NCBI GenBank assembly: GCA_018333785.1
Contig: JAGXSU010000026.1
Coordinates: 1 to 64,000 of the forward strand
Reading direction: 5' to 3'
Length of the DNA stretch: 64,000 nt
Source: Methylomicrobium sp.
GTDB lineage: Bacteria > Pseudomonadota > Gammaproteobacteria > Methylococcales > Methylomonadaceae
Of this stretch, positions 1 to 64,000 are shown one piece after another. How positions within the stretch are numbered: the stretch's first letter is position 1; every line of letters begins with the position of its first letter. The notes beneath the pieces were generated by a model. That model saw only the letters and a program-made list of their open reading frames with translations, was not told the DNA's origin and searched no databases. The position numbers and the translations under genes are program-made.

Positions 1-212
1 CGCTCTTTTTGCATCGTCCTCTGATGCTCCAGAAACGAGGGCGATTGCATAAAAAACACCGAAAATGCGCTCAGCGCGGCATCGACCATGGTGTATTTCT
101 GGTAAACGCCACTTCCACTACGACCGTCGGGCAATGTTTCGAAAACTTGCCTGATTCGCTCGATCAAGCGGGATTGTGTGAATTGTTCTTTTGGGTTAAA
201 TGGGTAAGCCAT
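1..212 (-). CDS. Transposase-like protein, N-terminal part (runs off the window)
   Basis: Read on the minus strand from an ATG at 212, the frame stays open to the left edge. The start reads MAYPFNPKEQFTQSRLIER and is followed by a segment containing DAALSAFSVFFMQSPSFLEH. I associate this opening with DDE-type transposases common in methanotroph genomes, but the catalytic domain lies outside the window, so the family is not proven. The opposite-strand frame of 84 codons in the same place looks like a shadow. No terminal inverted repeat can be identified between 213 and 394. It could instead be a non-transposase protein with a similar N-terminus. Confidence 0.5.
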   Translation of the reverse strand, partial: MAYPFNPKEQFTQSRLIERIRQVFETLPDGRSGSGVYQKYTMVDAALSAFSVFFMQSPSFLEHQRTMQKE

Positions 213-394
213 CGTCCGTGCAGGGATATAAAAAAATCACCACAGTTTACCAGCATTGGCTAAATTGAGAATTGCTGCCTTTTTATAACGCTTTTGAAAA
301 AGACAGGCATTTGTTACCATCGCTGCTTAATCATTTTTACAAAGCTTGATTCCGTTAAACTTTAAGCTCTATCTAACTTTAATATATATAGTTA

Positions 395-1504
395 ATGTCA
401 GAATTTTACATAGGCCTGATGTCAGGAACCAGTCTGGATGGCATTGACGCCGCGCTTATCGACTTTAGCGATATAAAGCCAAAGTTTGTCGCTTTTGACT
501 ACAGCCCATATGAACCCACTTTTAAAGCCCGCCTAGCCAGACTTACCTCTGCTCAACAGCCAATCCTCTTGGAGGACTACGGAACGATTGACACTCAATT
601 AGGCCGGCAATTTGCTCAATCCGTCTTAAACCTTTTATCCAAGGCCAATATTCCTTCTCAAACAATAAAAGCTATCGGCAGTCATGGACATACTGTTTAT
701 CATGCCCCCGGCCTGAAGTCTGCATTTTCGCTACAAATTGGCGACCCCAATATCATCGCAGAAACGACCGGCATTACTACCGTAGCCGATTTTCGGCGCA
801 GAGATATCGCCGCAAAAGGACAAGGCGCGCCATTAGTGCCTGCGTTTCATCACGCTTTTTTCGGAACACCCCAAGAAAACCGTGTGGTTGTGAATATTGG
901 TGGGATTGCCAATATCACTGTTTTACCTGGAACGCATATTGATAAAGTGATAGGTTTCGATACCGGCCCAGGCAACGGGCTAATGGATCAATGGATCAAG
1001 CAACATAAAAACCTGGATTTCGATGCAAACGGCGATTGGGCCAGATCGGGCCAATTGTTAACGGCGGTAATGACCCAACTTCTAGATGATGTGTATTTCG
1101 ATAATCCAGCACCCAAAAGTACCGGCAAAGAATATTTTTCTTTAGATTGGCTACGCAAAAAAGTCAAAGGCTTGGCGGATTACAATCCCAAGGACATTCA
1201 ATGCTGCCTATGTCATTTGACCGCTCAAAGCATCGCCGATGCGATTAAGCGTTATGCGTATCAGACAGATTTGATTTTGATTTGCGGGGGTGGTGTCCAC
1301 AATGCGTTTCTTATGGACTTATTGAAGCAGAAAGCCGGCTGCAAGGTGCTATCAACCGAGTACTACAATTTGCATCCGGATCATGTTGAAGCGACCGCTT
1401 TTGCCTGGCTTGCCCGCCAGACAATGAACCATCAACCTGGAAATCTGGCATCCGTTACGGGTGCAAACAAAGCCGTTGTATTAGGGGCAATTTACCAAGG
1501 ATAA
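395..1504 (+). CDS. anmK: Anhydro-N-acetylmuramic acid kinase
   Basis: Phosphorylates and hydrolyses 1,6-anhydro-MurNAc to MurNAc-6-phosphate in the cytoplasm, returning muropeptide sugar to peptidoglycan synthesis or catabolism. The 369-residue length equals that of the E. coli enzyme. Visible family motifs are GLMSGTSLDGIDAAL (7-21), DFRRRDIAAKGQGAPLVP (132-149), and GFDTGPGNGLMD (187-198) with the likely catalytic Asp189. A glycine-rich CGGGVHN stretch follows near the C-terminus. It converges with erpA across a shared hairpin. The anmK/erpA/argC cluster is conserved in Pseudomonas and relatives. A weak promoter, TTGATT at 346 and TATCTA at 370, precedes it. Confidence 0.96.
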   Translation: MSEFYIGLMSGTSLDGIDAALIDFSDIKPKFVAFDYSPYEPTFKARLARLTSAQQPILLEDYGTIDTQLGRQFAQSVLNLLSKANIPSQTIKAIGSHGHTVYHAPGLKSAFSLQIGDPNIIAETTGITTVADFRRRDIAAKGQGAPLVPAFHHAFFGTPQENRVVVNIGGIANITVLPGTHIDKVIGFDTGPGNGLMDQWIKQHKNLDFDANGDWARSGQLLTAVMTQLLDDVYFDNPAPKSTGKEYFSLDWLRKKVKGLADYNPKDIQCCLCHLTAQSIADAIKRYAYQTDLILICGGGVHNAFLMDLLKQKAGCKVLSTEYYNLHPDHVEATAFAWLARQTMNHQPGNLASVTGANKAVVLGAIYQG

Positions 1505-1531
1505 GCAGGGTTTTTTGAAAAAAACCCTGCT
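1504..1531. terminator. Bidirectional terminator between anmK and erpA
   Basis: Stem AGCAGGGTTTTT paired with AAAAACCCTGCT around a short loop. The A/T-rich stem base supplies a U-tract in either direction. It sits one base after the anmK stop and 14 bases before the erpA stop. Confidence 0.85.
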
Positions 1532-1544
1532 GAAGTTCTTTAGA

Positions 1545-1877
1545 TTATGCAGAGAATGAAGAACCGCAACCGCATGTTGTTTTGGCATTAGGGTTACGAA
1601 TAACAAATTGAGCGCCTGAAATATCTTCCTTATAGTCGATTTCGGCACCGTTCAAGTACTGAATACTCATTGAATCAATCAGGACTGTGACACCGCCATT
1701 TTCAACCTGGGTATCATCTTCGTTAACTTCTTCATCGAAGGTAAATCCGTACTGAAAGCCGGAGCAGCCGCCGCCCGATACATAAACCCTAAGCTTAAGA
1801 TTGTCGTTGCCTTCCTCAGCAATCAACTCACCGACTTTTGTTGCGGCACTGTCAGAAAAAATAATTGGATTAGTCAT
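1545..1877 (-). CDS. erpA: Iron-sulfur cluster insertion protein ErpA
   Basis: A-type Fe-S carrier that hands clusters to apo-enzymes such as IspG and IspH (ispH lies at 25.2 kb in this window). The protein has 110 residues. The three cluster ligands of the family are present: Cys38 in [11 protein letters not shown], and Cys102 and Cys104 in TTCGCGSSF at the C-terminus. It lies downstream of argC on the same strand with a 65-bp gap, so cotranscription is likely. IscA is the main alternative, but the length, the C-terminus and the anmK/argC context favour ErpA. Confidence 0.95.
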
Positions 1878-1942
1878 AAGAATTTACTTGAATGATTAGC
1901 ATTGGATTAAATTATGTCTTTACCTAGTGTTTTAGTCAAGAA

Positions 1943-2974
1943 TTATGGATACAAAGCAATTGTCTGCAGTCCTTCACCTTCTTCTAGACCGAACATCAGA
2001 TTCATATTCTGAACAGCTTGACCGGATGCACCCTTCACTAAATTATCAATCACGGATAACACAACAATTGTTTTACCGCCCTGGGGTTGATGAATCGCAA
2101 TTTGACACCGGTTACTACCGCGCACATTTCGAGTATCGGGATGCGAACCTTTGGGCAGCACATCGACAAATATTTCGTCCTGATAACGTAGCTCATAAAG
2201 TGTCTGAACGGTCTCGAAATCACCGTCAAACCCAGCATACAAGGTCGCATGGATGCCGCGAATCATGGGGGTTAAATGCGGCACAAAGGTTAATCCCACA
2301 GTTTCCCCGGCCACCTGGGAGAGCCCCTGGGTGATTTCAGGTAAATGCCTGTGCCCGGCAACTGAATACGCTTTAAAACTTTCTCCCGTCTCACTCATCA
2401 ATGTCGCCAACTCCGCCTTTCGACCCGCACCGCTAACACCGGATTTAACATCAGCAATCAAACGACGGGTATCAATTAAACCATTTTCAATCAACGGAAG
2501 AAAACCCAACTGCACCGAAGTCGGATAACAACCCGGACAAGCTACCAAACGGGCCTTTTTGATCGCATCACGATTAACTTCGGGCAAACCATAAACCGCT
2601 TCTTCTACCAAAGCCGGGCTCGCATGGGTCAAGCCATACCATTTTTCCCACTCTGTAATATCTTTTATGCGGAAATCAGCCGATAGATCGATGACTTTAA
2701 TGCCACGCGCCAGCAAATCACCAGCCATCAACATGGCCGTGCCATTGGGTGTCGCAAAAAAGACCACTTCGCAGTGAGCCAATGCATCAACCGAAGGCTC
2801 GCAAAATTCGGCATCACAAAACCCTCTTAAACTCGGATATACGCTATCAACCCGCCTGCCCGCATCGGCACGCGAAGTCACCGCAACTAACTCCACTGCC
2901 GGGTGCAAGGCTAAAATCCTCAGTAACTCAACCCCGGTATAACCGGTTCCACCCACGATTCCTGCTTTAATCAT
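1943..2974 (-). CDS. argC: N-acetyl-gamma-glutamyl-phosphate reductase
   Basis: NADPH-dependent reduction of N-acetylglutamyl-5-phosphate to the semialdehyde in arginine synthesis. The protein has 343 residues. The N-terminal nucleotide fold is [17 protein letters not shown] (5-21). The catalytic Cys149 lies in [14 protein letters not shown], and the region around GHRHLPEI supplies the conserved His. The ATG at 2974 is preceded by AAGG at a normal distance. Transcription is divergent from the quinone oxidoreductase gene, with about 107 bp between the chosen starts. Confidence 0.97.
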
Positions 2975-3081
2975 TCGCTCGTTACCTTATTACTATTGTC
3001 AAACGATTGGGACGCTTATAATCAAGCTCATTCCAACCATGCCAATCACTATTGTAAATGCTCGCTTCAATACCACAAAAC

Positions 3082-4059
3082 ATGATCGCTATAGGCATAA
3101 GTGAACCCGGCTCATTTAACGTCCTAAAGCCAGTCAACAGACCTGTCCCGACGCCAACCTCGAGCGAAGTTTTAATACGCGTTGCCGCTGCCGGCGTCAA
3201 CCGCCCGGACATAATGCAACGACAGGGCGCTTATCCGCCACCACCCGGCGTCACTGATATTCCCGGATTAGAAATTGCCGGCACCGTGGTAAAGAGGGGT
3301 TCGGCAGTTAACCAATTGAGTATAGGATCAGACGTTTGCGCATTACTGCCCGGCGGGGGCTACGCTGAATACTGCCTTGCCCCGGCCGAATTATGCTTGC
3401 CCGTTCCGGATGGATTCAGCATGATTCAAGCCGCCGCGCTCCCTGAGACTTTCTTTACAGTCTGGAGTAATGTGTTTGACCGAGCTCAGCTTAAATCAGG
3501 CGAAACACTGCTCGTTCACGGCGGCACCAGCGGCATCGGCACGACGGCCATTCAACTAGCCAAAGCTTTCGGCGCAAAAGTCATTGTGACTGCAGGTTCA
3601 GAAGATAAATGCGCATTTTGCGTCGAACTCGGCGCCGACTCGGCCATCAATTACCGCACCGGAGATTTTGTCAAAGAAGTTTTAATGTTGACTGACCATC
3701 AAGGGGTAAATGTTGTTTTGGATATGATTGGCGGCGATTATTTTGCTCGAAATCTCAAATGTTTGGCTGAAGACGGCCGTTTAGTCCAAATCGCTATTCA
3801 AAATGGCGCCAAAGTAGAACTGAATTTATGGAATCTGATGGCCAAACGGCTCACATTGACAGGCTCGACGTTACGCGCCAGAGATATTGCGTTCAAAGCG
3901 GCAATTGCCGACAAGCTAAAAGAACAGGTTTGGCCTTTGCTGAAAACGGGTAAAATCCGCCCCATTATCCATGCTCATTTTCCGCTTACCCAAGCAAATA
4001 AAGCCCATGAGCTGATGGAAAGCAGCCAACACATCGGTAAAATAATACTAGCGGTATAA
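3082..4059 (+). CDS. Zinc-independent NAD(P)H quinone oxidoreductase (PIG3/QOR type)
   Basis: Medium-chain dehydrogenase/reductase of about 325 residues. The N-terminal GroES-like domain includes GVNRPDIMQRQGAYPPPPG, typical of the PIG3 branch. The Rossmann domain has GGTSGIGTTAIQLAKAFGA for NADPH. The zinc-ligand cysteines of alcohol dehydrogenases are absent, as expected for quinone reductases. I prefer the ATG at 3082 over the one at 3058 because family members begin close to that residue; neither has a clear ribosome-binding site. The downstream sulfurtransferase starts 4 bp after its stop, so the two form an operon. The substrate is unknown. Confidence 0.88.
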   Translation: MIAIGISEPGSFNVLKPVNRPVPTPTSSEVLIRVAAAGVNRPDIMQRQGAYPPPPGVTDIPGLEIAGTVVKRGSAVNQLSIGSDVCALLPGGGYAEYCLAPAELCLPVPDGFSMIQAAALPETFFTVWSNVFDRAQLKSGETLLVHGGTSGIGTTAIQLAKAFGAKVIVTAGSEDKCAFCVELGADSAINYRTGDFVKEVLMLTDHQGVNVVLDMIGGDYFARNLKCLAEDGRLVQIAIQNGAKVELNLWNLMAKRLTLTGSTLRARDIAFKAAIADKLKEQVWPLLKTGKIRPIIHAHFPLTQANKAHELMESSQHIGKIILAV

Positions 4060-4063
4060 AGTA

Positions 4064-4915
4064 ATGAACTTCACAACACTCATTTCTCCTGAACAACTAA
4101 CCACATCTCTCAACCAGCCTAACTGGATCATTTTCGATTGCCGGTTTTCCTTGGCTGACACTGAAGCCGGCGCCCGCGCTTATCGCCGGGGACACCTCCT
4201 TAATGCCCGCTATGCGCATTTAGATAAGGATTTATCATCCGCCATCACCGATTTCACCGGTCGCCATCCCTTGCCTCATTTTGGCTTGTTGAGCAAAAAA
4301 CTCGGTCAATGGGGCGTTGATAATCAATCACAAATCGTAGTGTACGATGATGCAGGTGGCGCTTTTGCCGGGCGCATGTGGTGGTTATTAAAGACATTGG
4401 GGCACGACACTGTCGCTGTTCTCGACGGCGGCATCCCGCTCTGGCAAAAACTCCAGCTTCCGATCACGACCACCTTGCCAAAATTATCGGCCAAACAGTT
4501 CAGGCCTTACCTGGACGACTCTCGTTGGGTTAGGGCTTTACAGGTTCAAAACGATCTGGCCGGAAAAAAATGTTGTCTTATCGATGCACGGACACCTGAA
4601 CGTTTCAAGGGCATTCAAGAACCTATCGATCCAGTCGCAGGTCATGTGCCAGGGGCTATCAATCGACCTTTTCAATTAAACCTGAACGCGGATGGATCCT
4701 TTAAAACGGCTGATAAATTAAATGAGCAGTTTTCACAACTCCTGGGTACGATGAATCCGGAGCAAACCATTCATATGTGCGGATCAGGTGTTACTGCCTG
4801 CCATAATTTGCTGACTATGGAAATAGCCGGGTTGAAAGGCTCAAAATTATACGCAGGATCTTGGAGTGAATGGATTCGCGATAAAAACCGCCCTGTCGTT
4901 CAGCAGAAATCTTGA
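4064..4915 (+). CDS. sseA: 3-Mercaptopyruvate sulfurtransferase (two-domain rhodanese)
   Basis: Transfers sulfur from 3-mercaptopyruvate to a thiol or cyanide acceptor. The 283 residues form two rhodanese domains (about 1-140 and 155-280). The active-site loop is CGSGVTAC with the persulfide Cys239; the CGSGVT form marks mercaptopyruvate rather than thiosulfate specificity. Domain signatures are DDAGGAFAGRMWWLLK (95-110) and VAGHVPGAIN (191-200). It is coupled to the upstream oxidoreductase by a 4-bp gap. Thiosulfate sulfurtransferase is the alternative, but the loop length argues against it. Confidence 0.9.
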   Translation: MNFTTLISPEQLTTSLNQPNWIIFDCRFSLADTEAGARAYRRGHLLNARYAHLDKDLSSAITDFTGRHPLPHFGLLSKKLGQWGVDNQSQIVVYDDAGGAFAGRMWWLLKTLGHDTVAVLDGGIPLWQKLQLPITTTLPKLSAKQFRPYLDDSRWVRALQVQNDLAGKKCCLIDARTPERFKGIQEPIDPVAGHVPGAINRPFQLNLNADGSFKTADKLNEQFSQLLGTMNPEQTIHMCGSGVTACHNLLTMEIAGLKGSKLYAGSWSEWIRDKNRPVVQQKS

Positions 4916-5007
4916 TACTTACTTTTTATAACCGGCGTGATTACCCGTTGATTAAACCAAGCTGTAATGAAGCAATTTGATCATGCCGGATCAAGCACCT
5001 ATGCCCT

Positions 5008-5040
5008 CAATTCCAAACGAGGGAATTGTTACCTCTTTTT
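5008..5040 (+). terminator. Candidate terminator after the sulfurtransferase gene
   Basis: A 7-bp stem, CAATTCC (5008-5014) with GGAATTG (5022-5028), followed a few bases later by a run of five T. It is about 95 bp after the gene stop. A smaller TTGATC/GATCAA hairpin precedes it at 4977-4994. Confidence 0.5.
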
Positions 5041-5114
5041 GACTGTTTTACTGTTCGATTTAAATCATCTCACGTAAAACCTTTAAACTGAGGCAAACTG
5101 CCCTTATATTACCC

Positions 5115-5143
5115 CTTCAATCAATTCAGATTCATTTCCCCAT
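5115..5143 (+). promoter_or_regulatory. Candidate heat-shock (sigma-32) promoter for hslVU
   Basis: CTTCAA at 5115-5120 and CCCCAT at 5138-5143 are separated by 17 bp. They match the sigma-32 consensus (CTTGAA, 13-17 bp, CCCCAT) with one mismatch. The -10 element ends 54 bp before the hslV start. In other proteobacteria hslVU is a sigma-32 regulon member, which supports the call. This is pattern matching only. Confidence 0.6.
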
Positions 5144-5197
5144 AAGGAACAAGAACAGGTAGAATTGACAACACTTTTTTTAACCAAGGAAATAAAC

Positions 5198-5755
5198 GTG
5201 AGTTTTAGAGGCACGACAATTCTCTCCGTTCGCAGAGGCGACAAAGTAGTCATCGGTGGTGACGGCCAGGTGACGCTGGGTAACACTGTCATGAAAGGCA
5301 ATGCCCGCAAGGTCCGCCGTTTATATCATGATAAAGTCATTGCCGGATTTGCAGGCGCCACGGCAGATGCATTTACATTGTTTGAACATTTCGAAGGCAA
5401 ACTGGAAAAACACCGCGGCAATCTGACCCGGGCAGCCGTGGAAATGGCCAAAGACTGGCGGACGGACCGCGCGTTACGCAAACTGGAAGCCTTGCTGGCG
5501 ATTGCAGATTCCAAATCGACTTTTATCATTTCCGGCACAGGCGATGTCATTGAACCGGAACACGATTTGATCGCCATAGGTTCCGGCGGCCCGTTCGCCC
5601 AATCGGCGGCCAGGGCATTGCTGGAAAACACAGATCTCAGCGCACGCGAAATCGTCGAGCGGTCTCTAAATATCGCCGCCGATATCTGTATTTATACCAA
5701 CCATAATTTGCGTATTGAAGAGTTGGACGCAGAACCCAAAGAGTTATCCGAATGA
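5198..5755 (+). CDS. hslV: ATP-dependent protease peptidase subunit HslV (ClpQ)
   Basis: Proteasome-like threonine protease that forms the double hexameric core of HslVU. I choose the GTG at 5198, preceded by AAGGA at 5186-5190, rather than the upstream TTG at 5165. This gives 185 residues starting [13 protein letters not shown]. The nucleophile would be Thr6, exposed after removal of a short propeptide ending in Gly, as in other HslV proteins with the FRGTT start. [15 protein letters not shown] and [19 protein letters not shown] are family hallmarks. hslU overlaps the stop by 4 bp. Confidence 0.97.
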
Positions 5756-7077
5756 GCCAAATGACCCCCAAAGAAATCGTTCACGAGCTGGACAAGCATA
5801 TTATCGGGCAAGCCAATGCCAAACGAGCCGTTGCGATTGCGTTGCGTAACCGTTGGCGCCGTAGCCAGGTGACCGGTGCCATGCATGAAGAAATCACGCC
5901 GAAAAACATTCTGATGATTGGCCCGACCGGCGTCGGAAAAACAGAAATTGCCCGCCGTTTAGCCCGCTTGGCAAACGCGCCGTTTATCAAAATTGAAGCG
6001 ACTAAGTTTACTGAAGTAGGTTATGTCGGCCGTGATGTGGAATCCATCATCCGCGACTTGATCGATACCGCCGTCAAACTGGCGAGAAATGAGGAAGTCG
6101 AAAAAGTTCAGACCCGGGCGGCCGATGCCGCAGAAGAAAAAGTATTGAATATTTTGTTGCCGGGCGCCGAATTCGGCGGGTTTTCAGATACTGAAAATTC
6201 AACACGCCAAAAAATGCGTAAAAAACTGCGCGAAGGTGATCTGGATGACAAGGAAATTGAGGTCGATGTCCGCGCCACCTCTTTAGGCGTTGAAATAATG
6301 GCGCCTCCCGGCATGGAAGAAATGACCAGCCAGTTGCAGGGCATGTTTCAAAATCTGAACAGCAACCGCAAGAGCACACGCAAGATGAAAGTCAAAGATG
6401 CGCTGAAAGTCTTGCAGGAAGAGGAAGCGGTTAAACTGGTCAATGAAGAAGACATCAAAATGCGTGCAGTAGAAGCCGTTGAACAAAACGGCATCGTATT
6501 TTTAGACGAGATTGACAAAATCTGTAAACGATCCGAAATGGGCGGAGGCGGCGGGGAAGTTTCCCGTGAAGGCGTACAACGCGACTTGTTGCCATTGGTT
6601 GAGGGCAGTACTGTTTCAACCAAATACGGCATGATCAAAACCGATCACATACTTTTTATAGCTTCAGGTGCATTTCATTTAACCAAGCCATCTGATTTAA
6701 TCCCCGAGTTACAAGGCCGTTTCCCTATCCGTGTGGAACTCGACGCACTGAGCGCCGACGACTTCGTACGCATTCTCACTGAACCGGACGCCTCATTGAC
6801 TGAGCAGTATCAGGCATTACTGACTACCGAAGGCGTCACGTTGCAATTTACTCAAGACGGCATTCAGCGTATTGCAGAACTCGGCTGGCAAGTCAACGAA
6901 ACCACCGAAAACATTGGCGCCAGACGCTTGCATACCATTCTGGAAAGACTGCTTGAGGATATCTCGTTCAATGCTCCGGATTTGAATGAGCAAACGGTTA
7001 TCATTGATGCCAGTTACGTCGATGCCAATCTGAATGAGTTGGCACAAGATGAAGATTTAAGCCGTTATATTCTCTAA
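5752..7077 (+). CDS. hslU: HslU ATPase (ClpY), unfoldase of HslVU
   Basis: AAA+ ring ATPase that unfolds substrates and feeds them to HslV. The 441 residues are close to the E. coli length (443). Walker A GPTGVGKT is at 57-64 and Walker B is [11 protein letters not shown] near 250. The intermediate I-domain (about 110-235) carries the charged segment with [11 protein letters not shown]. Sensor and GYVGRDVES pore motifs are present. The C-terminus ends DEDLSRYIL, the tail that inserts into HslV. The ATG overlaps the hslV stop as ATGA, so translation is coupled. Confidence 0.98.
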
Positions 7078-7081
7078 AATC

Positions 7082-7465
7082 ATGCGATTAAATACACCTT
7101 CAATCAGTACCAATCCGACAGAAATCAAGTTGCATCAGGTTTCCAAAATACTTGAGATCAGTTTCGATGACGGGCGGACTTTCAATCTGCCCTACGAATA
7201 CCTGCGGGTATTCACACCCTCAGCCGAAGCCATTGGACACGGTCCCGGGCAGGAAATCCTGCAAACCGGCAAAGAGAATGTCACGATTACCGAATTGAAA
7301 CCAATAGGCAATTATGCCGTCGCACCCTACTTTAGCGACGGTCATAACAGCGGCATTTACTCCTGGTCTCTGCTCTACCAACTGGGTAATGAACAGGAGG
7401 TTCTGTGGCCGGCGTATCTGGAAAAACTAAAAGCAGCGGGCTATCAACGATCCAGCCAAAATTGA
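7082..7465 (+). CDS. DUF971 protein (gamma-butyrobetaine hydroxylase-like N-terminal domain)
   Basis: The 127-residue protein matches the DUF971 family (GBBH-like_N): an IKLHQVSKILEISFDDG start, the NLPYEYLRVFTPSAE motif, and GNYAVAPYFSDGHNSGIYSW, which in this fold supplies metal-binding or structural residues. The molecular role is not established. It follows hslU by 4 bp; the same gene order occurs in Pseudomonas and other gammaproteobacteria, so it is likely in the hslVU transcript. No catalytic domain is attached. Confidence 0.9.
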   Translation: MRLNTPSISTNPTEIKLHQVSKILEISFDDGRTFNLPYEYLRVFTPSAEAIGHGPGQEILQTGKENVTITELKPIGNYAVAPYFSDGHNSGIYSWSLLYQLGNEQEVLWPAYLEKLKAAGYQRSSQN

Positions 7466-7483
7466 ACCGGATAGCAGTAAAAA

Positions 7484-7603
7484 ATGGAAAATTTAATATG
7501 GCCTATCATTCCGAGTAGCCCTTTAGATAAATCGCTCTCTTCCATCAATCGAAAAAATGGGCAGCTCGTCAGAGGTCTGCCCGTTAAACGGAAAATAACA
7601 TGA
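7484..7603 (+). CDS. Possible 39-residue peptide translationally coupled to ubiE
   Basis: The ATG at 7484 opens a frame of 39 codons (start [20 protein letters not shown]). Its TGA overlaps the ubiE start as ATGA (7600-7603). The peptide is polar and basic at its C-terminus (LPVKRKIT). A GGGCAG/CTGCCC hairpin lies inside it at about 7559-7581. There is no convincing ribosome-binding site and I do not recognise the peptide. It may be a leader that controls ubiE translation, or chance. Confidence 0.3.
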
Positions 7604-8349
7604 CAAACGAAAACACCACCCATTTTGGCTTCAAACAAGTGCCGAAAGAAGAAAAAGTGGCTCTTGTGCGCGACGTATTTGACTCGGTTGCGAACAGTTA
7701 CGATTTAATGAACGATTTGATGTCGCTGGGTATCCATCGCATCTGGAAGCGCGTTGCAGTGCAACTCAGCAATGTTCGTAGCGGCGAATCCGTCCTCGAT
7801 CTGGCAGGAGGCACCGGCGATCTTACCCGTCTGTTTGAAAAACGTGTTGGCAAACAAGGCAGTGTAGTCCTTGCCGACATTAACTCGGAAATGCTCAGAA
7901 CCGGAAGAAACCGGCTGATTGATCATGGACTGATAGGTAATGTTCATTATGCGCAGGTCAATGCTGAATGCCTGCCGTTTAAAGATAACACCTTCGATTG
8001 TGTCTGCATCGGCTTTGGATTGCGCAATGTTACCGATAAGGATGCGGCGTTACGCTCCATGTATCGCGTTTTAAAACCGGGCGGACGCGTCATCGTGCTG
8101 GAATTTTCACATCCCATCGATCCCGTGACGGAAAAAGTTTACGATTTTTACTCCTTCAATCTGCTGCCAAAAATCGGCGCGATCGTCGCTAAAGATGAAA
8201 ACAGTTATCGCTATCTGGCCGAATCGATCCGCATGCACCCCAAACAGGATGAATTAAAGCGCATGATGGAAGCAGCCGGTTTGGAGCGTTGCGATTACTA
8301 TAATATGACCCAAGGTATTGTCGCGGTGCACCGAGGCTACAAACTTTAA
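7600..8349 (+). CDS. ubiE: Ubiquinone/menaquinone C-methyltransferase UbiE
   Basis: SAM-dependent C-methylation of 2-polyprenyl-6-methoxy-1,4-benzoquinol (and demethylmenaquinol). The protein has 249 residues. The UbiE signature [18 protein letters not shown] (34-51) is followed by SAM motif [11 protein letters not shown] (about 65-75). The second signature, [17 protein letters not shown], is near 150-166, with the conserved [13 protein letters not shown] after it. It heads a ubiE-ubiJ-ubiB group on the plus strand. Confidence 0.97.
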
Positions 8350-8474
8350 TCCGGCTCGCGGAACCGGTTACGCTGATATGACAAAACAGCATTAAAGAGA
8401 GCCCTCACCGGATTGCGGCTTTGCCCAATAAGCATTAAGCCGGTTTAAAGCCTATTTTAATTATCGATACGAAG

Positions 8475-9098
8475 ATGATGATGTTAAAACCTTTACTGAT
8501 CGGGGCTTTTGAAGCTGCACTCAACCGCTATTTGACGCTGGATCCTGATATCGGCTTGCTGTTGTATCCCTTGTCAGGAAAAGTAATCAAGTTGGTCATA
8601 ACCCCCTTCAATGCATCCGTTTATGCCTGCCCGGGGACATCAATGGTCCAATGGATGGACGATTTTGCAGGTGAACCGGATGCGACACTGACCGGATCAG
8701 GGGTTGCCCTGGGATTGTTGAGTTTTAAGTTTGCCCCATTACGAAGCGTGTATGCCAACCAAATCAGCATTACCGGCGACATTGAAACCGGCCGCCGCTT
8801 CAAGGAACTATTCGATAAACTGAACATCAATCTACAAACGCCGCTCTCTCAAATTGCGGGTGAAGCCGTTGCTCATAATGTCAGCAGTTTCATGCAGGCA
8901 GGTTACCGGTGGCAAGAGGACACCTTGGCGACGTTTAAAATGAATATCCGGGAGTTTCTGCAGGAAGAAACACGTGATTTGCCGTCTAAACCGGAAACCG
9001 ATGTTTTCTTTCGCCGCATAGAGTCGCTCACTGTCGATTATGACCAGTTGTTAAATAAAATAAAATTATTAGAAGAAAAACAAAAACAAGCCGGTTAA
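8475..9098 (+). CDS. ubiJ: Ubiquinone biosynthesis accessory factor UbiJ
   Basis: The 207-residue protein has an SCP2 sterol-carrier-like lipid-binding domain (about 10-115) and a C-terminal coiled coil (about 175-205, TVDYDQLLNKIKLLEEKQKQ). UbiJ is part of the soluble Ubi complex and is thought to carry hydrophobic intermediates. Position between ubiE and ubiB is the standard order and is the strongest support. The start could be either of two adjacent ATG codons at 8475 and 8478. Confidence 0.93.
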   Translation: MMMLKPLLIGAFEAALNRYLTLDPDIGLLLYPLSGKVIKLVITPFNASVYACPGTSMVQWMDDFAGEPDATLTGSGVALGLLSFKFAPLRSVYANQISITGDIETGRRFKELFDKLNINLQTPLSQIAGEAVAHNVSSFMQAGYRWQEDTLATFKMNIREFLQEETRDLPSKPETDVFFRRIESLTVDYDQLLNKIKLLEEKQKQAG

Positions 9099-9200
9099 TG
9101 CCGCGTTTGTAACAAAGCCAGCTCGACTTGCTCCACACTAAAGCCCAGGTTGCCCCGCCTCCACTTGCTCACTGGGCCTTTATAAAAATAAAGGTAAAAC

Positions 9201-10751
9201 GTGATTCGCCCCAAAATTCTGCTGCGTTTAATACACATCAACTGGGTACTTGTGTACCACGGTCTGGATGAAATTGTTCTTAAAACCCATTTGTTTCGTC
9301 CAATTCGTTATTTGGTTTATTTATCGCCTGCTTACTGGACGGGGCGACACAATGAACCACGGGGTGTCAGAATTCGAAAAACCCTGGAGGAACTGGGCCC
9401 CATTTACGTTAAATTCGGTCAGGCTCTGTCCACCCGCAAGGATTTATTGCCGGATGACATAGCCGATGAACTGGTCAAATTACAGGACCGGGTACCGCCT
9501 TTTTCCAGTGCCGTTGCCCGGACCATCATAGAAAAAGAGCTAGGCGCCACAATTAGCGAAACCTTTGCCGAGTTTGACGATAAACCTTTGGCTTCCGCAT
9601 CGGTCGCACAAGTCCATACCGCCGTATTACCCGACGGCAGAAAAGTCATCGTCAAAGTACTGAGACCCGATATCGAAAAACGTATACAGTCGGATGTAGG
9701 CTTATTATCAGAACTGGCCCGATTTGCTGAAAGGTTCTGGAAAGACGCCCGGCGCTTGAGACCTTTGGAAGTCGTTGCCGAATTTGAAAAAACCACGCTG
9801 GATGAACTCGACCTGGTCAGAGAAGCCGCCAATGCCGCCAAACTGCGCAGAAATTTCGAAAACTCCGAACTCATTTATGTGCCGGAAGTTTACTGGCCAT
9901 TGACCCGCCAGAAAGTCATGGTCATGGAGCGCATACACGGCATTCCTGTTGGCGATATCGAACAGTTACGCGCAGGTAATGCGGATTTCAAATTACTGGC
10001 TGAACGCGGCGTAGAGATTTTTTTCACGCAAGTTTTCAGAGATAACTTTTTTCACGCGGACATGCATCCGGGCAATATTTTTGTCGAATTACCCGCTAAA
10101 TATCTGGCTGTAGATTTCGGTATCGTCGGCACATTATCGCCATCTGATCAACGCTATCTGGCTGAAAACTTTTTAGCTTTTTTCAACCGCGATTACCACA
10201 GAGTCGCGCAAATGCATGTTGAATCGGGCTGGGTACCGGGTTCAACGCGTGTTGAAGAATTTGAATCGGCAATACGCAGTGTGTGTGAGCCGATTTTTGA
10301 AAAGCCTTTGAAAGACATATCCTTTGGTCATCTGCTGCTAAGGCTATTCCAGACTGCGCGGCGTTTTGACATGCATGTTCAGCCTCAGCTGGTGCTGTTG
10401 CAGAAAACCCTGCTGAATATTGAAGGTCTGGGACGGCAGCTTTATCCTGAACTGGACTTGTGGCAAACCGCAAAACCTTTTTTGGAGAAATGGTTTCATG
10501 AACGCTTGGGTCCACAAGCTAAAATCAAAAAAGTGCTGCAACAGTTTCCTGAGCTGGCCGAAAAATTCCCCGAAATTCCGATGCTGGTTTTTAAAGCACT
10601 GGACGATGCGTCCCATGCTCACGAACAAATGACTCGTCAAAATTATGAAATGCACGAGCTACGCAAACAAATCGAAAAAAATCATAACGGCCTGATGACG
10701 GCGATTATTATCAGCGCGGCGATGGTGAGCGTAGCGCTATTAATGGCTTAA
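9201..10751 (+). CDS. ubiB: Ubiquinone biosynthesis kinase-like protein UbiB
   Basis: Atypical ADCK/UbiB-family protein needed for coenzyme Q synthesis; it has ATPase activity in characterised members and probably helps extract lipid intermediates. The GTG start is preceded by AAGG. The 516 residues include the KxGQ motif in [16 protein letters not shown], the alanine-rich loop [10 protein letters not shown], the catalytic-loop region [13 protein letters not shown] and the DFG-like VDFGIVG. A C-terminal hydrophobic anchor (about 495-516) is visible. It follows ubiJ by 102 bp. Confidence 0.97.
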
Positions 10752-10776
10752 AAACGCCTGATTGGATTGAATCGCA

Positions 10777-10804
10777 GGTTGGTTTGGCGACAAACCAAGC
10801 CAAC
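10777..10804. repeat. Short GTTGG/CCAAC hairpin repeat, copy 1
   Basis: Inverted repeat GGTTGGTTTG with CAAACCAAGCC around a GCGA loop, just after the ubiB stop. It resembles hairpins at 39.7, 42.0, 46.4 and 53.4 kb. It may act as a terminator or mRNA stabiliser. The rest of the 314-bp space to pgk holds only the pgk promoter region. Confidence 0.55.
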
Positions 10805-10979
10805 TTTCACAGCCCTACTTACAGCATCGTTACGAATTTAAAGCCTAGCAAGTGCCGGATTTAAATCAGGCTATTTTCGCGTTACTTAGTTGAATGGACA
10901 TCTACACCGACATTCCCGCAAAGCTTACGACTCTCCTTCTTCTCCAAACTGGGATTAGCTGAAATTACACCGCGCTGCG

Positions 10980-11008
10980 TTAGGTTAATGCGGAGAATCC
11001 AGTATAAT
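10980..11008 (+). promoter_or_regulatory. Candidate promoter of pgk
   Basis: A perfect TATAAT at 11003-11008, with TTAGGT 17 bp upstream as a weak -35 element. The -10 lies 57 bp before the chosen pgk start, which supports the shorter gene start. Confidence 0.5.
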
Positions 11009-11065
11009 TCCCACAGAATTATTAACGATCAACTAACCACTCACACACTCTACGGGAGCATTTAT

Positions 11066-12238
11066 ATGTCGATAAAAAAAATGGTCGATCTGGATTTAGC
11101 CGGAAAACGCGTACTGATCCGAGAAGACCTGAACGTGCCTGTCAAAAACGGTAAAGTGACCAGCGACATTCGCATTCAAGCCAGCTTGCCTACCATCAAA
11201 TATGCGTTGGAAGCGGGCGCTGCGGTCATTTTGATGTCTCACCTGGGCCGACCTGAAGAAGGCGTTTACAGCGAAGAAGCCTCAATGAAACCGGTAGCCG
11301 AACATATTGCCGGATTACTAGGCAAACCTGTTCGTCTGGAAAAAGACTGGATCGACGGCATCAGCATTGAACCGGGTGAAGTTGTTTTATGTGAAAACGT
11401 CAGATTCAACAAAGGCGAAGGTAAAAACAACGAAGAACTGGGCAAAAAAATGGCTGCGCTTTGCGATATTTTTGTCATGGACGCTTTCGGTACCGCGCAT
11501 CGCGCTCAGGCATCGACTCACAGCGTCGCTCAATACGCTAAAGTGGCCTGCGCGGGTCCCTTGCTCGCCAGTGAACTGGACGCACTGGGCAAAGCCCTGG
11601 AAAATCCTGTCAGACCGTTGGTTGCCATCGTTGGCGGCTCCAAAGTCTCTACCAAACTCACGGTGCTTGAATCATTATCCAGCAAAGTTGATCAACTGAT
11701 CGTCGGCGGCGGCATTGCCAATACGTTTATCGCGGCGGCAGGCTATCCGGTGGGTAAATCACTGTACGAACCCGATCTGGTCGAAGAAGCCAAACGCCTG
11801 ATGGCAGAAGCCAAAAAGAACGGCGGCGAAATTCCGGTGCCGGTTGACGTGGTTTGCGCCAAAGAATTTTCAGAATCGGCTGAAGCCACTGTCAAGAAAG
11901 TGGCTGACGTTGAAGCCGATGATTTGATCATGGACATTGGACCTGAAACGGCGGCTATCTATGCGAAAATTTTAAAAACCGCAGGATCTATCGTTTGGAA
12001 CGGCCCTGTAGGTGTTTTCGAATTTGATCAATTCGGCAACGGAACTCAGGAAATGGCTAAAGCCATTGCCGAAAGCAGTGCATTTTCCATTGCCGGTGGC
12101 GGCGACACATTAGCCGCCATAGACAAGTACGGCATAGAGTCAGAAGTATCGTATTGCTCTACCGGCGGAGGTGCTTTCCTTGAATTTCTTGAAGGTAAAG
12201 AACTTCCAGCCGTTGCAATCCTGGCTCAACGCGCTTAG
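11066..12238 (+). CDS. pgk: Phosphoglycerate kinase
   Basis: Interconverts 1,3-bisphosphoglycerate plus ADP and 3-phosphoglycerate plus ATP in glycolysis and gluconeogenesis; in methanotrophs it serves carbon from the RuMP cycle. The start is ATG 11066 ([20 protein letters not shown]), preceded by GGGAG; the in-frame ATG at 10988 would add 26 residues that overlap the -10 box. This gives 390 residues. Substrate loop [24 protein letters not shown] and the nucleotide-site [13 protein letters not shown] are all present. It stands alone, without gap or fba next to it. Confidence 0.98.
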
Positions 12239-12253
12239 GCAATCGGCAACCTT

Positions 12254-12284
12254 AACGATCCTGGCATCGAACGCCAGGATCGTT
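12254..12284 (+). terminator. Hairpin terminator after pgk
   Basis: Perfect 12-bp stem AACGATCCTGGC with GCCAGGATCGTT and a 7-base loop, starting 15 bp after the pgk stop. Only three T follow, so it may depend on Rho or act as a 3' stabiliser. Confidence 0.7.
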
Positions 12285-12583
12285 TCCGCAATCCAGCTCT
12301 CTGTACAAAAATATCTTGATTTCCTTGACACCTGTAATCCGGCAATAGGCCTGATTCGAGAGTAACGCAAACTATCGCTATGCGAATTTCCCGAACTACC
12401 CATTTCAGGATTATTGAGCACTTTTCCCTGTCTGGCGATATACTGCACTTAAAGTAGGTCTATACGATGAGCCAATAGTCAAATCACATTCCTGACGAAG
12501 GTATTGCTCATGATGAAAACACTTTTAACCCCGTCTTCTAACAATTTGACTTAACTGAATATTCTCATCCTAAGGTAAGAGTT
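12285..12583. other. Intergenic stretch with no recognised gene
   Basis: Between the pgk hairpin and the rpoZ promoter. The open frames here are short, run antisense to pgk, or lack ribosome-binding sites. I see no RNA gene or repeat family member. Confidence 0.6.
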
Positions 12584-12611
12584 TTGCCTATTCAATACTC
12601 TCTTATATAAT
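12584..12611 (+). promoter_or_regulatory. Candidate sigma-70 promoter of rpoZ-spoT
   Basis: TTGCCT at 12584-12589 and a perfect TATAAT at 12606-12611, spaced by 16 bp. The leader to rpoZ is about 90 bp. Confidence 0.65.
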
Positions 12612-12703
12612 GAAAATATCCTGTCAACCAAATTGATTTCAGGATCCTTATTCACACATCCCGATTGCTACATGCATCGATTAATCCAGTTATAGGTTAT
12701 TAA

Positions 12704-12943
12704 ATGGCTAGAGTTACCGTAGAAGATTGTTTAAAACATGTAGAAAACCGTTTCAAGTTAGTTCTTCTTGCCAGCAAGCGTGCGCGCCAGCTTAGCTGGG
12801 GGGCTGAAGAATTCATCCCTCGCGGCAAGGACAAAGACACCGTTCTCGCACTCAGAGAAATCGCTGCCGGGCATGTTTCCGATAGCAATATCAATCAGCT
12901 TCACCGCGCAGAAGATAGCTCCGACAATTACAACCAATTTTAA
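12704..12943 (+). CDS. rpoZ: RNA polymerase omega subunit
   Basis: Small subunit that assists beta-prime folding and forms one ppGpp site in proteobacteria. The protein has 79 residues, slightly shorter than E. coli (91). The sequence [20 protein letters not shown] and the SKRARQL motif are diagnostic. It is followed 11 bp later by spoT, the usual rpoZ-spoT order that pairs a ppGpp-binding subunit with the ppGpp enzyme. Confidence 0.97.
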
Positions 12944-12954
12944 GAGCCCCTATC

Positions 12955-15123
12955 ATGCTGGATGTAGCCAATACCATTGAACTAGAACGTCCGCAGGATA
13001 AACTGCTGCGTCGTTTGTGCTCAATTTTGGAAAGCTACATGGATCAGGCCCAAATTGATGATATCGTTCGGGCTTATCATTTCGGAGCGGAAGCCCATAC
13101 CGGACAATTCCGCAAAAGTGGCGAAGCCTATATTTGCCATCCGGTATCAGTGGCGATTTACCTGGCCGAAATGCGCATGGACGCCAAAGGTATTATGGCC
13201 GCGCTGTTACATGACGTATTGGAAGATACGTCAGTGACAAAAAAAGACTTGGGCCATTTGTTCAGTACTGAAGTGGCTGAACTGGTTGATGGCGTCACCA
13301 AATTAAGCAAGATTGACAGCCATTCAAGAGCAGAAGCACAAGCGGAAAATGTCCGGAAAATGTTTCTGGCGATGACCAAGGACCTCAGAGTCATCATGGT
13401 CAAACTGGCCGATCGTTTGCACAACATGCAAACACTTGGCGTAATGCCACCTGAAAAAAAACGCCGTATAGCCCGCGAAACACTGGACATCTATGCGCCC
13501 CTCGCGAACCGCTTGGGTATGAATCAAATCAAACATCAGCTGGAATCGCTGGGATTTAAAGCGCTCTATCCGGGCCGGCAGCTGATTCTTAAAAATGCGG
13601 TCAAAAAAGCCCGCGGTAATCGGCGGGAAATAGTAGAGACGATTGAAAATTCGATTAAAAACAGGCTGCAGCAAGCCGGCCTGACCTGCGAAGTGGTGGG
13701 CAGGGAAAAAAATCTGTACAGCATTTATCAAAAGATGCTGACCAAAAAGATTTCGTTTAACGATGTTTTCGACGTTTACGCTTTCAGAATTCTGTCGGAT
13801 CAGGTCGACACCTGCTACCGGGTATTAGGTGTTGTCCATAATCTTTACAAACCGGTACCCGGCAGATTTAAAGACTATATCGCCTTGTCCAAAGCCAACG
13901 GCTACCAATCACTGCATACCATATTAATCGGTCCTTACGGCGTTCCCATCGAAATTCAAATCAGAACGCAGGAGATGCACCGAATGTCCGAGTCAGGCAT
14001 AGCCGCGCACTGGCTCTACAAAACCGATAACGAAAAAACCGAACACGCCCAGATGCGGGCTAATGAATGGTTGAGAGAACTGCTGGAAATTCATAAATCA
14101 GCTGGAGACTCGATGGAGTTCATCGATAATCTCAAGATAGATTTATACCCGCAAGAAGTCTTTGTTTTTACCCCGCAAGGCGGCATCATCAAACTGCCCC
14201 GAGGCGCGACCATTGTTGACTTTGCTTATGCCGTTCATACCGACATTGGTAACTCCTGCGTATCCGCGCGTATCGATAAACAACTGGTGCCACTGCAAAC
14301 TCAGCTGGAAAACGGCGTTACTGTCGAAGTGATCACGGCATCCTGGGCCAGACCCAATCCATTGTGGCTAAATTATGTCGTTACCGCCAAAGCACGCAGC
14401 AGTATTCGCGCGTATCTTAAACACTTTAAACAGCAGGAAGCCATCAGTCTGGGCCGCCGATTACTCGAAAAAGAATTGCAGGGAATGAATCTGCAATTGG
14501 AAACCATATCTCAAGAACGCATTTTTACGTTATTGGACGTACTCGCCTCCCCCTCATTGGATGCCTTGCTGGAAGACATCGGACTGGGCAATAAAATGCC
14601 CTTTCTAGTCGCTAAACGGCTCAGTCAGGATGATATTTATGCAGCCATTAAACTGGAAGATAACGAAAAGGGCGTTGATACACCACTGATCATTAAAGGG
14701 ACCGAAGGCATGGTGGTCACGCTTGCCAAGTGTTGCAGACCAATTCCGGGCGACTCGATTGTAGGTTTTTTCAATCCGGGCCGGGGCATCGTTGTCCATC
14801 ACCATGAATGCCGAAATAGTAACGATATTCGCAAAAAACAAACCAGCTGGCTGGATGTGGAATGGAGCAAGGAAACCACCGGCGAATTTCCTGCAGAAAT
14901 CCGCCTAGAACTCTTGAATCAGAGGGGCACGCTGGCAAACGTTGCCGCGACCATTTCCGAAATGGATTCCAACATTGAAAATGTTACTGTCGTTGACCAG
15001 GATGACCGGGTCTCGGTCGATTTGATTACCCTGACGGTCAGGGACAGGGTGCATCTGGCCAACATCATGCGGCGGTTAAGAAAACTGATGATCGTTTTGA
15101 AGATTACCCGCGTCAAAGCCTGA
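12955..15123 (+). CDS. spoT: Bifunctional (p)ppGpp synthetase/hydrolase SpoT
   Basis: Controls the stringent-response alarmone. The 722 residues contain an HD hydrolase domain with the metal pair His86-Asp87 in LLHDVLEDT, a synthetase domain (about 235-365; YQSLHTILIGPYG and EIQIRTQEMHRMSE), a TGS domain (about 400-465), a Cys-containing region (CCRPIPGDSIVG) and a C-terminal ACT domain (about 650-720). The intact HD motif indicates a hydrolase-competent SpoT rather than RelA. It lies in the rpoZ-spoT-ridA-recG order typical of gammaproteobacteria. Confidence 0.97.
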   Translation: MLDVANTIELERPQDKLLRRLCSILESYMDQAQIDDIVRAYHFGAEAHTGQFRKSGEAYICHPVSVAIYLAEMRMDAKGIMAALLHDVLEDTSVTKKDLGHLFSTEVAELVDGVTKLSKIDSHSRAEAQAENVRKMFLAMTKDLRVIMVKLADRLHNMQTLGVMPPEKKRRIARETLDIYAPLANRLGMNQIKHQLESLGFKALYPGRQLILKNAVKKARGNRREIVETIENSIKNRLQQAGLTCEVVGREKNLYSIYQKMLTKKISFNDVFDVYAFRILSDQVDTCYRVLGVVHNLYKPVPGRFKDYIALSKANGYQSLHTILIGPYGVPIEIQIRTQEMHRMSESGIAAHWLYKTDNEKTEHAQMRANEWLRELLEIHKSAGDSMEFIDNLKIDLYPQEVFVFTPQGGIIKLPRGATIVDFAYAVHTDIGNSCVSARIDKQLVPLQTQLENGVTVEVITASWARPNPLWLNYVVTAKARSSIRAYLKHFKQQEAISLGRRLLEKELQGMNLQLETISQERIFTLLDVLASPSLDALLEDIGLGNKMPFLVAKRLSQDDIYAAIKLEDNEKGVDTPLIIKGTEGMVVTLAKCCRPIPGDSIVGFFNPGRGIVVHHHECRNSNDIRKKQTSWLDVEWSKETTGEFPAEIRLELLNQRGTLANVAATISEMDSNIENVTVVDQDDRVSVDLITLTVRDRVHLANIMRRLRKLMIVLKITRVKA

Positions 15124-15185
15124 ATCTGAAACACTTCAACAATCAACGACGAACCCTTTTTTGTTTACCTGAATAAGCACAGTCC

Positions 15186-15590
15186 ATGAATAAAGAAATC
15201 ATCCATACCCTGGAAGCACCGCAAGCTATCGGCACTTATTCTCAAGCGATAAAAGTCGACAATACCGTTTATCTTTCCGGTCAGATTCCCCTGGTTCCTG
15301 AAACCATGGAAATAATCGAGGGTGATATCAGAGCCCAGATTCATCAGGTCTTCTGTAATCTGCGCGCGGTTGCCCAGGCCGCCAGAGGGGAGCTTTCCGA
15401 CATTGTCAAACTCAATGTTTACTTAACCGATCTTTCCCATTTTCCTATCGTCAATGAAGTGATGGGCGAATATTTTTCAGAGCCCTATCCTGCCCGTGCC
15501 GCTATAGGCGTCGCAGCTCTACCCAAAGGTTCCGGCGTGGAAATGGATGCGATCATGCACCTGCTGCCGCAAGAATACCCTGCCTGCTAA
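15186..15590 (+). CDS. ridA: RidA-family 2-iminobutanoate/2-iminopropanoate deaminase
   Basis: Hydrolyses reactive enamine/imine intermediates released by PLP enzymes, protecting them from damage. The 134 residues form one YjgF/RidA domain. Motifs seen are [26 protein letters not shown], the [12 protein letters not shown] strand, and the arginine that binds the carboxylate in [15 protein letters not shown]. The position between spoT and recG is conserved in many gammaproteobacteria. Confidence 0.95.
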
Positions 15591-15611
15591 GCCAAGCCCT
15601 GCCAACTGCCA

Positions 15612-17702
15612 ATGAGTCATGCCGACTCCGCCCAGCGTTCGGTCGTCTCATTGGCGGGCATCGGCGCCAATACGGCCGGCAGGCTCGAAAAACTGGGCAT
15701 TTTTACCCTACAGGATCTGCTTTTCCATTTGCCGCTTCGTTATGAAGACCGAACACGCATCTCGCCTATCGGCTCATTAAAACCCGGGGTCTCGGCGCTA
15801 ATCAAGGGAACAGTGGCATTAACCGATGTGGTCAGCCGGGGCCGTAAAAGTTTGATTGTCAAGCTTGGCGATGGCACAGGCATGCTCAGCCTGCGGTTTT
15901 TTCATTTCAGCGCCGGCCAATTGAAACAGCTGACTCCCGGCACCGTCATCAGTTGCTTTGGTGAGGCGCGATACGGCTATGCCGGTTACGAAATGGTTCA
16001 TCCCGAGTACACCGTCATCAGCTCGGCCGATATTGTGATCACAGAAAGCCGTCTGACTCCGGTTTACCCGTTGACCGAAGGCGTCAGGCAATCAACCTTG
16101 AGAAAAGCCATTAAGCATGCGCTGAGCTTGTGCCAGGAAAATCCGTCATGGTTAACCGACTGGTTACCGCCTTCACTGCTCAAATCCTTCAATTATCCAA
16201 GCTTGATGGAAGCCATTCATACCTTGCATGCGCCTGACGAATCCGTGACGGTCCAAGCCTTGTACAGCGGATCAGTTCCGGCTCTGAAACGTCTGGCTTT
16301 CGAAGAACTGCTCGCTCACCATTTAAGCCTTAGACTGAGCCGACATCAGGCAAGAGCTTGGCAAGCACCGGTATTCAGCCTGGATCCAAGCACCCGGCGA
16401 CACTTTTTCAAGAGCTTGCCGTTCACGCTGACCGGAGCCCAGCAAAGGGTCATCACCGAAATCGAAACCGATTGCAAACAACCACATCCGATGCTGCGGC
16501 TGGTTCAAGGCGATGTAGGCTCGGGAAAGACCATTGTTTCCGCCTATGCGGCTTTACTGGCGCTGACATCCGGCCTTCAAGTCGCAGTGATGGCACCGAC
16601 GGAATTACTGGCTGAACAACACTTTCGCAATTTTACCGGGTGGTTTAAAGGCTTCCAGACCGAAATCGTCTATTTAACCGGCCAAATGCGCGGTAGTGCC
16701 CGAAAATCAGCATTACAAATGATCAACGACGGCAGTGCCGGAATCATCATCGGCACCCATGCCTTGTTTCAGGAACAGGTCAACTTTCATAAGCTGGGTC
16801 TGGTCATTATCGATGAACAACACCGTTTTGGCGTTGATCAACGCATGGCTCTCAGAGACAAATGCGGCCTTGAAAATCAGCGTCCACACCAGCTGGTGAT
16901 GACGGCAACCCCCATTCCAAGAACACTGGCCATGCTCAATTACTCCGATTTGGATATTTCCATCATCGACGAGCTTCCGCCCGGCCGGCAACCGGTAACA
17001 ACCAGCGTTATCCCTGCTGAACGCCGACCTGATGTCATTGCCAGAATCAGCAGTTGGGTGGCACAGAAGCGACAAGCTTATTGGGTTTGCACCTTAATTG
17101 AAGAATCCGAGCTGTTACAATGCGAGGCGGCTGAAAAAACCTATCTGCAATTAAGCGAGGCTCTGCCCGGGATAAAAGTCTCGCTGGTTCATGGCAGAAT
17201 GAAGTCAGCGGACAAGGATGCCGTGATGAAGGCGTTTAAAAACGGCGATTACGATTTACTGGTAGCCACAACGGTGATCGAAGTGGGCGTCGATGTGCCT
17301 AATGCCAGCCTGATGATCATTGAAAACCCCGAACGTTTGGGCCTGTCCCAACTGCATCAGCTCCGGGGTCGCGTGGGCAGAGGGCAAGATGCCAGCTACT
17401 GTGTACTGATGTACCAAGCGCCTCTGTCAGACACGGCAAAACACCGCTTGGGTGTCTTGCGTGACAGTAACGACGGTTTTGTCATTGCCGAGAAAGACCT
17501 TGAATTACGAGGTCCCGGCGAAGTCATGGGCACACGGCAAACCGGGCAAATGCAATTTAAAGTGGTCGATCTGGCAAGAGACACTGATCTGCTGGATAAT
17601 GTGCAACAGATCGCCGATTCATTGATAACTGAAACACCTGAAGCGGTAAGCCCGTTAATCAACCGCTGGCTGGGAAAATCCACACATTACGCAGAGGTCT
17701 AA
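15612..17702 (+). CDS. recG: ATP-dependent DNA helicase RecG
   Basis: Branch-migration helicase that reverses stalled replication forks and processes Holliday junctions. The protein has 696 residues. An N-terminal wedge/OB domain (about 1-240) precedes the two helicase domains. Walker A is GDVGSGKT, Walker B is the RecG-type DEQHRFG, and motif VI contains QLRGRVGRG. The C-terminal TRG region shows GTRQTGQMQFKVVDLARD. It follows ridA by 21 bp and precedes ubiC by 3 bp. Confidence 0.98.
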   Translation: MSHADSAQRSVVSLAGIGANTAGRLEKLGIFTLQDLLFHLPLRYEDRTRISPIGSLKPGVSALIKGTVALTDVVSRGRKSLIVKLGDGTGMLSLRFFHFSAGQLKQLTPGTVISCFGEARYGYAGYEMVHPEYTVISSADIVITESRLTPVYPLTEGVRQSTLRKAIKHALSLCQENPSWLTDWLPPSLLKSFNYPSLMEAIHTLHAPDESVTVQALYSGSVPALKRLAFEELLAHHLSLRLSRHQARAWQAPVFSLDPSTRRHFFKSLPFTLTGAQQRVITEIETDCKQPHPMLRLVQGDVGSGKTIVSAYAALLALTSGLQVAVMAPTELLAEQHFRNFTGWFKGFQTEIVYLTGQMRGSARKSALQMINDGSAGIIIGTHALFQEQVNFHKLGLVIIDEQHRFGVDQRMALRDKCGLENQRPHQLVMTATPIPRTLAMLNYSDLDISIIDELPPGRQPVTTSVIPAERRPDVIARISSWVAQKRQAYWVCTLIEESELLQCEAAEKTYLQLSEALPGIKVSLVHGRMKSADKDAVMKAFKNGDYDLLVATTVIEVGVDVPNASLMIIENPERLGLSQLHQLRGRVGRGQDASYCVLMYQAPLSDTAKHRLGVLRDSNDGFVIAEKDLELRGPGEVMGTRQTGQMQFKVVDLARDTDLLDNVQQIADSLITETPEAVSPLINRWLGKSTHYAEV

Positions 17703-17705
17703 TCG

Positions 17706-18269
17706 TTGCCTACAAAAAGCTTTTTACTTGACCACGAACCGCACTGGATACCGGCCCGTCAAGGCATTCACCCACACCTGCCGGATTCAGCGCAATCCTG
17801 GATTTATGAACCCGGCTCAATCACCCAGCGTTTGCGCAGTTATTATGGCGATGGAGTTAAAGTCGAGATTCTTTTCCTTGAATGGCAAGCGCCTTTTCTC
17901 AGTGAAAGCCGCATGCTCAGAGTGCCTGCTCACCGTTATGCGCTGACCCGCGAAGTCTTGCTGCATGTTCACGGCAAACCACTGATACTGGCCCGTACCC
18001 TTATTCCGGAACGAACACTGAAAGCCGCACGGAAGAATTTGGCACATTTAGGGAATCGTCCATTAGGAGAAGTAATTTTTTCTTATCCCAAACTTCATCG
18101 GCTGGAAATGGATTTCACTGAAGCCGAACCGTCCGTCTGGACCGAGGCGGCAATAGGGACCGCTCAGATTGATCAATCCGTTTGGGGCAGAAGAACCATC
18201 TACAGCATCCGTCACCGGCAAATGCTGATTAACGAATTTTTTATGCCTGACGCGCTGTTGTTACATTAA
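17706..18269 (+). CDS. ubiC: Chorismate lyase UbiC
   Basis: Converts chorismate to 4-hydroxybenzoate and pyruvate, the first committed step of ubiquinone synthesis. The 187-residue frame starts with TTG at 17706, preceded by AGAGG at 17693-17697. The recognisable UbiC pattern includes GSITQRLRSYYGDGVKVEIL, the Arg of YALTREVLL, LGEVIFS and, near the end, WGRRTIYSIRHRQMLINEFFMPD. The gene is 3 bp after recG, so it probably shares its transcript. Confidence 0.92.
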   Translation: MPTKSFLLDHEPHWIPARQGIHPHLPDSAQSWIYEPGSITQRLRSYYGDGVKVEILFLEWQAPFLSESRMLRVPAHRYALTREVLLHVHGKPLILARTLIPERTLKAARKNLAHLGNRPLGEVIFSYPKLHRLEMDFTEAEPSVWTEAAIGTAQIDQSVWGRRTIYSIRHRQMLINEFFMPDALLLH

Positions 18270-18347
18270 ACCAGCAATTCCCAGTTTGATGATAAAAATG
18301 GGAAGGCGTACGGTACGCGCCTTAACCTCCTTTTTTATTGGGTGTAG

Positions 18348-18499
18348 TTCTAGAAGAAAGACCGTCATACCCGCCGGGAAGCGGGTATCCAGTGCCATGG
18401 ATGGCGAGCTTCGAACCCTCCATGGAACCTGGATTTCGGCAATCCATGCCGGAATGACGACCTTCGGTCTTGTGAAACCTGAAACCTTACAAAGTAGAA
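18348..18499. mobile_element. MITE-like element, family 1, copy 1 (with 4-bp target duplication)
   Basis: A 152-bp non-coding element bounded on the right by ACAAAGTAGAA (18489-18499), the inverted copy of the TTCTACTTTGT end at 59272. The left end is shortened (TTCTAGAAG). It is flanked by GTAG on both sides (18344-18347 and 18500-18503), as a target-site duplication would look. The core includes a CCATGGATGGCG segment and GGCAATCCATGCCGGAATGAC, shared with the family 2 elements. Confidence 0.7.
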
Positions 18500-18559
18500 G
18501 TAGGCAGTTGATTAAAAAAACTTTTTTAAAAGGGGTGTTGCAGAGTCTGCCGAAATCGA

Positions 18560-18662
18560 GTGCCACGTATAGCTCGAAGCCCACCCTTCATGGCACAGGA
18601 TGCCCATTTACAGACGGGCAAGAAGGGCTTATGAATTTAGCTGAAGCAGCTTGCTGATCAGA
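18560..18662. repeat. Partial core element with a different right arm
   Basis: Degenerate half-copy of the shared core (CATGGCACAGGATGCCC at about 18589) followed by an arm, 18613-18662, that matches 31386-31436 at most positions (ATTTAGCTGAA, CAGCTTGCT and ATCAG are identical). With the family 1 copy at 18348 it fills the 405-bp space between ubiC and the nuclease gene; no gene is visible there. Confidence 0.55.
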
Positions 18663-18674
18663 AGCCGTTTTCTT

Positions 18675-19550
18675 TCACTCCATCCTGATACTACTGGGGT
18701 GTCTGACCAACATGGAGTAATGATCTTTGCGCCGGTTAATCCAGCCGCGCGCCTCGATCGTTTTTCCTCGTAAACCGGCTAAATCAGAAAACAATCCCAA
18801 CTGCTTGCGCTCTATCCTTAAGTCCACTTGAGGCGTCAAGTTCACATAAACGTATTTTTTGCTCCATCGGATAGACTCGATCTGACCTTGAAGGCGTTGC
18901 CAGCCTCTGTAGTTGGCCCGATTCAGAGCATCTGCAGCCTTTACTTCATATTCCGGCAAACGCCAAATACCCAGACGGCTTTTTTCAGCCTTCTCTTGAG
19001 CGGCAAGCAAAGTATCCAGAAATTCCAAATTGGGCGGGTGGATCACCACGGCAGCAAAGCCCTGCTCAACAAGCTCGGCATTGATATGACGGTGATCATC
19101 GGTAAACACATGCGCCAGCACCCGGTCATAGGCATCATGGGATTCTACATCCATAACCAGGCGAATCCGCTTGTTCAGTAATTGGGCTGTTAACCAGTTT
19201 TTAGCCGCAATGCCTCCGGCCTCGGCTTCTTGATTTCGATGGGCGATTTCCGGCGTATTAATACCCAACAGCCTGACCTTTCGCCCATCGACCAGCAAGA
19301 TCGTATCCCCGTCAAATACTTTGGTGACATGATAAAAGGCAATGCCGGGGCTTATTTCTACCGGTCTAGCCCGCTCTGTTTTTTTATCTGAAAAATGAAC
19401 CTGTCCTTGTTCATCGCGCCATTCATAAATTTCTGCATGTGCCGGACAAGCGGACAGGCTCACTAAAATCAATAAAAGCTTCGCGATCCTGTTTGTATAA
19501 TGTCTTTCGGGCAGTTCTCGAAAGAGGGCAGTACATTTTATATTTATCAT
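18675..19550 (-). CDS. Secreted thermonuclease-family protein with DUF4124 domain
   Basis: The 291 residues begin with a signal peptide (hydrophobic KLLLILVSLSACPAHA, about 24-40). Next comes a DUF4124-type segment, EIYEWRDEQGQVHFSDKK, then a staphylococcal-nuclease fold. The nuclease residues are present: VFDGDTILLVDGRKVRLLGINTPE with Asp, Arg and Glu, and a later DAYDRVLAHVF Arg. It probably cuts nucleic acid in the periplasm or outside the cell. AAGGA precedes the ATG. The start is only 17 bp from the divergent dtd start. Confidence 0.85.
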   Translation of the reverse strand: MINIKCTALFRELPERHYTNRIAKLLLILVSLSACPAHAEIYEWRDEQGQVHFSDKKTERARPVEISPGIAFYHVTKVFDGDTILLVDGRKVRLLGINTPEIAHRNQEAEAGGIAAKNWLTAQLLNKRIRLVMDVESHDAYDRVLAHVFTDDHRHINAELVEQGFAAVVIHPPNLEFLDTLLAAQEKAEKSRLGIWRLPEYEVKAADALNRANYRGWQRLQGQIESIRWSKKYVYVNLTPQVDLRIERKQLGLFSDLAGLRGKTIEARGWINRRKDHYSMLVRHPSSIRME

Positions 19551-19567
19551 TCGTTACACTTCCTTTT

Positions 19568-20029
19568 ATGCTAACCATTATCCAGCGCGTCAGTTCAGCT
19601 AAAGTGACTGTCAATCACAACATTACAGGTCAAATCGAGCAAGGCATTTTAGCGCTTGTAGCGGTCGAAAAAGACGACACCGAACAGGAGGCCTTACGCT
19701 TGCTTGAAAGAATACTTAATTACCGGATCTTTGCTGATTCAGACGGCAAAATGAATCTCAGTTTACGGGATACCGGAGGCGGCTTATTGCTGGTTCCGCA
19801 ATTTACGCTGGCAGCCGACACCAACAGCGGCAATCGTCCGAGCTTCACACCGGCAGCCGCGCCTGAAAAAGGCAGGCAGTTATTTGAATACCTGCAAACC
19901 TTGGCATTAAAGGCCCATAACCCGGTGGCTTTTGGCGAATTTGGCGCTGATATGCAGGTATCACTCGTCAACGAAGGACCGGTTACTTTTTCCTTGCGTA
20001 CCGCTCAGCGCGGATCTTCATCCGCGTGA
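19568..20029 (+). CDS. dtd: D-aminoacyl-tRNA deacylase
   Basis: Removes D-amino acids (and Gly mischarged on tRNA-Ala) from tRNA. I take ATG 19568 because the family begins MLTIIQRVSSAKVTV; the longer frame from 19439 overlaps the divergent nuclease gene. This gives 153 residues. Signatures are FTLAADTNSGNRPSF and the Gly-cisPro motif region NEGPVTF near the C-terminus. No ribosome-binding site is evident. Its 3' end overlaps the minus-strand small membrane protein gene by 25 bp. Confidence 0.95.
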   Translation: MLTIIQRVSSAKVTVNHNITGQIEQGILALVAVEKDDTEQEALRLLERILNYRIFADSDGKMNLSLRDTGGGLLLVPQFTLAADTNSGNRPSFTPAAAPEKGRQLFEYLQTLALKAHNPVAFGEFGADMQVSLVNEGPVTFSLRTAQRGSSSA

Positions 20030-20148
20030 CGTTCGGATTCGTCATCTGGCGGATTTAATTTTCCGGTTTTGACGGGTCTGAGCAGCACAATCAGACTGGC
20101 CATAATCAGAACTATCGCGATAAAAATAAAAAACAGTGCCGCGAGCAT
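20005..20148 (-). CDS. Small single-span membrane protein (47 residues), unknown
   Basis: Too short for ordinary gene finding. The ATG at 20148 is preceded by a strong GGAGG (complement at 20154-20158) five bases away. The product begins MLAALFFIFIAIVLIMASLI, one transmembrane helix, followed by a short cytoplasmic-type tail with KTGK and a very acidic, polar end (DDESERHADEDPR). It overlaps the dtd 3' end antisense and diverges from trhP. Function unknown. The good ribosome-binding site and the clean helix-plus-tail design argue that it is expressed. Confidence 0.6.
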   Translation of the reverse strand: MLAALFFIFIAIVLIMASLIVLLRPVKTGKLNPPDDESERHADEDPR

Positions 20149-20266
20149 TCAGGCCTCCGTTAAGCCATATCATTGAATATAAAAGGCTATTTTCCGTGAA
20201 AACACAAAAAGTGTTAAAATGGCCTTTTTTAAACCGACCGCCGCATCGGCAAACGATACCACGATC

Positions 20267-21607
20267 ATGAAACACGTTGAATTGCTCTCCCCCGCTGGAA
20301 CCTTAAAAAACATGCGTTATGCTTTTGCTTACGGCGCGGATGCTGTGTATGCAGGCCAGCCCCGTTACAGCCTGCGAGTTCGCAATAACGATTTTCTGGA
20401 GGACAATCTGGCGACAGGTATCGCCGAAGCTCATCAGCTGGGCAAAAAGTTCTTTCTAGCAACCAATGTTATTCCACATAACAGCAAAATCAAAACCTTT
20501 ATCAAAGACCTGACGCCTATTATTGCCATGCAACCGGACGCACTGATCATGGCCGATCCGGGATTGATCATGATGGTTCGCGAAACCTGGCCTGACATGC
20601 CGGTACATTTATCCGTGCAAGCCAACACCGTCAATTATGCCTCGGTCAAATTCTGGAAAAGCATCGGCATAGAACGAGTCATCCTTTCCCGCGAATTATC
20701 ACTGGATGAAATTGCAGAAATCCGCCAGGAATGTCCGGACATGGAACTGGAAGTATTCGTTCACGGCGCATTGTGTATCGCCTATTCCGGCCGTTGCCTG
20801 CTGTCCGGATATTTTAATCATAGAGACCCGAATCAAGGCACCTGTACCAATTCCTGCCGCTGGAAATATGACACCTTACCCGCCCATGAAAATGCCGAGG
20901 GTGATTATGTGCAGGATGGCGGTGCTTTATCGATGGCCGATATCAGCACGGCCAGCTGTGGTGGCGCTGAACGACACCCTTTGGCCGATAATATTTACTT
21001 TCTGGAAGAAGAAGGCAGAAAAGGAGAGCTACTTCCCATCATGGAAGATGAAAACGGCACGTATATCATGAATTCCAAAGATCTGCGTGCCATCGAACAT
21101 ATCCAGCGACTCGTTGAAATCGGTGTTGATAGCCTGAAAATTGAAGGCCGCACCAAATCCCACTATTATGTGGCCCGAACTGCCCAAACCTATCGCCAAG
21201 CGATAGATGATGCCCTAGCTGATCGCCCTTTCAATCCGCAATTACTGGGTGTTCTGGAAAACCTTGCCAGCCGGGGCTATACGGATGGTTTCTACCAACG
21301 TCACCACACCCATGAACACCAAAACTACCTCAGTGGTTATTCAAAAGGTCATCAGCAACAATTCTGCGGAGAAATAAGAAATTTCGACCCAAACAGCGGC
21401 ATGGCTGAAATCGACGTAAAAAACAAATTCTCGGTCGGGGACAGATTAGAACTGATCCTGCCCGAAGGCAATCGTGACATTGTGATTGAAAAAATGGAAG
21501 ATCTTCACGGCAGGCCGATGCAGGAAGCGTCAGGCGGAGGGTATGAAGTCAAAATTCCTCTGCCTGGTATCAGACCGGACAAAGGATTACTGGCAAGGTA
21601 TATTTGA
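20267..21607 (+). CDS. trhP: tRNA 5-hydroxyuridine hydroxylation protein TrhP (YegQ, peptidase U32 family)
   Basis: Required, with prephenate, for 5-hydroxyuridine formation at position 34 of tRNAs. The start at ATG 20267 (MKHVELLSPAGTLKNMRYAF) aligns with the E. coli protein; an upstream ATG at 20219 adds 16 unlikely residues. This gives 446 residues. Very strong family motifs are YGADAVYAGQPRYSLRVRNN, GALCIAYSGRCLLSGYFNHR, the Cys pair in GTCTNSCRWKY, and SLKIEGRTKSHYYVARTAQ. Older annotation calls it a protease; current evidence supports the tRNA role. Confidence 0.95.
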   Translation: MKHVELLSPAGTLKNMRYAFAYGADAVYAGQPRYSLRVRNNDFLEDNLATGIAEAHQLGKKFFLATNVIPHNSKIKTFIKDLTPIIAMQPDALIMADPGLIMMVRETWPDMPVHLSVQANTVNYASVKFWKSIGIERVILSRELSLDEIAEIRQECPDMELEVFVHGALCIAYSGRCLLSGYFNHRDPNQGTCTNSCRWKYDTLPAHENAEGDYVQDGGALSMADISTASCGGAERHPLADNIYFLEEEGRKGELLPIMEDENGTYIMNSKDLRAIEHIQRLVEIGVDSLKIEGRTKSHYYVARTAQTYRQAIDDALADRPFNPQLLGVLENLASRGYTDGFYQRHHTHEHQNYLSGYSKGHQQQFCGEIRNFDPNSGMAEIDVKNKFSVGDRLELILPEGNRDIVIEKMEDLHGRPMQEASGGGYEVKIPLPGIRPDKGLLARYI

Positions 21608-21632
21608 AGAGTGGGAAAGGGTAACAAAAAAA

Positions 21633-21669
21633 GATAGAGGACAAAAGTTATAGACTTTTATCCTCTATC
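21633..21669. terminator. Bidirectional terminator between trhP and the haloperoxidase gene
   Basis: Long stem GATAGAGGA and AAAAGT pairing with ACTTTTA and TCCTCTATC around TATAG. It lies between two convergent genes. Confidence 0.8.
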
Positions 21670-21692
21670 CTGAATCAGCTTGTTAAATCATT

Positions 21693-23141
21693 TTAATGGT
21701 AATGATGATGTCCTTTTCCATTTTTATCCCCTCTCCCATCATTAAAGTATTGAAGTGTTTTGTCCCAGGCTTGCTGACCGATCAGTCGTCCAATTTTCCG
21801 GCTTACCAGATCACCATCAATAAAATGTATCCCACCGTAACGTCTTGAAATACCCGCATCATCTGCCGCATCTGAAAAGGTTGCCCAATAAAGAGTGGTA
21901 TCGCTCGCGGGCACTGCGCCAGGCTCCACTGCTGAAGAGCCGGCTAGTACGGTAGTGCTAAAACCAAAATAATCACTTTTGGTAAATAGCTTCAGTGTTT
22001 CCGCTCCCGCAGCACTGAAAATACTGTGCCCTGAATAGTATTCTGGAAACGGAGGCGTCACGACTGAAGCCGCCTGATAGGGTTTCCAATCTGCGCCATC
22101 AATGGGACCCTGCCAGGATTCGACTGTTTTTCCGGCATATAGAAAATTGATTGCAGTAACCGGTCTGACATAATCGTAATACCGCTTGGCATCCCAACTG
22201 GCAATACTTGCATCAAAAATAGCATTGGACATGGCAAAGAGCATCTTAACGTCTTGATCCACCGTGTGATGATCTCGCTCAGAAACATAGGCGGCAAATA
22301 ATGCCCAATGGCCCGGAGGCAATTCAGAATGAGGACCATCCGCCCAATATTCTGCAATCACTTTTTTCTCATCCGTCAAATGCGCGCTGTATTCCAAAAC
22401 CTGTTGAGCCTGAATCTCATAACGCTCGGGCTCAGTATTGTAATCAGCAGGCGGCGGTGTCATTTTCCGGAACTGTTTACCTGACTTTAACGCGTAGGGT
22501 ACGACCTTACCCCAATGGGGAGTAATAAATTTCTGTTCAGTTGAACCTATTTGAAGCGGCTGCCAATGATTGGGATCGGCTATGGAATCTGGAGAATTGA
22601 CCGGCGTATAACCGGTGTAGTCGCTATAAGCACCCGCGTGGAGATCGCCGAGTTGATTGGATCCATCATGGTGTCTGAAAACCAATACCGCCTTGGCGGC
22701 AATATTACCGATGCCAGAAGGCTTCTTAACATCATAGTTGTTGTCGTTAGGATCATAACCAAGATCAGTCATCAACGCATTAAAACTCGCTATTTCTGTT
22801 GGAAACAGATCAGATAAGCATTCATGCGCAGCAAAGCTGATCGCTTTTTCTTTGTTTGCTTGAGTCCTTTCACTTCCTGGACGGCGTAAATTATTCCCGT
22901 AACGCGTCCCTTTCGCTCTGGCGTCATAAGCTGCCCAGGCATCAAACATACAGGTATCGACAATAGCCAGTGCCCTGGCAACAATAGGCGGTCCTGGATG
23001 GGTGACCCGAATAGCTTCCAGAGCGGCTTCATTCCATTGCATAACCACAGTGCCTGTCGCAGCAAATCCTGATTGACTGAATGTCATTAGCGCTGAAACG
23101 GAAGCAGCAAGAAGAGAACGGTTAAACGTTTGATTTATCAT
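21693..23141 (-). CDS. Secreted vanadium-dependent haloperoxidase-type protein (PAP2 superfamily)
   Basis: The 482 residues begin with a signal peptide (1 to about 27, ending SGFAA). The vanadate-binding set of the family can be read in order: Lys319 and Arg326-Pro327 in KRYYDYVRP, PEYYSGHSIF with His372, and SRRYGGIHF with Arg434 and His439. Members oxidise halides with H2O2, or act as phosphatases; which one applies here cannot be told. The tail GHHHYH after a Gly/Lys linker is histidine-rich and may bind metal. AAGG precedes the ATG. It stands alone. Confidence 0.85.
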   Translation of the reverse strand: MINQTFNRSLLAASVSALMTFSQSGFAATGTVVMQWNEAALEAIRVTHPGPPIVARALAIVDTCMFDAWAAYDARAKGTRYGNNLRRPGSERTQANKEKAISFAAHECLSDLFPTEIASFNALMTDLGYDPNDNNYDVKKPSGIGNIAAKAVLVFRHHDGSNQLGDLHAGAYSDYTGYTPVNSPDSIADPNHWQPLQIGSTEQKFITPHWGKVVPYALKSGKQFRKMTPPPADYNTEPERYEIQAQQVLEYSAHLTDEKKVIAEYWADGPHSELPPGHWALFAAYVSERDHHTVDQDVKMLFAMSNAIFDASIASWDAKRYYDYVRPVTAINFLYAGKTVESWQGPIDGADWKPYQAASVVTPPFPEYYSGHSIFSAAGAETLKLFTKSDYFGFSTTVLAGSSAVEPGAVPASDTTLYWATFSDAADDAGISRRYGGIHFIDGDLVSRKIGRLIGQQAWDKTLQYFNDGRGDKNGKGHHHYH

Positions 23142-23631
23142 AAAAATACCTTATTTATCATAATATTAAATTCCTTTTTAAAAGATTAAAGTTATATGCT
23201 TTCAAGAAAGCGGGTAATGACACTCTCTTGATTGATATGCTAAAAGGAAAATTCAGTGAATTCTGTTAAATAGTCACACTAGGCGTAACGCATATTTCAT
23301 ACCAAACATTTTTGAAATGAATTTGACCTTGTTAAGGGATGTGCTGAGTATTTTATGATGAGGGGTAACACTCTGTTTTTAATGATTTTTCATTATAACC
23401 ACCACGCTATTTAAGAATTCTGAGCCATTCATAAGCAGACTTGAGGGTTTGCCTTGAGTAAATCAATACTGCTTTGACAGAAAAATAGGTGTTTAAAACT
23501 GTGATACCAGATGACAAAATTGTCATATGAGAGCTGGCAGTGCCAATCCATGCTGTCAGGCCTGGCATTTGTTGATTCTATGGATAGGGATAAACTGCTG
23601 TGCAAATTGAAACGAGAGTTATACACATCGT
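23142..23631. other. A/T-rich intergenic region, no recognised gene
   Basis: It holds the upstream region of the haloperoxidase gene. A 65-codon minus-strand frame (23429-23626) could be a decayed gene end, but I do not recognise it. No tRNA-like or riboswitch-like structure was noticed. Confidence 0.5.
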
Positions 23632-23776
23632 AGATCGAAATTCGGCACCGGGATGCCCGTCAAAGGACGCCGTAAATACATCCCTATAGGCTCTATGCCA
23701 GCATCCATGCTGGCAAAGCCTTTGCCGAACAACCCGTTGCCTCCTTAGCCACTGCCGAAATTTGAAGTGCGAAAGG
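23632..23776 (-). repeat. Family 3 repeat (about 145 bp), copy 1
   Basis: Read on the minus strand it starts CCTTTCGCACTTCAAATTTC and contains two small palindromes (GGCAAAGGCTTTGCC and GCCAGCATGGATGCTGGC). It then runs through ACGGCGTCCTTTGACGGGC and ends GTGCCGAATTTCGATCT. Closely similar copies occur at 30411 and 35461. It is non-coding; short frames inside it are by-products. Confidence 0.8.
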
Positions 23777-23912
23777 TACACAAACAAATCAGAAGGGGGT
23801 AATAGAAAGGAGTCTAGCGTTATAGGGATTCAACAGAATTGTCGTTTTGACCAGTGACAACGGCAAAATTCTTAAATGCCGTTGCCTAAAAAATCAATAA
23901 AACATCAGCAAC

Positions 23913-24302
23913 TTATTTTTTGGTCATGAAAAAATAAATGGATTGGCATTTCAGCACCATTTTATCGTTCTCTTTTTCGACAGCTGTACATGTTTCCATT
24001 TTTGAACGGCCCGGTGCAGCCTGTTTGACCAATTTACCGTCCTCTATTGAATAGCTAACCACTGCCCGCATCTTCTCTACACGAGCACTGGAATCTGCAT
24101 CATGCGAATTACCTTCCAGAGTGCCGTCTTTTTTGAATTCCCAGGTGGTACTCAAGCCTCTTGCCTTGCTACCGTCGCTATTGCGCGATTCTTTGTCGAT
24201 CTGCCAAACGCCTAAGATGTCCGCTTGAGTTAACTGAACTTCCGCGAACGCAGAAAATGATAAGAATGTTAGAGCAAATACAGCTAATTTTTTTAATCGC
24301 AT
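23913..24302 (-). CDS. Small secreted protein of unknown function (lipocalin-like pattern)
   Basis: The 129 residues begin with a clear signal peptide (LAVFALTFLSFSAFA, cleaved after about residue 20). The mature part has ILGVWQIDKES near its start and STTWEFKKDGTLEG after it, a pattern seen in lipocalin-like 'copper resistance/stress' barrels that begin with GxW. Two Cys (CTAVEKEND and LKCQSIYFF) may form a disulfide in the periplasm. I cannot name a family with confidence. It is not obviously in an operon. Confidence 0.7.
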   Translation of the reverse strand: MRLKKLAVFALTFLSFSAFAEVQLTQADILGVWQIDKESRNSDGSKARGLSTTWEFKKDGTLEGNSHDADSSARVEKMRAVVSYSIEDGKLVKQAAPGRSKMETCTAVEKENDKMVLKCQSIYFFMTKK

Positions 24303-24637
24303 GGCGAAAACCTTATGGGTTATTTTTTATGAACACAAATTGTACCACGGAAGATAAGGGTACATGATTTTGTACTCAAGCGGGCCTGATCCGTTAATCA
24401 ATCAAAATCTAACGTTAAATCGTCCTGTCCGCTCGTCTCCTTGCCAACCAGTGATTGAGCAAAGCGGATGCGGGACCTTGAACATGTCTTACTCGGCCCT
24501 AAAAATCTGCGCATCTGATATGATAACGTTCAAATGGCGCCGGTTGAGTCTGATTATCCAAATAGAGACTCGCTGCCGACAAATCTCTATCTGCTATTGA
24601 CCAACAGATTCATATTATTCACATCAAGGTATTGCGT
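24303..24637. other. Intergenic region upstream of rraA
   Basis: A 335-bp divergent space between the small secreted protein gene and rraA. A TTGACC at 24597-24602 may be a -35 element, but I see no good -10 partner. Nothing else is recognised. Confidence 0.4.
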
Positions 24638-25123
24638 ATGACTTTTGCAACCGCCAAACTCTGTGACACTCACTCAGATAAGGCTCACCTCCAGATTGCC
24701 GAACCTATTTTCAAGCTATTTGGAGCCGCGTTGGCTTTTTCCGGGCAAATCACCACCCTCAAGGTATTTGAGGATAATGCGCTGGTCAGAACCGCGCTTT
24801 CGGCAAAAGTGAATAACCGAGTGTTAGTGATTGACGGTGGCGGCTCCCACCGCTGCGCATTGATAGACGAGGAACTGGCCCATCTGGCCCTCGAAAACGG
24901 CTGGCAAGGTTTGGTCGTTTATGGCTGTATTCGCGATTCAGCAATTATCAATACCATACCTATCGGTATACGCGCCTTGCATGCACATCCGCTAAAAAGT
25001 CCCAATAAAGGCTTGGGTAATCTTGATACTGTGGTGACTTTTGCCGGGGTTCAATTTAAAAATGATTATTTTTTATACGCCGATAGTGATGGAATTATCG
25101 TCTCGGAAACAGAGTTGAGTTAG
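24638..25123 (+). CDS. rraA: RraA family protein (RNase E activity regulator / HMG aldolase-like)
   Basis: The start is ATG 24638, preceded by AAGG at 24626-24629, rather than the TTG at 24632. This gives 161 residues. The DGGGSHRCALIDEELAHLALENGWQGLVVYGCIRDS block (positions about 75-110) is the RraA signature. RraA binds RNase E and its degradosome and dampens mRNA decay in E. coli; related proteins are 4-hydroxy-4-methyl-2-oxoglutarate aldolases, and the residues here do not settle which activity dominates. ispH follows after 35 bp. Confidence 0.9.
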   Translation: MTFATAKLCDTHSDKAHLQIAEPIFKLFGAALAFSGQITTLKVFEDNALVRTALSAKVNNRVLVIDGGGSHRCALIDEELAHLALENGWQGLVVYGCIRDSAIINTIPIGIRALHAHPLKSPNKGLGNLDTVVTFAGVQFKNDYFLYADSDGIIVSETELS

Positions 25124-25158
25124 AATAAATCACCTTAACCTACTTTTTTAGTCAAGAT

Positions 25159-26124
25159 ATGCAAATAGTACTCGCAAATCCCCGTGGCTTCTGTGCCGGC
25201 GTTGACCGCGCCATTGAAATCGTTGATCAAGCCCTAGAGACATTCGGAGCCCCTATCTATGTTCGCCACGAAGTCGTCCACAACCGAACGGTCGTTGACG
25301 GACTAAAAGAAAAAGGCGCGATTTTTATCGAAGATTTGAATGATGTTCCTGTCGAATCTTACTTGATATTTAGCGCACACGGCGTGTCCAAAGAGGTGCA
25401 AAAGAAAGCGGAGGAGCGTAATCTCACCGTCTTTGATGCTACCTGTCCCCTGGTTACCAAAGTGCATTTACAAGTCGCCAAACACGCCAAACAAGACCGT
25501 GAAGTTATCCTGATTGGACACGCCGGCCATCCGGAGGTTGAAGGCACGATGGGCCAATATGAAAAATGCACCGATAATGGCGGCATTTATCTGGTGGAAA
25601 CACCCGATGACGTCGCCAACCTTAAAGTCAATAACCCGGATAATCTGGCTTATGTCACTCAAACCACGTTATCCATGACTGATACAAAAATCATGGTAGA
25701 TGCGCTGCGTGCCAGATTTACCTCGATACAGGAGCAGAAAAAAGACGACATCTGCTATGCAACGCAAAACCGCCAGGATGCTGTTTATGACCTCGCATCA
25801 AAAACCGACATAATCCTGGTTGTCGGATCGCCTAATAGCTCCAACTCGAACCGTTTGCGTGAAATTGCCGAACAATTGGGTAAACCGGCTTATTTGATTG
25901 ATACCGCCGAGGACATGCAGAAAGACTGGTTTGAGGGCATTGATGCAGTGGGTGTCACTGCCGGCGCATCCGCACCGGAAGTTCTGGTTCAGGAAGTCAT
26001 TAATCAACTCAAGCTTTGGGGCGGCGAGACGATTATCGAAAACAAAGGAATTGAGGAAAAGGTCGTATTTTCGCTTCCAAAAGGTCTGCAAAAAAAATCC
26101 TGTCCATCTTCAGCCAGCGCTTGA
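25159..26124 (+). CDS. ispH: 4-Hydroxy-3-methylbut-2-enyl diphosphate reductase
   Basis: Last step of the MEP isoprenoid pathway, a 4Fe-4S reductase that makes IPP and DMAPP. The protein has 321 residues. The three cluster cysteines are visible in [28 protein letters not shown] and [13 protein letters not shown]; the catalytic Glu lies in TTLSMTDTK and downstream motifs, and [15 protein letters not shown] is typical. It supplies precursor for the ubiquinone tail made by the ubi enzymes in this window. Confidence 0.98.
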
Positions 26125-26144
26125 TCTTATAAAACTCATTTAAT

Positions 26145-26179
26145 CCGGAAGAGAGCGGGCTGGTCCTGCTCTCTTCCGG
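26145..26179. terminator. Hairpin between ispH and the HDOD gene
   Basis: Perfect 12-bp stem CCGGAAGAGAGC with GCTCTCTTCCGG and an 11-base loop, between convergent genes. There is no U-tract, so the terminator role is likely but not certain. Confidence 0.6.
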
Positions 26180-26202
26180 GCTACCCTCGGCTTGCAGAGG
26201 AT

Positions 26203-27660
26203 TCATTTTTTGCCTTGCATCCGGTACATTGCCAAGCCGATATTGGCTTGTTGAACAAAATGCTTAAAGCCATTGAATTCATCGTCAGTGAACGGTTGCG
26301 CTGAAAATGAACGGTCCGCATAAATCAACCCTATCGGTTGTTCTCCTGAACAAACCGGCATCAAAAAGCAATCGTGCTGACCAATCACCCGCTTATCAGC
26401 ATCAGTAAACAACCCACCCTCCGAGGCAACCTTTACCATCAATCCTTGCGGAGTTTTCAGCGCTAGGCTAAAGAGATTGAGCGGTGATTGTGAAATACTG
26501 AATATTATTTTCTGATCGTAAAATTCTTTGCGCCATCCCAGTGAAAGCTTCTCTTTCATTGACTTCTTGTCCTGAGCCAGAAGTGCAAAAAGGGCTCTAT
26601 CGATTCCCAAGCCACGCTGAATCCCTTCCATGACCATTTCAAACAGCAAATTAATATCAATTTTGCCGCTCATAATGCCCGTAATTTCCTGAAGAATTTG
26701 AATTTGCACCAGTTTTTTATCTTCTTCCGGTACCTTTGATTCTTCTTCCGCGGCTTGAAACGCTTCTTTATTGATTAATCTGGAGGCGGAAACTGCGCCG
26801 AATTGTTTAGCGATGTTAATTGCGGTATCGGTATTTTGAACCATCAGCGCTTCAACCGATTGCTTGGATTTACCGGTTAACTTACTGATTTTATCGACGC
26901 ATTCGGCATATTGCTTACTTTGAGGGCCTTCCTTGAGAGCATCCGTAATCACATATCCCAGACTAACCAGATTGACTCGCGGATTGACTTGCTTACCTTT
27001 TTTGACCGAGTCTTCAATCAAACCTCCCAACTTCCAGGTTTTACAGAGCGATACGGCGAGATCGGTCAGCTTAAACCCTAATACCTGTTTTTCCGCCTCC
27101 TCGAGTGTACAGTTCTCCTTATTGATCAGGCTCAATAACCGCTCGCCCTGCTTACCGCTGAAACACCAGAACGCAACATTACCGATTTGATGCAGCAGAG
27201 CGGCAATAAACACCTCTTCAGGAGAAGGATCATTCACCGACAAAGCCAGTGATTTTGCCTGTACAGCGGCATGCACTGCCCGGGCAATCTCTTGATTTGC
27301 ACGCTCCCGGTTCGCCGCGGGTAAAATAGCTTCAAAAAAAGAGCATGCCAAGGTCAGTTCTCTTATCAGTTCCGAACCTAAGACGATTATTGCCCGTGAC
27401 ACCGTCACCATTTTTTGGCGACTGACATTGTAGTAACTGCTGTTGCTCATTTTAAGCAACTTGGCAGTCAGATTAGGATCATGGAGAATGACGTTCGCCA
27501 AATCCATCGCGCCTTTTTTATCATCTCTTAGAATGGCATCGATACTGAATGCCGTACTGGAAAAAATCGGCATATCCCTATCGCAAAGCGCTGAGGTCCA
27601 TTCGTCAAGAGACAGGGGTTCTGAAACATTTTCAACTACCGATTCACTCATGTTGACCAT
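26203..27660 (-). CDS. HDOD-GAF signalling protein
   Basis: I take the ATG at 27660 (485 residues, MVNMSESVV); the frame extends to 27738 but would then leave only 16 bp to the divergent flippase start. Residues about 15-225 form an HDOD domain (HDPNLTAKLLKMSNSSYYN, VIVLGSELIRELTL, AALLHQIGNVAFW); it resembles an HD hydrolase but lacks the full metal set. Residues about 325-480 form a GAF-like sensor (EITGIMSGKIDINLLFEMVMEG ... PIGLIYADRS). Such proteins link signals to motility or cell-cycle control. The ligand is unknown. Confidence 0.8.
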   Translation of the reverse strand: MVNMSESVVENVSEPLSLDEWTSALCDRDMPIFSSTAFSIDAILRDDKKGAMDLANVILHDPNLTAKLLKMSNSSYYNVSRQKMVTVSRAIIVLGSELIRELTLACSFFEAILPAANRERANQEIARAVHAAVQAKSLALSVNDPSPEEVFIAALLHQIGNVAFWCFSGKQGERLLSLINKENCTLEEAEKQVLGFKLTDLAVSLCKTWKLGGLIEDSVKKGKQVNPRVNLVSLGYVITDALKEGPQSKQYAECVDKISKLTGKSKQSVEALMVQNTDTAINIAKQFGAVSASRLINKEAFQAAEEESKVPEEDKKLVQIQILQEITGIMSGKIDINLLFEMVMEGIQRGLGIDRALFALLAQDKKSMKEKLSLGWRKEFYDQKIIFSISQSPLNLFSLALKTPQGLMVKVASEGGLFTDADKRVIGQHDCFLMPVCSGEQPIGLIYADRSFSAQPFTDDEFNGFKHFVQQANIGLAMYRMQGKK

Positions 27661-27754
27661 TGATTCTTTTATTGAATTACAAAACGGATTAACTTTTGGC
27701 TTATCCCGGGCAAAGTCCCTACAATAATCGCTGAACATAACTCGGATAAACGCA

Positions 27755-29248
27755 TTGAATCCTTTACGGCAACTTATTTCCCAAACCGCAATTTACGGCC
27801 TAAGCAGCATTTTGGGCCGATTCCTTAACTACCTGCTGGTACCGCTTTATACCTACACCTTTTCAACCGGTGAATATGGCGTGGTTTCGGAATTTTATGC
27901 CTATGCCGGTTTTTTTGCCGTGGTCCTGACCAGTGGGCTTGAAACCGGTTATTTTCGATTTCGAAAACAGGAAGGATTAGACGCTAATGAAGTATATACC
28001 AACGCGTTATGCTTTTTAGTCACGATCAATGTTTTGTTTGTCGCCATGATGGCTTATATCAAGACACCGTTAGCCGAGTGGCTGCATTATCCGCAGCATC
28101 CTGAATATCTGATCTGGTTTTCGCTGATACTGGCCCTGGATGCCATCACCGCCCTCCCCTTTGCGCGTTTGCGCGCCGAAAACCGTGCCTGGCGCTTTGC
28201 CGGCATTAAAATGACAGAGATTTTACTGACTATCGGTTTAAATCTTTTTTTTCTATTGGCTTGCCCAAAGATTCAAACGATTTGGCCGGACTCACTGATC
28301 GCAAAATGGTACGACCCGGCTATAGGCGTGGGTTATATCTTTCTGGCCAACCTCTTGGCCAGCGGGTCTAAACTCGCTTTACTCTATCCTCAATTCAAGG
28401 GGATCAGGTTTTATATGGACAGCCAATTCATGCGAACGCTGCTGTCCTATTCGTTGCCTATGATCATCATCGGTTTTGCAGGTATGGTCAATGAAATGCT
28501 GGACCGTGCCATTTTGAAATACATGCTGCCCTATGACCTTGACACCAATCTGCAGATGCTCGGAATTTATGGTGCGTGCTACAAACTGTCGATATTGATG
28601 ACCTTGTTCGTTCAAGCATTTCGCTATGCCGGTGAACCGTTTTTCTTCAATATGGCGGGACGCGCCGATGCCAAGCGCGCTTATGCGATGGTAATGAACT
28701 TCTTCGTCCTGTTTGGCGTTTTTATATTCCTGGTCGTTACCTTGTATATCGGCTTATTCAAATATTTTATCGGCGAACCGTTCAGGGCAGGTCTAAAGGT
28801 TGTTCCCATCTTGCTGATTGCTAATCTGCTACTGGGCATTTATGTCAATCTGTCGATCTGGTACAAACTGACCGACCGCACAGGTCTTGGCGCGTGGGTT
28901 TCAATTGCAGGAGCAGGGCTGACTGCCGCATTGAATTTCTGGTGGATACCGATATGGGGCTACGAAGGATCAGCCTGGGCGACGCTGGCTTGTTATGCTT
29001 TTATGGTTTTTATTTCATGGCTGTTAGGACGGCATTATTACCCGATAGATTACCCTCTCGCCAAAGTGACGGGATATCTGGTCATAGGTACATTGCTGTA
29101 TCTTGCCAAACCATATTTCGTGACGGAATATCAATGGAATGAATGGCTTGTAGCGACACTGGGGCTGACATTGTATATTGCCCTGGCCGTGCTGATGAAT
29201 ATAGGACCTTATTTACGCCGCCGCAAACAAGGCAACTGTGAGCCCTGA
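27755..29248 (+). CDS. Polysaccharide flippase (Wzx/MOP superfamily)
   Basis: The 497-residue inner-membrane protein has about 14 hydrophobic helices. The start is a TTG at 27755. The N-terminal QTAIYGLSSILGRFLNYLLVPLYTYTFSTGEYGVVSEFYAYAGF is characteristic of lipopolysaccharide/exopolysaccharide repeat-unit exporters. It probably flips an undecaprenyl-linked sugar unit across the membrane, but no glycosyltransferases lie nearby, so the substrate cannot be inferred. A short basic C-terminus (YLRRRKQGN) ends in the cytoplasm. Confidence 0.85.
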   Translation: MNPLRQLISQTAIYGLSSILGRFLNYLLVPLYTYTFSTGEYGVVSEFYAYAGFFAVVLTSGLETGYFRFRKQEGLDANEVYTNALCFLVTINVLFVAMMAYIKTPLAEWLHYPQHPEYLIWFSLILALDAITALPFARLRAENRAWRFAGIKMTEILLTIGLNLFFLLACPKIQTIWPDSLIAKWYDPAIGVGYIFLANLLASGSKLALLYPQFKGIRFYMDSQFMRTLLSYSLPMIIIGFAGMVNEMLDRAILKYMLPYDLDTNLQMLGIYGACYKLSILMTLFVQAFRYAGEPFFFNMAGRADAKRAYAMVMNFFVLFGVFIFLVVTLYIGLFKYFIGEPFRAGLKVVPILLIANLLLGIYVNLSIWYKLTDRTGLGAWVSIAGAGLTAALNFWWIPIWGYEGSAWATLACYAFMVFISWLLGRHYYPIDYPLAKVTGYLVIGTLLYLAKPYFVTEYQWNEWLVATLGLTLYIALAVLMNIGPYLRRRKQGNCEP

Positions 29249-29386
29249 AGATAACTCTTCAGCGAACCTCTTAAATGGCGCAGGCTACAGAGCCAGCCAT
29301 TCCCAGTTCGATCTTTTTGTAGCTTTGAGAGACGACCTAAGCCTTGCGAGCAACGCCGCAAACCCATCCATGTTGGAAGTGTGCTG

Positions 29387-30319
29387 CTATAGCGGGCCAG
29401 AATTTGACGAGGACGCCAGCAGACCGTTGATACTTTGTTTAACAACCCTGGCAACTTCGTTTAAAGAGGCCTTTTCCTGTTGATTCATTTCCGGTTGCAA
29501 ATAGCGGATGATGCCGGCCCGGCCAACAACGACAGGTATACTGAAACAATTGTCCTGAATGCCCTGCCAGTCATCAAAACAGGTACTTAACGGCATGGTG
29601 CGATGCTCATCGTAAACAATGGCCTGAATCACCGTGCAGGCAGCGGTCGCAATGGCATAATTAGTGTAGCCTTTCAGCCCGTAGACCTCGAAACCGGCTT
29701 TACTGACTTCTTCATAGATCAGCCTGTGCTCGGAATTATCTTCAATAGGCTCACCGCCTGCCAAAGCGTGACTGAATACCGGAAATTGATACGGACCGTG
29801 CTCGCCGAGTATATATGCCCGCAAATCGTCAGGATGAATTTGTTCGGCTTTTGATAACAGCGTCCTGAATCGCGCCGAGTCAACCAGTGTGCCGACTCCC
29901 ATGACTTTGGAATGAGGCAATGGCGATAATTGAGCTACCAGGTAAGTCATCACATCGACAGGATTGGTGATGATCATCAAAATTGCGTTAGGGTTTGCAG
30001 CCGTTATTGCGGGAATTATCTTCCTGAAAATAGGAATATTGGCACCCGCCAGATCCATGCGTGATTTCATCTTGGCCGTCATTGCCGCAGAAACAGTGAT
30101 GACTACGATGTCACAATCAATCGCATATTCCAGCGTTGTTCCCTCAATAATCATCGGTCTTTCGCAAAATGCCAGGGTATGTTCCAGATCCAACGCATCG
30201 CCTCGCGCCTTCGATTCATCGCGACTGACCAAGACCAGATGATTACACAGCCCTTTCAACACCAAAGCATACGCAAGTGCCGAACCGACATGACCCATTC
30301 CAACAATGCCTATTTTCAC
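29387..30319 (-). CDS. Lactate/malate dehydrogenase family protein with atypical specificity loop
   Basis: The 310-residue NAD-dependent 2-hydroxyacid dehydrogenase has the Rossmann motif GIVGMGHVGSALAYAL (4-19). The catalytic set is intact: the Arg of SRMDL, Asp and Arg in VDSARFR, and the His in LGEHGPYQFPVFS. The mobile loop that sets substrate choice reads SAAMTAKMKSR. It has neither the Gln of lactate nor the Arg of malate dehydrogenases at the key position and is about one residue longer. The substrate may therefore be a bulkier hydroxyacid. It stands alone, convergent with the flippase. Confidence 0.85.
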   Translation of the reverse strand: MKIGIVGMGHVGSALAYALVLKGLCNHLVLVSRDESKARGDALDLEHTLAFCERPMIIEGTTLEYAIDCDIVVITVSAAMTAKMKSRMDLAGANIPIFRKIIPAITAANPNAILMIITNPVDVMTYLVAQLSPLPHSKVMGVGTLVDSARFRTLLSKAEQIHPDDLRAYILGEHGPYQFPVFSHALAGGEPIEDNSEHRLIYEEVSKAGFEVYGLKGYTNYAIATAACTVIQAIVYDEHRTMPLSTCFDDWQGIQDNCFSIPVVVGRAGIIRYLQPEMNQQEKASLNEVARVVKQSINGLLASSSNSGPL

Positions 30320-30410
30320 TCTTTGCCTCCTTAGCCCTGTTAACGAGCACTATCATATCGGCTAACTCTGCCGTATGCCTTAAAAAAGTGACGACTCAAA
30401 TAAATATATA

Positions 30411-30555
30411 CCTTTCGCACTTCAAATTTTGGCAGTGCCTAAGGAGGCAACGGGTTGTTCGGCAAAGGCTTTGCCAGCATGGATGTTGGCATAGAGCCTA
30501 CAGGGATGTATTTACGGCGTCCTTTGACGGACACCTCGATGCCGAATTTCGATCT
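30411..30555 (+). repeat. Family 3 repeat, copy 2
   Basis: Same element as at 23632, in direct orientation, starting CCTTTCGCACTTCAAATTTT and ending GCCGAATTTCGATCT. It differs at a handful of bases, for example GATGTTGGC for GATGCTGGC, which breaks one small palindrome. It lies between the dehydrogenase start and the membrane protein stop. Confidence 0.8.
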
Positions 30556-30582
30556 CCGCTGGGTATACAAGCGACTTAAAGA

Positions 30583-30993
30583 CTATAGAACCAATACAGC
30601 AACGCATGCGACACCCAGCGTACACCCTGAAATCATCTTTAATTTTTTCCCTATGGAAAGCGATAACCATTGCACAAGAATCTGCTCTTTTTGTTGAATC
30701 CACCAATCAGGAAACTCACGCCTAACAACTAAATAAAGCCTCTTTGAATGAACGAAAGTACGGTAAGCAATAAAAATAAACAATCCCATCATGATATAAA
30801 ACACGATGACCTGAGTCGTATGCCGGTTGGTATGAAAAAAATGTTCAATAATTTCGTCCAGGGTAAACTCAAGCAATTCGAACAGCCCCACTATGGTCGA
30901 TTCCACCAGGGAAAAAGCCACATCAGGCATCATGACTGTAAGAATTCCGAATACCAATACAAAAGCAAGTTTTAAGTGATTTGAGATGACCAT
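30583..30993 (-). CDS. Membrane protein of unknown function
   Basis: The 136 residues contain three hydrophobic segments: about 8-32 (LAFVLVFGILTVMMPDVAF), 60-80 (VIVFYIMMGLFIFIAYRTF) and the extreme C-terminus 118-136 (TLGVACVAVLVL). Between them lie an acidic amphipathic part (LFELLEFTLDEIIEHFFH) and a basic cytoplasmic-looking loop with VVRREFPDWWIQQKEQ. I recognise no family. The stop lies 27 bp from a family 3 repeat, so the C-terminus could have been trimmed by that element. Confidence 0.6.
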   Translation of the reverse strand: MVISNHLKLAFVLVFGILTVMMPDVAFSLVESTIVGLFELLEFTLDEIIEHFFHTNRHTTQVIVFYIMMGLFIFIAYRTFVHSKRLYLVVRREFPDWWIQQKEQILVQWLSLSIGKKLKMISGCTLGVACVAVLVL

Positions 30994-31240
30994 ATCTGCC
31001 TTACCTTTAAATAGTGACCAAAAGACCTGTCTTTTTTAGTTCAGCGGCTTCCGGATTAATCACCAGTCAAAACCTGGCAAGCCTGCCTATTTTCTCGTCT
31101 AGTAGTGTATCGATACTTTCTTTCAAAAACCTTTCAACTTGAACTTTTCAATATGAATAGTCTCCGCATCTATTCGCCTTACACTTTCAGCGGCTATTCA
31201 TTTATTTGAGTTACCGTCATACCGAAATGAACTCTCTTGG

Positions 31241-31436
31241 TTCTACTTTGTAAGATTTCAGGTTTCGCATGACCGAAGGTCGTCATTCCGGCATGGATTG
31301 CCGGAGCCGTTAGACCACTTAAGCGAATCCATGCTCCTTGGAGGGTTCGAAGCTCGCCATCCATGACACTGGATAACCGTTTCCGGACGGGTATGAAGAA
31401 CTTAAGGATTTAGCTGAAACAGCTTGCTAATCAGGA
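31241..31436. mobile_element. MITE-like element, family 1 left end with an alternative right arm
   Basis: It begins with a perfect family 1 end (TTCTACTTTG, 31241) and carries the shared core, with an extra segment at 31301-31332 (GGAGCCGTTAGACC and following). The right end is not the family 1 end: from 31386 it matches 18613-18662 instead. The flanks show no clear target duplication. It occupies part of the 514-bp space before the MoxR gene; the remainder (30994-31240) shows nothing I recognise. Confidence 0.6.
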
Positions 31437-31507
31437 AGACTTAAACCAGGTTGACAAGCGATGCCCTTACAGATTAATTTCGCTCTCTTTAATCTTCGGA
31501 CAGATTT

Positions 31508-32524
31508 ATGACAGACCAGCACTTAGCCGATTGGCAACAGCGTGCTCACGTTTTTGAAAAAGCGATCAATTCTGTAGTGGTTGGATTGGAAAGACCGGTG
31601 CGGTTGATCACCACAGCTGTTTTTTCGCGTGGGCATGTGATGCTCGAAGGCGATGTGGGCGTGGGTAAAACGACGCTGTTGCGGGCAGTAGCAAGAGGCA
31701 TCGGCGGTGCTTATGAGCGGATCGAAGGCACTATCGACCTGATGCCCAATGATCTGGTCTATCACACCTATATCAACGAACTGGGTAAACCGCAGGTTGA
31801 TCCTGGACCCATTCTTAAACACGGCGAACATCTTGCCACGTTCTTTTTTAACGAAGTCAATCGCGCCCGCCCTCAAGTCCATTCATTGTTGCTGCGAGTG
31901 ATGGCGGAAAAATCGGTCACCGCATTTAACCGGGAATATTATTTTCCGCATTTACAAGTCTTTGCCGACCGCAACAGGGTCGAAAAAGACGAAACGTTCG
32001 AAATACCCTCGGCGGCACGCGACCGATTCATGCTGGAATTGCGCATTGAAACGCCACAAAATTCGGATTTGCAAAAAGAGTTGATGTTCAACCCCAAGTT
32101 TTACGATGTCGACCATCTGATTGAAACCATCGATGCGGGCATCCTGCCCTACCGCGAACTCAACGGAATAGGACAAACGATACAACATCAGATTCAAGCC
32201 AGCGGAACGCTGCAAAACTATGCCCTGGAATTATGGCAGGCAACGCGTGACCCAAAGGCCTTTGGCATTTCGATAGACAATGTCGATATGGACAGGCTGA
32301 TTCTGGCCGGTGCCAGCGCTAGAGGCGCAGCGATGTTAATGCGAGCAGCACGGGTTACGGCTTGGTTAAACAACCGCAATCATGTGTTGCCTGAGGATAT
32401 CAGAGATATTTTTCATGAAGCGATGGCGCATCGGATTTTCTTTAATCCTACGTATGAACTGCGCAGAACGCACATTGCCGAACAGCTCAGCAAAAAAATT
32501 CTGCAACAGATTGCCGCACCCTGA
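31508..32524 (+). CDS. mxaR: MoxR-family AAA+ ATPase (MxaR-like)
   Basis: The 338-residue ATPase has Walker A GDVGVGKTT (about 49-57). The Walker B position reads FFFNEVNRARPQVHSLLLRVM, where the family's usual D-E is N-E. The arginine-finger region is PSAARDRFML. MoxR ATPases act as chaperones with VWA-domain partners; MxaR belongs to the group that matures methanol dehydrogenase in methylotrophs. It is the first of four overlapping or abutting genes, R-S-A-C. No mxaF, mxaJ, mxaG or mxaI is present nearby, so the gene symbol is by similarity and order. Confidence 0.8.
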   Translation: MTDQHLADWQQRAHVFEKAINSVVVGLERPVRLITTAVFSRGHVMLEGDVGVGKTTLLRAVARGIGGAYERIEGTIDLMPNDLVYHTYINELGKPQVDPGPILKHGEHLATFFFNEVNRARPQVHSLLLRVMAEKSVTAFNREYYFPHLQVFADRNRVEKDETFEIPSAARDRFMLELRIETPQNSDLQKELMFNPKFYDVDHLIETIDAGILPYRELNGIGQTIQHQIQASGTLQNYALELWQATRDPKAFGISIDNVDMDRLILAGASARGAAMLMRAARVTAWLNNRNHVLPEDIRDIFHEAMAHRIFFNPTYELRRTHIAEQLSKKILQQIAAP

Positions 32525-32533
32525 TTGTCCAGC

Positions 32534-33367
32534 ATGATTGAAGAATTCCATTATCAGATTCCCTGGCGGACCAGCAGCGCTCATCCGGGACGCCACCTCG
32601 GTCGGCACAGCGGCGGAGAACATGACTTTCAGGGCCATGCCCCGCTGATTTCGAGGCCGGAAGCGCATAATATCGATGTCCATGCCAGCCTGCTTGATCC
32701 GTTTCAGCAATACGTGGTCAGAACCTTCAGGCAACGCAGCGTGATTAATGTCACAGTCATTGCCGATTTATCTGCGTCCATGGGCTTTCAGAACAAAATG
32801 GCAACACTGGCCAAATTCACCGAACAGGCTGCTTATTCAGCGGCCCGTAGCGGTGATCATTTCGGATTTATGGGCTGCGGAGCAGACATTATCCCTGAAT
32901 TTTATATGCCGCCTCGCTGGTACAAAGGCGGAACGGCGGAACTGGCTGAAAGCCTAAGGCATTATCATCCGGCATCGACCAATGCAAAAGGTCTGCTGAC
33001 TGTTCAGGAATACTGTCCTCGCCACCGCTCCCTGATTTTTCTGGTTTCCGATTTTCATTACCCGCTACAGGATATTGCAACGCTTTTCGACTCCTTACTG
33101 AAACACGACGTTATTCCTGTGGTTATGTGGCATCCCGATGAATATGAGCAATTGCCGGAATGGGGCTTATTCACCTTATCGGATCCGGAAACAGGGCGCG
33201 AAAAAACGCTACTGATGCGCCCAGGCCTTAAAAAGAAAATCATCCAGGCTTTCAATGCCCAACGCGAACAGCTCAAGCATCTGTTCATCCGAAACGGTCG
33301 GCAGCCTTTTTACCTTAATGATGCCTTTGAGGCAGACCAGATGACACGCTATTTTTATGAACAATAA
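32534..33367 (+). CDS. mxaS: DUF58 protein, MxaS-like
   Basis: The start is ATG 32534, 9 bp after the preceding stop (the frame opens 9 bases earlier with TTG). The 277 residues begin with RTSSAHPGRHLGRHSGG, then the DUF58-type segment and a von Willebrand-like core with the MIDAS start DLSASMGF. No transmembrane helix is seen, so it is probably cytoplasmic. In the mxa cluster MxaS works with the MoxR ATPase and the VWA membrane proteins. The 3' end overlaps the next gene by 11 bp. Confidence 0.8.
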   Translation: MIEEFHYQIPWRTSSAHPGRHLGRHSGGEHDFQGHAPLISRPEAHNIDVHASLLDPFQQYVVRTFRQRSVINVTVIADLSASMGFQNKMATLAKFTEQAAYSAARSGDHFGFMGCGADIIPEFYMPPRWYKGGTAELAESLRHYHPASTNAKGLLTVQEYCPRHRSLIFLVSDFHYPLQDIATLFDSLLKHDVIPVVMWHPDEYEQLPEWGLFTLSDPETGREKTLLMRPGLKKKIIQAFNAQREQLKHLFIRNGRQPFYLNDAFEADQMTRYFYEQ

Positions 33368-34274
33368 TTTGCTGAGCTGGCTGGTTTTCTTCGTTTTACT
33401 GATGACCGGCGGCATTGCCCGCTCTGAATCATCCACCGTTGTCGTGGAACTGGAAACGCCCCGCGCCTATGGGTATTCTCTGGGGGACAAAATCAGGTTG
33501 AAAGCCCATATCAAAACGCCCTTGTTTTATCAACTGGAAACCGGATTTCTGCCCAACCCCGGCCCGTTAAATGACTGGTTGAGACTGGATTCTGTCGAGC
33601 TTTCGGATGCGCAATCAGGTTTTGATTATGCTCTGGCGATGACCTATCAGGTGTTTAAAAGTGTCGATGCGGCCACCGAACTGACCATTCCGACCTTGCC
33701 CATCCGGTTTTCACATAGCGGCACATCAGAAACTGCAAACATTCCTGCCTGGACGTTCGGTTATAGCCCGCTGCTGCCTAAATCAAAACCCGAAGCCCAG
33801 ATTCAACCCGAACCGGAATTGTCAGCGGTTCCTATCAGCCCCGACCAGCATACACTAAGACTCACTGTGTTGTGGGCCAGTGCCGCACTCATCTTGCTTT
33901 ACATCGGCTGGTTTTACGGCAAGATTCCATTTTTAGAGCGCTATTCCGGTGCCTTCGGCCAAGCTTGCCGGGATCTGAAAAAATTAAAAAAATTACCCCC
34001 GTCACAAGAAACCAGCCAAAAGGCCATGCAATGCTTTCACCGGGCGCTGAATCAATTAGCCGGTGAAACGGTATTTGCAGCGCAACTGCCCGAATTTTTC
34101 AGCCGCTTCCCTCAATTTAAATCGCTTGAGGACCGTACCGGAATTTTTTTCCAGGCTTCTGAACGGCTGTTTTTTTCAGGTCATCCGGATACCAAAACCC
34201 TGATTGCTGTAGAGAAAATCGAGGAACTATGCCTGCTTTACCGCAAACTGGAGAGGAGCGGGCGGTGGATATAG
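33357..34274 (+). CDS. mxaA: MxaA-like periplasmic/membrane protein
   Basis: The 305 residues start with a signal anchor (LLSWLVFFVLLMTGGIARS, 4-22). A beta-rich periplasmic domain follows (about 25-150). A second membrane helix, LTVLWASAALILLYIGWFYG (about 168-188), leads to a cytoplasmic helical tail. This layout and the position between a DUF58 gene and a VWA gene match MxaA, needed for calcium insertion into methanol dehydrogenase in Methylobacterium. Sequence similarity is low in this family, so order carries much of the weight. Confidence 0.7.
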   Translation: MNNNLLSWLVFFVLLMTGGIARSESSTVVVELETPRAYGYSLGDKIRLKAHIKTPLFYQLETGFLPNPGPLNDWLRLDSVELSDAQSGFDYALAMTYQVFKSVDAATELTIPTLPIRFSHSGTSETANIPAWTFGYSPLLPKSKPEAQIQPEPELSAVPISPDQHTLRLTVLWASAALILLYIGWFYGKIPFLERYSGAFGQACRDLKKLKKLPPSQETSQKAMQCFHRALNQLAGETVFAAQLPEFFSRFPQFKSLEDRTGIFFQASERLFFSGHPDTKTLIAVEKIEELCLLYRKLERSGRWI

Positions 34275-35266
34275 CCTTGACATACCCTTGGGCATTGCTG
34301 CTTTTACCGCTGTCGTTAGTGCCGTTTTTTGCCCGTCAGGCCAAATCGCTGCGTTATTCAAGCCTGAGCATTCTGCCTTTTGATGGCTTATCGTTCCTAT
34401 TTTCTAACGGCGTAAAACTGCTGACAGCCCTCGTCATGCTGCTTTTGATAGTCAGCCTGACCAAGCCCTATCAGAAAGAACAAACGGTCGAGCGCATGGG
34501 CAAAGGCGCTCAAATCGTTATTTTGCTGGACCGCAGCGCCAGCATGAATGAGAACTTCGCAGGTCGCTATTTCGGTGGCGGAGCCAGCGAAAGTAAAGTC
34601 GCGATGGCAAGGCAACTGCTCAGCGAATTTGTCTTGCAGCGTCAAGACGACTTTTTCGGCATGGTCTCGTTCAGCACGGCTCCCATTCACGTATTGCCGC
34701 TCACTCAGGATAAAGAAGCCATTCTGGCGGCAATCAGGGCGACTAAAACCAGAGGACGAGGCGTTACCAACATCGCGCCTGGGCTTTACATGGGCTTGAG
34801 CTATTTTTCCGACATCCCGGTGACCGGTTCCCGTGTCATCCTGCTGGTGTCTGACGGCGCAGCAAAAATCGACATCGACACCCAAACCACGCTGACCCAA
34901 CTGTTTCATCAAAACCGGGTCATGTTGTACTGGGTATACCTGCGCAACAAGGACAGCGCGCGTCTGGATACCAAACCCGCCAATATCAACGAGTCCACAA
35001 CGCCGGAATATTTTCTGCACCAGTATTTTCAATCCATGGGGATTCCTTACCGGTCTTTTGAAGCTGAAAATCCGCAGGCTCTGCAAGAAGCCATTAAAGC
35101 GATAGGGGAACTGGAGAACAAGCCCATTCGTTACACAGAAAAAATTCCGCGCAAAGATTTGGCTGAAACCTGCTATCTGTGGACGCTTGCCGGTTTATTT
35201 CTGTTATTGCTGATTAAATATTTCGAAGTAAAAACCGAACAGAAACTAATCAAGCGCTATTTGTAA
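34265..35266 (+). CDS. mxaC: VWA-domain membrane protein, MxaC-like
   Basis: I choose the GTG at 34265, preceded by GAGAGGAG at 34251-34258, over the ATG at 34229; it gives 333 residues beginning VDIALTYPWALLLLPLSLVPFF. Two N-terminal membrane helices are followed by a VWA domain with the MIDAS motif LDRSASMN, the Thr in RGRGVTNIAPG and the Asp in LVSDGA. A C-terminal helix (YLWTLAGLFLLLLIKYF) completes the BatA/MxaC layout. The metal-binding set is complete. It ends the R-S-A-C operon; mxaK, mxaL and mxaD are not found. Confidence 0.8.
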   Translation: MDIALTYPWALLLLPLSLVPFFARQAKSLRYSSLSILPFDGLSFLFSNGVKLLTALVMLLLIVSLTKPYQKEQTVERMGKGAQIVILLDRSASMNENFAGRYFGGGASESKVAMARQLLSEFVLQRQDDFFGMVSFSTAPIHVLPLTQDKEAILAAIRATKTRGRGVTNIAPGLYMGLSYFSDIPVTGSRVILLVSDGAAKIDIDTQTTLTQLFHQNRVMLYWVYLRNKDSARLDTKPANINESTTPEYFLHQYFQSMGIPYRSFEAENPQALQEAIKAIGELENKPIRYTEKIPRKDLAETCYLWTLAGLFLLLLIKYFEVKTEQKLIKRYL

Positions 35267-35274
35267 ACGCGAAA

Positions 35275-35324
35275 GCCATGCCTGCGACCAAAGCAGTTCA
35301 ATCGAGGGCATGGCCCGCTCCTAC
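35275..35324. repeat. GC-rich GGCATGGCCCGCTCCTAC repeat, partial copy
   Basis: The right arm GGCATGGCCCGCTCCTAC and the spacer with GCAGTTCAATCG match the full palindrome at 59130-59190. The left arm is degraded to GCCATGCCTGCGA. It lies directly after the MxaC-like gene. Confidence 0.6.
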
Positions 35325-35384
35325 AATACTGCCTGCCGATTTATTGCAATAAACTTACCTGATTATAAAGATGCTTCAGCAACA

Positions 35385-35460
35385 ACGTCTTTCCGGCAGG
35401 GATTGCCGGAATCCAGGCCACAAGGATGTGTTCGGCGCTTGCCATCCATGACACCTGGAT
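35385..35460. repeat. Half of the shared MITE core, joined to a family 3 repeat
   Basis: It contains CCGGCAGGGATTGCCGGAATC, as two joined pieces, then CACAAGGATGTG and GCCATCCATGACACC, as in the family 2 elements. The right half of the core is missing: at GGATCTCGGCA the sequence passes straight into the family 3 repeat. A 14-base stretch, TACCTGATTATAAA, just upstream (35357-35370) recurs at 49696. Confidence 0.6.
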
Positions 35461-35588
35461 CTCGGCAGTGCCTAAGGAGGCAACGGGTTGTTCGGCAAAG
35501 GCTTTGCCAGCATGGATGCTGGCATAGAGCCTATAGGGATGTATTTACGGCGTCCTTTGACGGGCGCCCCGGTGCCGAATTTCGATCT
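35461..35588 (+). repeat. Family 3 repeat, copy 3
   Basis: From CTCGGCAGTGCCTAAGGAGG to GTGCCGAATTTCGATCT, nearly identical to the copies at 23632 and 30411, but lacking their first 30 or so bases. It completes the 351-bp space between the mxaC-like gene and the diguanylate cyclase gene, which holds only repeats. Confidence 0.8.
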
Positions 35589-35617
35589 GCGATGAGCATC
35601 ATAAAAAGAGCCGCTGA

Positions 35618-36997
35618 TTAATCCGTCTTTGCAAGCACACACTGATTGCGCCCGTTTTTCTTGGCATGGTACATGGCGTCGTCCGCCGCATTGATCAGCC
35701 GTTCATAATCGGGATGCCCCTCGTGCAACGCTATACCCACGCTTACTGTCAGGTTGGTTATCTTGTTGCCGTTAACACTAAAATCAAACGCCTCAAATTT
35801 AGTTCGTAAGTTCTCTGCCACGTTCATGGCGATTTCTTGATTGACCTCTACCAATACGACCATTATCTCCTCGCCACCGTAGCGAAACACAAAATCACCA
35901 ATCCTCAGCGAATTGCGGATAATATCAGCCGCCTTTTTAAGAACAGTATCGCCTACGCTATGACCCCAGGTATCGTTGACCCGTTTAAAATGGTCCAGAT
36001 CAATCAGCATGATAGCGAAACGATTGCCCGTTTTAAGGCTCATCGAAATCTCACGGCTCAACACGGAAGGTAAAAACCGGCGATTAAGCAGATGGGTCAA
36101 ATCGTCGCGCCCATTCTCCACTTCCAAAAAACGGTCGAACATGGAACTGAACATAAACATGATGCCGGCAACCGTTTCATCTATTTCATTAACCAGTTTT
36201 GATGCGTCGCCGGATCTATCCTGCACTTTCAACAATAAGTCATCGTCAATTTTTGAAATCAACTGGGTGATTTCCTGAATTTCCGTAGAATCCTTAAACA
36301 GCGTCATGGCTTTATGCCGAAACCACAAGCCAAATTCAGAAGCGCCAATCTTATGCATTTCGCAGCAATTTTCCGGTTGATTTGCGTGTAACAAAAAACC
36401 GCGCTCCCAGCCCAGCAGACAAGCCCTCAGACGTTCCCGCTCAGCCACAATGTTCTGGCCCACGGCAAATCGGCGATAAGATTCATCATTTCTTGTTTGG
36501 GATTCGAAATTTTCGATATAGGCCTCATTCATAATATCAATCGCGTGGTCGAACAGTTCATAGACAAGGCATATTACCTTGGCCAGCTCGTTTCTCTGAA
36601 GATCCGATTCTTGAAGATCCCTGGCAATGACCTGTTTCATTCTGCCCGCACTTTTAGCCACCACAGAAACGGGTATCTGCAACCTGGCATGAACCATACC
36701 GACATGCAATTGACGCTCAACCTTACCTCTGATTTCATCCTGTTGCGAAACTTTAAAAACCCCTTTTAACCACTCCACCATCGAAGCATGCAAGCGTTGC
36801 TGAACCTCTATCTGTGTCAAAAACTTTGCCGCCTGGTTATCCCGCAAAATCATGTCATAAAAAAGTTCAGCGAAATTCTCTGCCCGAGCACAAATCATGA
36901 CGTACAAATGATCCTGAAGAGGAACCGCAACCTCAGAGCAGATGGCAATCCAAGTATTTACCGCAGCGTCAATTTTATTCCCGGAAACCTCTGCCAT
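35618..36997 (-). CDS. Globin-coupled (heme oxygen-sensing) diguanylate cyclase, DosC/DgcO type
   Basis: The 459 residues contain an N-terminal sensor globin (about 10-165), a linker (about 170-290) and a GGDEF domain (about 298-455). The sensor has the proximal heme His103 in MVHARLQIPV and a distal-type Tyr47 in LFYDMI, both as in E. coli DosC, and the linker also resembles DosC (EFGLWFRHKA). The active site reads GGEEI (374-378) where GGDEF or GGEEF is usual; the product-inhibition site R365-x-x-D368 is present. It should make c-di-GMP in response to O2. Confidence 0.88.
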   Translation of the reverse strand: MAEVSGNKIDAAVNTWIAICSEVAVPLQDHLYVMICARAENFAELFYDMILRDNQAAKFLTQIEVQQRLHASMVEWLKGVFKVSQQDEIRGKVERQLHVGMVHARLQIPVSVVAKSAGRMKQVIARDLQESDLQRNELAKVICLVYELFDHAIDIMNEAYIENFESQTRNDESYRRFAVGQNIVAERERLRACLLGWERGFLLHANQPENCCEMHKIGASEFGLWFRHKAMTLFKDSTEIQEITQLISKIDDDLLLKVQDRSGDASKLVNEIDETVAGIMFMFSSMFDRFLEVENGRDDLTHLLNRRFLPSVLSREISMSLKTGNRFAIMLIDLDHFKRVNDTWGHSVGDTVLKKAADIIRNSLRIGDFVFRYGGEEIMVVLVEVNQEIAMNVAENLRTKFEAFDFSVNGNKITNLTVSVGIALHEGHPDYERLINAADDAMYHAKKNGRNQCVLAKTD

Positions 36998-37172
36998 TCA
37001 CTATCCCCCCGGATTCAAAGCAGTCACGTCGGCTTGTACGATTACAAACCCACTAAAACCGGCTATTGTATTACTGTTTGCTTATGTTTTGTGAACAAAG
37101 TTCCAGGGAAATTTATGATGTCGTTACTGAAGGAATGGCTTGATATGAAGAGGAGTTTGTTGTTATGGAGGG

Positions 37173-37652
37173 TTAACGGCCGCAGCACCGTTTAAACTTT
37201 TTGCCGCTACCGCAGGTACATGGCGCGTTTTTACCGGTTTTTTCAGAAGGGGCCTGCTTTAAAAACCGAACATCGCCATCGACATAGTGCCAGCGGCCTG
37301 AAGTATGCTGAAAATAGCTGCGCTCGTGCATAAGGTGGGACGCACTATCACGTTGGTAATGCGCTTTAAATTCCACCCAGCCTTCGCTGTCACCCTCTTG
37401 CCCCAGCTGAGTACTTATAATTTCAAGCTTCTGCCAAACAGTCCGGTCGCCGCTAAGATCCAACACGTTAGGCCGAGTTATGACCGCCCATGTGGATAAC
37501 AAATAGTTTTCATTCCTTATTACAAAAGCGCTATATCTGGCCCTCATCAAGGCTTCGGCGCAGTTAGGCTGCGCTTCACCCGCATGATAAACACCACAAC
37601 AAGCTTGATAAACCAAGCCTGAGCCGCAAAAACAAGGGGCCAAAGAACTCAC
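37173..37652 (-). CDS. YchJ-family SEC-C motif protein
   Basis: The 159 residues carry two Cys-rich SEC-C zinc-binding motifs, PCFCGSGLVYQACCG at the N-terminus and PCTCGSGKKFKRCCG at the C-terminus. They flank the YchJ central domain (ALMRARYSAFVIRNENYLLSTW and VEFKAHYQRD). This matches the UPF0225/YchJ family, whose role is unknown; the fold resembles NTF2-like proteins. It lies between the diguanylate cyclase gene and the CRP-family gene, all on the minus strand. Confidence 0.92.
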   Translation of the reverse strand: MSSLAPCFCGSGLVYQACCGVYHAGEAQPNCAEALMRARYSAFVIRNENYLLSTWAVITRPNVLDLSGDRTVWQKLEIISTQLGQEGDSEGWVEFKAHYQRDSASHLMHERSYFQHTSGRWHYVDGDVRFLKQAPSEKTGKNAPCTCGSGKKFKRCCGR

Positions 37653-37697
37653 TGTTGTACTGTACTGATTGTTTTAATTATTGCTCACAGCGCTTAT

Positions 37698-38351
37698 CTA
37701 TCGCGTTCCAAATACCACTATCGTTTTGCCATGGGCGGAAATCAATCCTTTATCTTCTAATTCTTTAAGCACCCGTCCGGCCATTTCGCGAGAACAGCCT
37801 ACGATACGACCAATTTCCTGGCGGGTGATGTGCAACTGCATGCCGTCCGGATGAGTCATTGCATCGGGTTCTTTGCATAAATCAAGCAAAGTCCGGGCTA
37901 TACGGCCTTCCACATCCATAAAAGCCAGATCTCGAAATTTACGGCTGGTAATCAATAAACGCGAAGCCAGTTGCTCTCCCAACATATACAAAATTGCAGG
38001 GGCAAATTCCAGCAGCTCTTTTTTTAAAGCCTGCCGCAAACGCTCGTAGCCAATTTCGGCAAGACGGCATTGCGTCCGTGTGGTTACAGAGACCTCGCGA
38101 GCCTCAGTTTGTTTAAAAACACCTATCTCACCAATAAAATCGTGTTTATTCAGATAGGCAAGAATCAATTCCCTGCCATCGTCGTCTTCGACGCCGATGC
38201 TTACCGAACCTTCTATGATGAAATAAAGCCTGTCGCCCACGTCACCGGGTCGAATGATCGTGGCTTTTGATGGATAGGATTTCGTGTGGCATAAATGTAA
38301 AAAAGGCGCCAAGGCCTCTTTATAAGCGGGTTCGTTCGATATATACGTCAT
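37698..38351 (-). CDS. CRP-family regulator with a Clp-like nucleotide pocket
   Basis: The 217 residues form a cyclic-nucleotide domain (about 12-135), a dimer helix and a winged helix-turn-helix (ITRQEIGRIVGCSREMAGRVLKELE). The C-terminal half is very close to Vfr and CRP, ending GKTIVVFGTR. In the effector pocket, where E. coli CRP has Arg82-Ser83, this protein has Arg85-Glu86 in AREVSVTTRTQC. The same pattern, with Glu99, occurs in Xanthomonas Clp, which answers to c-di-GMP. The divergent OsmC gene matches the E. coli crp/yhfA order. The effector is therefore open: cAMP, c-di-GMP or none. Confidence 0.9.
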   Translation of the reverse strand: MTYISNEPAYKEALAPFLHLCHTKSYPSKATIIRPGDVGDRLYFIIEGSVSIGVEDDDGRELILAYLNKHDFIGEIGVFKQTEAREVSVTTRTQCRLAEIGYERLRQALKKELLEFAPAILYMLGEQLASRLLITSRKFRDLAFMDVEGRIARTLLDLCKEPDAMTHPDGMQLHITRQEIGRIVGCSREMAGRVLKELEDKGLISAHGKTIVVFGTR

Positions 38352-38371
38352 AACAACTCATCATCCCATAA

Positions 38372-38403
38372 CACTGTTGCGAAAAAAGTATCCGTTAACA
38401 GTG
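38372..38403. promoter_or_regulatory. Candidate operator between the CRP-family gene and osmC
   Basis: Inverted repeat CACTGTT (38372-38378) and AACAGTG (38397-38403), 18 bp apart, in the 143-bp divergent space. It is not a CRP consensus site (TGTGA-N6-TCACA). It may bind another regulator or be chance. Confidence 0.25.
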
Positions 38404-38494
38404 CCCCATTTTTCAAAAAAAATCAACTACGGTTATCTTTCAATTAAGAATTAGTATGTTAATCTATGCGCATTTTTTCGGTGGAGGAGACCTG

Positions 38495-38911
38495 ATGGAA
38501 GCAAAAGTCAAATGGGTTGACGGCGTCATGTTTGTCGGCGAAACCGGTAGCGGCCATGCCATTGTAATCGATGGACCGGCTGATCATGGCGGTCGCAACA
38601 TGGGTGTCCGCCCTATGGAATTACTGCTTTTAGGTGTAGGTGGCTGCTCATCTTTCGATGTGGTGCAAATTTTACAAAAAGGCCGGAATGATATTGTCGG
38701 CTGTGTCTGCGAAGTTTCGGCTGAACGCGTCGATGCCATTCCCAGTGTATTCAGTAAAATTCATTTACATTTTGTGGTTTCCGGCAAGGATCTCAAAGAA
38801 TCCGCAGTTGAACGCGCTGTCAAATTATCAGCGGAAAAGTATTGTTCTGCATCCATCATGCTGGGCAAAGTGGTTGATATAACCCATGATTTTGAAGTAA
38901 TAGAGGTTTAA
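38495..38911 (+). CDS. OsmC-family protein (YhfA type)
   Basis: I choose ATG 38495, preceded by a strong GGAGGAGA at 38483-38490, not the upstream ATG at 38456. This gives 138 residues. The OsmC fold shows GVRPMELLLLGVGGCSSFDVVQIL with the first redox Cys, and the second Cys in SAEKYCSASIML. YhfA-type members sit next to crp in enterobacteria as here. They are thought to be thiol peroxidase-like, but the substrate of this branch is unknown. speD follows after 4 bp. Confidence 0.9.
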   Translation: MEAKVKWVDGVMFVGETGSGHAIVIDGPADHGGRNMGVRPMELLLLGVGGCSSFDVVQILQKGRNDIVGCVCEVSAERVDAIPSVFSKIHLHFVVSGKDLKESAVERAVKLSAEKYCSASIMLGKVVDITHDFEVIEV

Positions 38912-38915
38912 ATAA

Positions 38916-39701
38916 TTGAAAAAATTAAAATTACAGGGCTTTAACAATTTAACTAAGTCGCTCAGCTTTAATATTTACGATGTTTGTTACGCTTCGGCCG
39001 ATAAACAAAAGGCTTACATCGATTATATCGACGAAGCTTACAACGCAGACCGCTTAACCCAGATTTTAAAAGACGTTGCTGAAATCATTGGCGCGCAAAT
39101 TTTGAATATCGCCCACCAGGACTACGATCCACAGGGAGCCAGCGTGACGATGCTGATCTCTGAAGGCATGGATCACGACGATTCTGAGGAGATGAACGCA
39201 GAATCACCAGGTCCTTTACCTGAGACGGTATTGGCGCATTTAGATAAAAGCCACATCACCGTGCATACTTACCCTGAAAGCCATCCCAATAATGGCATCA
39301 GCACCTTTCGAGCAGACATCGATGTCTCGACCTGTGGCAGAATTTCACCGCTTAAAGCGTTGAATTATCTGATCCATAGTTTCGAATCGGATATCGTGAT
39401 CATGGACTACAAGGTGCGCGGCTTTACCCGTGACGTCTCCGGAAAAAAACACTATATTGATCATAGCATTACCTCGATCCAGAATTACATTTCCGAAGAA
39501 ACGCGGAATAACTATCAGATGATCGATGTCAACGTGTATCAGGAAAATCTATTCCACACCAAGATGATGCTCAAAGAAACCGAATTGGAAAACTATCTAT
39601 TTGAAAAAGAAAGCGAGTTTTCTCAACACCAAAAACTGGAGATCCAAGACCGGCTCCAGAAAGAAATGGCTGAAATTTTCTACGGCAGAAATTATAACTA
39701 A
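38916..39701 (+). CDS. speD: S-adenosylmethionine decarboxylase proenzyme (class 1A)
   Basis: Makes decarboxylated SAM for spermidine synthesis. The 261-residue frame starts with TTG, with AGAGG 9 bp upstream. The proenzyme cleaves itself before Ser112 in [14 protein letters not shown] to form the pyruvoyl cofactor. The conserved Cys140 is in [17 protein letters not shown]. The C-terminus FYGRNYN resembles the E. coli form. No speE is in the window, although agmatine deiminase at 46.4 kb would feed putrescine. Confidence 0.96.
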
Positions 39702-39714
39702 CAGCCGGATGGTA

Positions 39715-39745
39715 TGTTGGGTTGCCGCTGTTTGACAACCCAACA
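39715..39745. repeat. GTTGG/CCAAC hairpin, copy 2
   Basis: Perfect 10-bp stem TGTTGGGTTG with CAACCCAACA, loop of 11, between the convergent speD and membrane protein genes. It probably ends both transcripts. Confidence 0.7.
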
Positions 39746-39782
39746 CCGGCCACATTTCATATGAAGCAAAACGGTTCAAGGG

Positions 39783-40262
39783 CTACTGACTGTCCTTATT
39801 GTCTTGAAGCGCGTCAACAATAGACTGATACTCACCAACTTTAGGCCGGTATAAAAACACCGCCAACCCCGCCAACACGGCGAAAATAGTTAAGGTATTA
39901 TCGTCATCACCGATCAGATACATAACAACGCCAAGAATCGCAATGGTTTCCGCAAATAGCAGCGACATCATCACCGTCAACAAATAACGCTGTTTAGCCG
40001 GTTTTTCACCGGGCATGGTTTGGTTAAGCCTTAACAGGATATGGCGCATCAGGTTGGTCAACGGAAACCCGATAATGACCAGCACGTAAAACAGTGTTCT
40101 AATCACTATCCGCTGATCTTCCGGCATGACTTGCCGCCAGGCCTCCGCGTAAAGTTGACAGACCGCAAGCATTACGATCAAACTTATTACTGTAGACCAC
40201 ACCAGAATCCAGTGGACTTTGAGATCTGCTTTGATTGGATTATCTGATTCTGATATGAACAT
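39783..40262 (-). CDS. Membrane protein of unknown function (four helices)
   Basis: The 159 residues contain four hydrophobic stretches: about 18-38 (ILVWSTVISLIVMLAVCQLY), 56-76 (TLFYVLVIIGFPLTNLM), 93-113 (LTVMMSLLFAETIAILGVV) and 120-138 (TLTIFAVLAGLAVFLYR). The C-terminus is charged. I recognise no domain. It is followed 44 bp downstream on the same strand by nothing, and preceded by its own start at 40262, next to the CPBP protease gene, which may be cotranscribed upstream of it. Confidence 0.65.
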   Translation of the reverse strand: MFISESDNPIKADLKVHWILVWSTVISLIVMLAVCQLYAEAWRQVMPEDQRIVIRTLFYVLVIIGFPLTNLMRHILLRLNQTMPGEKPAKQRYLLTVMMSLLFAETIAILGVVMYLIGDDDNTLTIFAVLAGLAVFLYRPKVGEYQSIVDALQDNKDSQ

Positions 40263-40306
40263 GCTATTTCCTGACGACGGGCTTTGTGAATAAGATCCGA
40301 AGACGA

Positions 40307-40891
40307 TTATGTTTTTGGTTTATAGGCACGCATGATCATTAGAAACGCCAAAAAATCGTAAAGACCATGAATAATCATCGGTCCCAACAGATTTCGCTCA
40401 TCCCCGTAATCCAGCGCCAAACCCAGATAAATACCGACCAGCATTGCCAATACGGCGTACAAAGGCGTAACGGCATGCACAAGGCCGAAAATGATATTAC
40501 TGCCCAGTAAACCTATCAAACCGCCCCAGGCATTTTCCATCCAGGGCTGAATAAGACCTCTGAATAATAATTCTTCTGAAAAACCGGCAATGGCTGACAA
40601 GAAAAACAAGTCGGTCCACTGGCACGGGTAGAGGCTAGTACCCAAGGTGTCCGATAAAAGCTGACGGATTTTCTGGATGGACTCAAGCTTGACGCGCTCC
40701 ATGCCCACAAAAAACAGAAATAAAGGCACAGTTCCCAACAGACCGACCATGACCGCCTGTTCCGAGAAAAAAAGTTGTTCGAAAGGGTTTATCCCGGCTA
40801 ACCACCCCAGCACAGCCGCAACGATAATCAGTGAGCCCTCAAAATTGCAGGCTGTCTTAAAGAATTGCGTGGAGTTATTCGAATCGGTCAT
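40307..40891 (-). CDS. CPBP-family intramembrane metalloprotease
   Basis: The 194 residues have about six membrane segments. Motif 1 is the Glu-Glu pair with Arg in GFSEELLFRGLIQPW; motif 2 is FGLVHAV; motif 3 is IIHGLYDFLAFL. These are the conserved sites of the CPBP (CAAX protease and bacteriocin-processing, Abi) family. Substrates of bacterial members are mostly unknown; roles range from peptide maturation to bacteriocin immunity. It sits 45 bp upstream of the four-helix membrane protein gene. Confidence 0.88.
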   Translation of the reverse strand: MTDSNNSTQFFKTACNFEGSLIIVAAVLGWLAGINPFEQLFFSEQAVMVGLLGTVPLFLFFVGMERVKLESIQKIRQLLSDTLGTSLYPCQWTDLFFLSAIAGFSEELLFRGLIQPWMENAWGGLIGLLGSNIIFGLVHAVTPLYAVLAMLVGIYLGLALDYGDERNLLGPMIIHGLYDFLAFLMIMRAYKPKT

Positions 40892-40986
40892 AACGTGTTC
40901 TTAAAAATCGGAGAGAAAAAAGATAGGATTAATGTTTCATGTCCAAATTGGCTTAAAATGCAGCAATAGACTAAAAGGACAATTAA

Positions 40987-41244
40987 ATGCAGTGCTTCAT
41001 CTACAAAAGCTTAAAAAAAGACCAGCTTTATCTTTATCTCACCCAAAAAGATGATTTCTCCACTTTACCGGAGGCCTTGTTTCAAAGCGTCAGCCCCATG
41101 CAATTCGTCATGGAACTGGAACTGACGCCTGGGCGCAAACTGGCGCGGGAAAACCCGGAAAAAGTAATTGAAAACCTCAATAACAAAGGTTTTTTCATAC
41201 AAATGCCGCCATCTTTACTGGCTCCCAGTCAAAAACTGCAATAA
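40987..41244 (+). CDS. YcgL domain protein
   Basis: The 85-residue protein matches the YcgL family (UPF0745): MQCFIYKSLKKDQLYLYLTQ at the start, then FQSVSPMQFVMELELTPGRKLARENPEKVIENLNNKGFFIQMPP. The family is small, gammaproteobacterial and of unknown function. The usual partner genes (minC, rnd) are not next to it here. It is convergent with dcd. Confidence 0.92.
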   Translation: MQCFIYKSLKKDQLYLYLTQKDDFSTLPEALFQSVSPMQFVMELELTPGRKLARENPEKVIENLNNKGFFIQMPPSLLAPSQKLQ

Positions 41245-41294
41245 TCAGCGGAGCAACCAACCAAACCGCTAAAACCACGCAGCCGGAACTGCAA

Positions 41295-41861
41295 TTAGGC
41301 TTTTGGCAGCGTCACGCCTTGCTGGCCTTGATATTTTCCGCCTCTGTCCTTGTAAGAGGTTTCACACACTTCATCGCCGCTAAAAAACAGCATTTGCGCA
41401 ACCCCTTCATTTGCATAAATTTTTGCAGGCAATGGCGTCGTGTTGGAAAACTCCAGCGTCACATGGCCTTCCCATTCGGGCTCCAAGGGCGTTACATTCA
41501 CGATAATGCCGCAGCGAGCGTAAGTTGATTTACCCAGGCAAATGGTCAGAACATCACGGGGAATTCGAAAAAATTCAACGGTTCTGGCCAGTGCGAACGA
41601 ATTGGGCGGAATGATACAAACATCCGCTTTGACATCAACAAAACTGGCTTCGCTGAAGTTTTTGGGATCAACAATTGCAGAATTGATATTGGTAAATATC
41701 TTGAATTCGTCAGAACAACGCACATCGTAACCGTAGCTGGATGTCCCATAAGAAATCACCTTGCCGCCACTGGCATCTCTGACCTGTCCCGCTTCAAACG
41801 GTTCTATCATGCCGTATTGTTCAGCCATACGGCGGATCCATTTATCCGATTTAATGCCCAT
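41295..41861 (-). CDS. dcd: dCTP deaminase
   Basis: Deaminates dCTP to dUTP, the main dUMP source in many gammaproteobacteria. The start is ATG 41861 ([28 protein letters not shown]), eight residues inside the longest frame; 188 residues result. The catalytic Glu lies in [51 protein letters not shown] and the C-terminal [13 protein letters not shown] are family hallmarks. Confidence 0.97.
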
Positions 41862-41975
41862 TGACGTCTTAAAGCCCCGTATCAATCAAAAACAGCATTG
41901 TACACAGCCGTTGCTGTTGTTACCACCGCACGACCCTTCAGCAGAGCAACAAAACAAAGGTGATGCTCCATTGTA

Positions 41976-42001
41976 GGTTGGGTTGGCGATAGACAACCCA
42001 G
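41976..42001. repeat. GTTGG/CCAAC hairpin, copy 3
   Basis: GGTTGGGTTG, an 8-base loop, then CAACCCA, 25 bp after the pilU stop on its downstream side. It probably serves as a transcript end for the minus-strand pilU. Confidence 0.55.
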
Positions 42002-42025
42002 CGTTTTAATTACAAGGTGTTTAGA

Positions 42026-43192
42026 TTATTCCTTACCCTTGGCTTCTTCATCTTCCTCTTTGGCCTGCAAACTCAAACCATCCAGCCGTTTGGAATCGCC
42101 CCCGGCTTGCACCGGCTTGGAAGAAGTGCCCAAACCTTCACTGAGATTGATTTTCAATTTGAGGTTATTCGGCGAATCGGAATTTTGCAGCGCTTCCTCC
42201 AATGAAATGACACCCGTTTTAAACAGCCTCAACAAGTGGCTATCAAAGGTCTGCATGCCTATCGCTTCGGATTTTTCCATCGCTTCCTTGATGCTGTGAA
42301 TCTCGCCTTTATGAATCAAATCCTTCACCAACTGAGTGCCCAGCAAAATTTCTATCGCCGCAGTGCGCTTGCCTTCAATGGTGGGTACCAGCCTTTGCGA
42401 GACAAAAGCTTTCAAGTTCATGGACAAATCCAGCAACAATTGATTGCGCCTTTCTTCCGGAAAAAAATTGATGATTCTGTCCAAAGCCTGATTGGCATTG
42501 TTTGCATGCAGCGTCGACAAACACAAGTGTCCGGTTTCAGCGAATGCAAGCGCATGCTCCATGGTTTCCTGGCTTCTGATTTCGCCGATCAGAATGACAT
42601 CGGGCGCCTGCCGCAGTGTATTTTTTAATGCGTCCTCGTAACTGAGGGTATCGACGCCCACTTCGCGTTGATTAACCAGACTTTTTTTATGCGGGTGAAT
42701 GTATTCAATCGGATCTTCAATGGTAATGATATGACCGGATGAATTAGCATTTCTATGATCGATCAATGCCGCCAGCGAAGTCGATTTTCCTGATCCGGTT
42801 CCGCCCACAAACAGAATCAATCCGCGCTTTTCCATGATGACTTTTTTCAAGATTTCCGGCAGGCCCAATTGATCGGCATTCGGAATATCGACTTTGATAT
42901 TTCGGATCACCAGCGCCAGACTATTGCGCTGTTTGAAAATATTGATTCGGAACCGGCCTATATTAGGCTCGGATATAGCCAGATTCATTTCAGGAACCAG
43001 CTCAAACTGTTTTTGCTGCTCCTGATCCATCAAAGCGTAGGCAATTTCCTTGAGCCGCTCTGCATTCATTTTCACGTTCTCAATCGGCCTCAGCACACCC
43101 TGAAATTTCGCCGCTGGCGGTGCGCCATTGGTTAGATACAAATCGGAACCGTCGTTACTAACTAGCACTTTTAAATAATCTTTAATATCCAT
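42026..43192 (-). CDS. pilU: Type IV pilus retraction ATPase PilU
   Basis: Accessory retraction motor of type IV pili, working with PilT. The 388 residues contain an N-terminal PAS-like domain and a RecA-like core with Walker A GGTGSGKST (about 129-137), the Asp box IITIEDPIEYIH, Walker B VILIGEIRS and the His box TGHLCLSTLHANN. The long acidic C-terminus (about 340-388, ending KEEDEEAKGKE) distinguishes PilU from PilT. No pilT gene is adjacent, unlike in Pseudomonas. Confidence 0.92.
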   Translation of the reverse strand: MDIKDYLKVLVSNDGSDLYLTNGAPPAAKFQGVLRPIENVKMNAERLKEIAYALMDQEQQKQFELVPEMNLAISEPNIGRFRINIFKQRNSLALVIRNIKVDIPNADQLGLPEILKKVIMEKRGLILFVGGTGSGKSTSLAALIDHRNANSSGHIITIEDPIEYIHPHKKSLVNQREVGVDTLSYEDALKNTLRQAPDVILIGEIRSQETMEHALAFAETGHLCLSTLHANNANQALDRIINFFPEERRNQLLLDLSMNLKAFVSQRLVPTIEGKRTAAIEILLGTQLVKDLIHKGEIHSIKEAMEKSEAIGMQTFDSHLLRLFKTGVISLEEALQNSDSPNNLKLKINLSEGLGTSSKPVQAGGDSKRLDGLSLQAKEEDEEAKGKE

Positions 43193-43296
43193 GAATTCCC
43201 CGCTTCAACTGTGATCTTGGCATTATTGGTGCCCGGTCGGCGACCCATAATTTAATGTGGCTTAACGCCCTAAAGTCTAGGTGATAACATCAGATG

Positions 43297-43327
43297 TTGC
43301 AGTGAAAAGGCCCCTCAAGCGTATAAT
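43297..43327 (+). promoter_or_regulatory. Candidate promoter of the PP-loop/tusA/CDF operon
   Basis: Perfect TATAAT at 43322-43327 with TTGCAG at 43297-43302; the 19-bp spacing is longer than optimal. It lies 30 bp before the start codon. Confidence 0.5.
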
Positions 43328-43356
43328 GTTCATTTTTCGAATCATTTCAGAGCGTT

Positions 43357-44406
43357 ATGTCCGAACCCAAAAAAGCGGTAGCATTGATTTCAGGCGGCCT
43401 GGATTCGATGCTGGCGGCAAAGACCATCCTTGATCAGGGCATTCATGTCGAGGGCATCAATTTCTTTACCGGATTTTGTGTGGAAGGTCACACGCATGCC
43501 ATCAGGAAAAAAGATAACGAAAAAGCCAAACCCAAACGCAATAATGCGTTGTGGGCGGCCGAACAATTAGGCATCAAACTGCACATTGTCGATGTTATCG
43601 AGGAATATAAAGATGTGCTGTTAAATCCAAAACATGGCTACGGCGCAAACTTGAATCCTTGCCTGGATTGCAAAATCTTTATGGTCAACAAAGCCAAACA
43701 ATGGATCGAGGAAAACGGATTCGACTTCATCATTACCGGCGAAGTGGTAGGACAAAGACCCATGTCTCAACGCCGCTTTGCCATGCCGCTGGTTGCTGAA
43801 AGATCCGGCGCCGACGACTTGCTGCTCAGACCCTTGTCCGCAAGGAATCTGCCCGAAACAAAACCGGAACGCGAAGGCTGGGTGGATAGAAGTAAATTAC
43901 ATGATTTTGGCGGTCGCACCCGAAGACCCCAAATTGCCATGGCCGAACAATTCGGTTTTATAGACTACGCACAACCCGCAGGCGGCTGCTGTTTTCTTAC
44001 CGATAAAAGCTATTCACAAAAACTCGTGGACTTATGGCAAGCTCGCGGTGCGCGCGATTACGAGCTCGATGATGTGATGTTATTGAAAGTCGGGCGCCAT
44101 ATCCGCCCCAAACCGCATTTCAAACTGATCATTGCCAGAGAAGAAGGCGAAGGGCGGTTTATGGAAGGCTACAAAAATGACTTTATCAGTCTACACTGCT
44201 CCAGTCACACCGGCCCTTTGGCCTTGATTGACGGAAGTCCGGACGCCGCCGATCTCGAGTTGGCCGCAGCGATAATTGCGCGTTACAGCAAAGGCAAAGA
44301 CGAGGAACAGGTTGAAATGGCCATCCGCACCAAAGACGGCAAGGAAAGCCGCATCAAAACCAAGCCTCTGACTGCCGAACAACTGCCGAAGGAATGGTTT
44401 ATATGA
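43357..44406 (+). CDS. PP-loop tRNA-thiolation-like protein with C-terminal DUF814-like region
   Basis: The 349 residues start with an ATP-pyrophosphatase loop, SGGLDS (12-17). Two cysteine pairs follow: Cys102 and Cys105 in NPCLDCKIFM, and Cys211-Cys212 in PAGGCCFLTDKSYS. Similar proteins are often labelled thiouridylase, but MnmA and ThiI differ in layout. The C-terminal part (about 225-349, VGRHIRPKPHFKLIIAREEGEG) resembles a DUF814/NFACT-R type RNA-binding region. The adjacent overlapping TusA-like gene suggests that sulfur reaches it through a TusA persulfide. The tRNA target is unknown. Confidence 0.75.
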   Translation: MSEPKKAVALISGGLDSMLAAKTILDQGIHVEGINFFTGFCVEGHTHAIRKKDNEKAKPKRNNALWAAEQLGIKLHIVDVIEEYKDVLLNPKHGYGANLNPCLDCKIFMVNKAKQWIEENGFDFIITGEVVGQRPMSQRRFAMPLVAERSGADDLLLRPLSARNLPETKPEREGWVDRSKLHDFGGRTRRPQIAMAEQFGFIDYAQPAGGCCFLTDKSYSQKLVDLWQARGARDYELDDVMLLKVGRHIRPKPHFKLIIAREEGEGRFMEGYKNDFISLHCSSHTGPLALIDGSPDAADLELAAAIIARYSKGKDEEQVEMAIRTKDGKESRIKTKPLTAEQLPKEWFI

Positions 44407-44636
44407 GCCTCCACAGCCTTGACGCCAAACGCCTGCTCTGCCCTTTACCGGTCATCCGGACTCAGGACAGGGTGAAACAGCTAAAATCCGGCGACCAATT
44501 GGAAGTATCGTGCACCGACCCCGGCGTCATGCAGGACATTCCTGCCTGGTGCCGAATTAACGGTCATACGATCATCAATACCCAGGAAAATCAAGGTGTG
44601 TACATCATAGTGCTGGAAGTAGGAAAAAATGAGTAG
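44403..44636 (+). CDS. TusA-family sulfur carrier protein
   Basis: The start ATG 44403 overlaps the preceding stop as ATGA, giving 77 residues. The TusA fold has the persulfide Cys13 in the CPxP motif of LDAKRLLCPLPVIRTQ, followed by the GDQLEVSCTDPGVMQDIPAWC strand-helix. TusA proteins pass sulfane sulfur to acceptors such as the tRNA 2-thiolation system. The overlap on both sides (ATGA with the PP-loop gene, 8 bp with the CDF gene) indicates tight co-translation. It is not canonical tusA by location. Confidence 0.9.
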   Translation: MSLHSLDAKRLLCPLPVIRTQDRVKQLKSGDQLEVSCTDPGVMQDIPAWCRINGHTIINTQENQGVYIIVLEVGKNE

Positions 44637-45774
44637 ACCCGCCGATGCTGTCAAAATGGATCAGTTGAAAGCGCGCGTCACCATCGTAGGCGCGATTATC
44701 AATGTCTTCCTGTCAATCGTTAAAATCGCTTTTGGCCTTTTGTGGCAATCAGCCGCACTTATCGCTGACGGTGTTCATTCACTGTCTGATTTGGCCAGCG
44801 ATATTCTGGTGATACTCGCCATCCGCTTCGGGGCCAGAGAAGCCGACCATGATCATCCTTACGGCCATCGGCGTTATGAAACCATGGCGACCGTCGCCCT
44901 TGGCTTGAGTTTGGCGGCAATATCTGCGGGTATTGCCTGGGATGCCCTGGACAGAGTACTCAATCCTGAAAAATTACTGATACCGCATCTTGAAACCATA
45001 GGCATTGCCGCTTTTTCGGTATTATCCAAAGAATGGATGTATCACTACACCAAACGCGCCGCCCATAAAACCCGCTCCAAGTTATTGCTCGCCAATGCCT
45101 GGCACCATCGTAGCGACGCCATTTCCTCGGTCGTCGTCATCATCGGCGTATCCGGCGTTGTTTTGGGCTATCCATATGCCGATGCGGTTGCTGCTGTGAT
45201 TGTCGCGTTGATGATAGCCAAAATCGGTATCAACCTGATCACACAAAGTATCAAGGAACTGGTAGACACGTCTTTACCTGAAAATTATGTCAACGACATT
45301 CGCCGCGTCATCAAATTAACCCCGGGCGTTCGCGGCATTCATCTGCTGAGAACCCGGCAAATGGGGGAAGATGCATATATTGATACCCATATCGTGGTGG
45401 ATTCCCGCATCAGCGTATCCGAAGGCCATATCATAGGCGATGCGGTACGGCGAAATCTGATCGATGCTTTTGATGATGTGATCGATGTCCTGGTCCATGT
45501 CGACCCTGAAGACGACGAATTTATTGAAGCGCCTGCCGATTTGCTGTCACGCGCTGAAGTGCAAAAGCATTTGCGGGCAGCTCTTGGCGAATTCTACGAG
45601 GACATAGATTCGTTTACCATTCATTATCTGGAGGGACTGATTGAGCTTGAAGTTGCGCTGCCTCATTTAATGAGCGCTCAGCCTGAAGAAATAGAACTGA
45701 TCAAAAAACACTGCGCCGCCCTGCAGCAAAGCCTGGACGCTATTGCCAAAGTGGATGTGTACCTTAAGCAATAA
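44629..45774 (+). CDS. Cation diffusion facilitator (CDF) family transporter
   Basis: The 381-residue inner-membrane antiporter exports divalent cations (Zn, Fe, Mn or similar). About five or six helices span residues 18-225. The metal site residues are visible in LIADGVHSLSDLASD and HHRSDAISS, and HDHPYGHRRYET is typical. A C-terminal cytoplasmic CDF domain follows (DTHIVVDSRISVSEGHIIGDAVRR), extended by a second similar module to residue 380. It overlaps the tusA-like gene by 8 bp. The metal cannot be told from sequence. Confidence 0.9.
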   Translation: MSRPADAVKMDQLKARVTIVGAIINVFLSIVKIAFGLLWQSAALIADGVHSLSDLASDILVILAIRFGAREADHDHPYGHRRYETMATVALGLSLAAISAGIAWDALDRVLNPEKLLIPHLETIGIAAFSVLSKEWMYHYTKRAAHKTRSKLLLANAWHHRSDAISSVVVIIGVSGVVLGYPYADAVAAVIVALMIAKIGINLITQSIKELVDTSLPENYVNDIRRVIKLTPGVRGIHLLRTRQMGEDAYIDTHIVVDSRISVSEGHIIGDAVRRNLIDAFDDVIDVLVHVDPEDDEFIEAPADLLSRAEVQKHLRAALGEFYEDIDSFTIHYLEGLIELEVALPHLMSAQPEEIELIKKHCAALQQSLDAIAKVDVYLKQ

Positions 45775-45801
45775 ATCTCCGGCACAGACGGTCTCAAACG
45801 T

Positions 45802-46314
45802 TTAGATATCCATAAACAGCATTGGCATGCCGTAAGTCAAAACAAAATAGCTAAATGCAATCAGCAGACTCACAGGGATTTTGTACCAAAAAAACTGCCG
45901 GAAAATATAGCCTACGATGGAAATATACCATCCGACCAGCAACACACCGAAGGCGATGGAGATTTCTTCGCGGTATTCATAATGGTTCATCACCATCACA
46001 AAATCCAGTGCTTCAGCAGCAATCGCCAAGGTCATAATCACGTTTTCACCCACAAAAATAGCGGTAAACAACTGATTAAAATAAAGCCATTTTTTTGTCA
46101 TCACCAAAAAGAGAGCGATGGACGAAAACGCCATAACGGCCCGCATTAAAACCTCCAGCGTGCCGTCGGCTGGATCGGAAATCAATCCCTCGACAATACA
46201 ACCGGAAATCAGATAGAACCATACCACTTTCCACATGAACGATTTTGACGGCACTAATTCGGCGGGATTATTGATAAAAAAGCACAACGAAAGGTATTTA
46301 AGCAGCAAGGTCAT
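45802..46314 (-). CDS. Membrane protein of unknown function
   Basis: The 170-residue protein has about five hydrophobic stretches (near 25-45, 58-75, 82-100, 118-138 and 143-165) and few charged residues. Motifs such as KKWLYFNQLFTAIFVGENVIM do not point to a family I know. It converges with the CDF gene and lies downstream of agmatine deiminase on the same strand, with a GTTGCGG hairpin between them. Confidence 0.6.
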   Translation of the reverse strand: MTLLLKYLSLCFFINNPAELVPSKSFMWKVVWFYLISGCIVEGLISDPADGTLEVLMRAVMAFSSIALFLVMTKKWLYFNQLFTAIFVGENVIMTLAIAAEALDFVMVMNHYEYREEISIAFGVLLVGWYISIVGYIFRQFFWYKIPVSLLIAFSYFVLTYGMPMLFMDI

Positions 46315-46391
46315 GTTAAATTTTTATGTTCTAAAAAAGAAATGAGTCGCTATTCAGCGCGGCAACAAAACGAAAAAGATGAACCCTGTCC

Positions 46392-46419
46392 GTTGCGGTT
46401 AGTGATAGCCAACCGCAAC
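46392..46419. repeat. GTTGCGG/CCGCAAC hairpin, copy 4
   Basis: Perfect 9-bp stem GTTGCGGTT with AACCGCAAC and a 10-base loop, shortly after the agmatine deiminase stop. Confidence 0.6.
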
Positions 46420-46432
46420 CTACGCTAAATAA

Positions 46433-47464
46433 TTACAGATGCAGCTTTACAAATGCCGGCACCTGCATGCTGGCGCAATGAAGGCTGCCGTATTGATGTA
46501 CCAGCGGACGGCAAGGCATAGCAATAATTTCCCGCCCAGGAAAACAGCCCGCCAGACGCTCCAGTGCAACAGCATCCATCGCATCGTCGTAAACGGGCAC
46601 CAGAACAGCGCCATTGATGATCAAAAAATTGGCATAATTGGCCGGCAGACGCAGCCCCTCTTCATCAGTAATGGGTTTGGGCAACGGCAAGGCAACCAGC
46701 TTATAGGGATCTCCGGCTTCGGTTTTAAACGACTTTAACTGCGCTTCCATGTTTTTCAGGCTTTGATAATGCGCATCTTCGCGATCGTCGCAACTGCTGT
46801 AAGCGATAGTCCCGGCATCACAAAAGCGCGCCAGCGTATCGATGTGAGCATCGGTGTCGTCCCCGGCCAGATTATCCTGCTCAACCCATAAAATGCGCTT
46901 TGCCCCCAAATAGTTTTGTACCTGGCTGGCGATTGCTGCTTGAGACAAATTGGGATTTCGATTGGGATTGAACAAACAATTTTTAGTCGTCATCACGGTG
47001 CCTTGCCCGTCCGACTCCACACTACCGCCTTCCAGCACAAAACTCACCGTAGCCGTAGGATGGCCTTTGAAAAAAGGATGGGCAAATAACGCCAGGTTCA
47101 AGGCATCATCGGCGTCATGCGGATATTTATTACCCCAGCCGTTAAAAATGAAATTAACCAACTGTAGCGTGGCTTTGGAATGCTGCCATTCCAAACTCAA
47201 AAATACGGTATCCCTGACCCAGATATCGTTGTAATCCGCCTGAATAAAATGAATAGCCTGATGAGCGGGCAACTCAGCCAAAATATGCTCTTGATGCCCG
47301 GCATCCTTGCAAATGATGATCAGTGGCTGGAAACGGCTGATGGTGGTCGCAATAAAACGATACGCCGCTTCAACTGCAGACAAATTAGTGAAATCACCGC
47401 TTTGATGCGGCCACGCGATAATGACAGCGGATTGCGGTTCCCATTCAGCTGGAAAACGGATCAT
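46433..47464 (-). CDS. aguA: Agmatine deiminase
   Basis: Converts agmatine to N-carbamoylputrescine in the arginine route to putrescine. The 343-residue guanidino-group hydrolase has the catalytic Cys330 in QYGSLHCASMQVPAF, the Asp/His set in NDIWVRDTVFL and DAHIDTLARF, and the FVLEGGSVESDGQGT motif. Peptidyl-arginine deiminase is the superfamily name, but the length and motifs fit AguA. The usual partner, N-carbamoylputrescine amidase (aguB), is not next to it; the nitrilase-family gene at 58.3 kb is a different branch. Confidence 0.92.
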   Translation of the reverse strand: MIRFPAEWEPQSAVIIAWPHQSGDFTNLSAVEAAYRFIATTISRFQPLIIICKDAGHQEHILAELPAHQAIHFIQADYNDIWVRDTVFLSLEWQHSKATLQLVNFIFNGWGNKYPHDADDALNLALFAHPFFKGHPTATVSFVLEGGSVESDGQGTVMTTKNCLFNPNRNPNLSQAAIASQVQNYLGAKRILWVEQDNLAGDDTDAHIDTLARFCDAGTIAYSSCDDREDAHYQSLKNMEAQLKSFKTEAGDPYKLVALPLPKPITDEEGLRLPANYANFLIINGAVLVPVYDDAMDAVALERLAGCFPGREIIAMPCRPLVHQYGSLHCASMQVPAFVKLHL

Positions 47465-47588
47465 GAACTACTCCCGGGTTTTAAATGATGTTTGAAACAG
47501 ATGCGCTATTGTACCAAGGCTGTCGTTCTTATGCCTTAGCGAGGAAAATTTATCGTTCGATGGATTGGGTCAGGCTCTTCGCGGGGAC

Positions 47589-48164
47589 TTACAACCCTTC
47601 CCAAGGTTTATAAAGTCCTTCCGCCTCGACGCCGAACATCGCCAAAACGCGCCCTACGCCATCGTTGACCATGGCTTCAATCGAGTTGGCTTTGTTATAA
47701 AAAGCCGGCATGGGCGGATAAATGATGCCGCCCATTTCGGTTACACTGCCCATATTTCGAATATGCGCCAAATTAAGCGGCGTTTCTCTGGGCATGATGA
47801 CCAAACGGCGACGCTCTTTTAATACGACATCGGCCGCACGGGAAATCAAATTATCGCCAAAACCATGCGCAACCGCAGCCAGGGTTTTCATCGAACAAGG
47901 TGCAATGATCATGCCTTCGGTTTTAAAACCGCCGCTGGCAATCGTAGCCGCCACATCGTTCACGTCATGCGTTACATCCGCCAGTTCATAAAGCATCTTC
48001 CGTGACATGTCCAACTCGTGCTTCAAGTTGATCAAACCGGCCGAAGAAATCACCAAATGCGTTTCCCAATCCGCCTGTTCTTTAAGAACCTGCAGCATTC
48101 TGACGCCATAAACCGCGCCAGTTGCGCCGGTCATGCCTATTACCAATCGTTTTATTTTTGTCAT
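47589..48164 (-). CDS. ubiX: Flavin prenyltransferase UbiX
   Basis: Adds a dimethylallyl group to FMN to make the prenylated flavin used by UbiD decarboxylase in ubiquinone synthesis. The 191 residues show the N-terminal GMTGATGAVYGVRMLQVL, the Ser of the flavin site, and the conserved MIIAPCSMKTLAAVAHGFGDNLISRAADVVLKERRRLVIMPRETPLN. The C-terminal GGIIYPPMPAFYNKANS contains the prenyl-phosphate Tyr. Dimethylallyl phosphate comes from the pathway that ispH belongs to. Confidence 0.97.
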   Translation of the reverse strand: MTKIKRLVIGMTGATGAVYGVRMLQVLKEQADWETHLVISSAGLINLKHELDMSRKMLYELADVTHDVNDVAATIASGGFKTEGMIIAPCSMKTLAAVAHGFGDNLISRAADVVLKERRRLVIMPRETPLNLAHIRNMGSVTEMGGIIYPPMPAFYNKANSIEAMVNDGVGRVLAMFGVEAEGLYKPWEGL

Positions 48165-48288
48165 TAAGCCGGTTAAATCGGGTTAGTTTAAAGTAGCCTG
48201 GATGCAGAAGGCAGAGCAACGCAGGAGCAGTTGCCGAGGGGTTAGGAGAGTTTTTTTAAATAAATCCCCCTCGCTCCCCCTTTTTCAA

Positions 48289-48450
48289 GGCTATGTCCGC
48301 GTTAATAGTAGGCGTCGCCCCGGCAGGGATTGCCGGGGTCCAGGAGCCATGGATGGCGTTGGGCTTTCACATCCTTGTGACCTGGATTTCGGCAATCCAT
48401 GCCGGAATGACGGTGTTGATTTACTTTCAAGTACTAACGCGAACATAGCC
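48289..48450. mobile_element. MITE-like element, family 2, copy 1 (8-bp target duplication)
   Basis: A 162-bp non-coding element. The left end is GGCTATGTCCGCGTTAATAG and the right end is CTAACGCGAACATAGCC, an inverted repeat of about 16 bp with one mismatch. It is flanked by TTTTTCAA on both sides (48281-48288 and 48451-48458), a perfect 8-bp target-site duplication. The inside carries the shared palindromic core. The target was itself a palindrome (CCCCCTTTTTC with GAAAGGGGGAGG), which this insertion split. Confidence 0.85.
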
Positions 48451-48484
48451 TTTTTCAAAGGGGGAGGTTGTTTATAACGAAATC

Positions 48485-49435
48485 CTAAGCTAATCGCCGA
48501 GCCATAGTATCAGTCGAATCGATTAATGCATTTATCATTGCCTCGCCCTGAGCAATGTGACCACCGTTGGGCAAGATCATGAGTTCAGCCTGAGGCAATG
48601 CTTCTTGTAATTGTAAAGCCGCCTCGACCGGACAAACCAGATCATAGCGGCCATGAATAATGACCGTTGGGATGTCACTTAATGCCTCGCAGTTATCAAG
48701 TATTTGATTTTCTTCAATAAAGTACCGGTTAACCGCGTAATGAATTTCCATCCGGGCCTGCTTGATCAACTGCACCGTATCGACAGTGTGTTGGACCGAA
48801 GGCCTAAAATCATTCCCCAAAGCCACCTGCCCGCCCCAGGCCATCCACTCTTTGGCGGCGCGCAAGCGGGTGACTTCATCATCCCCCCAAAGCGCATCGT
48901 TCAACTGCTGAATTAAATCATCACCCGATGCATTCGGCAAACTGGAAACCAGACGCTGCCATTGCTCAGGATAAATCCGGCCTGCGCCGTCTTTGGCGAA
49001 CCACTCCAAATCTCGTTGGCGGGCAAGAAAGACGCCGCGAATGATCATTGCGCTGACCGCATCAGGATGGGCTTGCGCATACAGCAAGCCCAATGTGCCG
49101 CCCCAGGAACCTGCAAACAAAACCCATTGTGGGATGCCCAGGCGCCTTCGGATACACTCCATGTCATCGATCAAATCCGCAGTGTTGTTGGCTTCCAGTT
49201 CGCCAAAAGGCAAGGAGCGGCCGCAGCCGCGCTGATCGAACAAAACGATATGATAAAGCTCAGGATCAAAAAACCGCCGGTGATCCGGCTTGCAACCGGA
49301 ACAAGGCCCGCCGTGCAGAAAAATAACCGGTAGCCCTTGTGGGTTACCGCATTGCTCCACATAAACAGCGTGCTGGGATTGGGTTTCCAGGAAAAAGGTA
49401 TGGAACGGCTCGATGGCCGGATATAAAGTCTTCAT
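48485..49435 (-). CDS. pip: Proline iminopeptidase
   Basis: The 316-residue alpha/beta hydrolase (peptidase S33) removes N-terminal proline. It has the oxyanion motif HGGPCSGC, the nucleophile elbow FAGSWGGTLGLLYAQAHP, the Asp in IHGRYDLVCP and the His in PNGGHIAQG. The family hallmark DQRGCGRS is present. It is a cytoplasmic enzyme with no signal peptide. It lies between two family 2 MITE-like elements. Confidence 0.94.
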   Translation of the reverse strand: MKTLYPAIEPFHTFFLETQSQHAVYVEQCGNPQGLPVIFLHGGPCSGCKPDHRRFFDPELYHIVLFDQRGCGRSLPFGELEANNTADLIDDMECIRRRLGIPQWVLFAGSWGGTLGLLYAQAHPDAVSAMIIRGVFLARQRDLEWFAKDGAGRIYPEQWQRLVSSLPNASGDDLIQQLNDALWGDDEVTRLRAAKEWMAWGGQVALGNDFRPSVQHTVDTVQLIKQARMEIHYAVNRYFIEENQILDNCEALSDIPTVIIHGRYDLVCPVEAALQLQEALPQAELMILPNGGHIAQGEAMINALIDSTDTMARRLA

Positions 49436-49497
49436 GAATCAGTTTGGTTTAGTTTCTTTCAAATCGATCTTTATCAGGATTCAAGCGTCTTCTTAAA

Positions 49498-49685
49498 GGC
49501 TATGTTCGCGTTAATAGTGGGCGTCACCCCGGCAGAGCCTGCCCCGGTCAGGGAATGCCGGGGGATTGCCGGGGTCCAGAATCCATGGATGGCGCTGGAC
49601 TTCACATCCTTGTGACCTAGATTCCGGCAATCCATGCCGGAATGACGGTGTTGATTTACTTTCAACTACTAACGCGAACATAGCC
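49498..49685. mobile_element. MITE-like element, family 2, copy 2 (8-bp target duplication)
   Basis: A 188-bp element with ends GGCTATGTTCGCGTTA and TAACGCGAACATAGCC, a perfect 16-bp terminal inverted repeat. Both flanks are TTCTTAAA (49490-49497 and 49686-49693). The internal core matches copy 1, with an extra 26 or so bases of CCCCGGTCAGGGAATGCCGG type near the left. No gene lies inside. Confidence 0.88.
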
Positions 49686-49695
49686 TTCTTAAATG

Positions 49696-49770
49696 TACCT
49701 GATTATAAATGCACTGTTCGCGTTAATAGTGGGCGTCCCGGCAGAGCCTGCCCAGTTCAGGAAATGCAGG
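49696..49770. repeat. Family 2 left-end fragment
   Basis: ACTGTTCGCGTTAATAGTGG at 49711 matches the left end of the family 2 elements, then GGCGTCCCGGCAGAGCCTG; it breaks off before the core. TACCTGATTATAAA precedes it, as at 35357. Confidence 0.6.
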
Positions 49771-49787
49771 CGGATTGCTCATCAGTT

Positions 49788-49861
49788 GTAGGGAGGATAA
49801 GGCGACAGCCGCATCCGCCAAAGCAGTTAAAGGTGGATATGCTGCCGCTTATCTTCCCTAC
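49788..49861. repeat. Long imperfect palindrome
   Basis: GTAGGGAGGATAAGGCGACAG at 49788 pairs imperfectly with CTGCCGCTTATCTTCCCTAC at 49842-49861. The middle has the pair GCATCCGCC and GGTGGATATGC. It is a 74-bp hairpin-forming repeat, single in this window. With the family 2 pieces it fills the 545-bp space between pip and the outer-membrane protein gene. Confidence 0.6.
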
Positions 49862-49925
49862 CCATCTGCCACCGAGACGTTCACGGTAGTGCGAAGAGCC
49901 AAGATCAATACCTGATTTTGCCCAC

Positions 49926-49957
49926 AAAAAAAGGAGGGGTTTGACGCCCTCCTTTTT
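49926..49957 (-). terminator. Rho-independent terminator of the outer-membrane protein gene
   Basis: On the minus strand: stem AAAAAGGAGGG with CCCCTCCTTTTTTT and a 7-base loop, ending in seven T. It lies 24 bp after the gene's stop. Confidence 0.9.
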
Positions 49958-49980
49958 GGGGTTTCTTTAAGTGTTTAAAC

Positions 49981-50844
49981 TTAGAACTTGAAACCTACAG
50001 AACCGCCCAAAGTAAAGCCGTCTGTATCAACACCGTCGACATCATCAAACGATTCGTGATAACGGACATCGGCACCCAAAACGATACCTCTGAACAAATC
50101 ATAATCCACACCACCACCAAACTGCATGCCGGTGTTTAACACGGTAACCGCATCAGATGGCGGGCTGATGATGTTGATATCCAGACCGGCAGGAATCAAC
50201 CAGGGTCTGAATTTGCTGCCATGCAAGAATTTGATTTTCGGTGCGGCACTGATTCTCAGCATGTTGACCGTTACGTCTTGCAATACATCTACTCCATTAC
50301 CACCAATAGCAGGATTTTGAGCTGTTATTACATTATCAAGTCCGTTGTTTTTTCTATCTCCTATTTCGGAATATTCAATACCTAATTCGATGCCGAACGA
50401 AGTATCATCCATCAAACCGAACAAGTCATTATTCATGTTGAAATCGATGGCACCGCCGATATAGAAAGCGTCTTCATCAGTACCACTCGTCAGAATATCA
50501 ACTCCAGCACCTGAGCCACGGACATTATTAAAACGCTCCCAACCACCACGAACCGCAAACACATGATCTTTCTCTTGAGCTGAAGCCGGATTCGCTTTAA
50601 CAGAAGCGGCCCATTCATCCAATTCCTGAACTTTCGCGGTATCTGCTGCAGAACGGCTGGCGGCGTCACGGACGCGGCTCAATTCGCTTTGCATTTGTTG
50701 CAGCATTTCGGACATTTGATTAACTTGGGCTTCCAGTGCTTCCACTTTTGCATCTGCAACCGCTTGCGGAGAAACTAGGGCGCCCGCCATGGATAATGTC
50801 GCTGTAGCCAGGCCCAGCGCGATTTGAGTTTTTTTCAATTTCAT
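49981..50844 (-). CDS. Outer-membrane beta-barrel protein with coiled-coil N-terminus
   Basis: The 287 residues contain a signal peptide (about 1-31, ending QAVADA), a coiled coil (about 33-75, VEALEAQVNQMSEMLQQMQSEL) and a beta-barrel (about 95-287) of alternating hydrophobic strands. The last residues, GGSVGFKF, end in Phe, the outer-membrane insertion signal. The coiled coil may form a trimeric periplasmic stalk, as in some porins. The strong GAGGGGG ribosome-binding site, good promoter and terminator point to a highly expressed single gene. The transported substrate is unknown. Confidence 0.85.
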   Translation of the reverse strand: MKLKKTQIALGLATATLSMAGALVSPQAVADAKVEALEAQVNQMSEMLQQMQSELSRVRDAASRSAADTAKVQELDEWAASVKANPASAQEKDHVFAVRGGWERFNNVRGSGAGVDILTSGTDEDAFYIGGAIDFNMNNDLFGLMDDTSFGIELGIEYSEIGDRKNNGLDNVITAQNPAIGGNGVDVLQDVTVNMLRISAAPKIKFLHGSKFRPWLIPAGLDINIISPPSDAVTVLNTGMQFGGGVDYDLFRGIVLGADVRYHESFDDVDGVDTDGFTLGGSVGFKF

Positions 50845-50918
50845 CGATTCCCCCTCAAGAGATTATTTTTGTTATTTGGTTTTTGCCTTAAAACAACAAC
50901 ACTTTTTTCACGAGGGCA

Positions 50919-50947
50919 ATCATAGCAGCTAAAAGCCATCCTTACAA
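50919..50947 (-). promoter_or_regulatory. Candidate promoter of the outer-membrane protein gene
   Basis: On the minus strand: TTGTAA (50942-50947) and TATGAT (50919-50924), spaced by exactly 17 bp. The leader is about 70 bases and ends in a GAGGGGG ribosome-binding site. The rest of the 429-bp divergent space to thiO is A/T-rich, with a fragment of the GTAGGAGCGGGCAT repeat at 51147-51160. Confidence 0.7.
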
Positions 50948-51273
50948 GTTCCTTACGGGTTTAATGATTATTTTTTTATACTCCTTTTTTTCTTTAAAAT
51001 CATGCAAATACAATACAATCCTAACGTGAGTCCTGCTTTGTTAAAAAAAAGCAACAAGTAATTCGAATTAAATTTCGGCACTATTTCAGGGCGCCGATTG
51101 CCTGAAAATTAACTCATCAAAATCTCATTTCCGCCACAACAAACAAGTAGGAGCGGGCATTGGACCCATCCAAACCCGTCACATACGGGCTACGCTTTGG
51201 AGCACAACAAGGTATAATCGCAGGCCATCACAGCCCGCGCATTGCGCACAGTTCGGATATTTTTTACGTTGAC

Positions 51274-52374
51274 ATGACGCAAACCTCAGACATTACGATT
51301 ATCGGCGGCGGCATTATCGGTTTACTGACAGCCCGCGAATTCAACAAAGCCGGGGCATCGGTAACCCTCATTGAAAAAAATCAGATAGGACAGGAATCCT
51401 CATGGGCCGGTGGCGGTATTTTGCTGCCGCTATATCCCTGGCATCAACCTGACCCCATCAACCGCCTGGTGCTGCAAAGCCTGAGACTCTATCCCAGCCT
51501 GGCGGCAGAGCTTAAGGCAGAAACCCCCATCGATCCGGAATGGAATCCCTGCGGGCTTTTGATCACCAAAAATCCCGACATTACCGAAGCGGATAACTGG
51601 TGCAGGGCAAACAATCTGGCTTTTAGCCCGGCAAACGATGCTTTGCTGGCGCCTTTTGTGACTCAGCCGGTCAATCCGCTCTGGCTTCCGGACATTGCCA
51701 ACGCCCGCAATCCAAGACTGGTCAAGTCGCTAAAAGCTGACCTGGTCAACAACGGCGTACGCTTGATCGAGCAGGCAGCGTTAAAATCGGTTGCTATAAA
51801 CGGGCAAAACATCGCTTCGATTGAAACCACTTCCGGCAAACAGGCCGTTAATCACTTAATCATTGCGACAGGCGCCTGGACGGGCGATGTGTTTGCACAT
51901 TTTTTTGGCGGACTGAATGTCACGCCTCCCAAAATTTTTCCGGTAAAAGGGCAAATGCTGGTTTTTGACGCGCCACCGCAATGCTTGCCTTATATAGTGT
52001 TGGACGGCGATCAATACCTAATTCCGCGACTGGATGGCAAAATTCTTGCGGGCAGCACCGTCGAGCATGATGATTACAACAAAGCCACGTCACCTGAAGT
52101 TAATGCCCAACTGCGTGAATTTGCGATCAGGCTCTTCCCTAAACTTAAAAACTGCCCGGTCATTCACCACTGGGCAGGGCTAAGACCCGGAACTGATCAT
52201 GGCATACCTTATATAGACCGGCATCCTGAAATCACCAACTTAAGCATTAATGCCGGCCACTTCCGTTACGGTCTGGTTATGGGCCCTGCCTCGGCACAAT
52301 TGATGGTTGACCTGATCCTGGAGCGCACGCCTTCGGTATCACCTGAGCCTTATCGCATGAGCGCTGAACATTAA
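51274..52374 (+). CDS. thiO: Glycine oxidase ThiO
   Basis: FAD-dependent oxidation of glycine to iminoglycine, the dehydroglycine donor for the thiazole of thiamine. The start at ATG 51274 (MTQTSDITIIGGGIIGLLTA) gives 366 residues; the longer frame from a TTG at 51160 adds 38 residues that overlap a repeat fragment. The dinucleotide motif GGGIIG is near 11-16, EKNQIGQESSWAGGGIL follows, and the C-terminal HWAGLRPGTDHGIPYI is typical. Other thi genes are not nearby. pyrD follows after 46 bp. Confidence 0.92.
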   Translation: MTQTSDITIIGGGIIGLLTAREFNKAGASVTLIEKNQIGQESSWAGGGILLPLYPWHQPDPINRLVLQSLRLYPSLAAELKAETPIDPEWNPCGLLITKNPDITEADNWCRANNLAFSPANDALLAPFVTQPVNPLWLPDIANARNPRLVKSLKADLVNNGVRLIEQAALKSVAINGQNIASIETTSGKQAVNHLIIATGAWTGDVFAHFFGGLNVTPPKIFPVKGQMLVFDAPPQCLPYIVLDGDQYLIPRLDGKILAGSTVEHDDYNKATSPEVNAQLREFAIRLFPKLKNCPVIHHWAGLRPGTDHGIPYIDRHPEITNLSINAGHFRYGLVMGPASAQLMVDLILERTPSVSPEPYRMSAEH

Positions 52375-52420
52375 ACCCATCATGACCCAACGCACTTTCA
52401 TTTTTCCGATCTGCTGACTT

Positions 52421-53434
52421 ATGAACACCTACTCTCTGCTTCGCCCTTTATTGTTTTCGCTGGATCCTGAAACCGCTCATGAACTGACGCTTTCACTGAT
52501 AAAACTGGGCCATACCACCGGACTCGACAAGCTTATCAGCAAGCCTATTGTTCAACGCCCGGCCAAGATCATGGGGCTTGAATTTAAAAATCCGGTCGGG
52601 CTTGCGGCAGGACTGGATAAAAATGGTGACGCCATTGACGGCCTGGCTGCTCTGGGCTTTGGTTTTATCGAAATTGGCACGGTCACGCCAAGACCTCAAC
52701 CCGGCAACCCCAAGCCGCGATTATTCCGGTTAAAAGAGCACGAAGCCATCATCAACCGGATGGGCTTTAACAACAAAGGCATAGATCATCTGTTGCAGCA
52801 GGTTAAAAACTGCGCATACTCCGGTATTATCGGCATCAATATCGGCAAAAACTTTGACACGCCGATGGAGCAAGCGGCCGATGATTATTTAATCGGCCTT
52901 CGCAAAGCCTATGAAGCTGCCAGCTATATTACGATCAACATTTCCTCGCCCAACACCAAAAACCTCAGACAATTGCAACAAGGTGATGAAATAAAAAATC
53001 TGATTTCTGCTTTAAAAGAAGAGCAGCTAAAGCTTAACCAGGCGTTTGGAAAATATACGCCGCTGGTATTAAAAATTGCGCCGGATTTAAGCGATGATGA
53101 AATTGGGCATATTGCCGGACTATTAATGGCTTTTGAAATAGACGGCGTCATTGCCACCAATACCACGATTGCGCGGGAGAGGATTACCGGCCATCCACTT
53201 GCAAATGAAGCCGGGGGATTGAGCGGCGCACCGGTCAAAGCTCAATCAACCCATGTAGTTAAAATCCTGGCCAGCGAGTTGAACGGGAAGATTCCTGTTA
53301 TTGCTGCAGGAGGGATACTCAGTGCGATGGATGCAGAGGAAAAATATCAAGCAGGCGCCAGTCTGGTTCAGATCTACAGCGGCTTAATCTATAAGGGGCC
53401 ACAGTTGATACAGGAAATTTTACACGCCGGGTAA
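52421..53434 (+). CDS. pyrD: Dihydroorotate dehydrogenase (quinone), class 2
   Basis: Membrane-associated FMN enzyme that oxidises dihydroorotate to orotate and passes electrons to ubiquinone. The 337 residues begin with the amphipathic [28 protein letters not shown] segment, the quinone-site helices of class 2. FMN and catalytic parts are seen in [14 protein letters not shown], the Ser of [17 protein letters not shown], and [20 protein letters not shown]. It fits the ubiquinone-rich gene content of the window. Confidence 0.97.
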
Positions 53435-53446
53435 TTATTCAACGAA

Positions 53447-53476
53447 TGTTGGGTTGGCTATCGCCAACCGCAACCT
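53447..53476. repeat. GTTGG/CCAAC hairpin, copy 5
   Basis: Stem GGTTGGC with GCCAACC and loop TATC, inside ATGTTGGGTTGGC and CGCAACCTGC, just after pyrD. Confidence 0.65.
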
Positions 53477-53526
53477 GCAGGGAGCATCAACTTAGTTTAG
53501 CTTCTCTTGAATAAAGGCTCGGCCGG

Positions 53527-54156
53527 TTAACCTTCTTCAGCACCGGGTTGCGCGGCTTCCTGCTCGCGTAACGCGCGTTCTTCAAGAAACGTGCGCACAT
53601 CTTCATTATCGACTCGGGCGTAAATTTCTTCTACCGCCAGCGTGAGACCCAAAGATTCAAAGGGAACCTCGTCCCCCATGAAAAAGTGGTTGGATATCCA
53701 GCCTTGCGATTTTCTGCAGACTTCCACATCGACAAAATCCTGCTCGATCAATACAAATTCCTTGAGACTGGGTATCGTCGGGTAAGTCGTGCGTTTGATC
53801 GTTTCGTCAATGCGCCGGGTCGATTTTGAAACCACTTCAACAATGATCACCGGCGATTCAGTGTAATACTCATTGGGCGTTGCATCGTCGCAAACCACCA
53901 TGACATCAGGATAAAAGAACCGGCTGCCCGCTTTGATTTTTACATCAGAAGCGAAGGGTTCGCAGGGTTTGTTTTTTAAATGATTACCAAATTCTCTGGT
54001 GAGATTCATTGTAATCCTTTCGTGATTCTTGCTCGCACCGGCCATGGCATAGACGTCACCATCAATGTACTCATGTTTGATTTCGCTGAGCTTTTCCCCT
54101 TCCAGGTAGTCTTGCTCCGAAAGCGGGTGATCGTTTAATTGAATTTGAGCTGACAT
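53527..54156 (-). CDS. Uma2-family (DUF820) endonuclease-like protein
   Basis: The 209 residues have the restriction-endonuclease-like core of the Uma2 family: HEYIDGDVYAMAGASKNHERI near the start, SDVKIKAGSRFFYPDVMVVCD supplying the PD...(D/E)xK acids, and PVIIVEVVSKSTRRIDETIKR with the Lys. These genes are abundant in cyanobacteria and often spread horizontally; their cellular role is not established. It is a solitary gene between pyrD and a repeat. Confidence 0.88.
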   Translation of the reverse strand: MSAQIQLNDHPLSEQDYLEGEKLSEIKHEYIDGDVYAMAGASKNHERITMNLTREFGNHLKNKPCEPFASDVKIKAGSRFFYPDVMVVCDDATPNEYYTESPVIIVEVVSKSTRRIDETIKRTTYPTIPSLKEFVLIEQDFVDVEVCRKSQGWISNHFFMGDEVPFESLGLTLAVEEIYARVDNEDVRTFLEERALREQEAAQPGAEEG

Positions 54157-54269
54157 AAAACCTCTTATTGCCTCTACTGAAGTTGCCCAATAAGTTCAAA
54201 AACGGACTGCCATAATGCTTGGGCCGCAGTAATTATCGATAGGGGTTGCGAAAAGAATCAATAAACTAC

Positions 54270-54391
54270 TCTTGCGTTAGGCAGTGGCGTCATCCCGGCA
54301 GGGATTGCCGGGATCCAGGACACAAGGATGTGCTAAAGCCTTTGCCATCCATGGCTTCTGAATTCGCATACGCGGTCTAACGGCTCCGGGA
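54270..54391. repeat. Degenerate core element before pmbA 3' end
   Basis: GCGTTAGGCAGTGGCGTCATCC, as two joined pieces, then GGCAGGGATTGCCGG and CACAAGGATGTG match the shared core. The right side (54363-54391) contains, on the minus strand, GGAGCCGTTAGACC, also found inside the element at 31241. It ends 8 bp before the pmbA stop. Confidence 0.55.
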
Positions 54392-54398
54392 ATTGCCA

Positions 54399-55730
54399 TT
54401 ATTCTCCGGCAATCGACATCCGCTCAATCAATAAGGAACCGGTTCTGATGTTGCCGCGATAATCCACGTCATTACCCACAGCAACGATATTTTTGAACAT
54501 CTGTTTAAGATTGCCCGCGATGGTGATTTCTTCCACCGGATATTGAATAAGACCGTTTTCCACCCAAAATCCGGAAGCGCCGCGGGAATAATCGCCGGTT
54601 ACCATGTTGACGCCCTGCCCCATCAGTTCCGTAACCAGTAAACCGGTGCCTAAGCGCGCCAGCATGCCGTTAAAGTCGTCAGCGCCGGAATCCAAAGTCA
54701 GGTTATGCACGCCACCCGCATTGCCGGTGCTTTGCATGCCTAATTTACGCGCCGAATAAGTCCCCAGCACATAGCTTTTCAGGATGCCGTCCGCGACGAT
54801 ATCGCGGGTACGCGTCACCACCCCTTCTGCGTCAAAACTGGCGCTACCCAACGCACCGGGCAAATAAGGCTGCTCGTGAATATGGATAAATTCAGGAAAT
54901 ATAGGCTGATCCAGCATATCCAGCAGGAAGGACGATTTGCGGTACAAGTTGCCGCCGCTGATCGCACCAATCAGAGAGCCCAGCAAACCCGAAGCCACTT
55001 CGGCAGCATATAAAACAGGGCATTGCCGTGTGCTCAACTTACGACCTTCCAGACGACGAATCGTCCGTTCGGCGGCTTTTCTGCCAATCTCGGGACCCGA
55101 TTCAAGCTTGGCTGCATCTCGGGCAACACTGTACCAGTAATCGCGCTGCATGCTGTCGCCCCGCTGGCCCAGTACCGAACAACTCATGGAATGCCGGGTT
55201 GATGCATAACCATGCAAAAAGCCCAAACTATTACCCAAGACGCGAATGCCTTGATGCGTGTTGACAGAGGCACCCTCCGAATTAGTGATATCGGCATGGT
55301 AACTGCGGGCTGCGTCTTCGCAGGCAATCGCCATATTAATGGCTTGATCGGCATTGAGTGTCCAGGGGTGATAAAGGTCAAGATCGGGGAACTCGGTCGC
55401 CAACCAGCTTGCCTCAGGCAATCCGGCATAAGCATCTTCACTGGCATAGCGCGCAAAACTTAACGCGGCGGTGACTGTTTCCTTGATCGAGGCTTCGGAC
55501 AAATCGTTGGTGCTGGCCGAACCCTTGCGTTGCCCGATGTAAACCGTAACACCCAGACCTTGATCGCAATGGTGTTCAATGGTTTCCACGTCGCCCATAC
55601 GCGCCGTTACGGATAAACCATTTTCAATGCTTAAGCCGGCTTCGGCAGCACTGGCACCCTGTTCTTTCGCTTCGTCCAACAACAACTGAACCAGCGCGGT
55701 TAATCGATTGATTTCGTCTTGATTTTGCAA
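54399..55730 (-). CDS. pmbA: TldE/PmbA metalloprotease subunit
   Basis: The 443-residue subunit is the partner of TldD in the TldD/E protease, which matures peptides such as microcin B17 and degrades CcdA. The PmbA half lacks the metal-binding HExxxH. Family features are GLSIENGLSVTARMGDVETIEHH, the GGVHNLTLDSGADDF region and the C-terminal GNDVDYRGNIRTGSLLIERMSIAGE. It follows tldD by 41 bp on the same strand, so the pair are likely cotranscribed; no peptide substrate gene is evident. Confidence 0.95.
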   Translation of the reverse strand: MQNQDEINRLTALVQLLLDEAKEQGASAAEAGLSIENGLSVTARMGDVETIEHHCDQGLGVTVYIGQRKGSASTNDLSEASIKETVTAALSFARYASEDAYAGLPEASWLATEFPDLDLYHPWTLNADQAINMAIACEDAARSYHADITNSEGASVNTHQGIRVLGNSLGFLHGYASTRHSMSCSVLGQRGDSMQRDYWYSVARDAAKLESGPEIGRKAAERTIRRLEGRKLSTRQCPVLYAAEVASGLLGSLIGAISGGNLYRKSSFLLDMLDQPIFPEFIHIHEQPYLPGALGSASFDAEGVVTRTRDIVADGILKSYVLGTYSARKLGMQSTGNAGGVHNLTLDSGADDFNGMLARLGTGLLVTELMGQGVNMVTGDYSRGASGFWVENGLIQYPVEEITIAGNLKQMFKNIVAVGNDVDYRGNIRTGSLLIERMSIAGE

Positions 55731-55771
55731 AGTGATTCCCTATTGATTATTTAGGTGAGTGACAATCGTCA

Positions 55772-57211
55772 TCAAATACTGGTCCCGCCTACCGTCAACC
55801 CATCGATTTTGAGCGTAGGCTGACCCACGCCAACCGGCACGCTTTGACCATCTTTTCCGCAGGTGCCCACACCGCTGTCGAGTTGCAAGTCATTACCGAC
55901 CATCGACACGCGGGTCAACACATCAGGACCGTTACCAATCAGCGTCGCACCTTTGACGGGTCGGGTCAGTTTGCCGTTTTCAATCAAATAGGCTTCGCTG
56001 GCCGAAAAGACAAATTTTCCTGAAGTGATATCGACCTGACCGCCACCAAAATTCTTTGCAAACAAACCTTTTTCAACCGAGCGAATAATTTCTTCGGCAT
56101 CATGAGCGCCGGGCAACATGTAGGTGTTGGTCATGCGAGGCATCGGCAAATGGGCGTAAGACTCACGGCGCCCGTTTCCGGTTGGACTGACGCCCATCAA
56201 CCGCGCGTTGAGCTTATCCTGCATGTAACCTTTGAGAATGCCGTTTTCTATCAAAACGGTATTTTCGGTAGGCGTACCTTCGTCATCTATCGATAATGAT
56301 CCCCTGCGCCCAGGCAGGGTACCGTCATCCACGACGGTGCATAAACTGGAACCCACCCGCTCCCCGACCCGACCGCTGAACGCGGAGGTGCCTTTTCTAT
56401 TAAAATCACCTTCAAGCCCGTGCCCTATCGCTTCATGCAGCAAGATACCGGGCCAGCCGGAGCCTAAGACCACGGTCATGTTTCCGGCGGGCGCTTCGAC
56501 CGCTTCAAGGTTAACCAGGGCCAATCTGACCGCTTCCTTTCCATAGTCCAGCGCTTTGTCTTCATCAAAAAACATCGTGTAATCACACCGACCGCCACCG
56601 CCCATACTGCCCTGTTCGCGGCGTCCATTCTGCACCACGATCACGGTCACATTCATTCTGACCAAAGGGCGAATATCGGCAGTCAGCTGTCCGTCCTGAC
56701 TGGCCACCAGAATACTGTCATGCGCACCGATCAGGCTGATGATGACTTCTTCAATCCGGTTATCGAGCTTTCGGGTTTCGCTGTCCACTTTGCGCAGCAA
56801 ATCGACTTTCTGTTGATCCGCCAGCGATTTAAGCGGGTTGGATGTGCCGTAATAAGGCTGGGAATGACTGGGCTTGAACAGGGCCGAGCGCGCTTCCTGG
56901 CCTTGCCGGACGATCGCTTTGACATTATTGGCTGCTTCCATCAGCACCGGCAATTCAATCCGGTCACTGTAGGCAAATCCGGTTTTTTCACCGGCAACCG
57001 CTCTGACACCTGCGCCTTTTTCGATACTATGACTGCCTTCCTTGATAATCCCGCTTTCCATAACCCAGGATTCAAAATGGCTGGACTGAAAATAAATATC
57101 GGCGGCATCCACCTGCGCACTGAGCAAGCTATTCATGATTTTTTCGATATCGCTGTCTTGCAAACCTGCAGGCGCGAGTATCGATTGTCTGGCTTGAGTA
57201 AGTCTGTCCAT
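55772..57211 (-). CDS. tldD: TldD zinc metalloprotease subunit
   Basis: The 479-residue catalytic subunit of TldD/E has the metal motif [11 protein letters not shown] (His259, Glu260, His264) and the third ligand Cys in [23 protein letters not shown] near the C-terminus. The [32 protein letters not shown] segment is conserved. In enterobacteria tldD lies next to yhdP and rng, as here, with two extra genes between. It should cut small unfolded peptides. Confidence 0.97.
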
Positions 57212-57542
57212 ATGCTTTAGTTGGTTTGATTAGGGGTTGTTTGTTTTAATCTGATAACGGTGATGGGATACACGTTTTGAGTCATGCTTATTTGCCCGAT
57301 AAAAAAGTGGCACTTTCGTCCTGAGTTTTAGAAGGACGCTGTTCTCGTTAGCCATTCAAGGTACATCAATGCCTTCATTCCGGCAGGAATTACCGAAATC
57401 CAGGTCACAATGGCATTAAAGTTCAACGCCAGCTGTGGCCTCAGGACCCGGGCAATCCGTAAAAGGGCGACATCAACTTTTAACACAAAACCAGAAACCC
57501 TTCTCCATGATGAAGATCAGTCTATCGCCCGATAGTGATCCG
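57212..57542. repeat. Intergenic space with a decayed core element
   Basis: Between the BamC-like gene and tldD. At about 57350-57475 are CTGTTCTCGTTAG, CATTCCGGCAGGAATTACCG and CCAGGTCACAATGGC, a worn copy of the family 2 layout. A palindrome CTATCGCCCGATAG is at about 57521. No gene is visible. Confidence 0.45.
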
Positions 57543-58217
57543 TCAATTGAAAAGGCTCGGCACGCTGAGCGTTCCGTCTTTTTCGTCAACTTCTTCATAG
57601 ACGCCATCACGCAACACTTTGAACAAGGTTTCCAGTAAACGGTCCGGCCCGTCTTTTAGTTCGTCATCCCTATCGGTTTGCTCGTCCGGTTTGCCAAACG
57701 TTTTTTCGCTATCTTTGTCCTCTACAATTTTCGCGGTAATTTCAGTGATTTGCCCCGCCTCTCTTAACTGCAACGAATAAATCCGCTCCTCATAATTGTC
57801 GGCCGACAAAAATCCTGACAATAAACCTTTTTGGTTGGGATTATCCGGATCATAACTGACGTACATATAGCCTTCATCCCGGTTTTTATCGGTAATCTCG
57901 ATCTCCTGCTGACTTAAAACCAGACCTAAAATAAACCAGGACTGATCAAAAGCTTCATTGATCACCAACGTTGAGGCAATGCCGCTGGTTTCCAGTCTGA
58001 CTTTGTCGCCCAGCCCTTTTTTTATCGAGGCGGAAGTTGCAACAGGATCTATCGTCTCGACAGGATGTTCAGGGTTGATTACTGCCAACTCGGGTGGTCG
58101 CTCGAGAATTTCGGTGTTTCTGTATTTAGATTCAGTCTCTGCACAAGAGATCAATACAGCGGCATGAAACCCGGCGAAAACACAATACACAATTTTTTGA
58201 ATTGAGCGATTCATCAT
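57543..58217 (-). CDS. BamC-like lipoprotein (single C-terminal BamC domain)
   Basis: The 224 residues have a signal peptide with lipobox LISC, so a lipid-anchored outer-membrane protein. After a linker (ERPPELAV, as in BamC), the domain STLVINEAFDQSWFILGLVLSQQEIEITDKNRDEGYMYVSY (about 81-121) has the BamC helix-grip pattern. E. coli BamC has two such domains; this has only one, followed by an acidic stretch (EDKDSEKTFGKPDEQTDRDDELKDG). dapA and purC, the usual bamC neighbours, are absent. A BAM link is thus inferred, not shown. Confidence 0.7.
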   Translation of the reverse strand: MMNRSIQKIVYCVFAGFHAAVLISCAETESKYRNTEILERPPELAVINPEHPVETIDPVATSASIKKGLGDKVRLETSGIASTLVINEAFDQSWFILGLVLSQQEIEITDKNRDEGYMYVSYDPDNPNQKGLLSGFLSADNYEERIYSLQLREAGQITEITAKIVEDKDSEKTFGKPDEQTDRDDELKDGPDRLLETLFKVLRDGVYEEVDEKDGTLSVPSLFN

Positions 58218-58253
58218 ATCAGTTCGGTTGTTAACAAATTCTTTTAGCCTTAA

Positions 58254-59066
58254 TCAGTCAAAGCGCCGGTGATGTAACACGGGAAAACTTGACCTGACTT
58301 TTGCAAGGCGTTCATGATCAATTTCGGCACAGACAAAGCCGCCTCCGGTTTTGTAACAATCCAGAATCAGCCCCCAGGGATCAATGATCATACTGTGTCC
58401 ATAGGTTTTTCTGCCGTTAATATGAAATCCTCCCTGATTGGGAGCAATAACATAAGCCAAATTTTCTATCGCGCGGGCACGCAGAAGCGTCTCCCAATGT
58501 GCCGCCCCGGTCTGAGCCGTAAATGCGGAGGGAACCAGAAGAATTTCCGCACCTAAAGCCACCAATTTGCGGTAAAACTCGGGAAATCTCAGATCGTAAC
58601 AAACCGATAATCCCAATTTACCGAACGGGGTATCGATAACGACCGGCGAATCGCCCTGTTCAATCGAATTGGATTCCCGGTAGACTTCCTCGGTATCGGG
58701 GACCGCCACGTCAAACAAGTGTATTTTGTCATAACGCCCGGCGCGTTCGCCCTTGTCGTTATAAACCAGGCTGGAGGCCCTGACTTTATTTTCCTGGTCA
58801 CCGGCCAGGGGAATGGTTCCGCCTACCACCCAAATGCCATGCTTCAGCGCCGTTTCTGCAAGAAAATCCTGGATAGGCCCTGTCCCATCTTTTTCTTTGA
58901 CTTTCAGCTTATCCAATTCATGCTCGCCCATAAGAGCGAAATTCTCAGGCAAAACGACCAGTTTTGCTCCGGCATTGACGGCTTCACCTATAAGTCGGCC
59001 TGCTTCTGTTAAATTTGAAGAAACACTGGGGCCTGAAGCCATTTGTATGGCTGCGCATTTGCTCAT
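58254..59066 (-). CDS. Nitrilase-superfamily amidase (deaminated glutathione amidase-like)
   Basis: The 270-residue carbon-nitrogen hydrolase has its catalytic triad in place: Glu41 in VLPENFALMG, Lys114 in YDKIHLFDV and Cys156 in LSVCYDLRFPE. The Nit1 type (YDKIHLFDVAVP) hydrolyses deaminated glutathione, a repair reaction. It lies between yhdP and the BamC-like gene; nit genes near tldD occur in several gammaproteobacteria. AguB, the N-carbamoylputrescine amidase, is a poorer match. Confidence 0.9.
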   Translation of the reverse strand: MSKCAAIQMASGPSVSSNLTEAGRLIGEAVNAGAKLVVLPENFALMGEHELDKLKVKEKDGTGPIQDFLAETALKHGIWVVGGTIPLAGDQENKVRASSLVYNDKGERAGRYDKIHLFDVAVPDTEEVYRESNSIEQGDSPVVIDTPFGKLGLSVCYDLRFPEFYRKLVALGAEILLVPSAFTAQTGAAHWETLLRARAIENLAYVIAPNQGGFHINGRKTYGHSMIIDPWGLILDCYKTGGGFVCAEIDHERLAKVRSSFPVLHHRRFD

Positions 59067-59129
59067 TTTTATTCCCTTTTTGTTATTTTACAATCAAAGT
59101 GCCAGATCATAAGAGGGCAATGCAGTTTA

Positions 59130-59190
59130 GTAGGACCGGGCCATGCCCGCGACTTAAGGTGGTTCAATCGCTGGCATGGCCCGCTCCTAC
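59130..59190. repeat. GC-rich palindrome (GTAGGANCGGGCCATGCC type)
   Basis: A 61-bp hairpin: GTAGGACCGGGCCATGCC and GCGAC pair with TCGCTGGCATGGCCCGCTCCTAC, read in two parts, around TTAAGGTGGTTCAA. A half copy is at 35275 and a short fragment at 51147. It is a bacterial interspersed palindrome, probably at transcript ends. Confidence 0.7.
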
Positions 59191-59271
59191 AAGATGCGCT
59201 TAAGTTAATGGCATTGCTAAACCGAGTACTTTCATTTTCGGAGAGGATGAAAGCATCTTCATGATCGTTAG

Positions 59272-59436
59272 TTCTACTTTGTAAGATTTCAGGTTTCACA
59301 TGACCGAAGGTCGTCATTCCGGCATGGATTGCTGGAATCCAGGCTTCTCGGATCGTTCGAAGCTCGCCATCCATGGCACTGGATACCCGCCTCCCGGCGG
59401 GTATGACGGTCTTTCTTCTAATCTGACAAAGTAGAA
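59272..59436. mobile_element. MITE-like element, family 1, full copy (4-bp target duplication)
   Basis: A 165-bp element with a perfect 11-bp terminal inverted repeat, TTCTACTTTGT (59272-59282) and ACAAAGTAGAA (59426-59436), flanked by TTAG on both sides (59268-59271 and 59437-59440). The interior is the shared core: CGTCATTCCGGCATGGATTGC, read in two parts, and ATACCCGCCTCCCGGCGGGTAT. With the palindrome at 59130 it fills the 449-bp gap between yhdP and the amidase gene. Confidence 0.82.
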
Positions 59437-59515
59437 TTAGATTCTGTGGGATCAATTTGCGTAGGTTTCATCAACTTTTTTTTAATGATCCGCTGAACAA
59501 TTACTTTTTAAAAAA

Positions 59516-62500
59516 TCACGGCTCCTCTTCATCGGTAACCCATGGAAATCCGGTAATGCCCTTCCAGGTTTTTTGAAATAAACCATCGTTTTCATGGGTA
59601 GGGATAATCTCCGGATTCTGCCAGGTGCCTTTTAACTGATACTCCGAGCGGAAAAAAAAGCCATCCTGGAAATCATTCGTCATCGCTCCGGCAATCAGAC
59701 CGGTAACCCGGCCGAGGATTGTACCAGCAATAGGCACGGCATCAGAACTTTTAGGTACCACGCTGACCAATTGATCCAGTGTTTTGTCGATCAAACTGGT
59801 TTTCCCCGTGATCGTAATTTTTGCGGGCACGGCATCAATCACCAGATTGTGGGTATCAGCGATACCCCGGTTCAGATTGATTCGACCTTTGATGCTGTTG
59901 AACATCAAACCTTCTTTATACACATCGCGAAAATCTAGCTGTAAGCGCTTGGCCCATTGGGAAAAGGCCAGTATCCCCAGGACCCGTCCCAATCCCGGCT
60001 CAATGCTCAATAAACGTCCGTCACGCCATTTAACATCGACATAACCGTTTATGCCGGCCAGGTTAAATTGGTGCGGCCCGCCCACCCAATTCAAGGCGAA
60101 ATCATCAAACACCTTACCGCCTCGCATATCTTTATAAAGGCCCAACTTTCTCAGCAACGGGCCAAACTTTTCGCTTTTTAAAAATCCCTTCACTTGTGTT
60201 TGTGCCTGGTTATCCTTAACTTTCCAGCTACCTGTCAAACTTAATTCATGCCGCTGACTCGTCAGTTCAACCTTATTAAAATAAATACCTTCTTCGGTTC
60301 GCTTGGATGTCAGCGTGAGTTGCCCCAGATCAACCGTGTTCCAGAGGATTTTTTTACTGTTGATGTCAAATAAAGGCAAAACAGGATTAGCCTGCGCTTG
60401 CCCTCCGTCCAATTGAAACTGATTGATGCCGTGAAGATCGATAAAATCCATATCCAGCGTTATTTTGTCATTACCCGACAAATCCAACGGCATTTTAAAT
60501 TCGCCTTTAGCCACAGCCGCAGTAACGGAACCTAACCAATGCGATTCGGTTCTCTTTAACTTCAGATAGACCGCACCCAGATCGTTCTGATTACTTATCA
60601 AATGCTGCGTATGCACTTCGAATTCATCAATAAAATCGGGGCTGACACCGCCTTTTACCGGCCCGCTATTCAACCAGCCTTTGACATTCAGTCGTTCACT
60701 ATTGACTTCAAAACGGACCCGTTTCTCTTCAGGAGCCACTGCAACCCCTTGTCCGATTAAAAAATGGCCGGCATACAGCTGTTTTTGCTGAACATCAATT
60801 TTGAGTGCGGCTTTAAGGGTATTGTCGTAGGTTAAACCGATAGGAAGAAATTGCTCATCACCCAGATCAAAATTAAGTACCAGATTTTTTTTCTGTTGCT
60901 TGGATTTAGCCATATTTTCAGGCAAATCAATGTTCATACCGATTAGATCGGTAGTGATGATTAATTCGGGTGGTTTATTTTGAGCCGACGGCAAACGAAG
61001 TTGCAGGCGATAGTCTGAGCTGCCTTCGGCTATAGCCCAGAAAGGCATCTCAAATTGTTTTCTGAGCGCTTCAATACCGGCATGGCCATTGACGAATATA
61101 TCGGTCTGTTCGGGTTTAGTGTCAATATCCAGTTTAATGGGACTGCCCAATGTCGAGGCCGTAATGCCCTTACCATAAACACCCACCTGATCGAAGCGAA
61201 GCGCCCCTTTAATCTGTGTGACCGGAAGATCAAAAGCATGGACTCTGAGCGAGGCATTCTCCAGGCTTGCATCACCGTTGACAGACAACGGAGCCACATC
61301 GTCCAGAGGAATTTTGAGATCAAGGTTGACCTGACTGCTTCCTTTTGGCGTAATCGCAGCCAGTAGCGAATTGGCGGTTGACTTAAGCGGTGTCGCTTTT
61401 AAATAGGCCATGATACCGGCCATTTCACCTTGGGCTTTGCCTTTGATAAGCACATGCGGGCTGGTTTCTAACGAGGGGATGGTGACAAGGGCTTCATTGA
61501 CTTTGCAAGCCAATGACTGGGCCGAATGAATGTCGACCGTCAAACCCTCACCCAGAAACTCGACCTGAGCATCGAGTTTCGTCAGATGAGGCCAATCAGC
61601 ACTGTATTCCAATTCACCGTCTGCAACATCGAAAAGCACCTGAAAAACACCTTGCCCTTTGTTAAAGGGGTAATCTTCCAGTTTTCCGTGAATCAATAGC
61701 CCGCCACGAGGCACCTGTCCTGCAACAAACGCATGATCCAACCAGGCCAAGGCTCCCGGATTCATGATACCCACCGGATAATAGTGACTGGCGGCACGGG
61801 CATCGGCAATAGAAAAGTCGCCATGTAAATCCAGAAAAGGTGAATCACCGTTTTTGGGAATCGTCAGTTTCACGCGACTCAAGGTCTTGATGGGTTGAGA
61901 ATCCAGAGCAAGATCCGCGGTGCTTATTTTCCAATTGTCATTTGTTTGACGCCAAAAAATCCGGCCTTTGAAGCGTTGAAAAGCCAAATGGTTACGAAAT
62001 AATTCCGAGGCAGAAAAATCGAGATTTTCCGCATCCAGTGTCAATTGGCCTTTATTGGAATTACCTTTTACATAACCGGACAAGCCCTGCAATCCGGGCA
62101 ACGGGCTCTTTTCGGCAAGCCCCAGATTTCTGAATTTACCATCAACGGTAAAAGCCTGAGTGCTGATATCGGCGGCCAGCTTAAAATCCAGCAACTGCCC
62201 GTTCATACTCGGTAGTTCCGCATCCCCTGCTTCGGCTTGAGGTATCAACTTGAGCAGCATTGAAAGAGGTTCCAGATCCATTTTTTTTACTGCCAATGAA
62301 ACACGTCCGGCAGCTCCCTGCGAATCATTTTGCACGGCCAGGCTAAATTGGCCGGGAGGCCAAATCGACTCTCGGGTCTCAATGAGTAAATCATTGACAT
62401 CAAGCTGCCACCGTTCAGGACTTTGCTGGCGCCAACGAAACCGGGTCTCTAATTTTTCCAGAGCCAGCGGTGTCTTGGAGGTTTGAGTCTTGACGGCCAG

Positions 62501-63334
62501 TTTTTTGACGACCCCTTCGCCCTGAATTTGCTTTAATTGCGACTGATGCCAGTTCATCCAAACTCTAAAGTCGGCAAGACCCGCGTTAACCAATAACTCA
62601 GCAGGCATCTCCCCGGTCAAAAATTGCGCCAGCTGCACATCATGACCTTCCAGAAAAACCTGTCCGCTCATCTGGCCGGGTTCAAATAAATTCCCCTCTA
62701 AGACCATTGACAGCCGCAATGAACGTCCTAACTTTTCGGGAAGTTCCAATAACATGTGCAAGGTATGTCGGTCATCATCCGTATCGTTTTTAATGACCAG
62801 ATCCACCTGATCAAAAAGCACGGGCTTGGCTTTAAGTTGCTCATTCTGCCAGGTAATCCGGCTGTGCAATAATTCGAGTTTACTGCCTTGCAGTAACCAA
62901 AGGGGCTTTTCATCGCCGGCCCCGGCTTTGAGCCCTGCTATCGCAAAACTGCCGTCGGCCTTGCGCTTTGCAGTCAGTTCGGCACCTACCAGCGTCACCC
63001 AGGAAGATGACCATAATTGCCGGGTCAGAGCCAGATCCCAAAGATTGACACTCAGCCTTATTTCATCCAGCTTTATTGCGGCTTTTGGCGAGTTGTTATA
63101 ACTGGGTATATCAATCTCTTGCAGCTTCACTATGGCGGTAAAGTGATGCATTCCTGCGCTGAGCTTGCCGATTCTGACCGGCGTATCAATCAACGCGCTG
63201 ACTTCCTTTTCCAATACCGCTTTATAACGCTCGACACCGGTCATCAAGATTCGAATTCCCGTCAAACCTAATGCTGCCGTCAGTAAAGACCAGAAAATAA
63301 GGTGCCGTGTCGCACGCGTAAGATGATGAATCAC
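59516..63334 (-). CDS. yhdP: YhdP, AsmA-like intermembrane lipid transport protein
   Basis: The 1272-residue protein has an N-terminal membrane anchor (about 9-29, LIFWSLLTAALGLTGIRIL) and a long repeating beta-strand groove, the AsmA/DUF3971 architecture, that spans the periplasm. In E. coli YhdP, with TamB and YdbH, moves phospholipids to the outer membrane. The C-terminal part contains the AsmA-like section with GGKVFDDFALNWVGGPHQF and PVAGTI-like strands. It lies between rng and the amidase gene, as in the rng-yhdP-tldD order of enterobacteria. Confidence 0.93.
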   Translation of the reverse strand: MIHHLTRATRHLIFWSLLTAALGLTGIRILMTGVERYKAVLEKEVSALIDTPVRIGKLSAGMHHFTAIVKLQEIDIPSYNNSPKAAIKLDEIRLSVNLWDLALTRQLWSSSWVTLVGAELTAKRKADGSFAIAGLKAGAGDEKPLWLLQGSKLELLHSRITWQNEQLKAKPVLFDQVDLVIKNDTDDDRHTLHMLLELPEKLGRSLRLSMVLEGNLFEPGQMSGQVFLEGHDVQLAQFLTGEMPAELLVNAGLADFRVWMNWHQSQLKQIQGEGVVKKLAVKTQTSKTPLALEKLETRFRWRQQSPERWQLDVNDLLIETRESIWPPGQFSLAVQNDSQGAAGRVSLAVKKMDLEPLSMLLKLIPQAEAGDAELPSMNGQLLDFKLAADISTQAFTVDGKFRNLGLAEKSPLPGLQGLSGYVKGNSNKGQLTLDAENLDFSASELFRNHLAFQRFKGRIFWRQTNDNWKISTADLALDSQPIKTLSRVKLTIPKNGDSPFLDLHGDFSIADARAASHYYPVGIMNPGALAWLDHAFVAGQVPRGGLLIHGKLEDYPFNKGQGVFQVLFDVADGELEYSADWPHLTKLDAQVEFLGEGLTVDIHSAQSLACKVNEALVTIPSLETSPHVLIKGKAQGEMAGIMAYLKATPLKSTANSLLAAITPKGSSQVNLDLKIPLDDVAPLSVNGDASLENASLRVHAFDLPVTQIKGALRFDQVGVYGKGITASTLGSPIKLDIDTKPEQTDIFVNGHAGIEALRKQFEMPFWAIAEGSSDYRLQLRLPSAQNKPPELIITTDLIGMNIDLPENMAKSKQQKKNLVLNFDLGDEQFLPIGLTYDNTLKAALKIDVQQKQLYAGHFLIGQGVAVAPEEKRVRFEVNSERLNVKGWLNSGPVKGGVSPDFIDEFEVHTQHLISNQNDLGAVYLKLKRTESHWLGSVTAAVAKGEFKMPLDLSGNDKITLDMDFIDLHGINQFQLDGGQAQANPVLPLFDINSKKILWNTVDLGQLTLTSKRTEEGIYFNKVELTSQRHELSLTGSWKVKDNQAQTQVKGFLKSEKFGPLLRKLGLYKDMRGGKVFDDFALNWVGGPHQFNLAGINGYVDVKWRDGRLLSIEPGLGRVLGILAFSQWAKRLQLDFRDVYKEGLMFNSIKGRINLNRGIADTHNLVIDAVPAKITITGKTSLIDKTLDQLVSVVPKSSDAVPIAGTILGRVTGLIAGAMTNDFQDGFFFRSEYQLKGTWQNPEIIPTHENDGLFQKTWKGITGFPWVTDEEEP

Positions 63335-63557
63335 TGATTTAAATCCACTGGGTGCCGTTTATACAGTCAAAGGCACGAGGAATCTCCATTGCTTTGTCAT
63401 GATCATTAAAAAGGATGAGTCTTATCCTAAAGGTTGAACCGGAAAGCAGGCAAGCGAGATTGTGTAAAATGCCGCTGCTTATTTTTGAATATCCGCCCGC
63501 CGACACAAGGCATGCGATCAGTCTATGAGAGTAAGCCGGCCGTACAAAGCCCCGTCA

Positions 63558-64000
63558 CTAAAGCAGCACCACATCATATTGTTCCTGGTTGTATTGCGTT
63601 TCCGCTCTGAACTTGATGCGCACACCTAGAAACATTTCCAGTTCGGCGAGCATATCGGCTTCTTCATCCAGCAGCATCTCGACCACTTCGTTAGAAGCCA
63701 GAACCATTAATTTCTGAACGTTATATTGCCTGACTTCACGGATAATCTCCCGGAAGATTTCCAGACAAACCGATTCCGCGGTCTTAAGAACACCCCGGCC
63801 ACCGCAAGCCGAGCAAGGCTCGCATAAAATATGCTCCAGGCTTTCGCGGGTTCTTTTCCGGGTCATTTCGACCAACCCCAAAGCGGATACTTCCGTAATT
63901 TTGGTTTTGGCGTGATCTTTTTCCAAATGCCGTTCCAGAGCCTGCAAGACCTGTTCTTTGTGTTCTTTACTCTGCATATCGATAAAATCGATAATGATGA
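63558..64000 (-). CDS. rng: Ribonuclease G, C-terminal part (runs off the window)
   Basis: The frame is open at the right edge; the visible 147 or so residues include IIIDFIDMQSKEHKEQVLQ, KITEVSALGLVEMTRKRTRESL and the zinc-link Cys pair in EPCSACGGRGVL, then the dimer region. These are RNase G/E family hallmarks. The C-terminus ends soon after (QYDVVLL), so it is RNase G rather than the longer RNase E. It matures 16S rRNA and decays some mRNAs. The next gene downstream is yhdP, after 223 bp. Confidence 0.95.
   Translation of the reverse strand, partial: IIIDFIDMQSKEHKEQVLQALERHLEKDHAKTKITEVSALGLVEMTRKRTRESLEHILCEPCSACGGRGVLKTAESVCLEIFREIIREVRQYNVQKLMVLASNEVVEMLLDEEADMLAELEMFLGVRIKFRAETQYNQEQYDVVLL

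Follow-up and report, generated by a model that had tools for sequence, protein, structure and literature searches.

MITEs with IS1595-type ends carry CGTC-tagged REP pairs in a Methylomicrobium genome

The DNA analyzed here, a 64,000-nucleotide stretch of Methylomicrobium sp., a member of a methane-oxidizer family, referred to as the window, contains a 188 bp MITE that was very likely moved in trans by an IS1595-family transposase acting on its GGCTATGTTCGCGTTA ends; like most of its relatives it carries a pair of CGTC-tagged REPs as cargo, and the copies are now probably immobile relics. The element (49498-49685, + strand) can be read directly in the window sequence between two copies of the 8 bp target duplication TTCTTAAA (49490-49497 and 49686-49693, neither with a strand). 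Its terminal repeats, GGCTATGTTCGCGTTA on the left (49498-49513, +) and TAACGCGAACATAGCC on the right (49670-49685, -, located as a 16-mer match), form a perfect 16 bp inverted repeat within a 23 bp repeat at 96%, and direct reading of 49490-49693 thus bears out the earlier description of a 188 bp element with perfect 16 bp ends between 8 bp repeats. The window has six matches to the 16-mer end at up to three mismatches, compared to 0.52 expected. Between the ends are a left CGTC-REP with a loop approximately 27 nt longer (49522-49579, +) and a right CGTC-REP (49617-49647, -) with a CGTC tag, 9 bp stem, 5 nt loop and tail, a structure that follows the sections consulted of PMC3733652. With lengths of 188 bp and, in a sister copy, 162 bp, and with 16 bp terminal inverted repeats and no transposase gene, the elements fall within the usual definition of MITEs (~70-300 bp); open reading frames overlapping the copies in a mechanically produced list encode 51-107 aa.

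The sister copy (48289-48450, +) starts 1,209 bp from the start of the 188 bp element and is flanked by a different duplication, TTTTTCAA (48281-48288 and 48451-48458, both read directly and without strand), with CGTC-REPs at 48313-48343 (+) and 48382-48412 (-). Between the two elements is a gene (48485-49435, -) whose 316 aa product we take, from reading its translation, to be pip, and both insertions are outside it and outside the neighboring long open reading frames. The pip neighborhood is conserved in two genomes of the same genus (G001 and G002). The site of the 188 bp copy is empty in G001, with one TTCTTAAA, and it is likewise empty, but diverged, in G002; the site of the 162 bp copy is empty in G002, with one TTTTTCAA, and the corresponding stretch in G001 is lost or rearranged. 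These single-8-mer empty sites show that both elements arrived by insertion and, with the genome-wide table described below, support the claim in the earlier note of two independent insertions with different A/T-rich 8 bp duplications flanking pip.

A third copy, degraded and overlooked by the earlier reader, starts 16 bp downstream of the right-hand TTCTTAAA duplication (49710-49900, +, the end being approximate). It is a hybrid with worn ends, in which the left half is of the CGTC-REP type and the right half contains a GTAG-tagged REP pair (49788-49861, +, with units at ~49788-49819 and ~49832-49861, as read in the sequence). It is in the same place in G001 and G002 and, being common to all three genomes, existed before they diverged and represents the oldest layer. 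An Rfam search around the 188 bp element and the third copy gives no match above the gathering score; a sub-threshold match to naRNA4 is at 49791-49858 (25.7 bits versus a gathering score of 59.5, E 0.12). naRNA4 is a REP-derived RNA.

The position of the young copies beside pip raises the question of whether they are kept because a transcribed hairpin regulates pip and its neighbors, either as a terminator or through RNA stability. Both copies do fold far better than shuffled sequences (z -8.05 and -7.97), and part of the right REP is terminator-like in both, but good folding of a palindromic pair is expected by construction, and there is no sigma-70-like promoter within 48100-50000 (0 versus 2.0 expected). 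Moreover, the young copies are absent at their sites in G001 and G002, so that there is no conservation supporting a function. A regulatory effect of the copies in the vicinity of pip is conceivable, though unsupported, and seems improbable as the reason for which they persist.

Searching the whole genome (G000) with the 16-mer end gives 89 matches at up to two mismatches, compared to seven for a reversed-pattern control. Pairing of ends, with no more than four mismatches for both ends together and a span of no more than 416 bp, identifies 31 complete copies, most commonly of 183 bp (12 copies) or 162 bp (seven copies); this is a minimum, as unpaired ends, copies truncated at contig boundaries and pairs with greater decay are not included. 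An 8 bp duplication (at least 7 of 8 bases) flanks 23 of the 31, 16 of them with exact duplications, whereas over 2,000 reshufflings of the right flanks the number of copies with a duplication averages 2.0 and never exceeds seven. Exact flank matches among the 31 copies peak at a length of 8, and there are none from 9 to 13 bp. The A/T content of the duplications is 92%, compared to 45% in the bases just outside, and the consensus for the 23 copies is TTWWWWAA, in which T occupies the first position in 21 copies and the second in 19, and A occupies the seventh and the eighth each in 18. These copies, their duplications and the empty sites together amount to the dispersal of a MITE family. The A/T-rich preference that the earlier note expected from tabulating flanking 8-mers is thus evident genome-wide, and its family and 8 bp target both stand, although it missed the IS1595-family type of the parent, the palindrome-pair cargo and the older third copy. 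Copies without a duplication, which it had regarded as counter-evidence, do occur (8 of 31); two of these have perfect ends and A/T flanks that seem shifted by about one base, and in the remaining six the ends contain 2 to 4 mismatches.

We also note an isolated end-like 16-mer in the window, GGCTATTTTCGCGTTA (10869-10884, one mismatch), upstream of a gene that reads at its start like phosphoglycerate kinase; a right end for the 16-mer was not found, and it is probably a decayed copy. Two contigs of G000, C86 and C130, both end inside or beside what looks like one same MITE insertion, and these repeats therefore seem to break the assembly.

The relationship to the IS1595 family is based on the ends. 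The 16-mer end is present at up to one mismatch in 24 of 151 genomes of the bacterial family, and in Methylovulum miyakonense HT12 (NZ_KB913025.1; G025) two such ends enclose a 1,048 bp IS with a long reading frame. The 323 aa product matches PF12762 (DDE_Tnp_IS1595) with 47.9 bits (cut-off 27), and the stop codon of the transposase gene is inside the right end of the IS. The IS ends, GGCTATGTTTGCGTTAATAGTTG, share 21 of 23 bases with the MITE right end, and 15 of the 16 MITE end bases equal those of the IS (GGCTATGTTCGCGTTA differs from the IS end GGCTATGTTTGCGTTA by one base); the IS is flanked by the duplication TTTGTTAA. Relatives of this transposase are present in 20 of 237 genomes of the bacterial family, and plasmid-borne ones have been annotated as members of the IS1595 family. 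Six of the loci listed (L204, L206, L212, L213, L224 and L225) have GGCTATGT-type ends with 8/8 flank matches, and a further IS, at L205, has a transposase that is 81% identical and flanks that do not match. An A/T-rich 8 bp duplication, as in the MITE copies, is a property of IS1595-family elements according to the portions consulted of PMC12561309 and PMC8101967, and is described for another member, ISApl4, in the former. The agreement of ends and duplications suggests that the MITE was mobilized by a transposase of the G025 type or a close relative.

The 8 bp duplications could also fit a parent from another IS family, such as ISL3, and ISL3 transposases are present in G000 (five matches) and G001 (four matches), with the end of the G000 copies starting GGCTCTTCCGG. 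However, the ISL3 ends that were read do not go on as the MITE ends do, whereas IS1595-type ends agree with the MITE over the 16-mer as well as in the bases that follow. The ISL3 copies seen (GGCTCTTCCGG...) do not have the MITE end, and we consider an ISL3 derivation extremely improbable.

In the three genomes of the genus itself there is no relative of the G025 transposase at E 1e-10; G000 is a draft of 201 contigs from which a collapsed transposase copy could be missing, and G001, with three contigs, is also without a match. The only PF12762 match in the genus (G002, L146) was rejected as a parent, having no such ends within four mismatches. Seven longer end-to-end spans in G000 (0.4 to 1.9 kb) contain ordinary-looking genes or nothing, with no transposase by reading; none of the IS loci examined has ends of exactly GGCTATGTTCGCGTTA, the nearest differing by one base; and plasmid and phage collections give no DNA match to the 188 bp element. 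Because the three genomes lack a relative of the transposase, the copies look like orphaned MITEs, probably immobile relics of an earlier burst.

The interior of the MITE is not a shortened IS. An outward-facing pair of CGTC-REPs is present in 26 of the 31 complete copies, with a single unit in four and none in one. The consensus of the unit is CGTC-ATTCCGGCA-TGGAT-TGCCGGAAT-CCAG, with a 9 bp stem beginning AT and a 5 nt loop, and it has the structure of CGTC-tagged REPs (a CGTC tag, an 8-9 bp stem starting with A/T pairs, a 4-5 nt loop and a CCA tail). It also has the copy number and the dimeric arrangement of such REPs, with 165 units in G000 at up to three mismatches (with positions listed for the first of the 165) and none for a control. 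In other genomes of the bacterial family, ends of this type (A-type) enclose CGTC pairs at L162 and L164, and a short non-coding middle at L176. G037, which belongs to another genus of the bacterial family, has elements of approximately 313 bp (L195 738-1050 and L203 1302-1613) with identical ends and a different long hairpin; a hairpin similar to it is found at a contig end of G000 (L061) and in a 369 bp copy on contig C156 of G000.

CGTC-tagged REPs were stated in 2013 to be without a dedicated transposase, and Di Nocera et al. (2013) did not decide whether they are mobilized by RAYTs or by other transposases (both from the parts consulted of PMC3733652). We set RAYTs aside as movers of the CGTC unit, as a CGTC pair is near only one of 25 Y1_Tnp loci in the three genomes (L328, at a contig start). 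A GTAG-type pattern is present at five of the 25, with exact copies on both sides of the Y1_Tnp gene only at L325, and searching five of these RAYT loci for inverted repeats gives one GTAG-type pair (L327).

These REP pairs might not be cargo at all, and could have inserted by a mechanism of their own into pre-existing MITE shells, with shells and REPs moving separately. The wider distribution of the unit (75 of 151 genomes of the bacterial family at up to three mismatches, versus the 24 of 151 with the end sequence) is consistent with this, as are the occurrence of CGTC-REP pairs in several unrelated shells and the CGTC-1 dimers of Halothiobacillus neapolitanus inside 41 bp palindromes, described in the sections consulted of PMC3733652. 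However, shell and REP pair are absent together in the empty-site genome at both young window sites, and differently placed copies with their own duplications mostly bear the pair, as expected from an amplified composite. CGTC-REPs also have no known enzyme, and the other 24 Y1_Tnp loci of the genus have no CGTC unit nearby. We regard separate movement as unlikely, although independent entry of REPs may be the origin of the first composites.

CGTC units are also located inside shells B (CCTGATTATAAAGATG...), C (AGCACTGTCGCGTAAGG...) and D (TTCTACTTTGTAAGATT...), and probably E (GATTACGTATAAGCTTCAGCC...), with C, D and E defined by eye; shell C may be a diverged relative of A, as its right end resembles the A end. 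Of 128 CGTC units tabulated from the fetched loci, an A-type end borders 75 on one or both sides; B without A is present at 17 (three of them also with D), C at eight, D at five, and none of the listed ends at 23. These proportions are biased because the loci were partly picked for A-type ends. Of 16 paired copies of shell B, five are flanked by 8 bp duplications, where the control gives a mean of 0.4 and at most 4. Two variants of the interior, a 27-nt loop expansion (18 places of the fetched loci) and a 21-nt stem insert (34 places), each occur near more than one shell type, and hybrids on contigs C117 and C194 combine a left end of type B with a right end of type A. The presence of the pair in at least four end types, the two interior variants crossing shells, the B/A hybrids and the shell B duplications raise a broader interpretation, which we find about as easy to accept as to doubt, that CGTC-tagged REPs are disseminated by several unrelated MITE shells in which they ride as passengers, and pass from one shell to another by recombination.

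Several individual loci are of note. Within the window, CGTC-REPs at 18429-18459 and 59312-59342 are in shell D (TTCTACTTTGTAAGATT...), which is unrelated to the A ends, and for those at 35386-35416 and 54288-54318 the shells are B (CCTGATTATAAAGATG) and one that resembles C. On contig C194 of G000 (L124 3587-4179), a second stretch comes after a 235 bp copy; its left end is B-type, it terminates as the copy does, and TTTTTTAATACC follows both ends. This looks like a product of recombination.

For the A-type copies we propose that an IS1595-type transposase, formerly present, would have acted in trans on the shared GGCTATGTTCGCGTTA-type ends and pasted whatever lies between them into A/T-rich sites, with staggered cuts giving rise to the 8 bp TTWWWWAA duplication. 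A composite of shell and REP pair would have been amplified, and both of the young window copies would have arrived in this way; the first composites could have formed when REPs entered a shell or when palindromes recombined with one another. What is new is a concrete carrier for CGTC-tagged REPs, some of which would have been moved as MITE cargo: in the two insertions with empty sites, a CGTC-REP pair came in within a transposon that has IS1595-type ends. The question of how CGTC-REPs are mobilized thus becomes testable with one transposase and one donor plasmid. The MITEs also persist in a genus in whose three genomes the matching kind of transposase is not found.

We found no earlier report of this element, of CGTC-REPs inside MITEs, or of CGTC-REPs linked to IS1595-type ends in searches of open-licence PMC papers, nor in the portions consulted of PMC12306157, PMC6006769, PMC10969869, PMC3852290, PMC4853749 and PMC5896051; the string 'Methylo' is absent from the main text of PMC3733652. 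The MITE itself is of a known kind. As far as the material consulted describes IS1595-family elements such as ISApl4, it shares with them ends starting with GG, A/T-rich 8 bp duplications and, in the IS with matching ends, a DDE_Tnp_IS1595 domain, but it is only 188 bp and has no transposase gene. With NEMIS, ERIC and RUP, as presented in the consulted part of PMC3733652, it has in common its size, terminal inverted repeats, lack of coding capacity and frequent location beside genes, and it differs from them in its interior. The combination of a MITE and an internal REP is already known from QMITE2 of Coxiella burnetii, a 150-190 bp element containing a REP palindrome; there, according to the parts consulted of PMC5896051, the REP is GTAG-tagged and the direct repeats are 7-11 nt, whereas the window family has CGTC-tagged pairs, an 8 bp duplication and an IS with matching ends. 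The closest relatives of the cargo are the CGTC-tagged REPs including dRS3 of Neisseria, with the same CGTC tag, 9 bp stem starting AT, 5 nt loop, CCA tail and dimers; an association with a transposase is not reported for them in the sections consulted of PMC3733652, whereas here they lie inside transposon ends flanked by target duplications.
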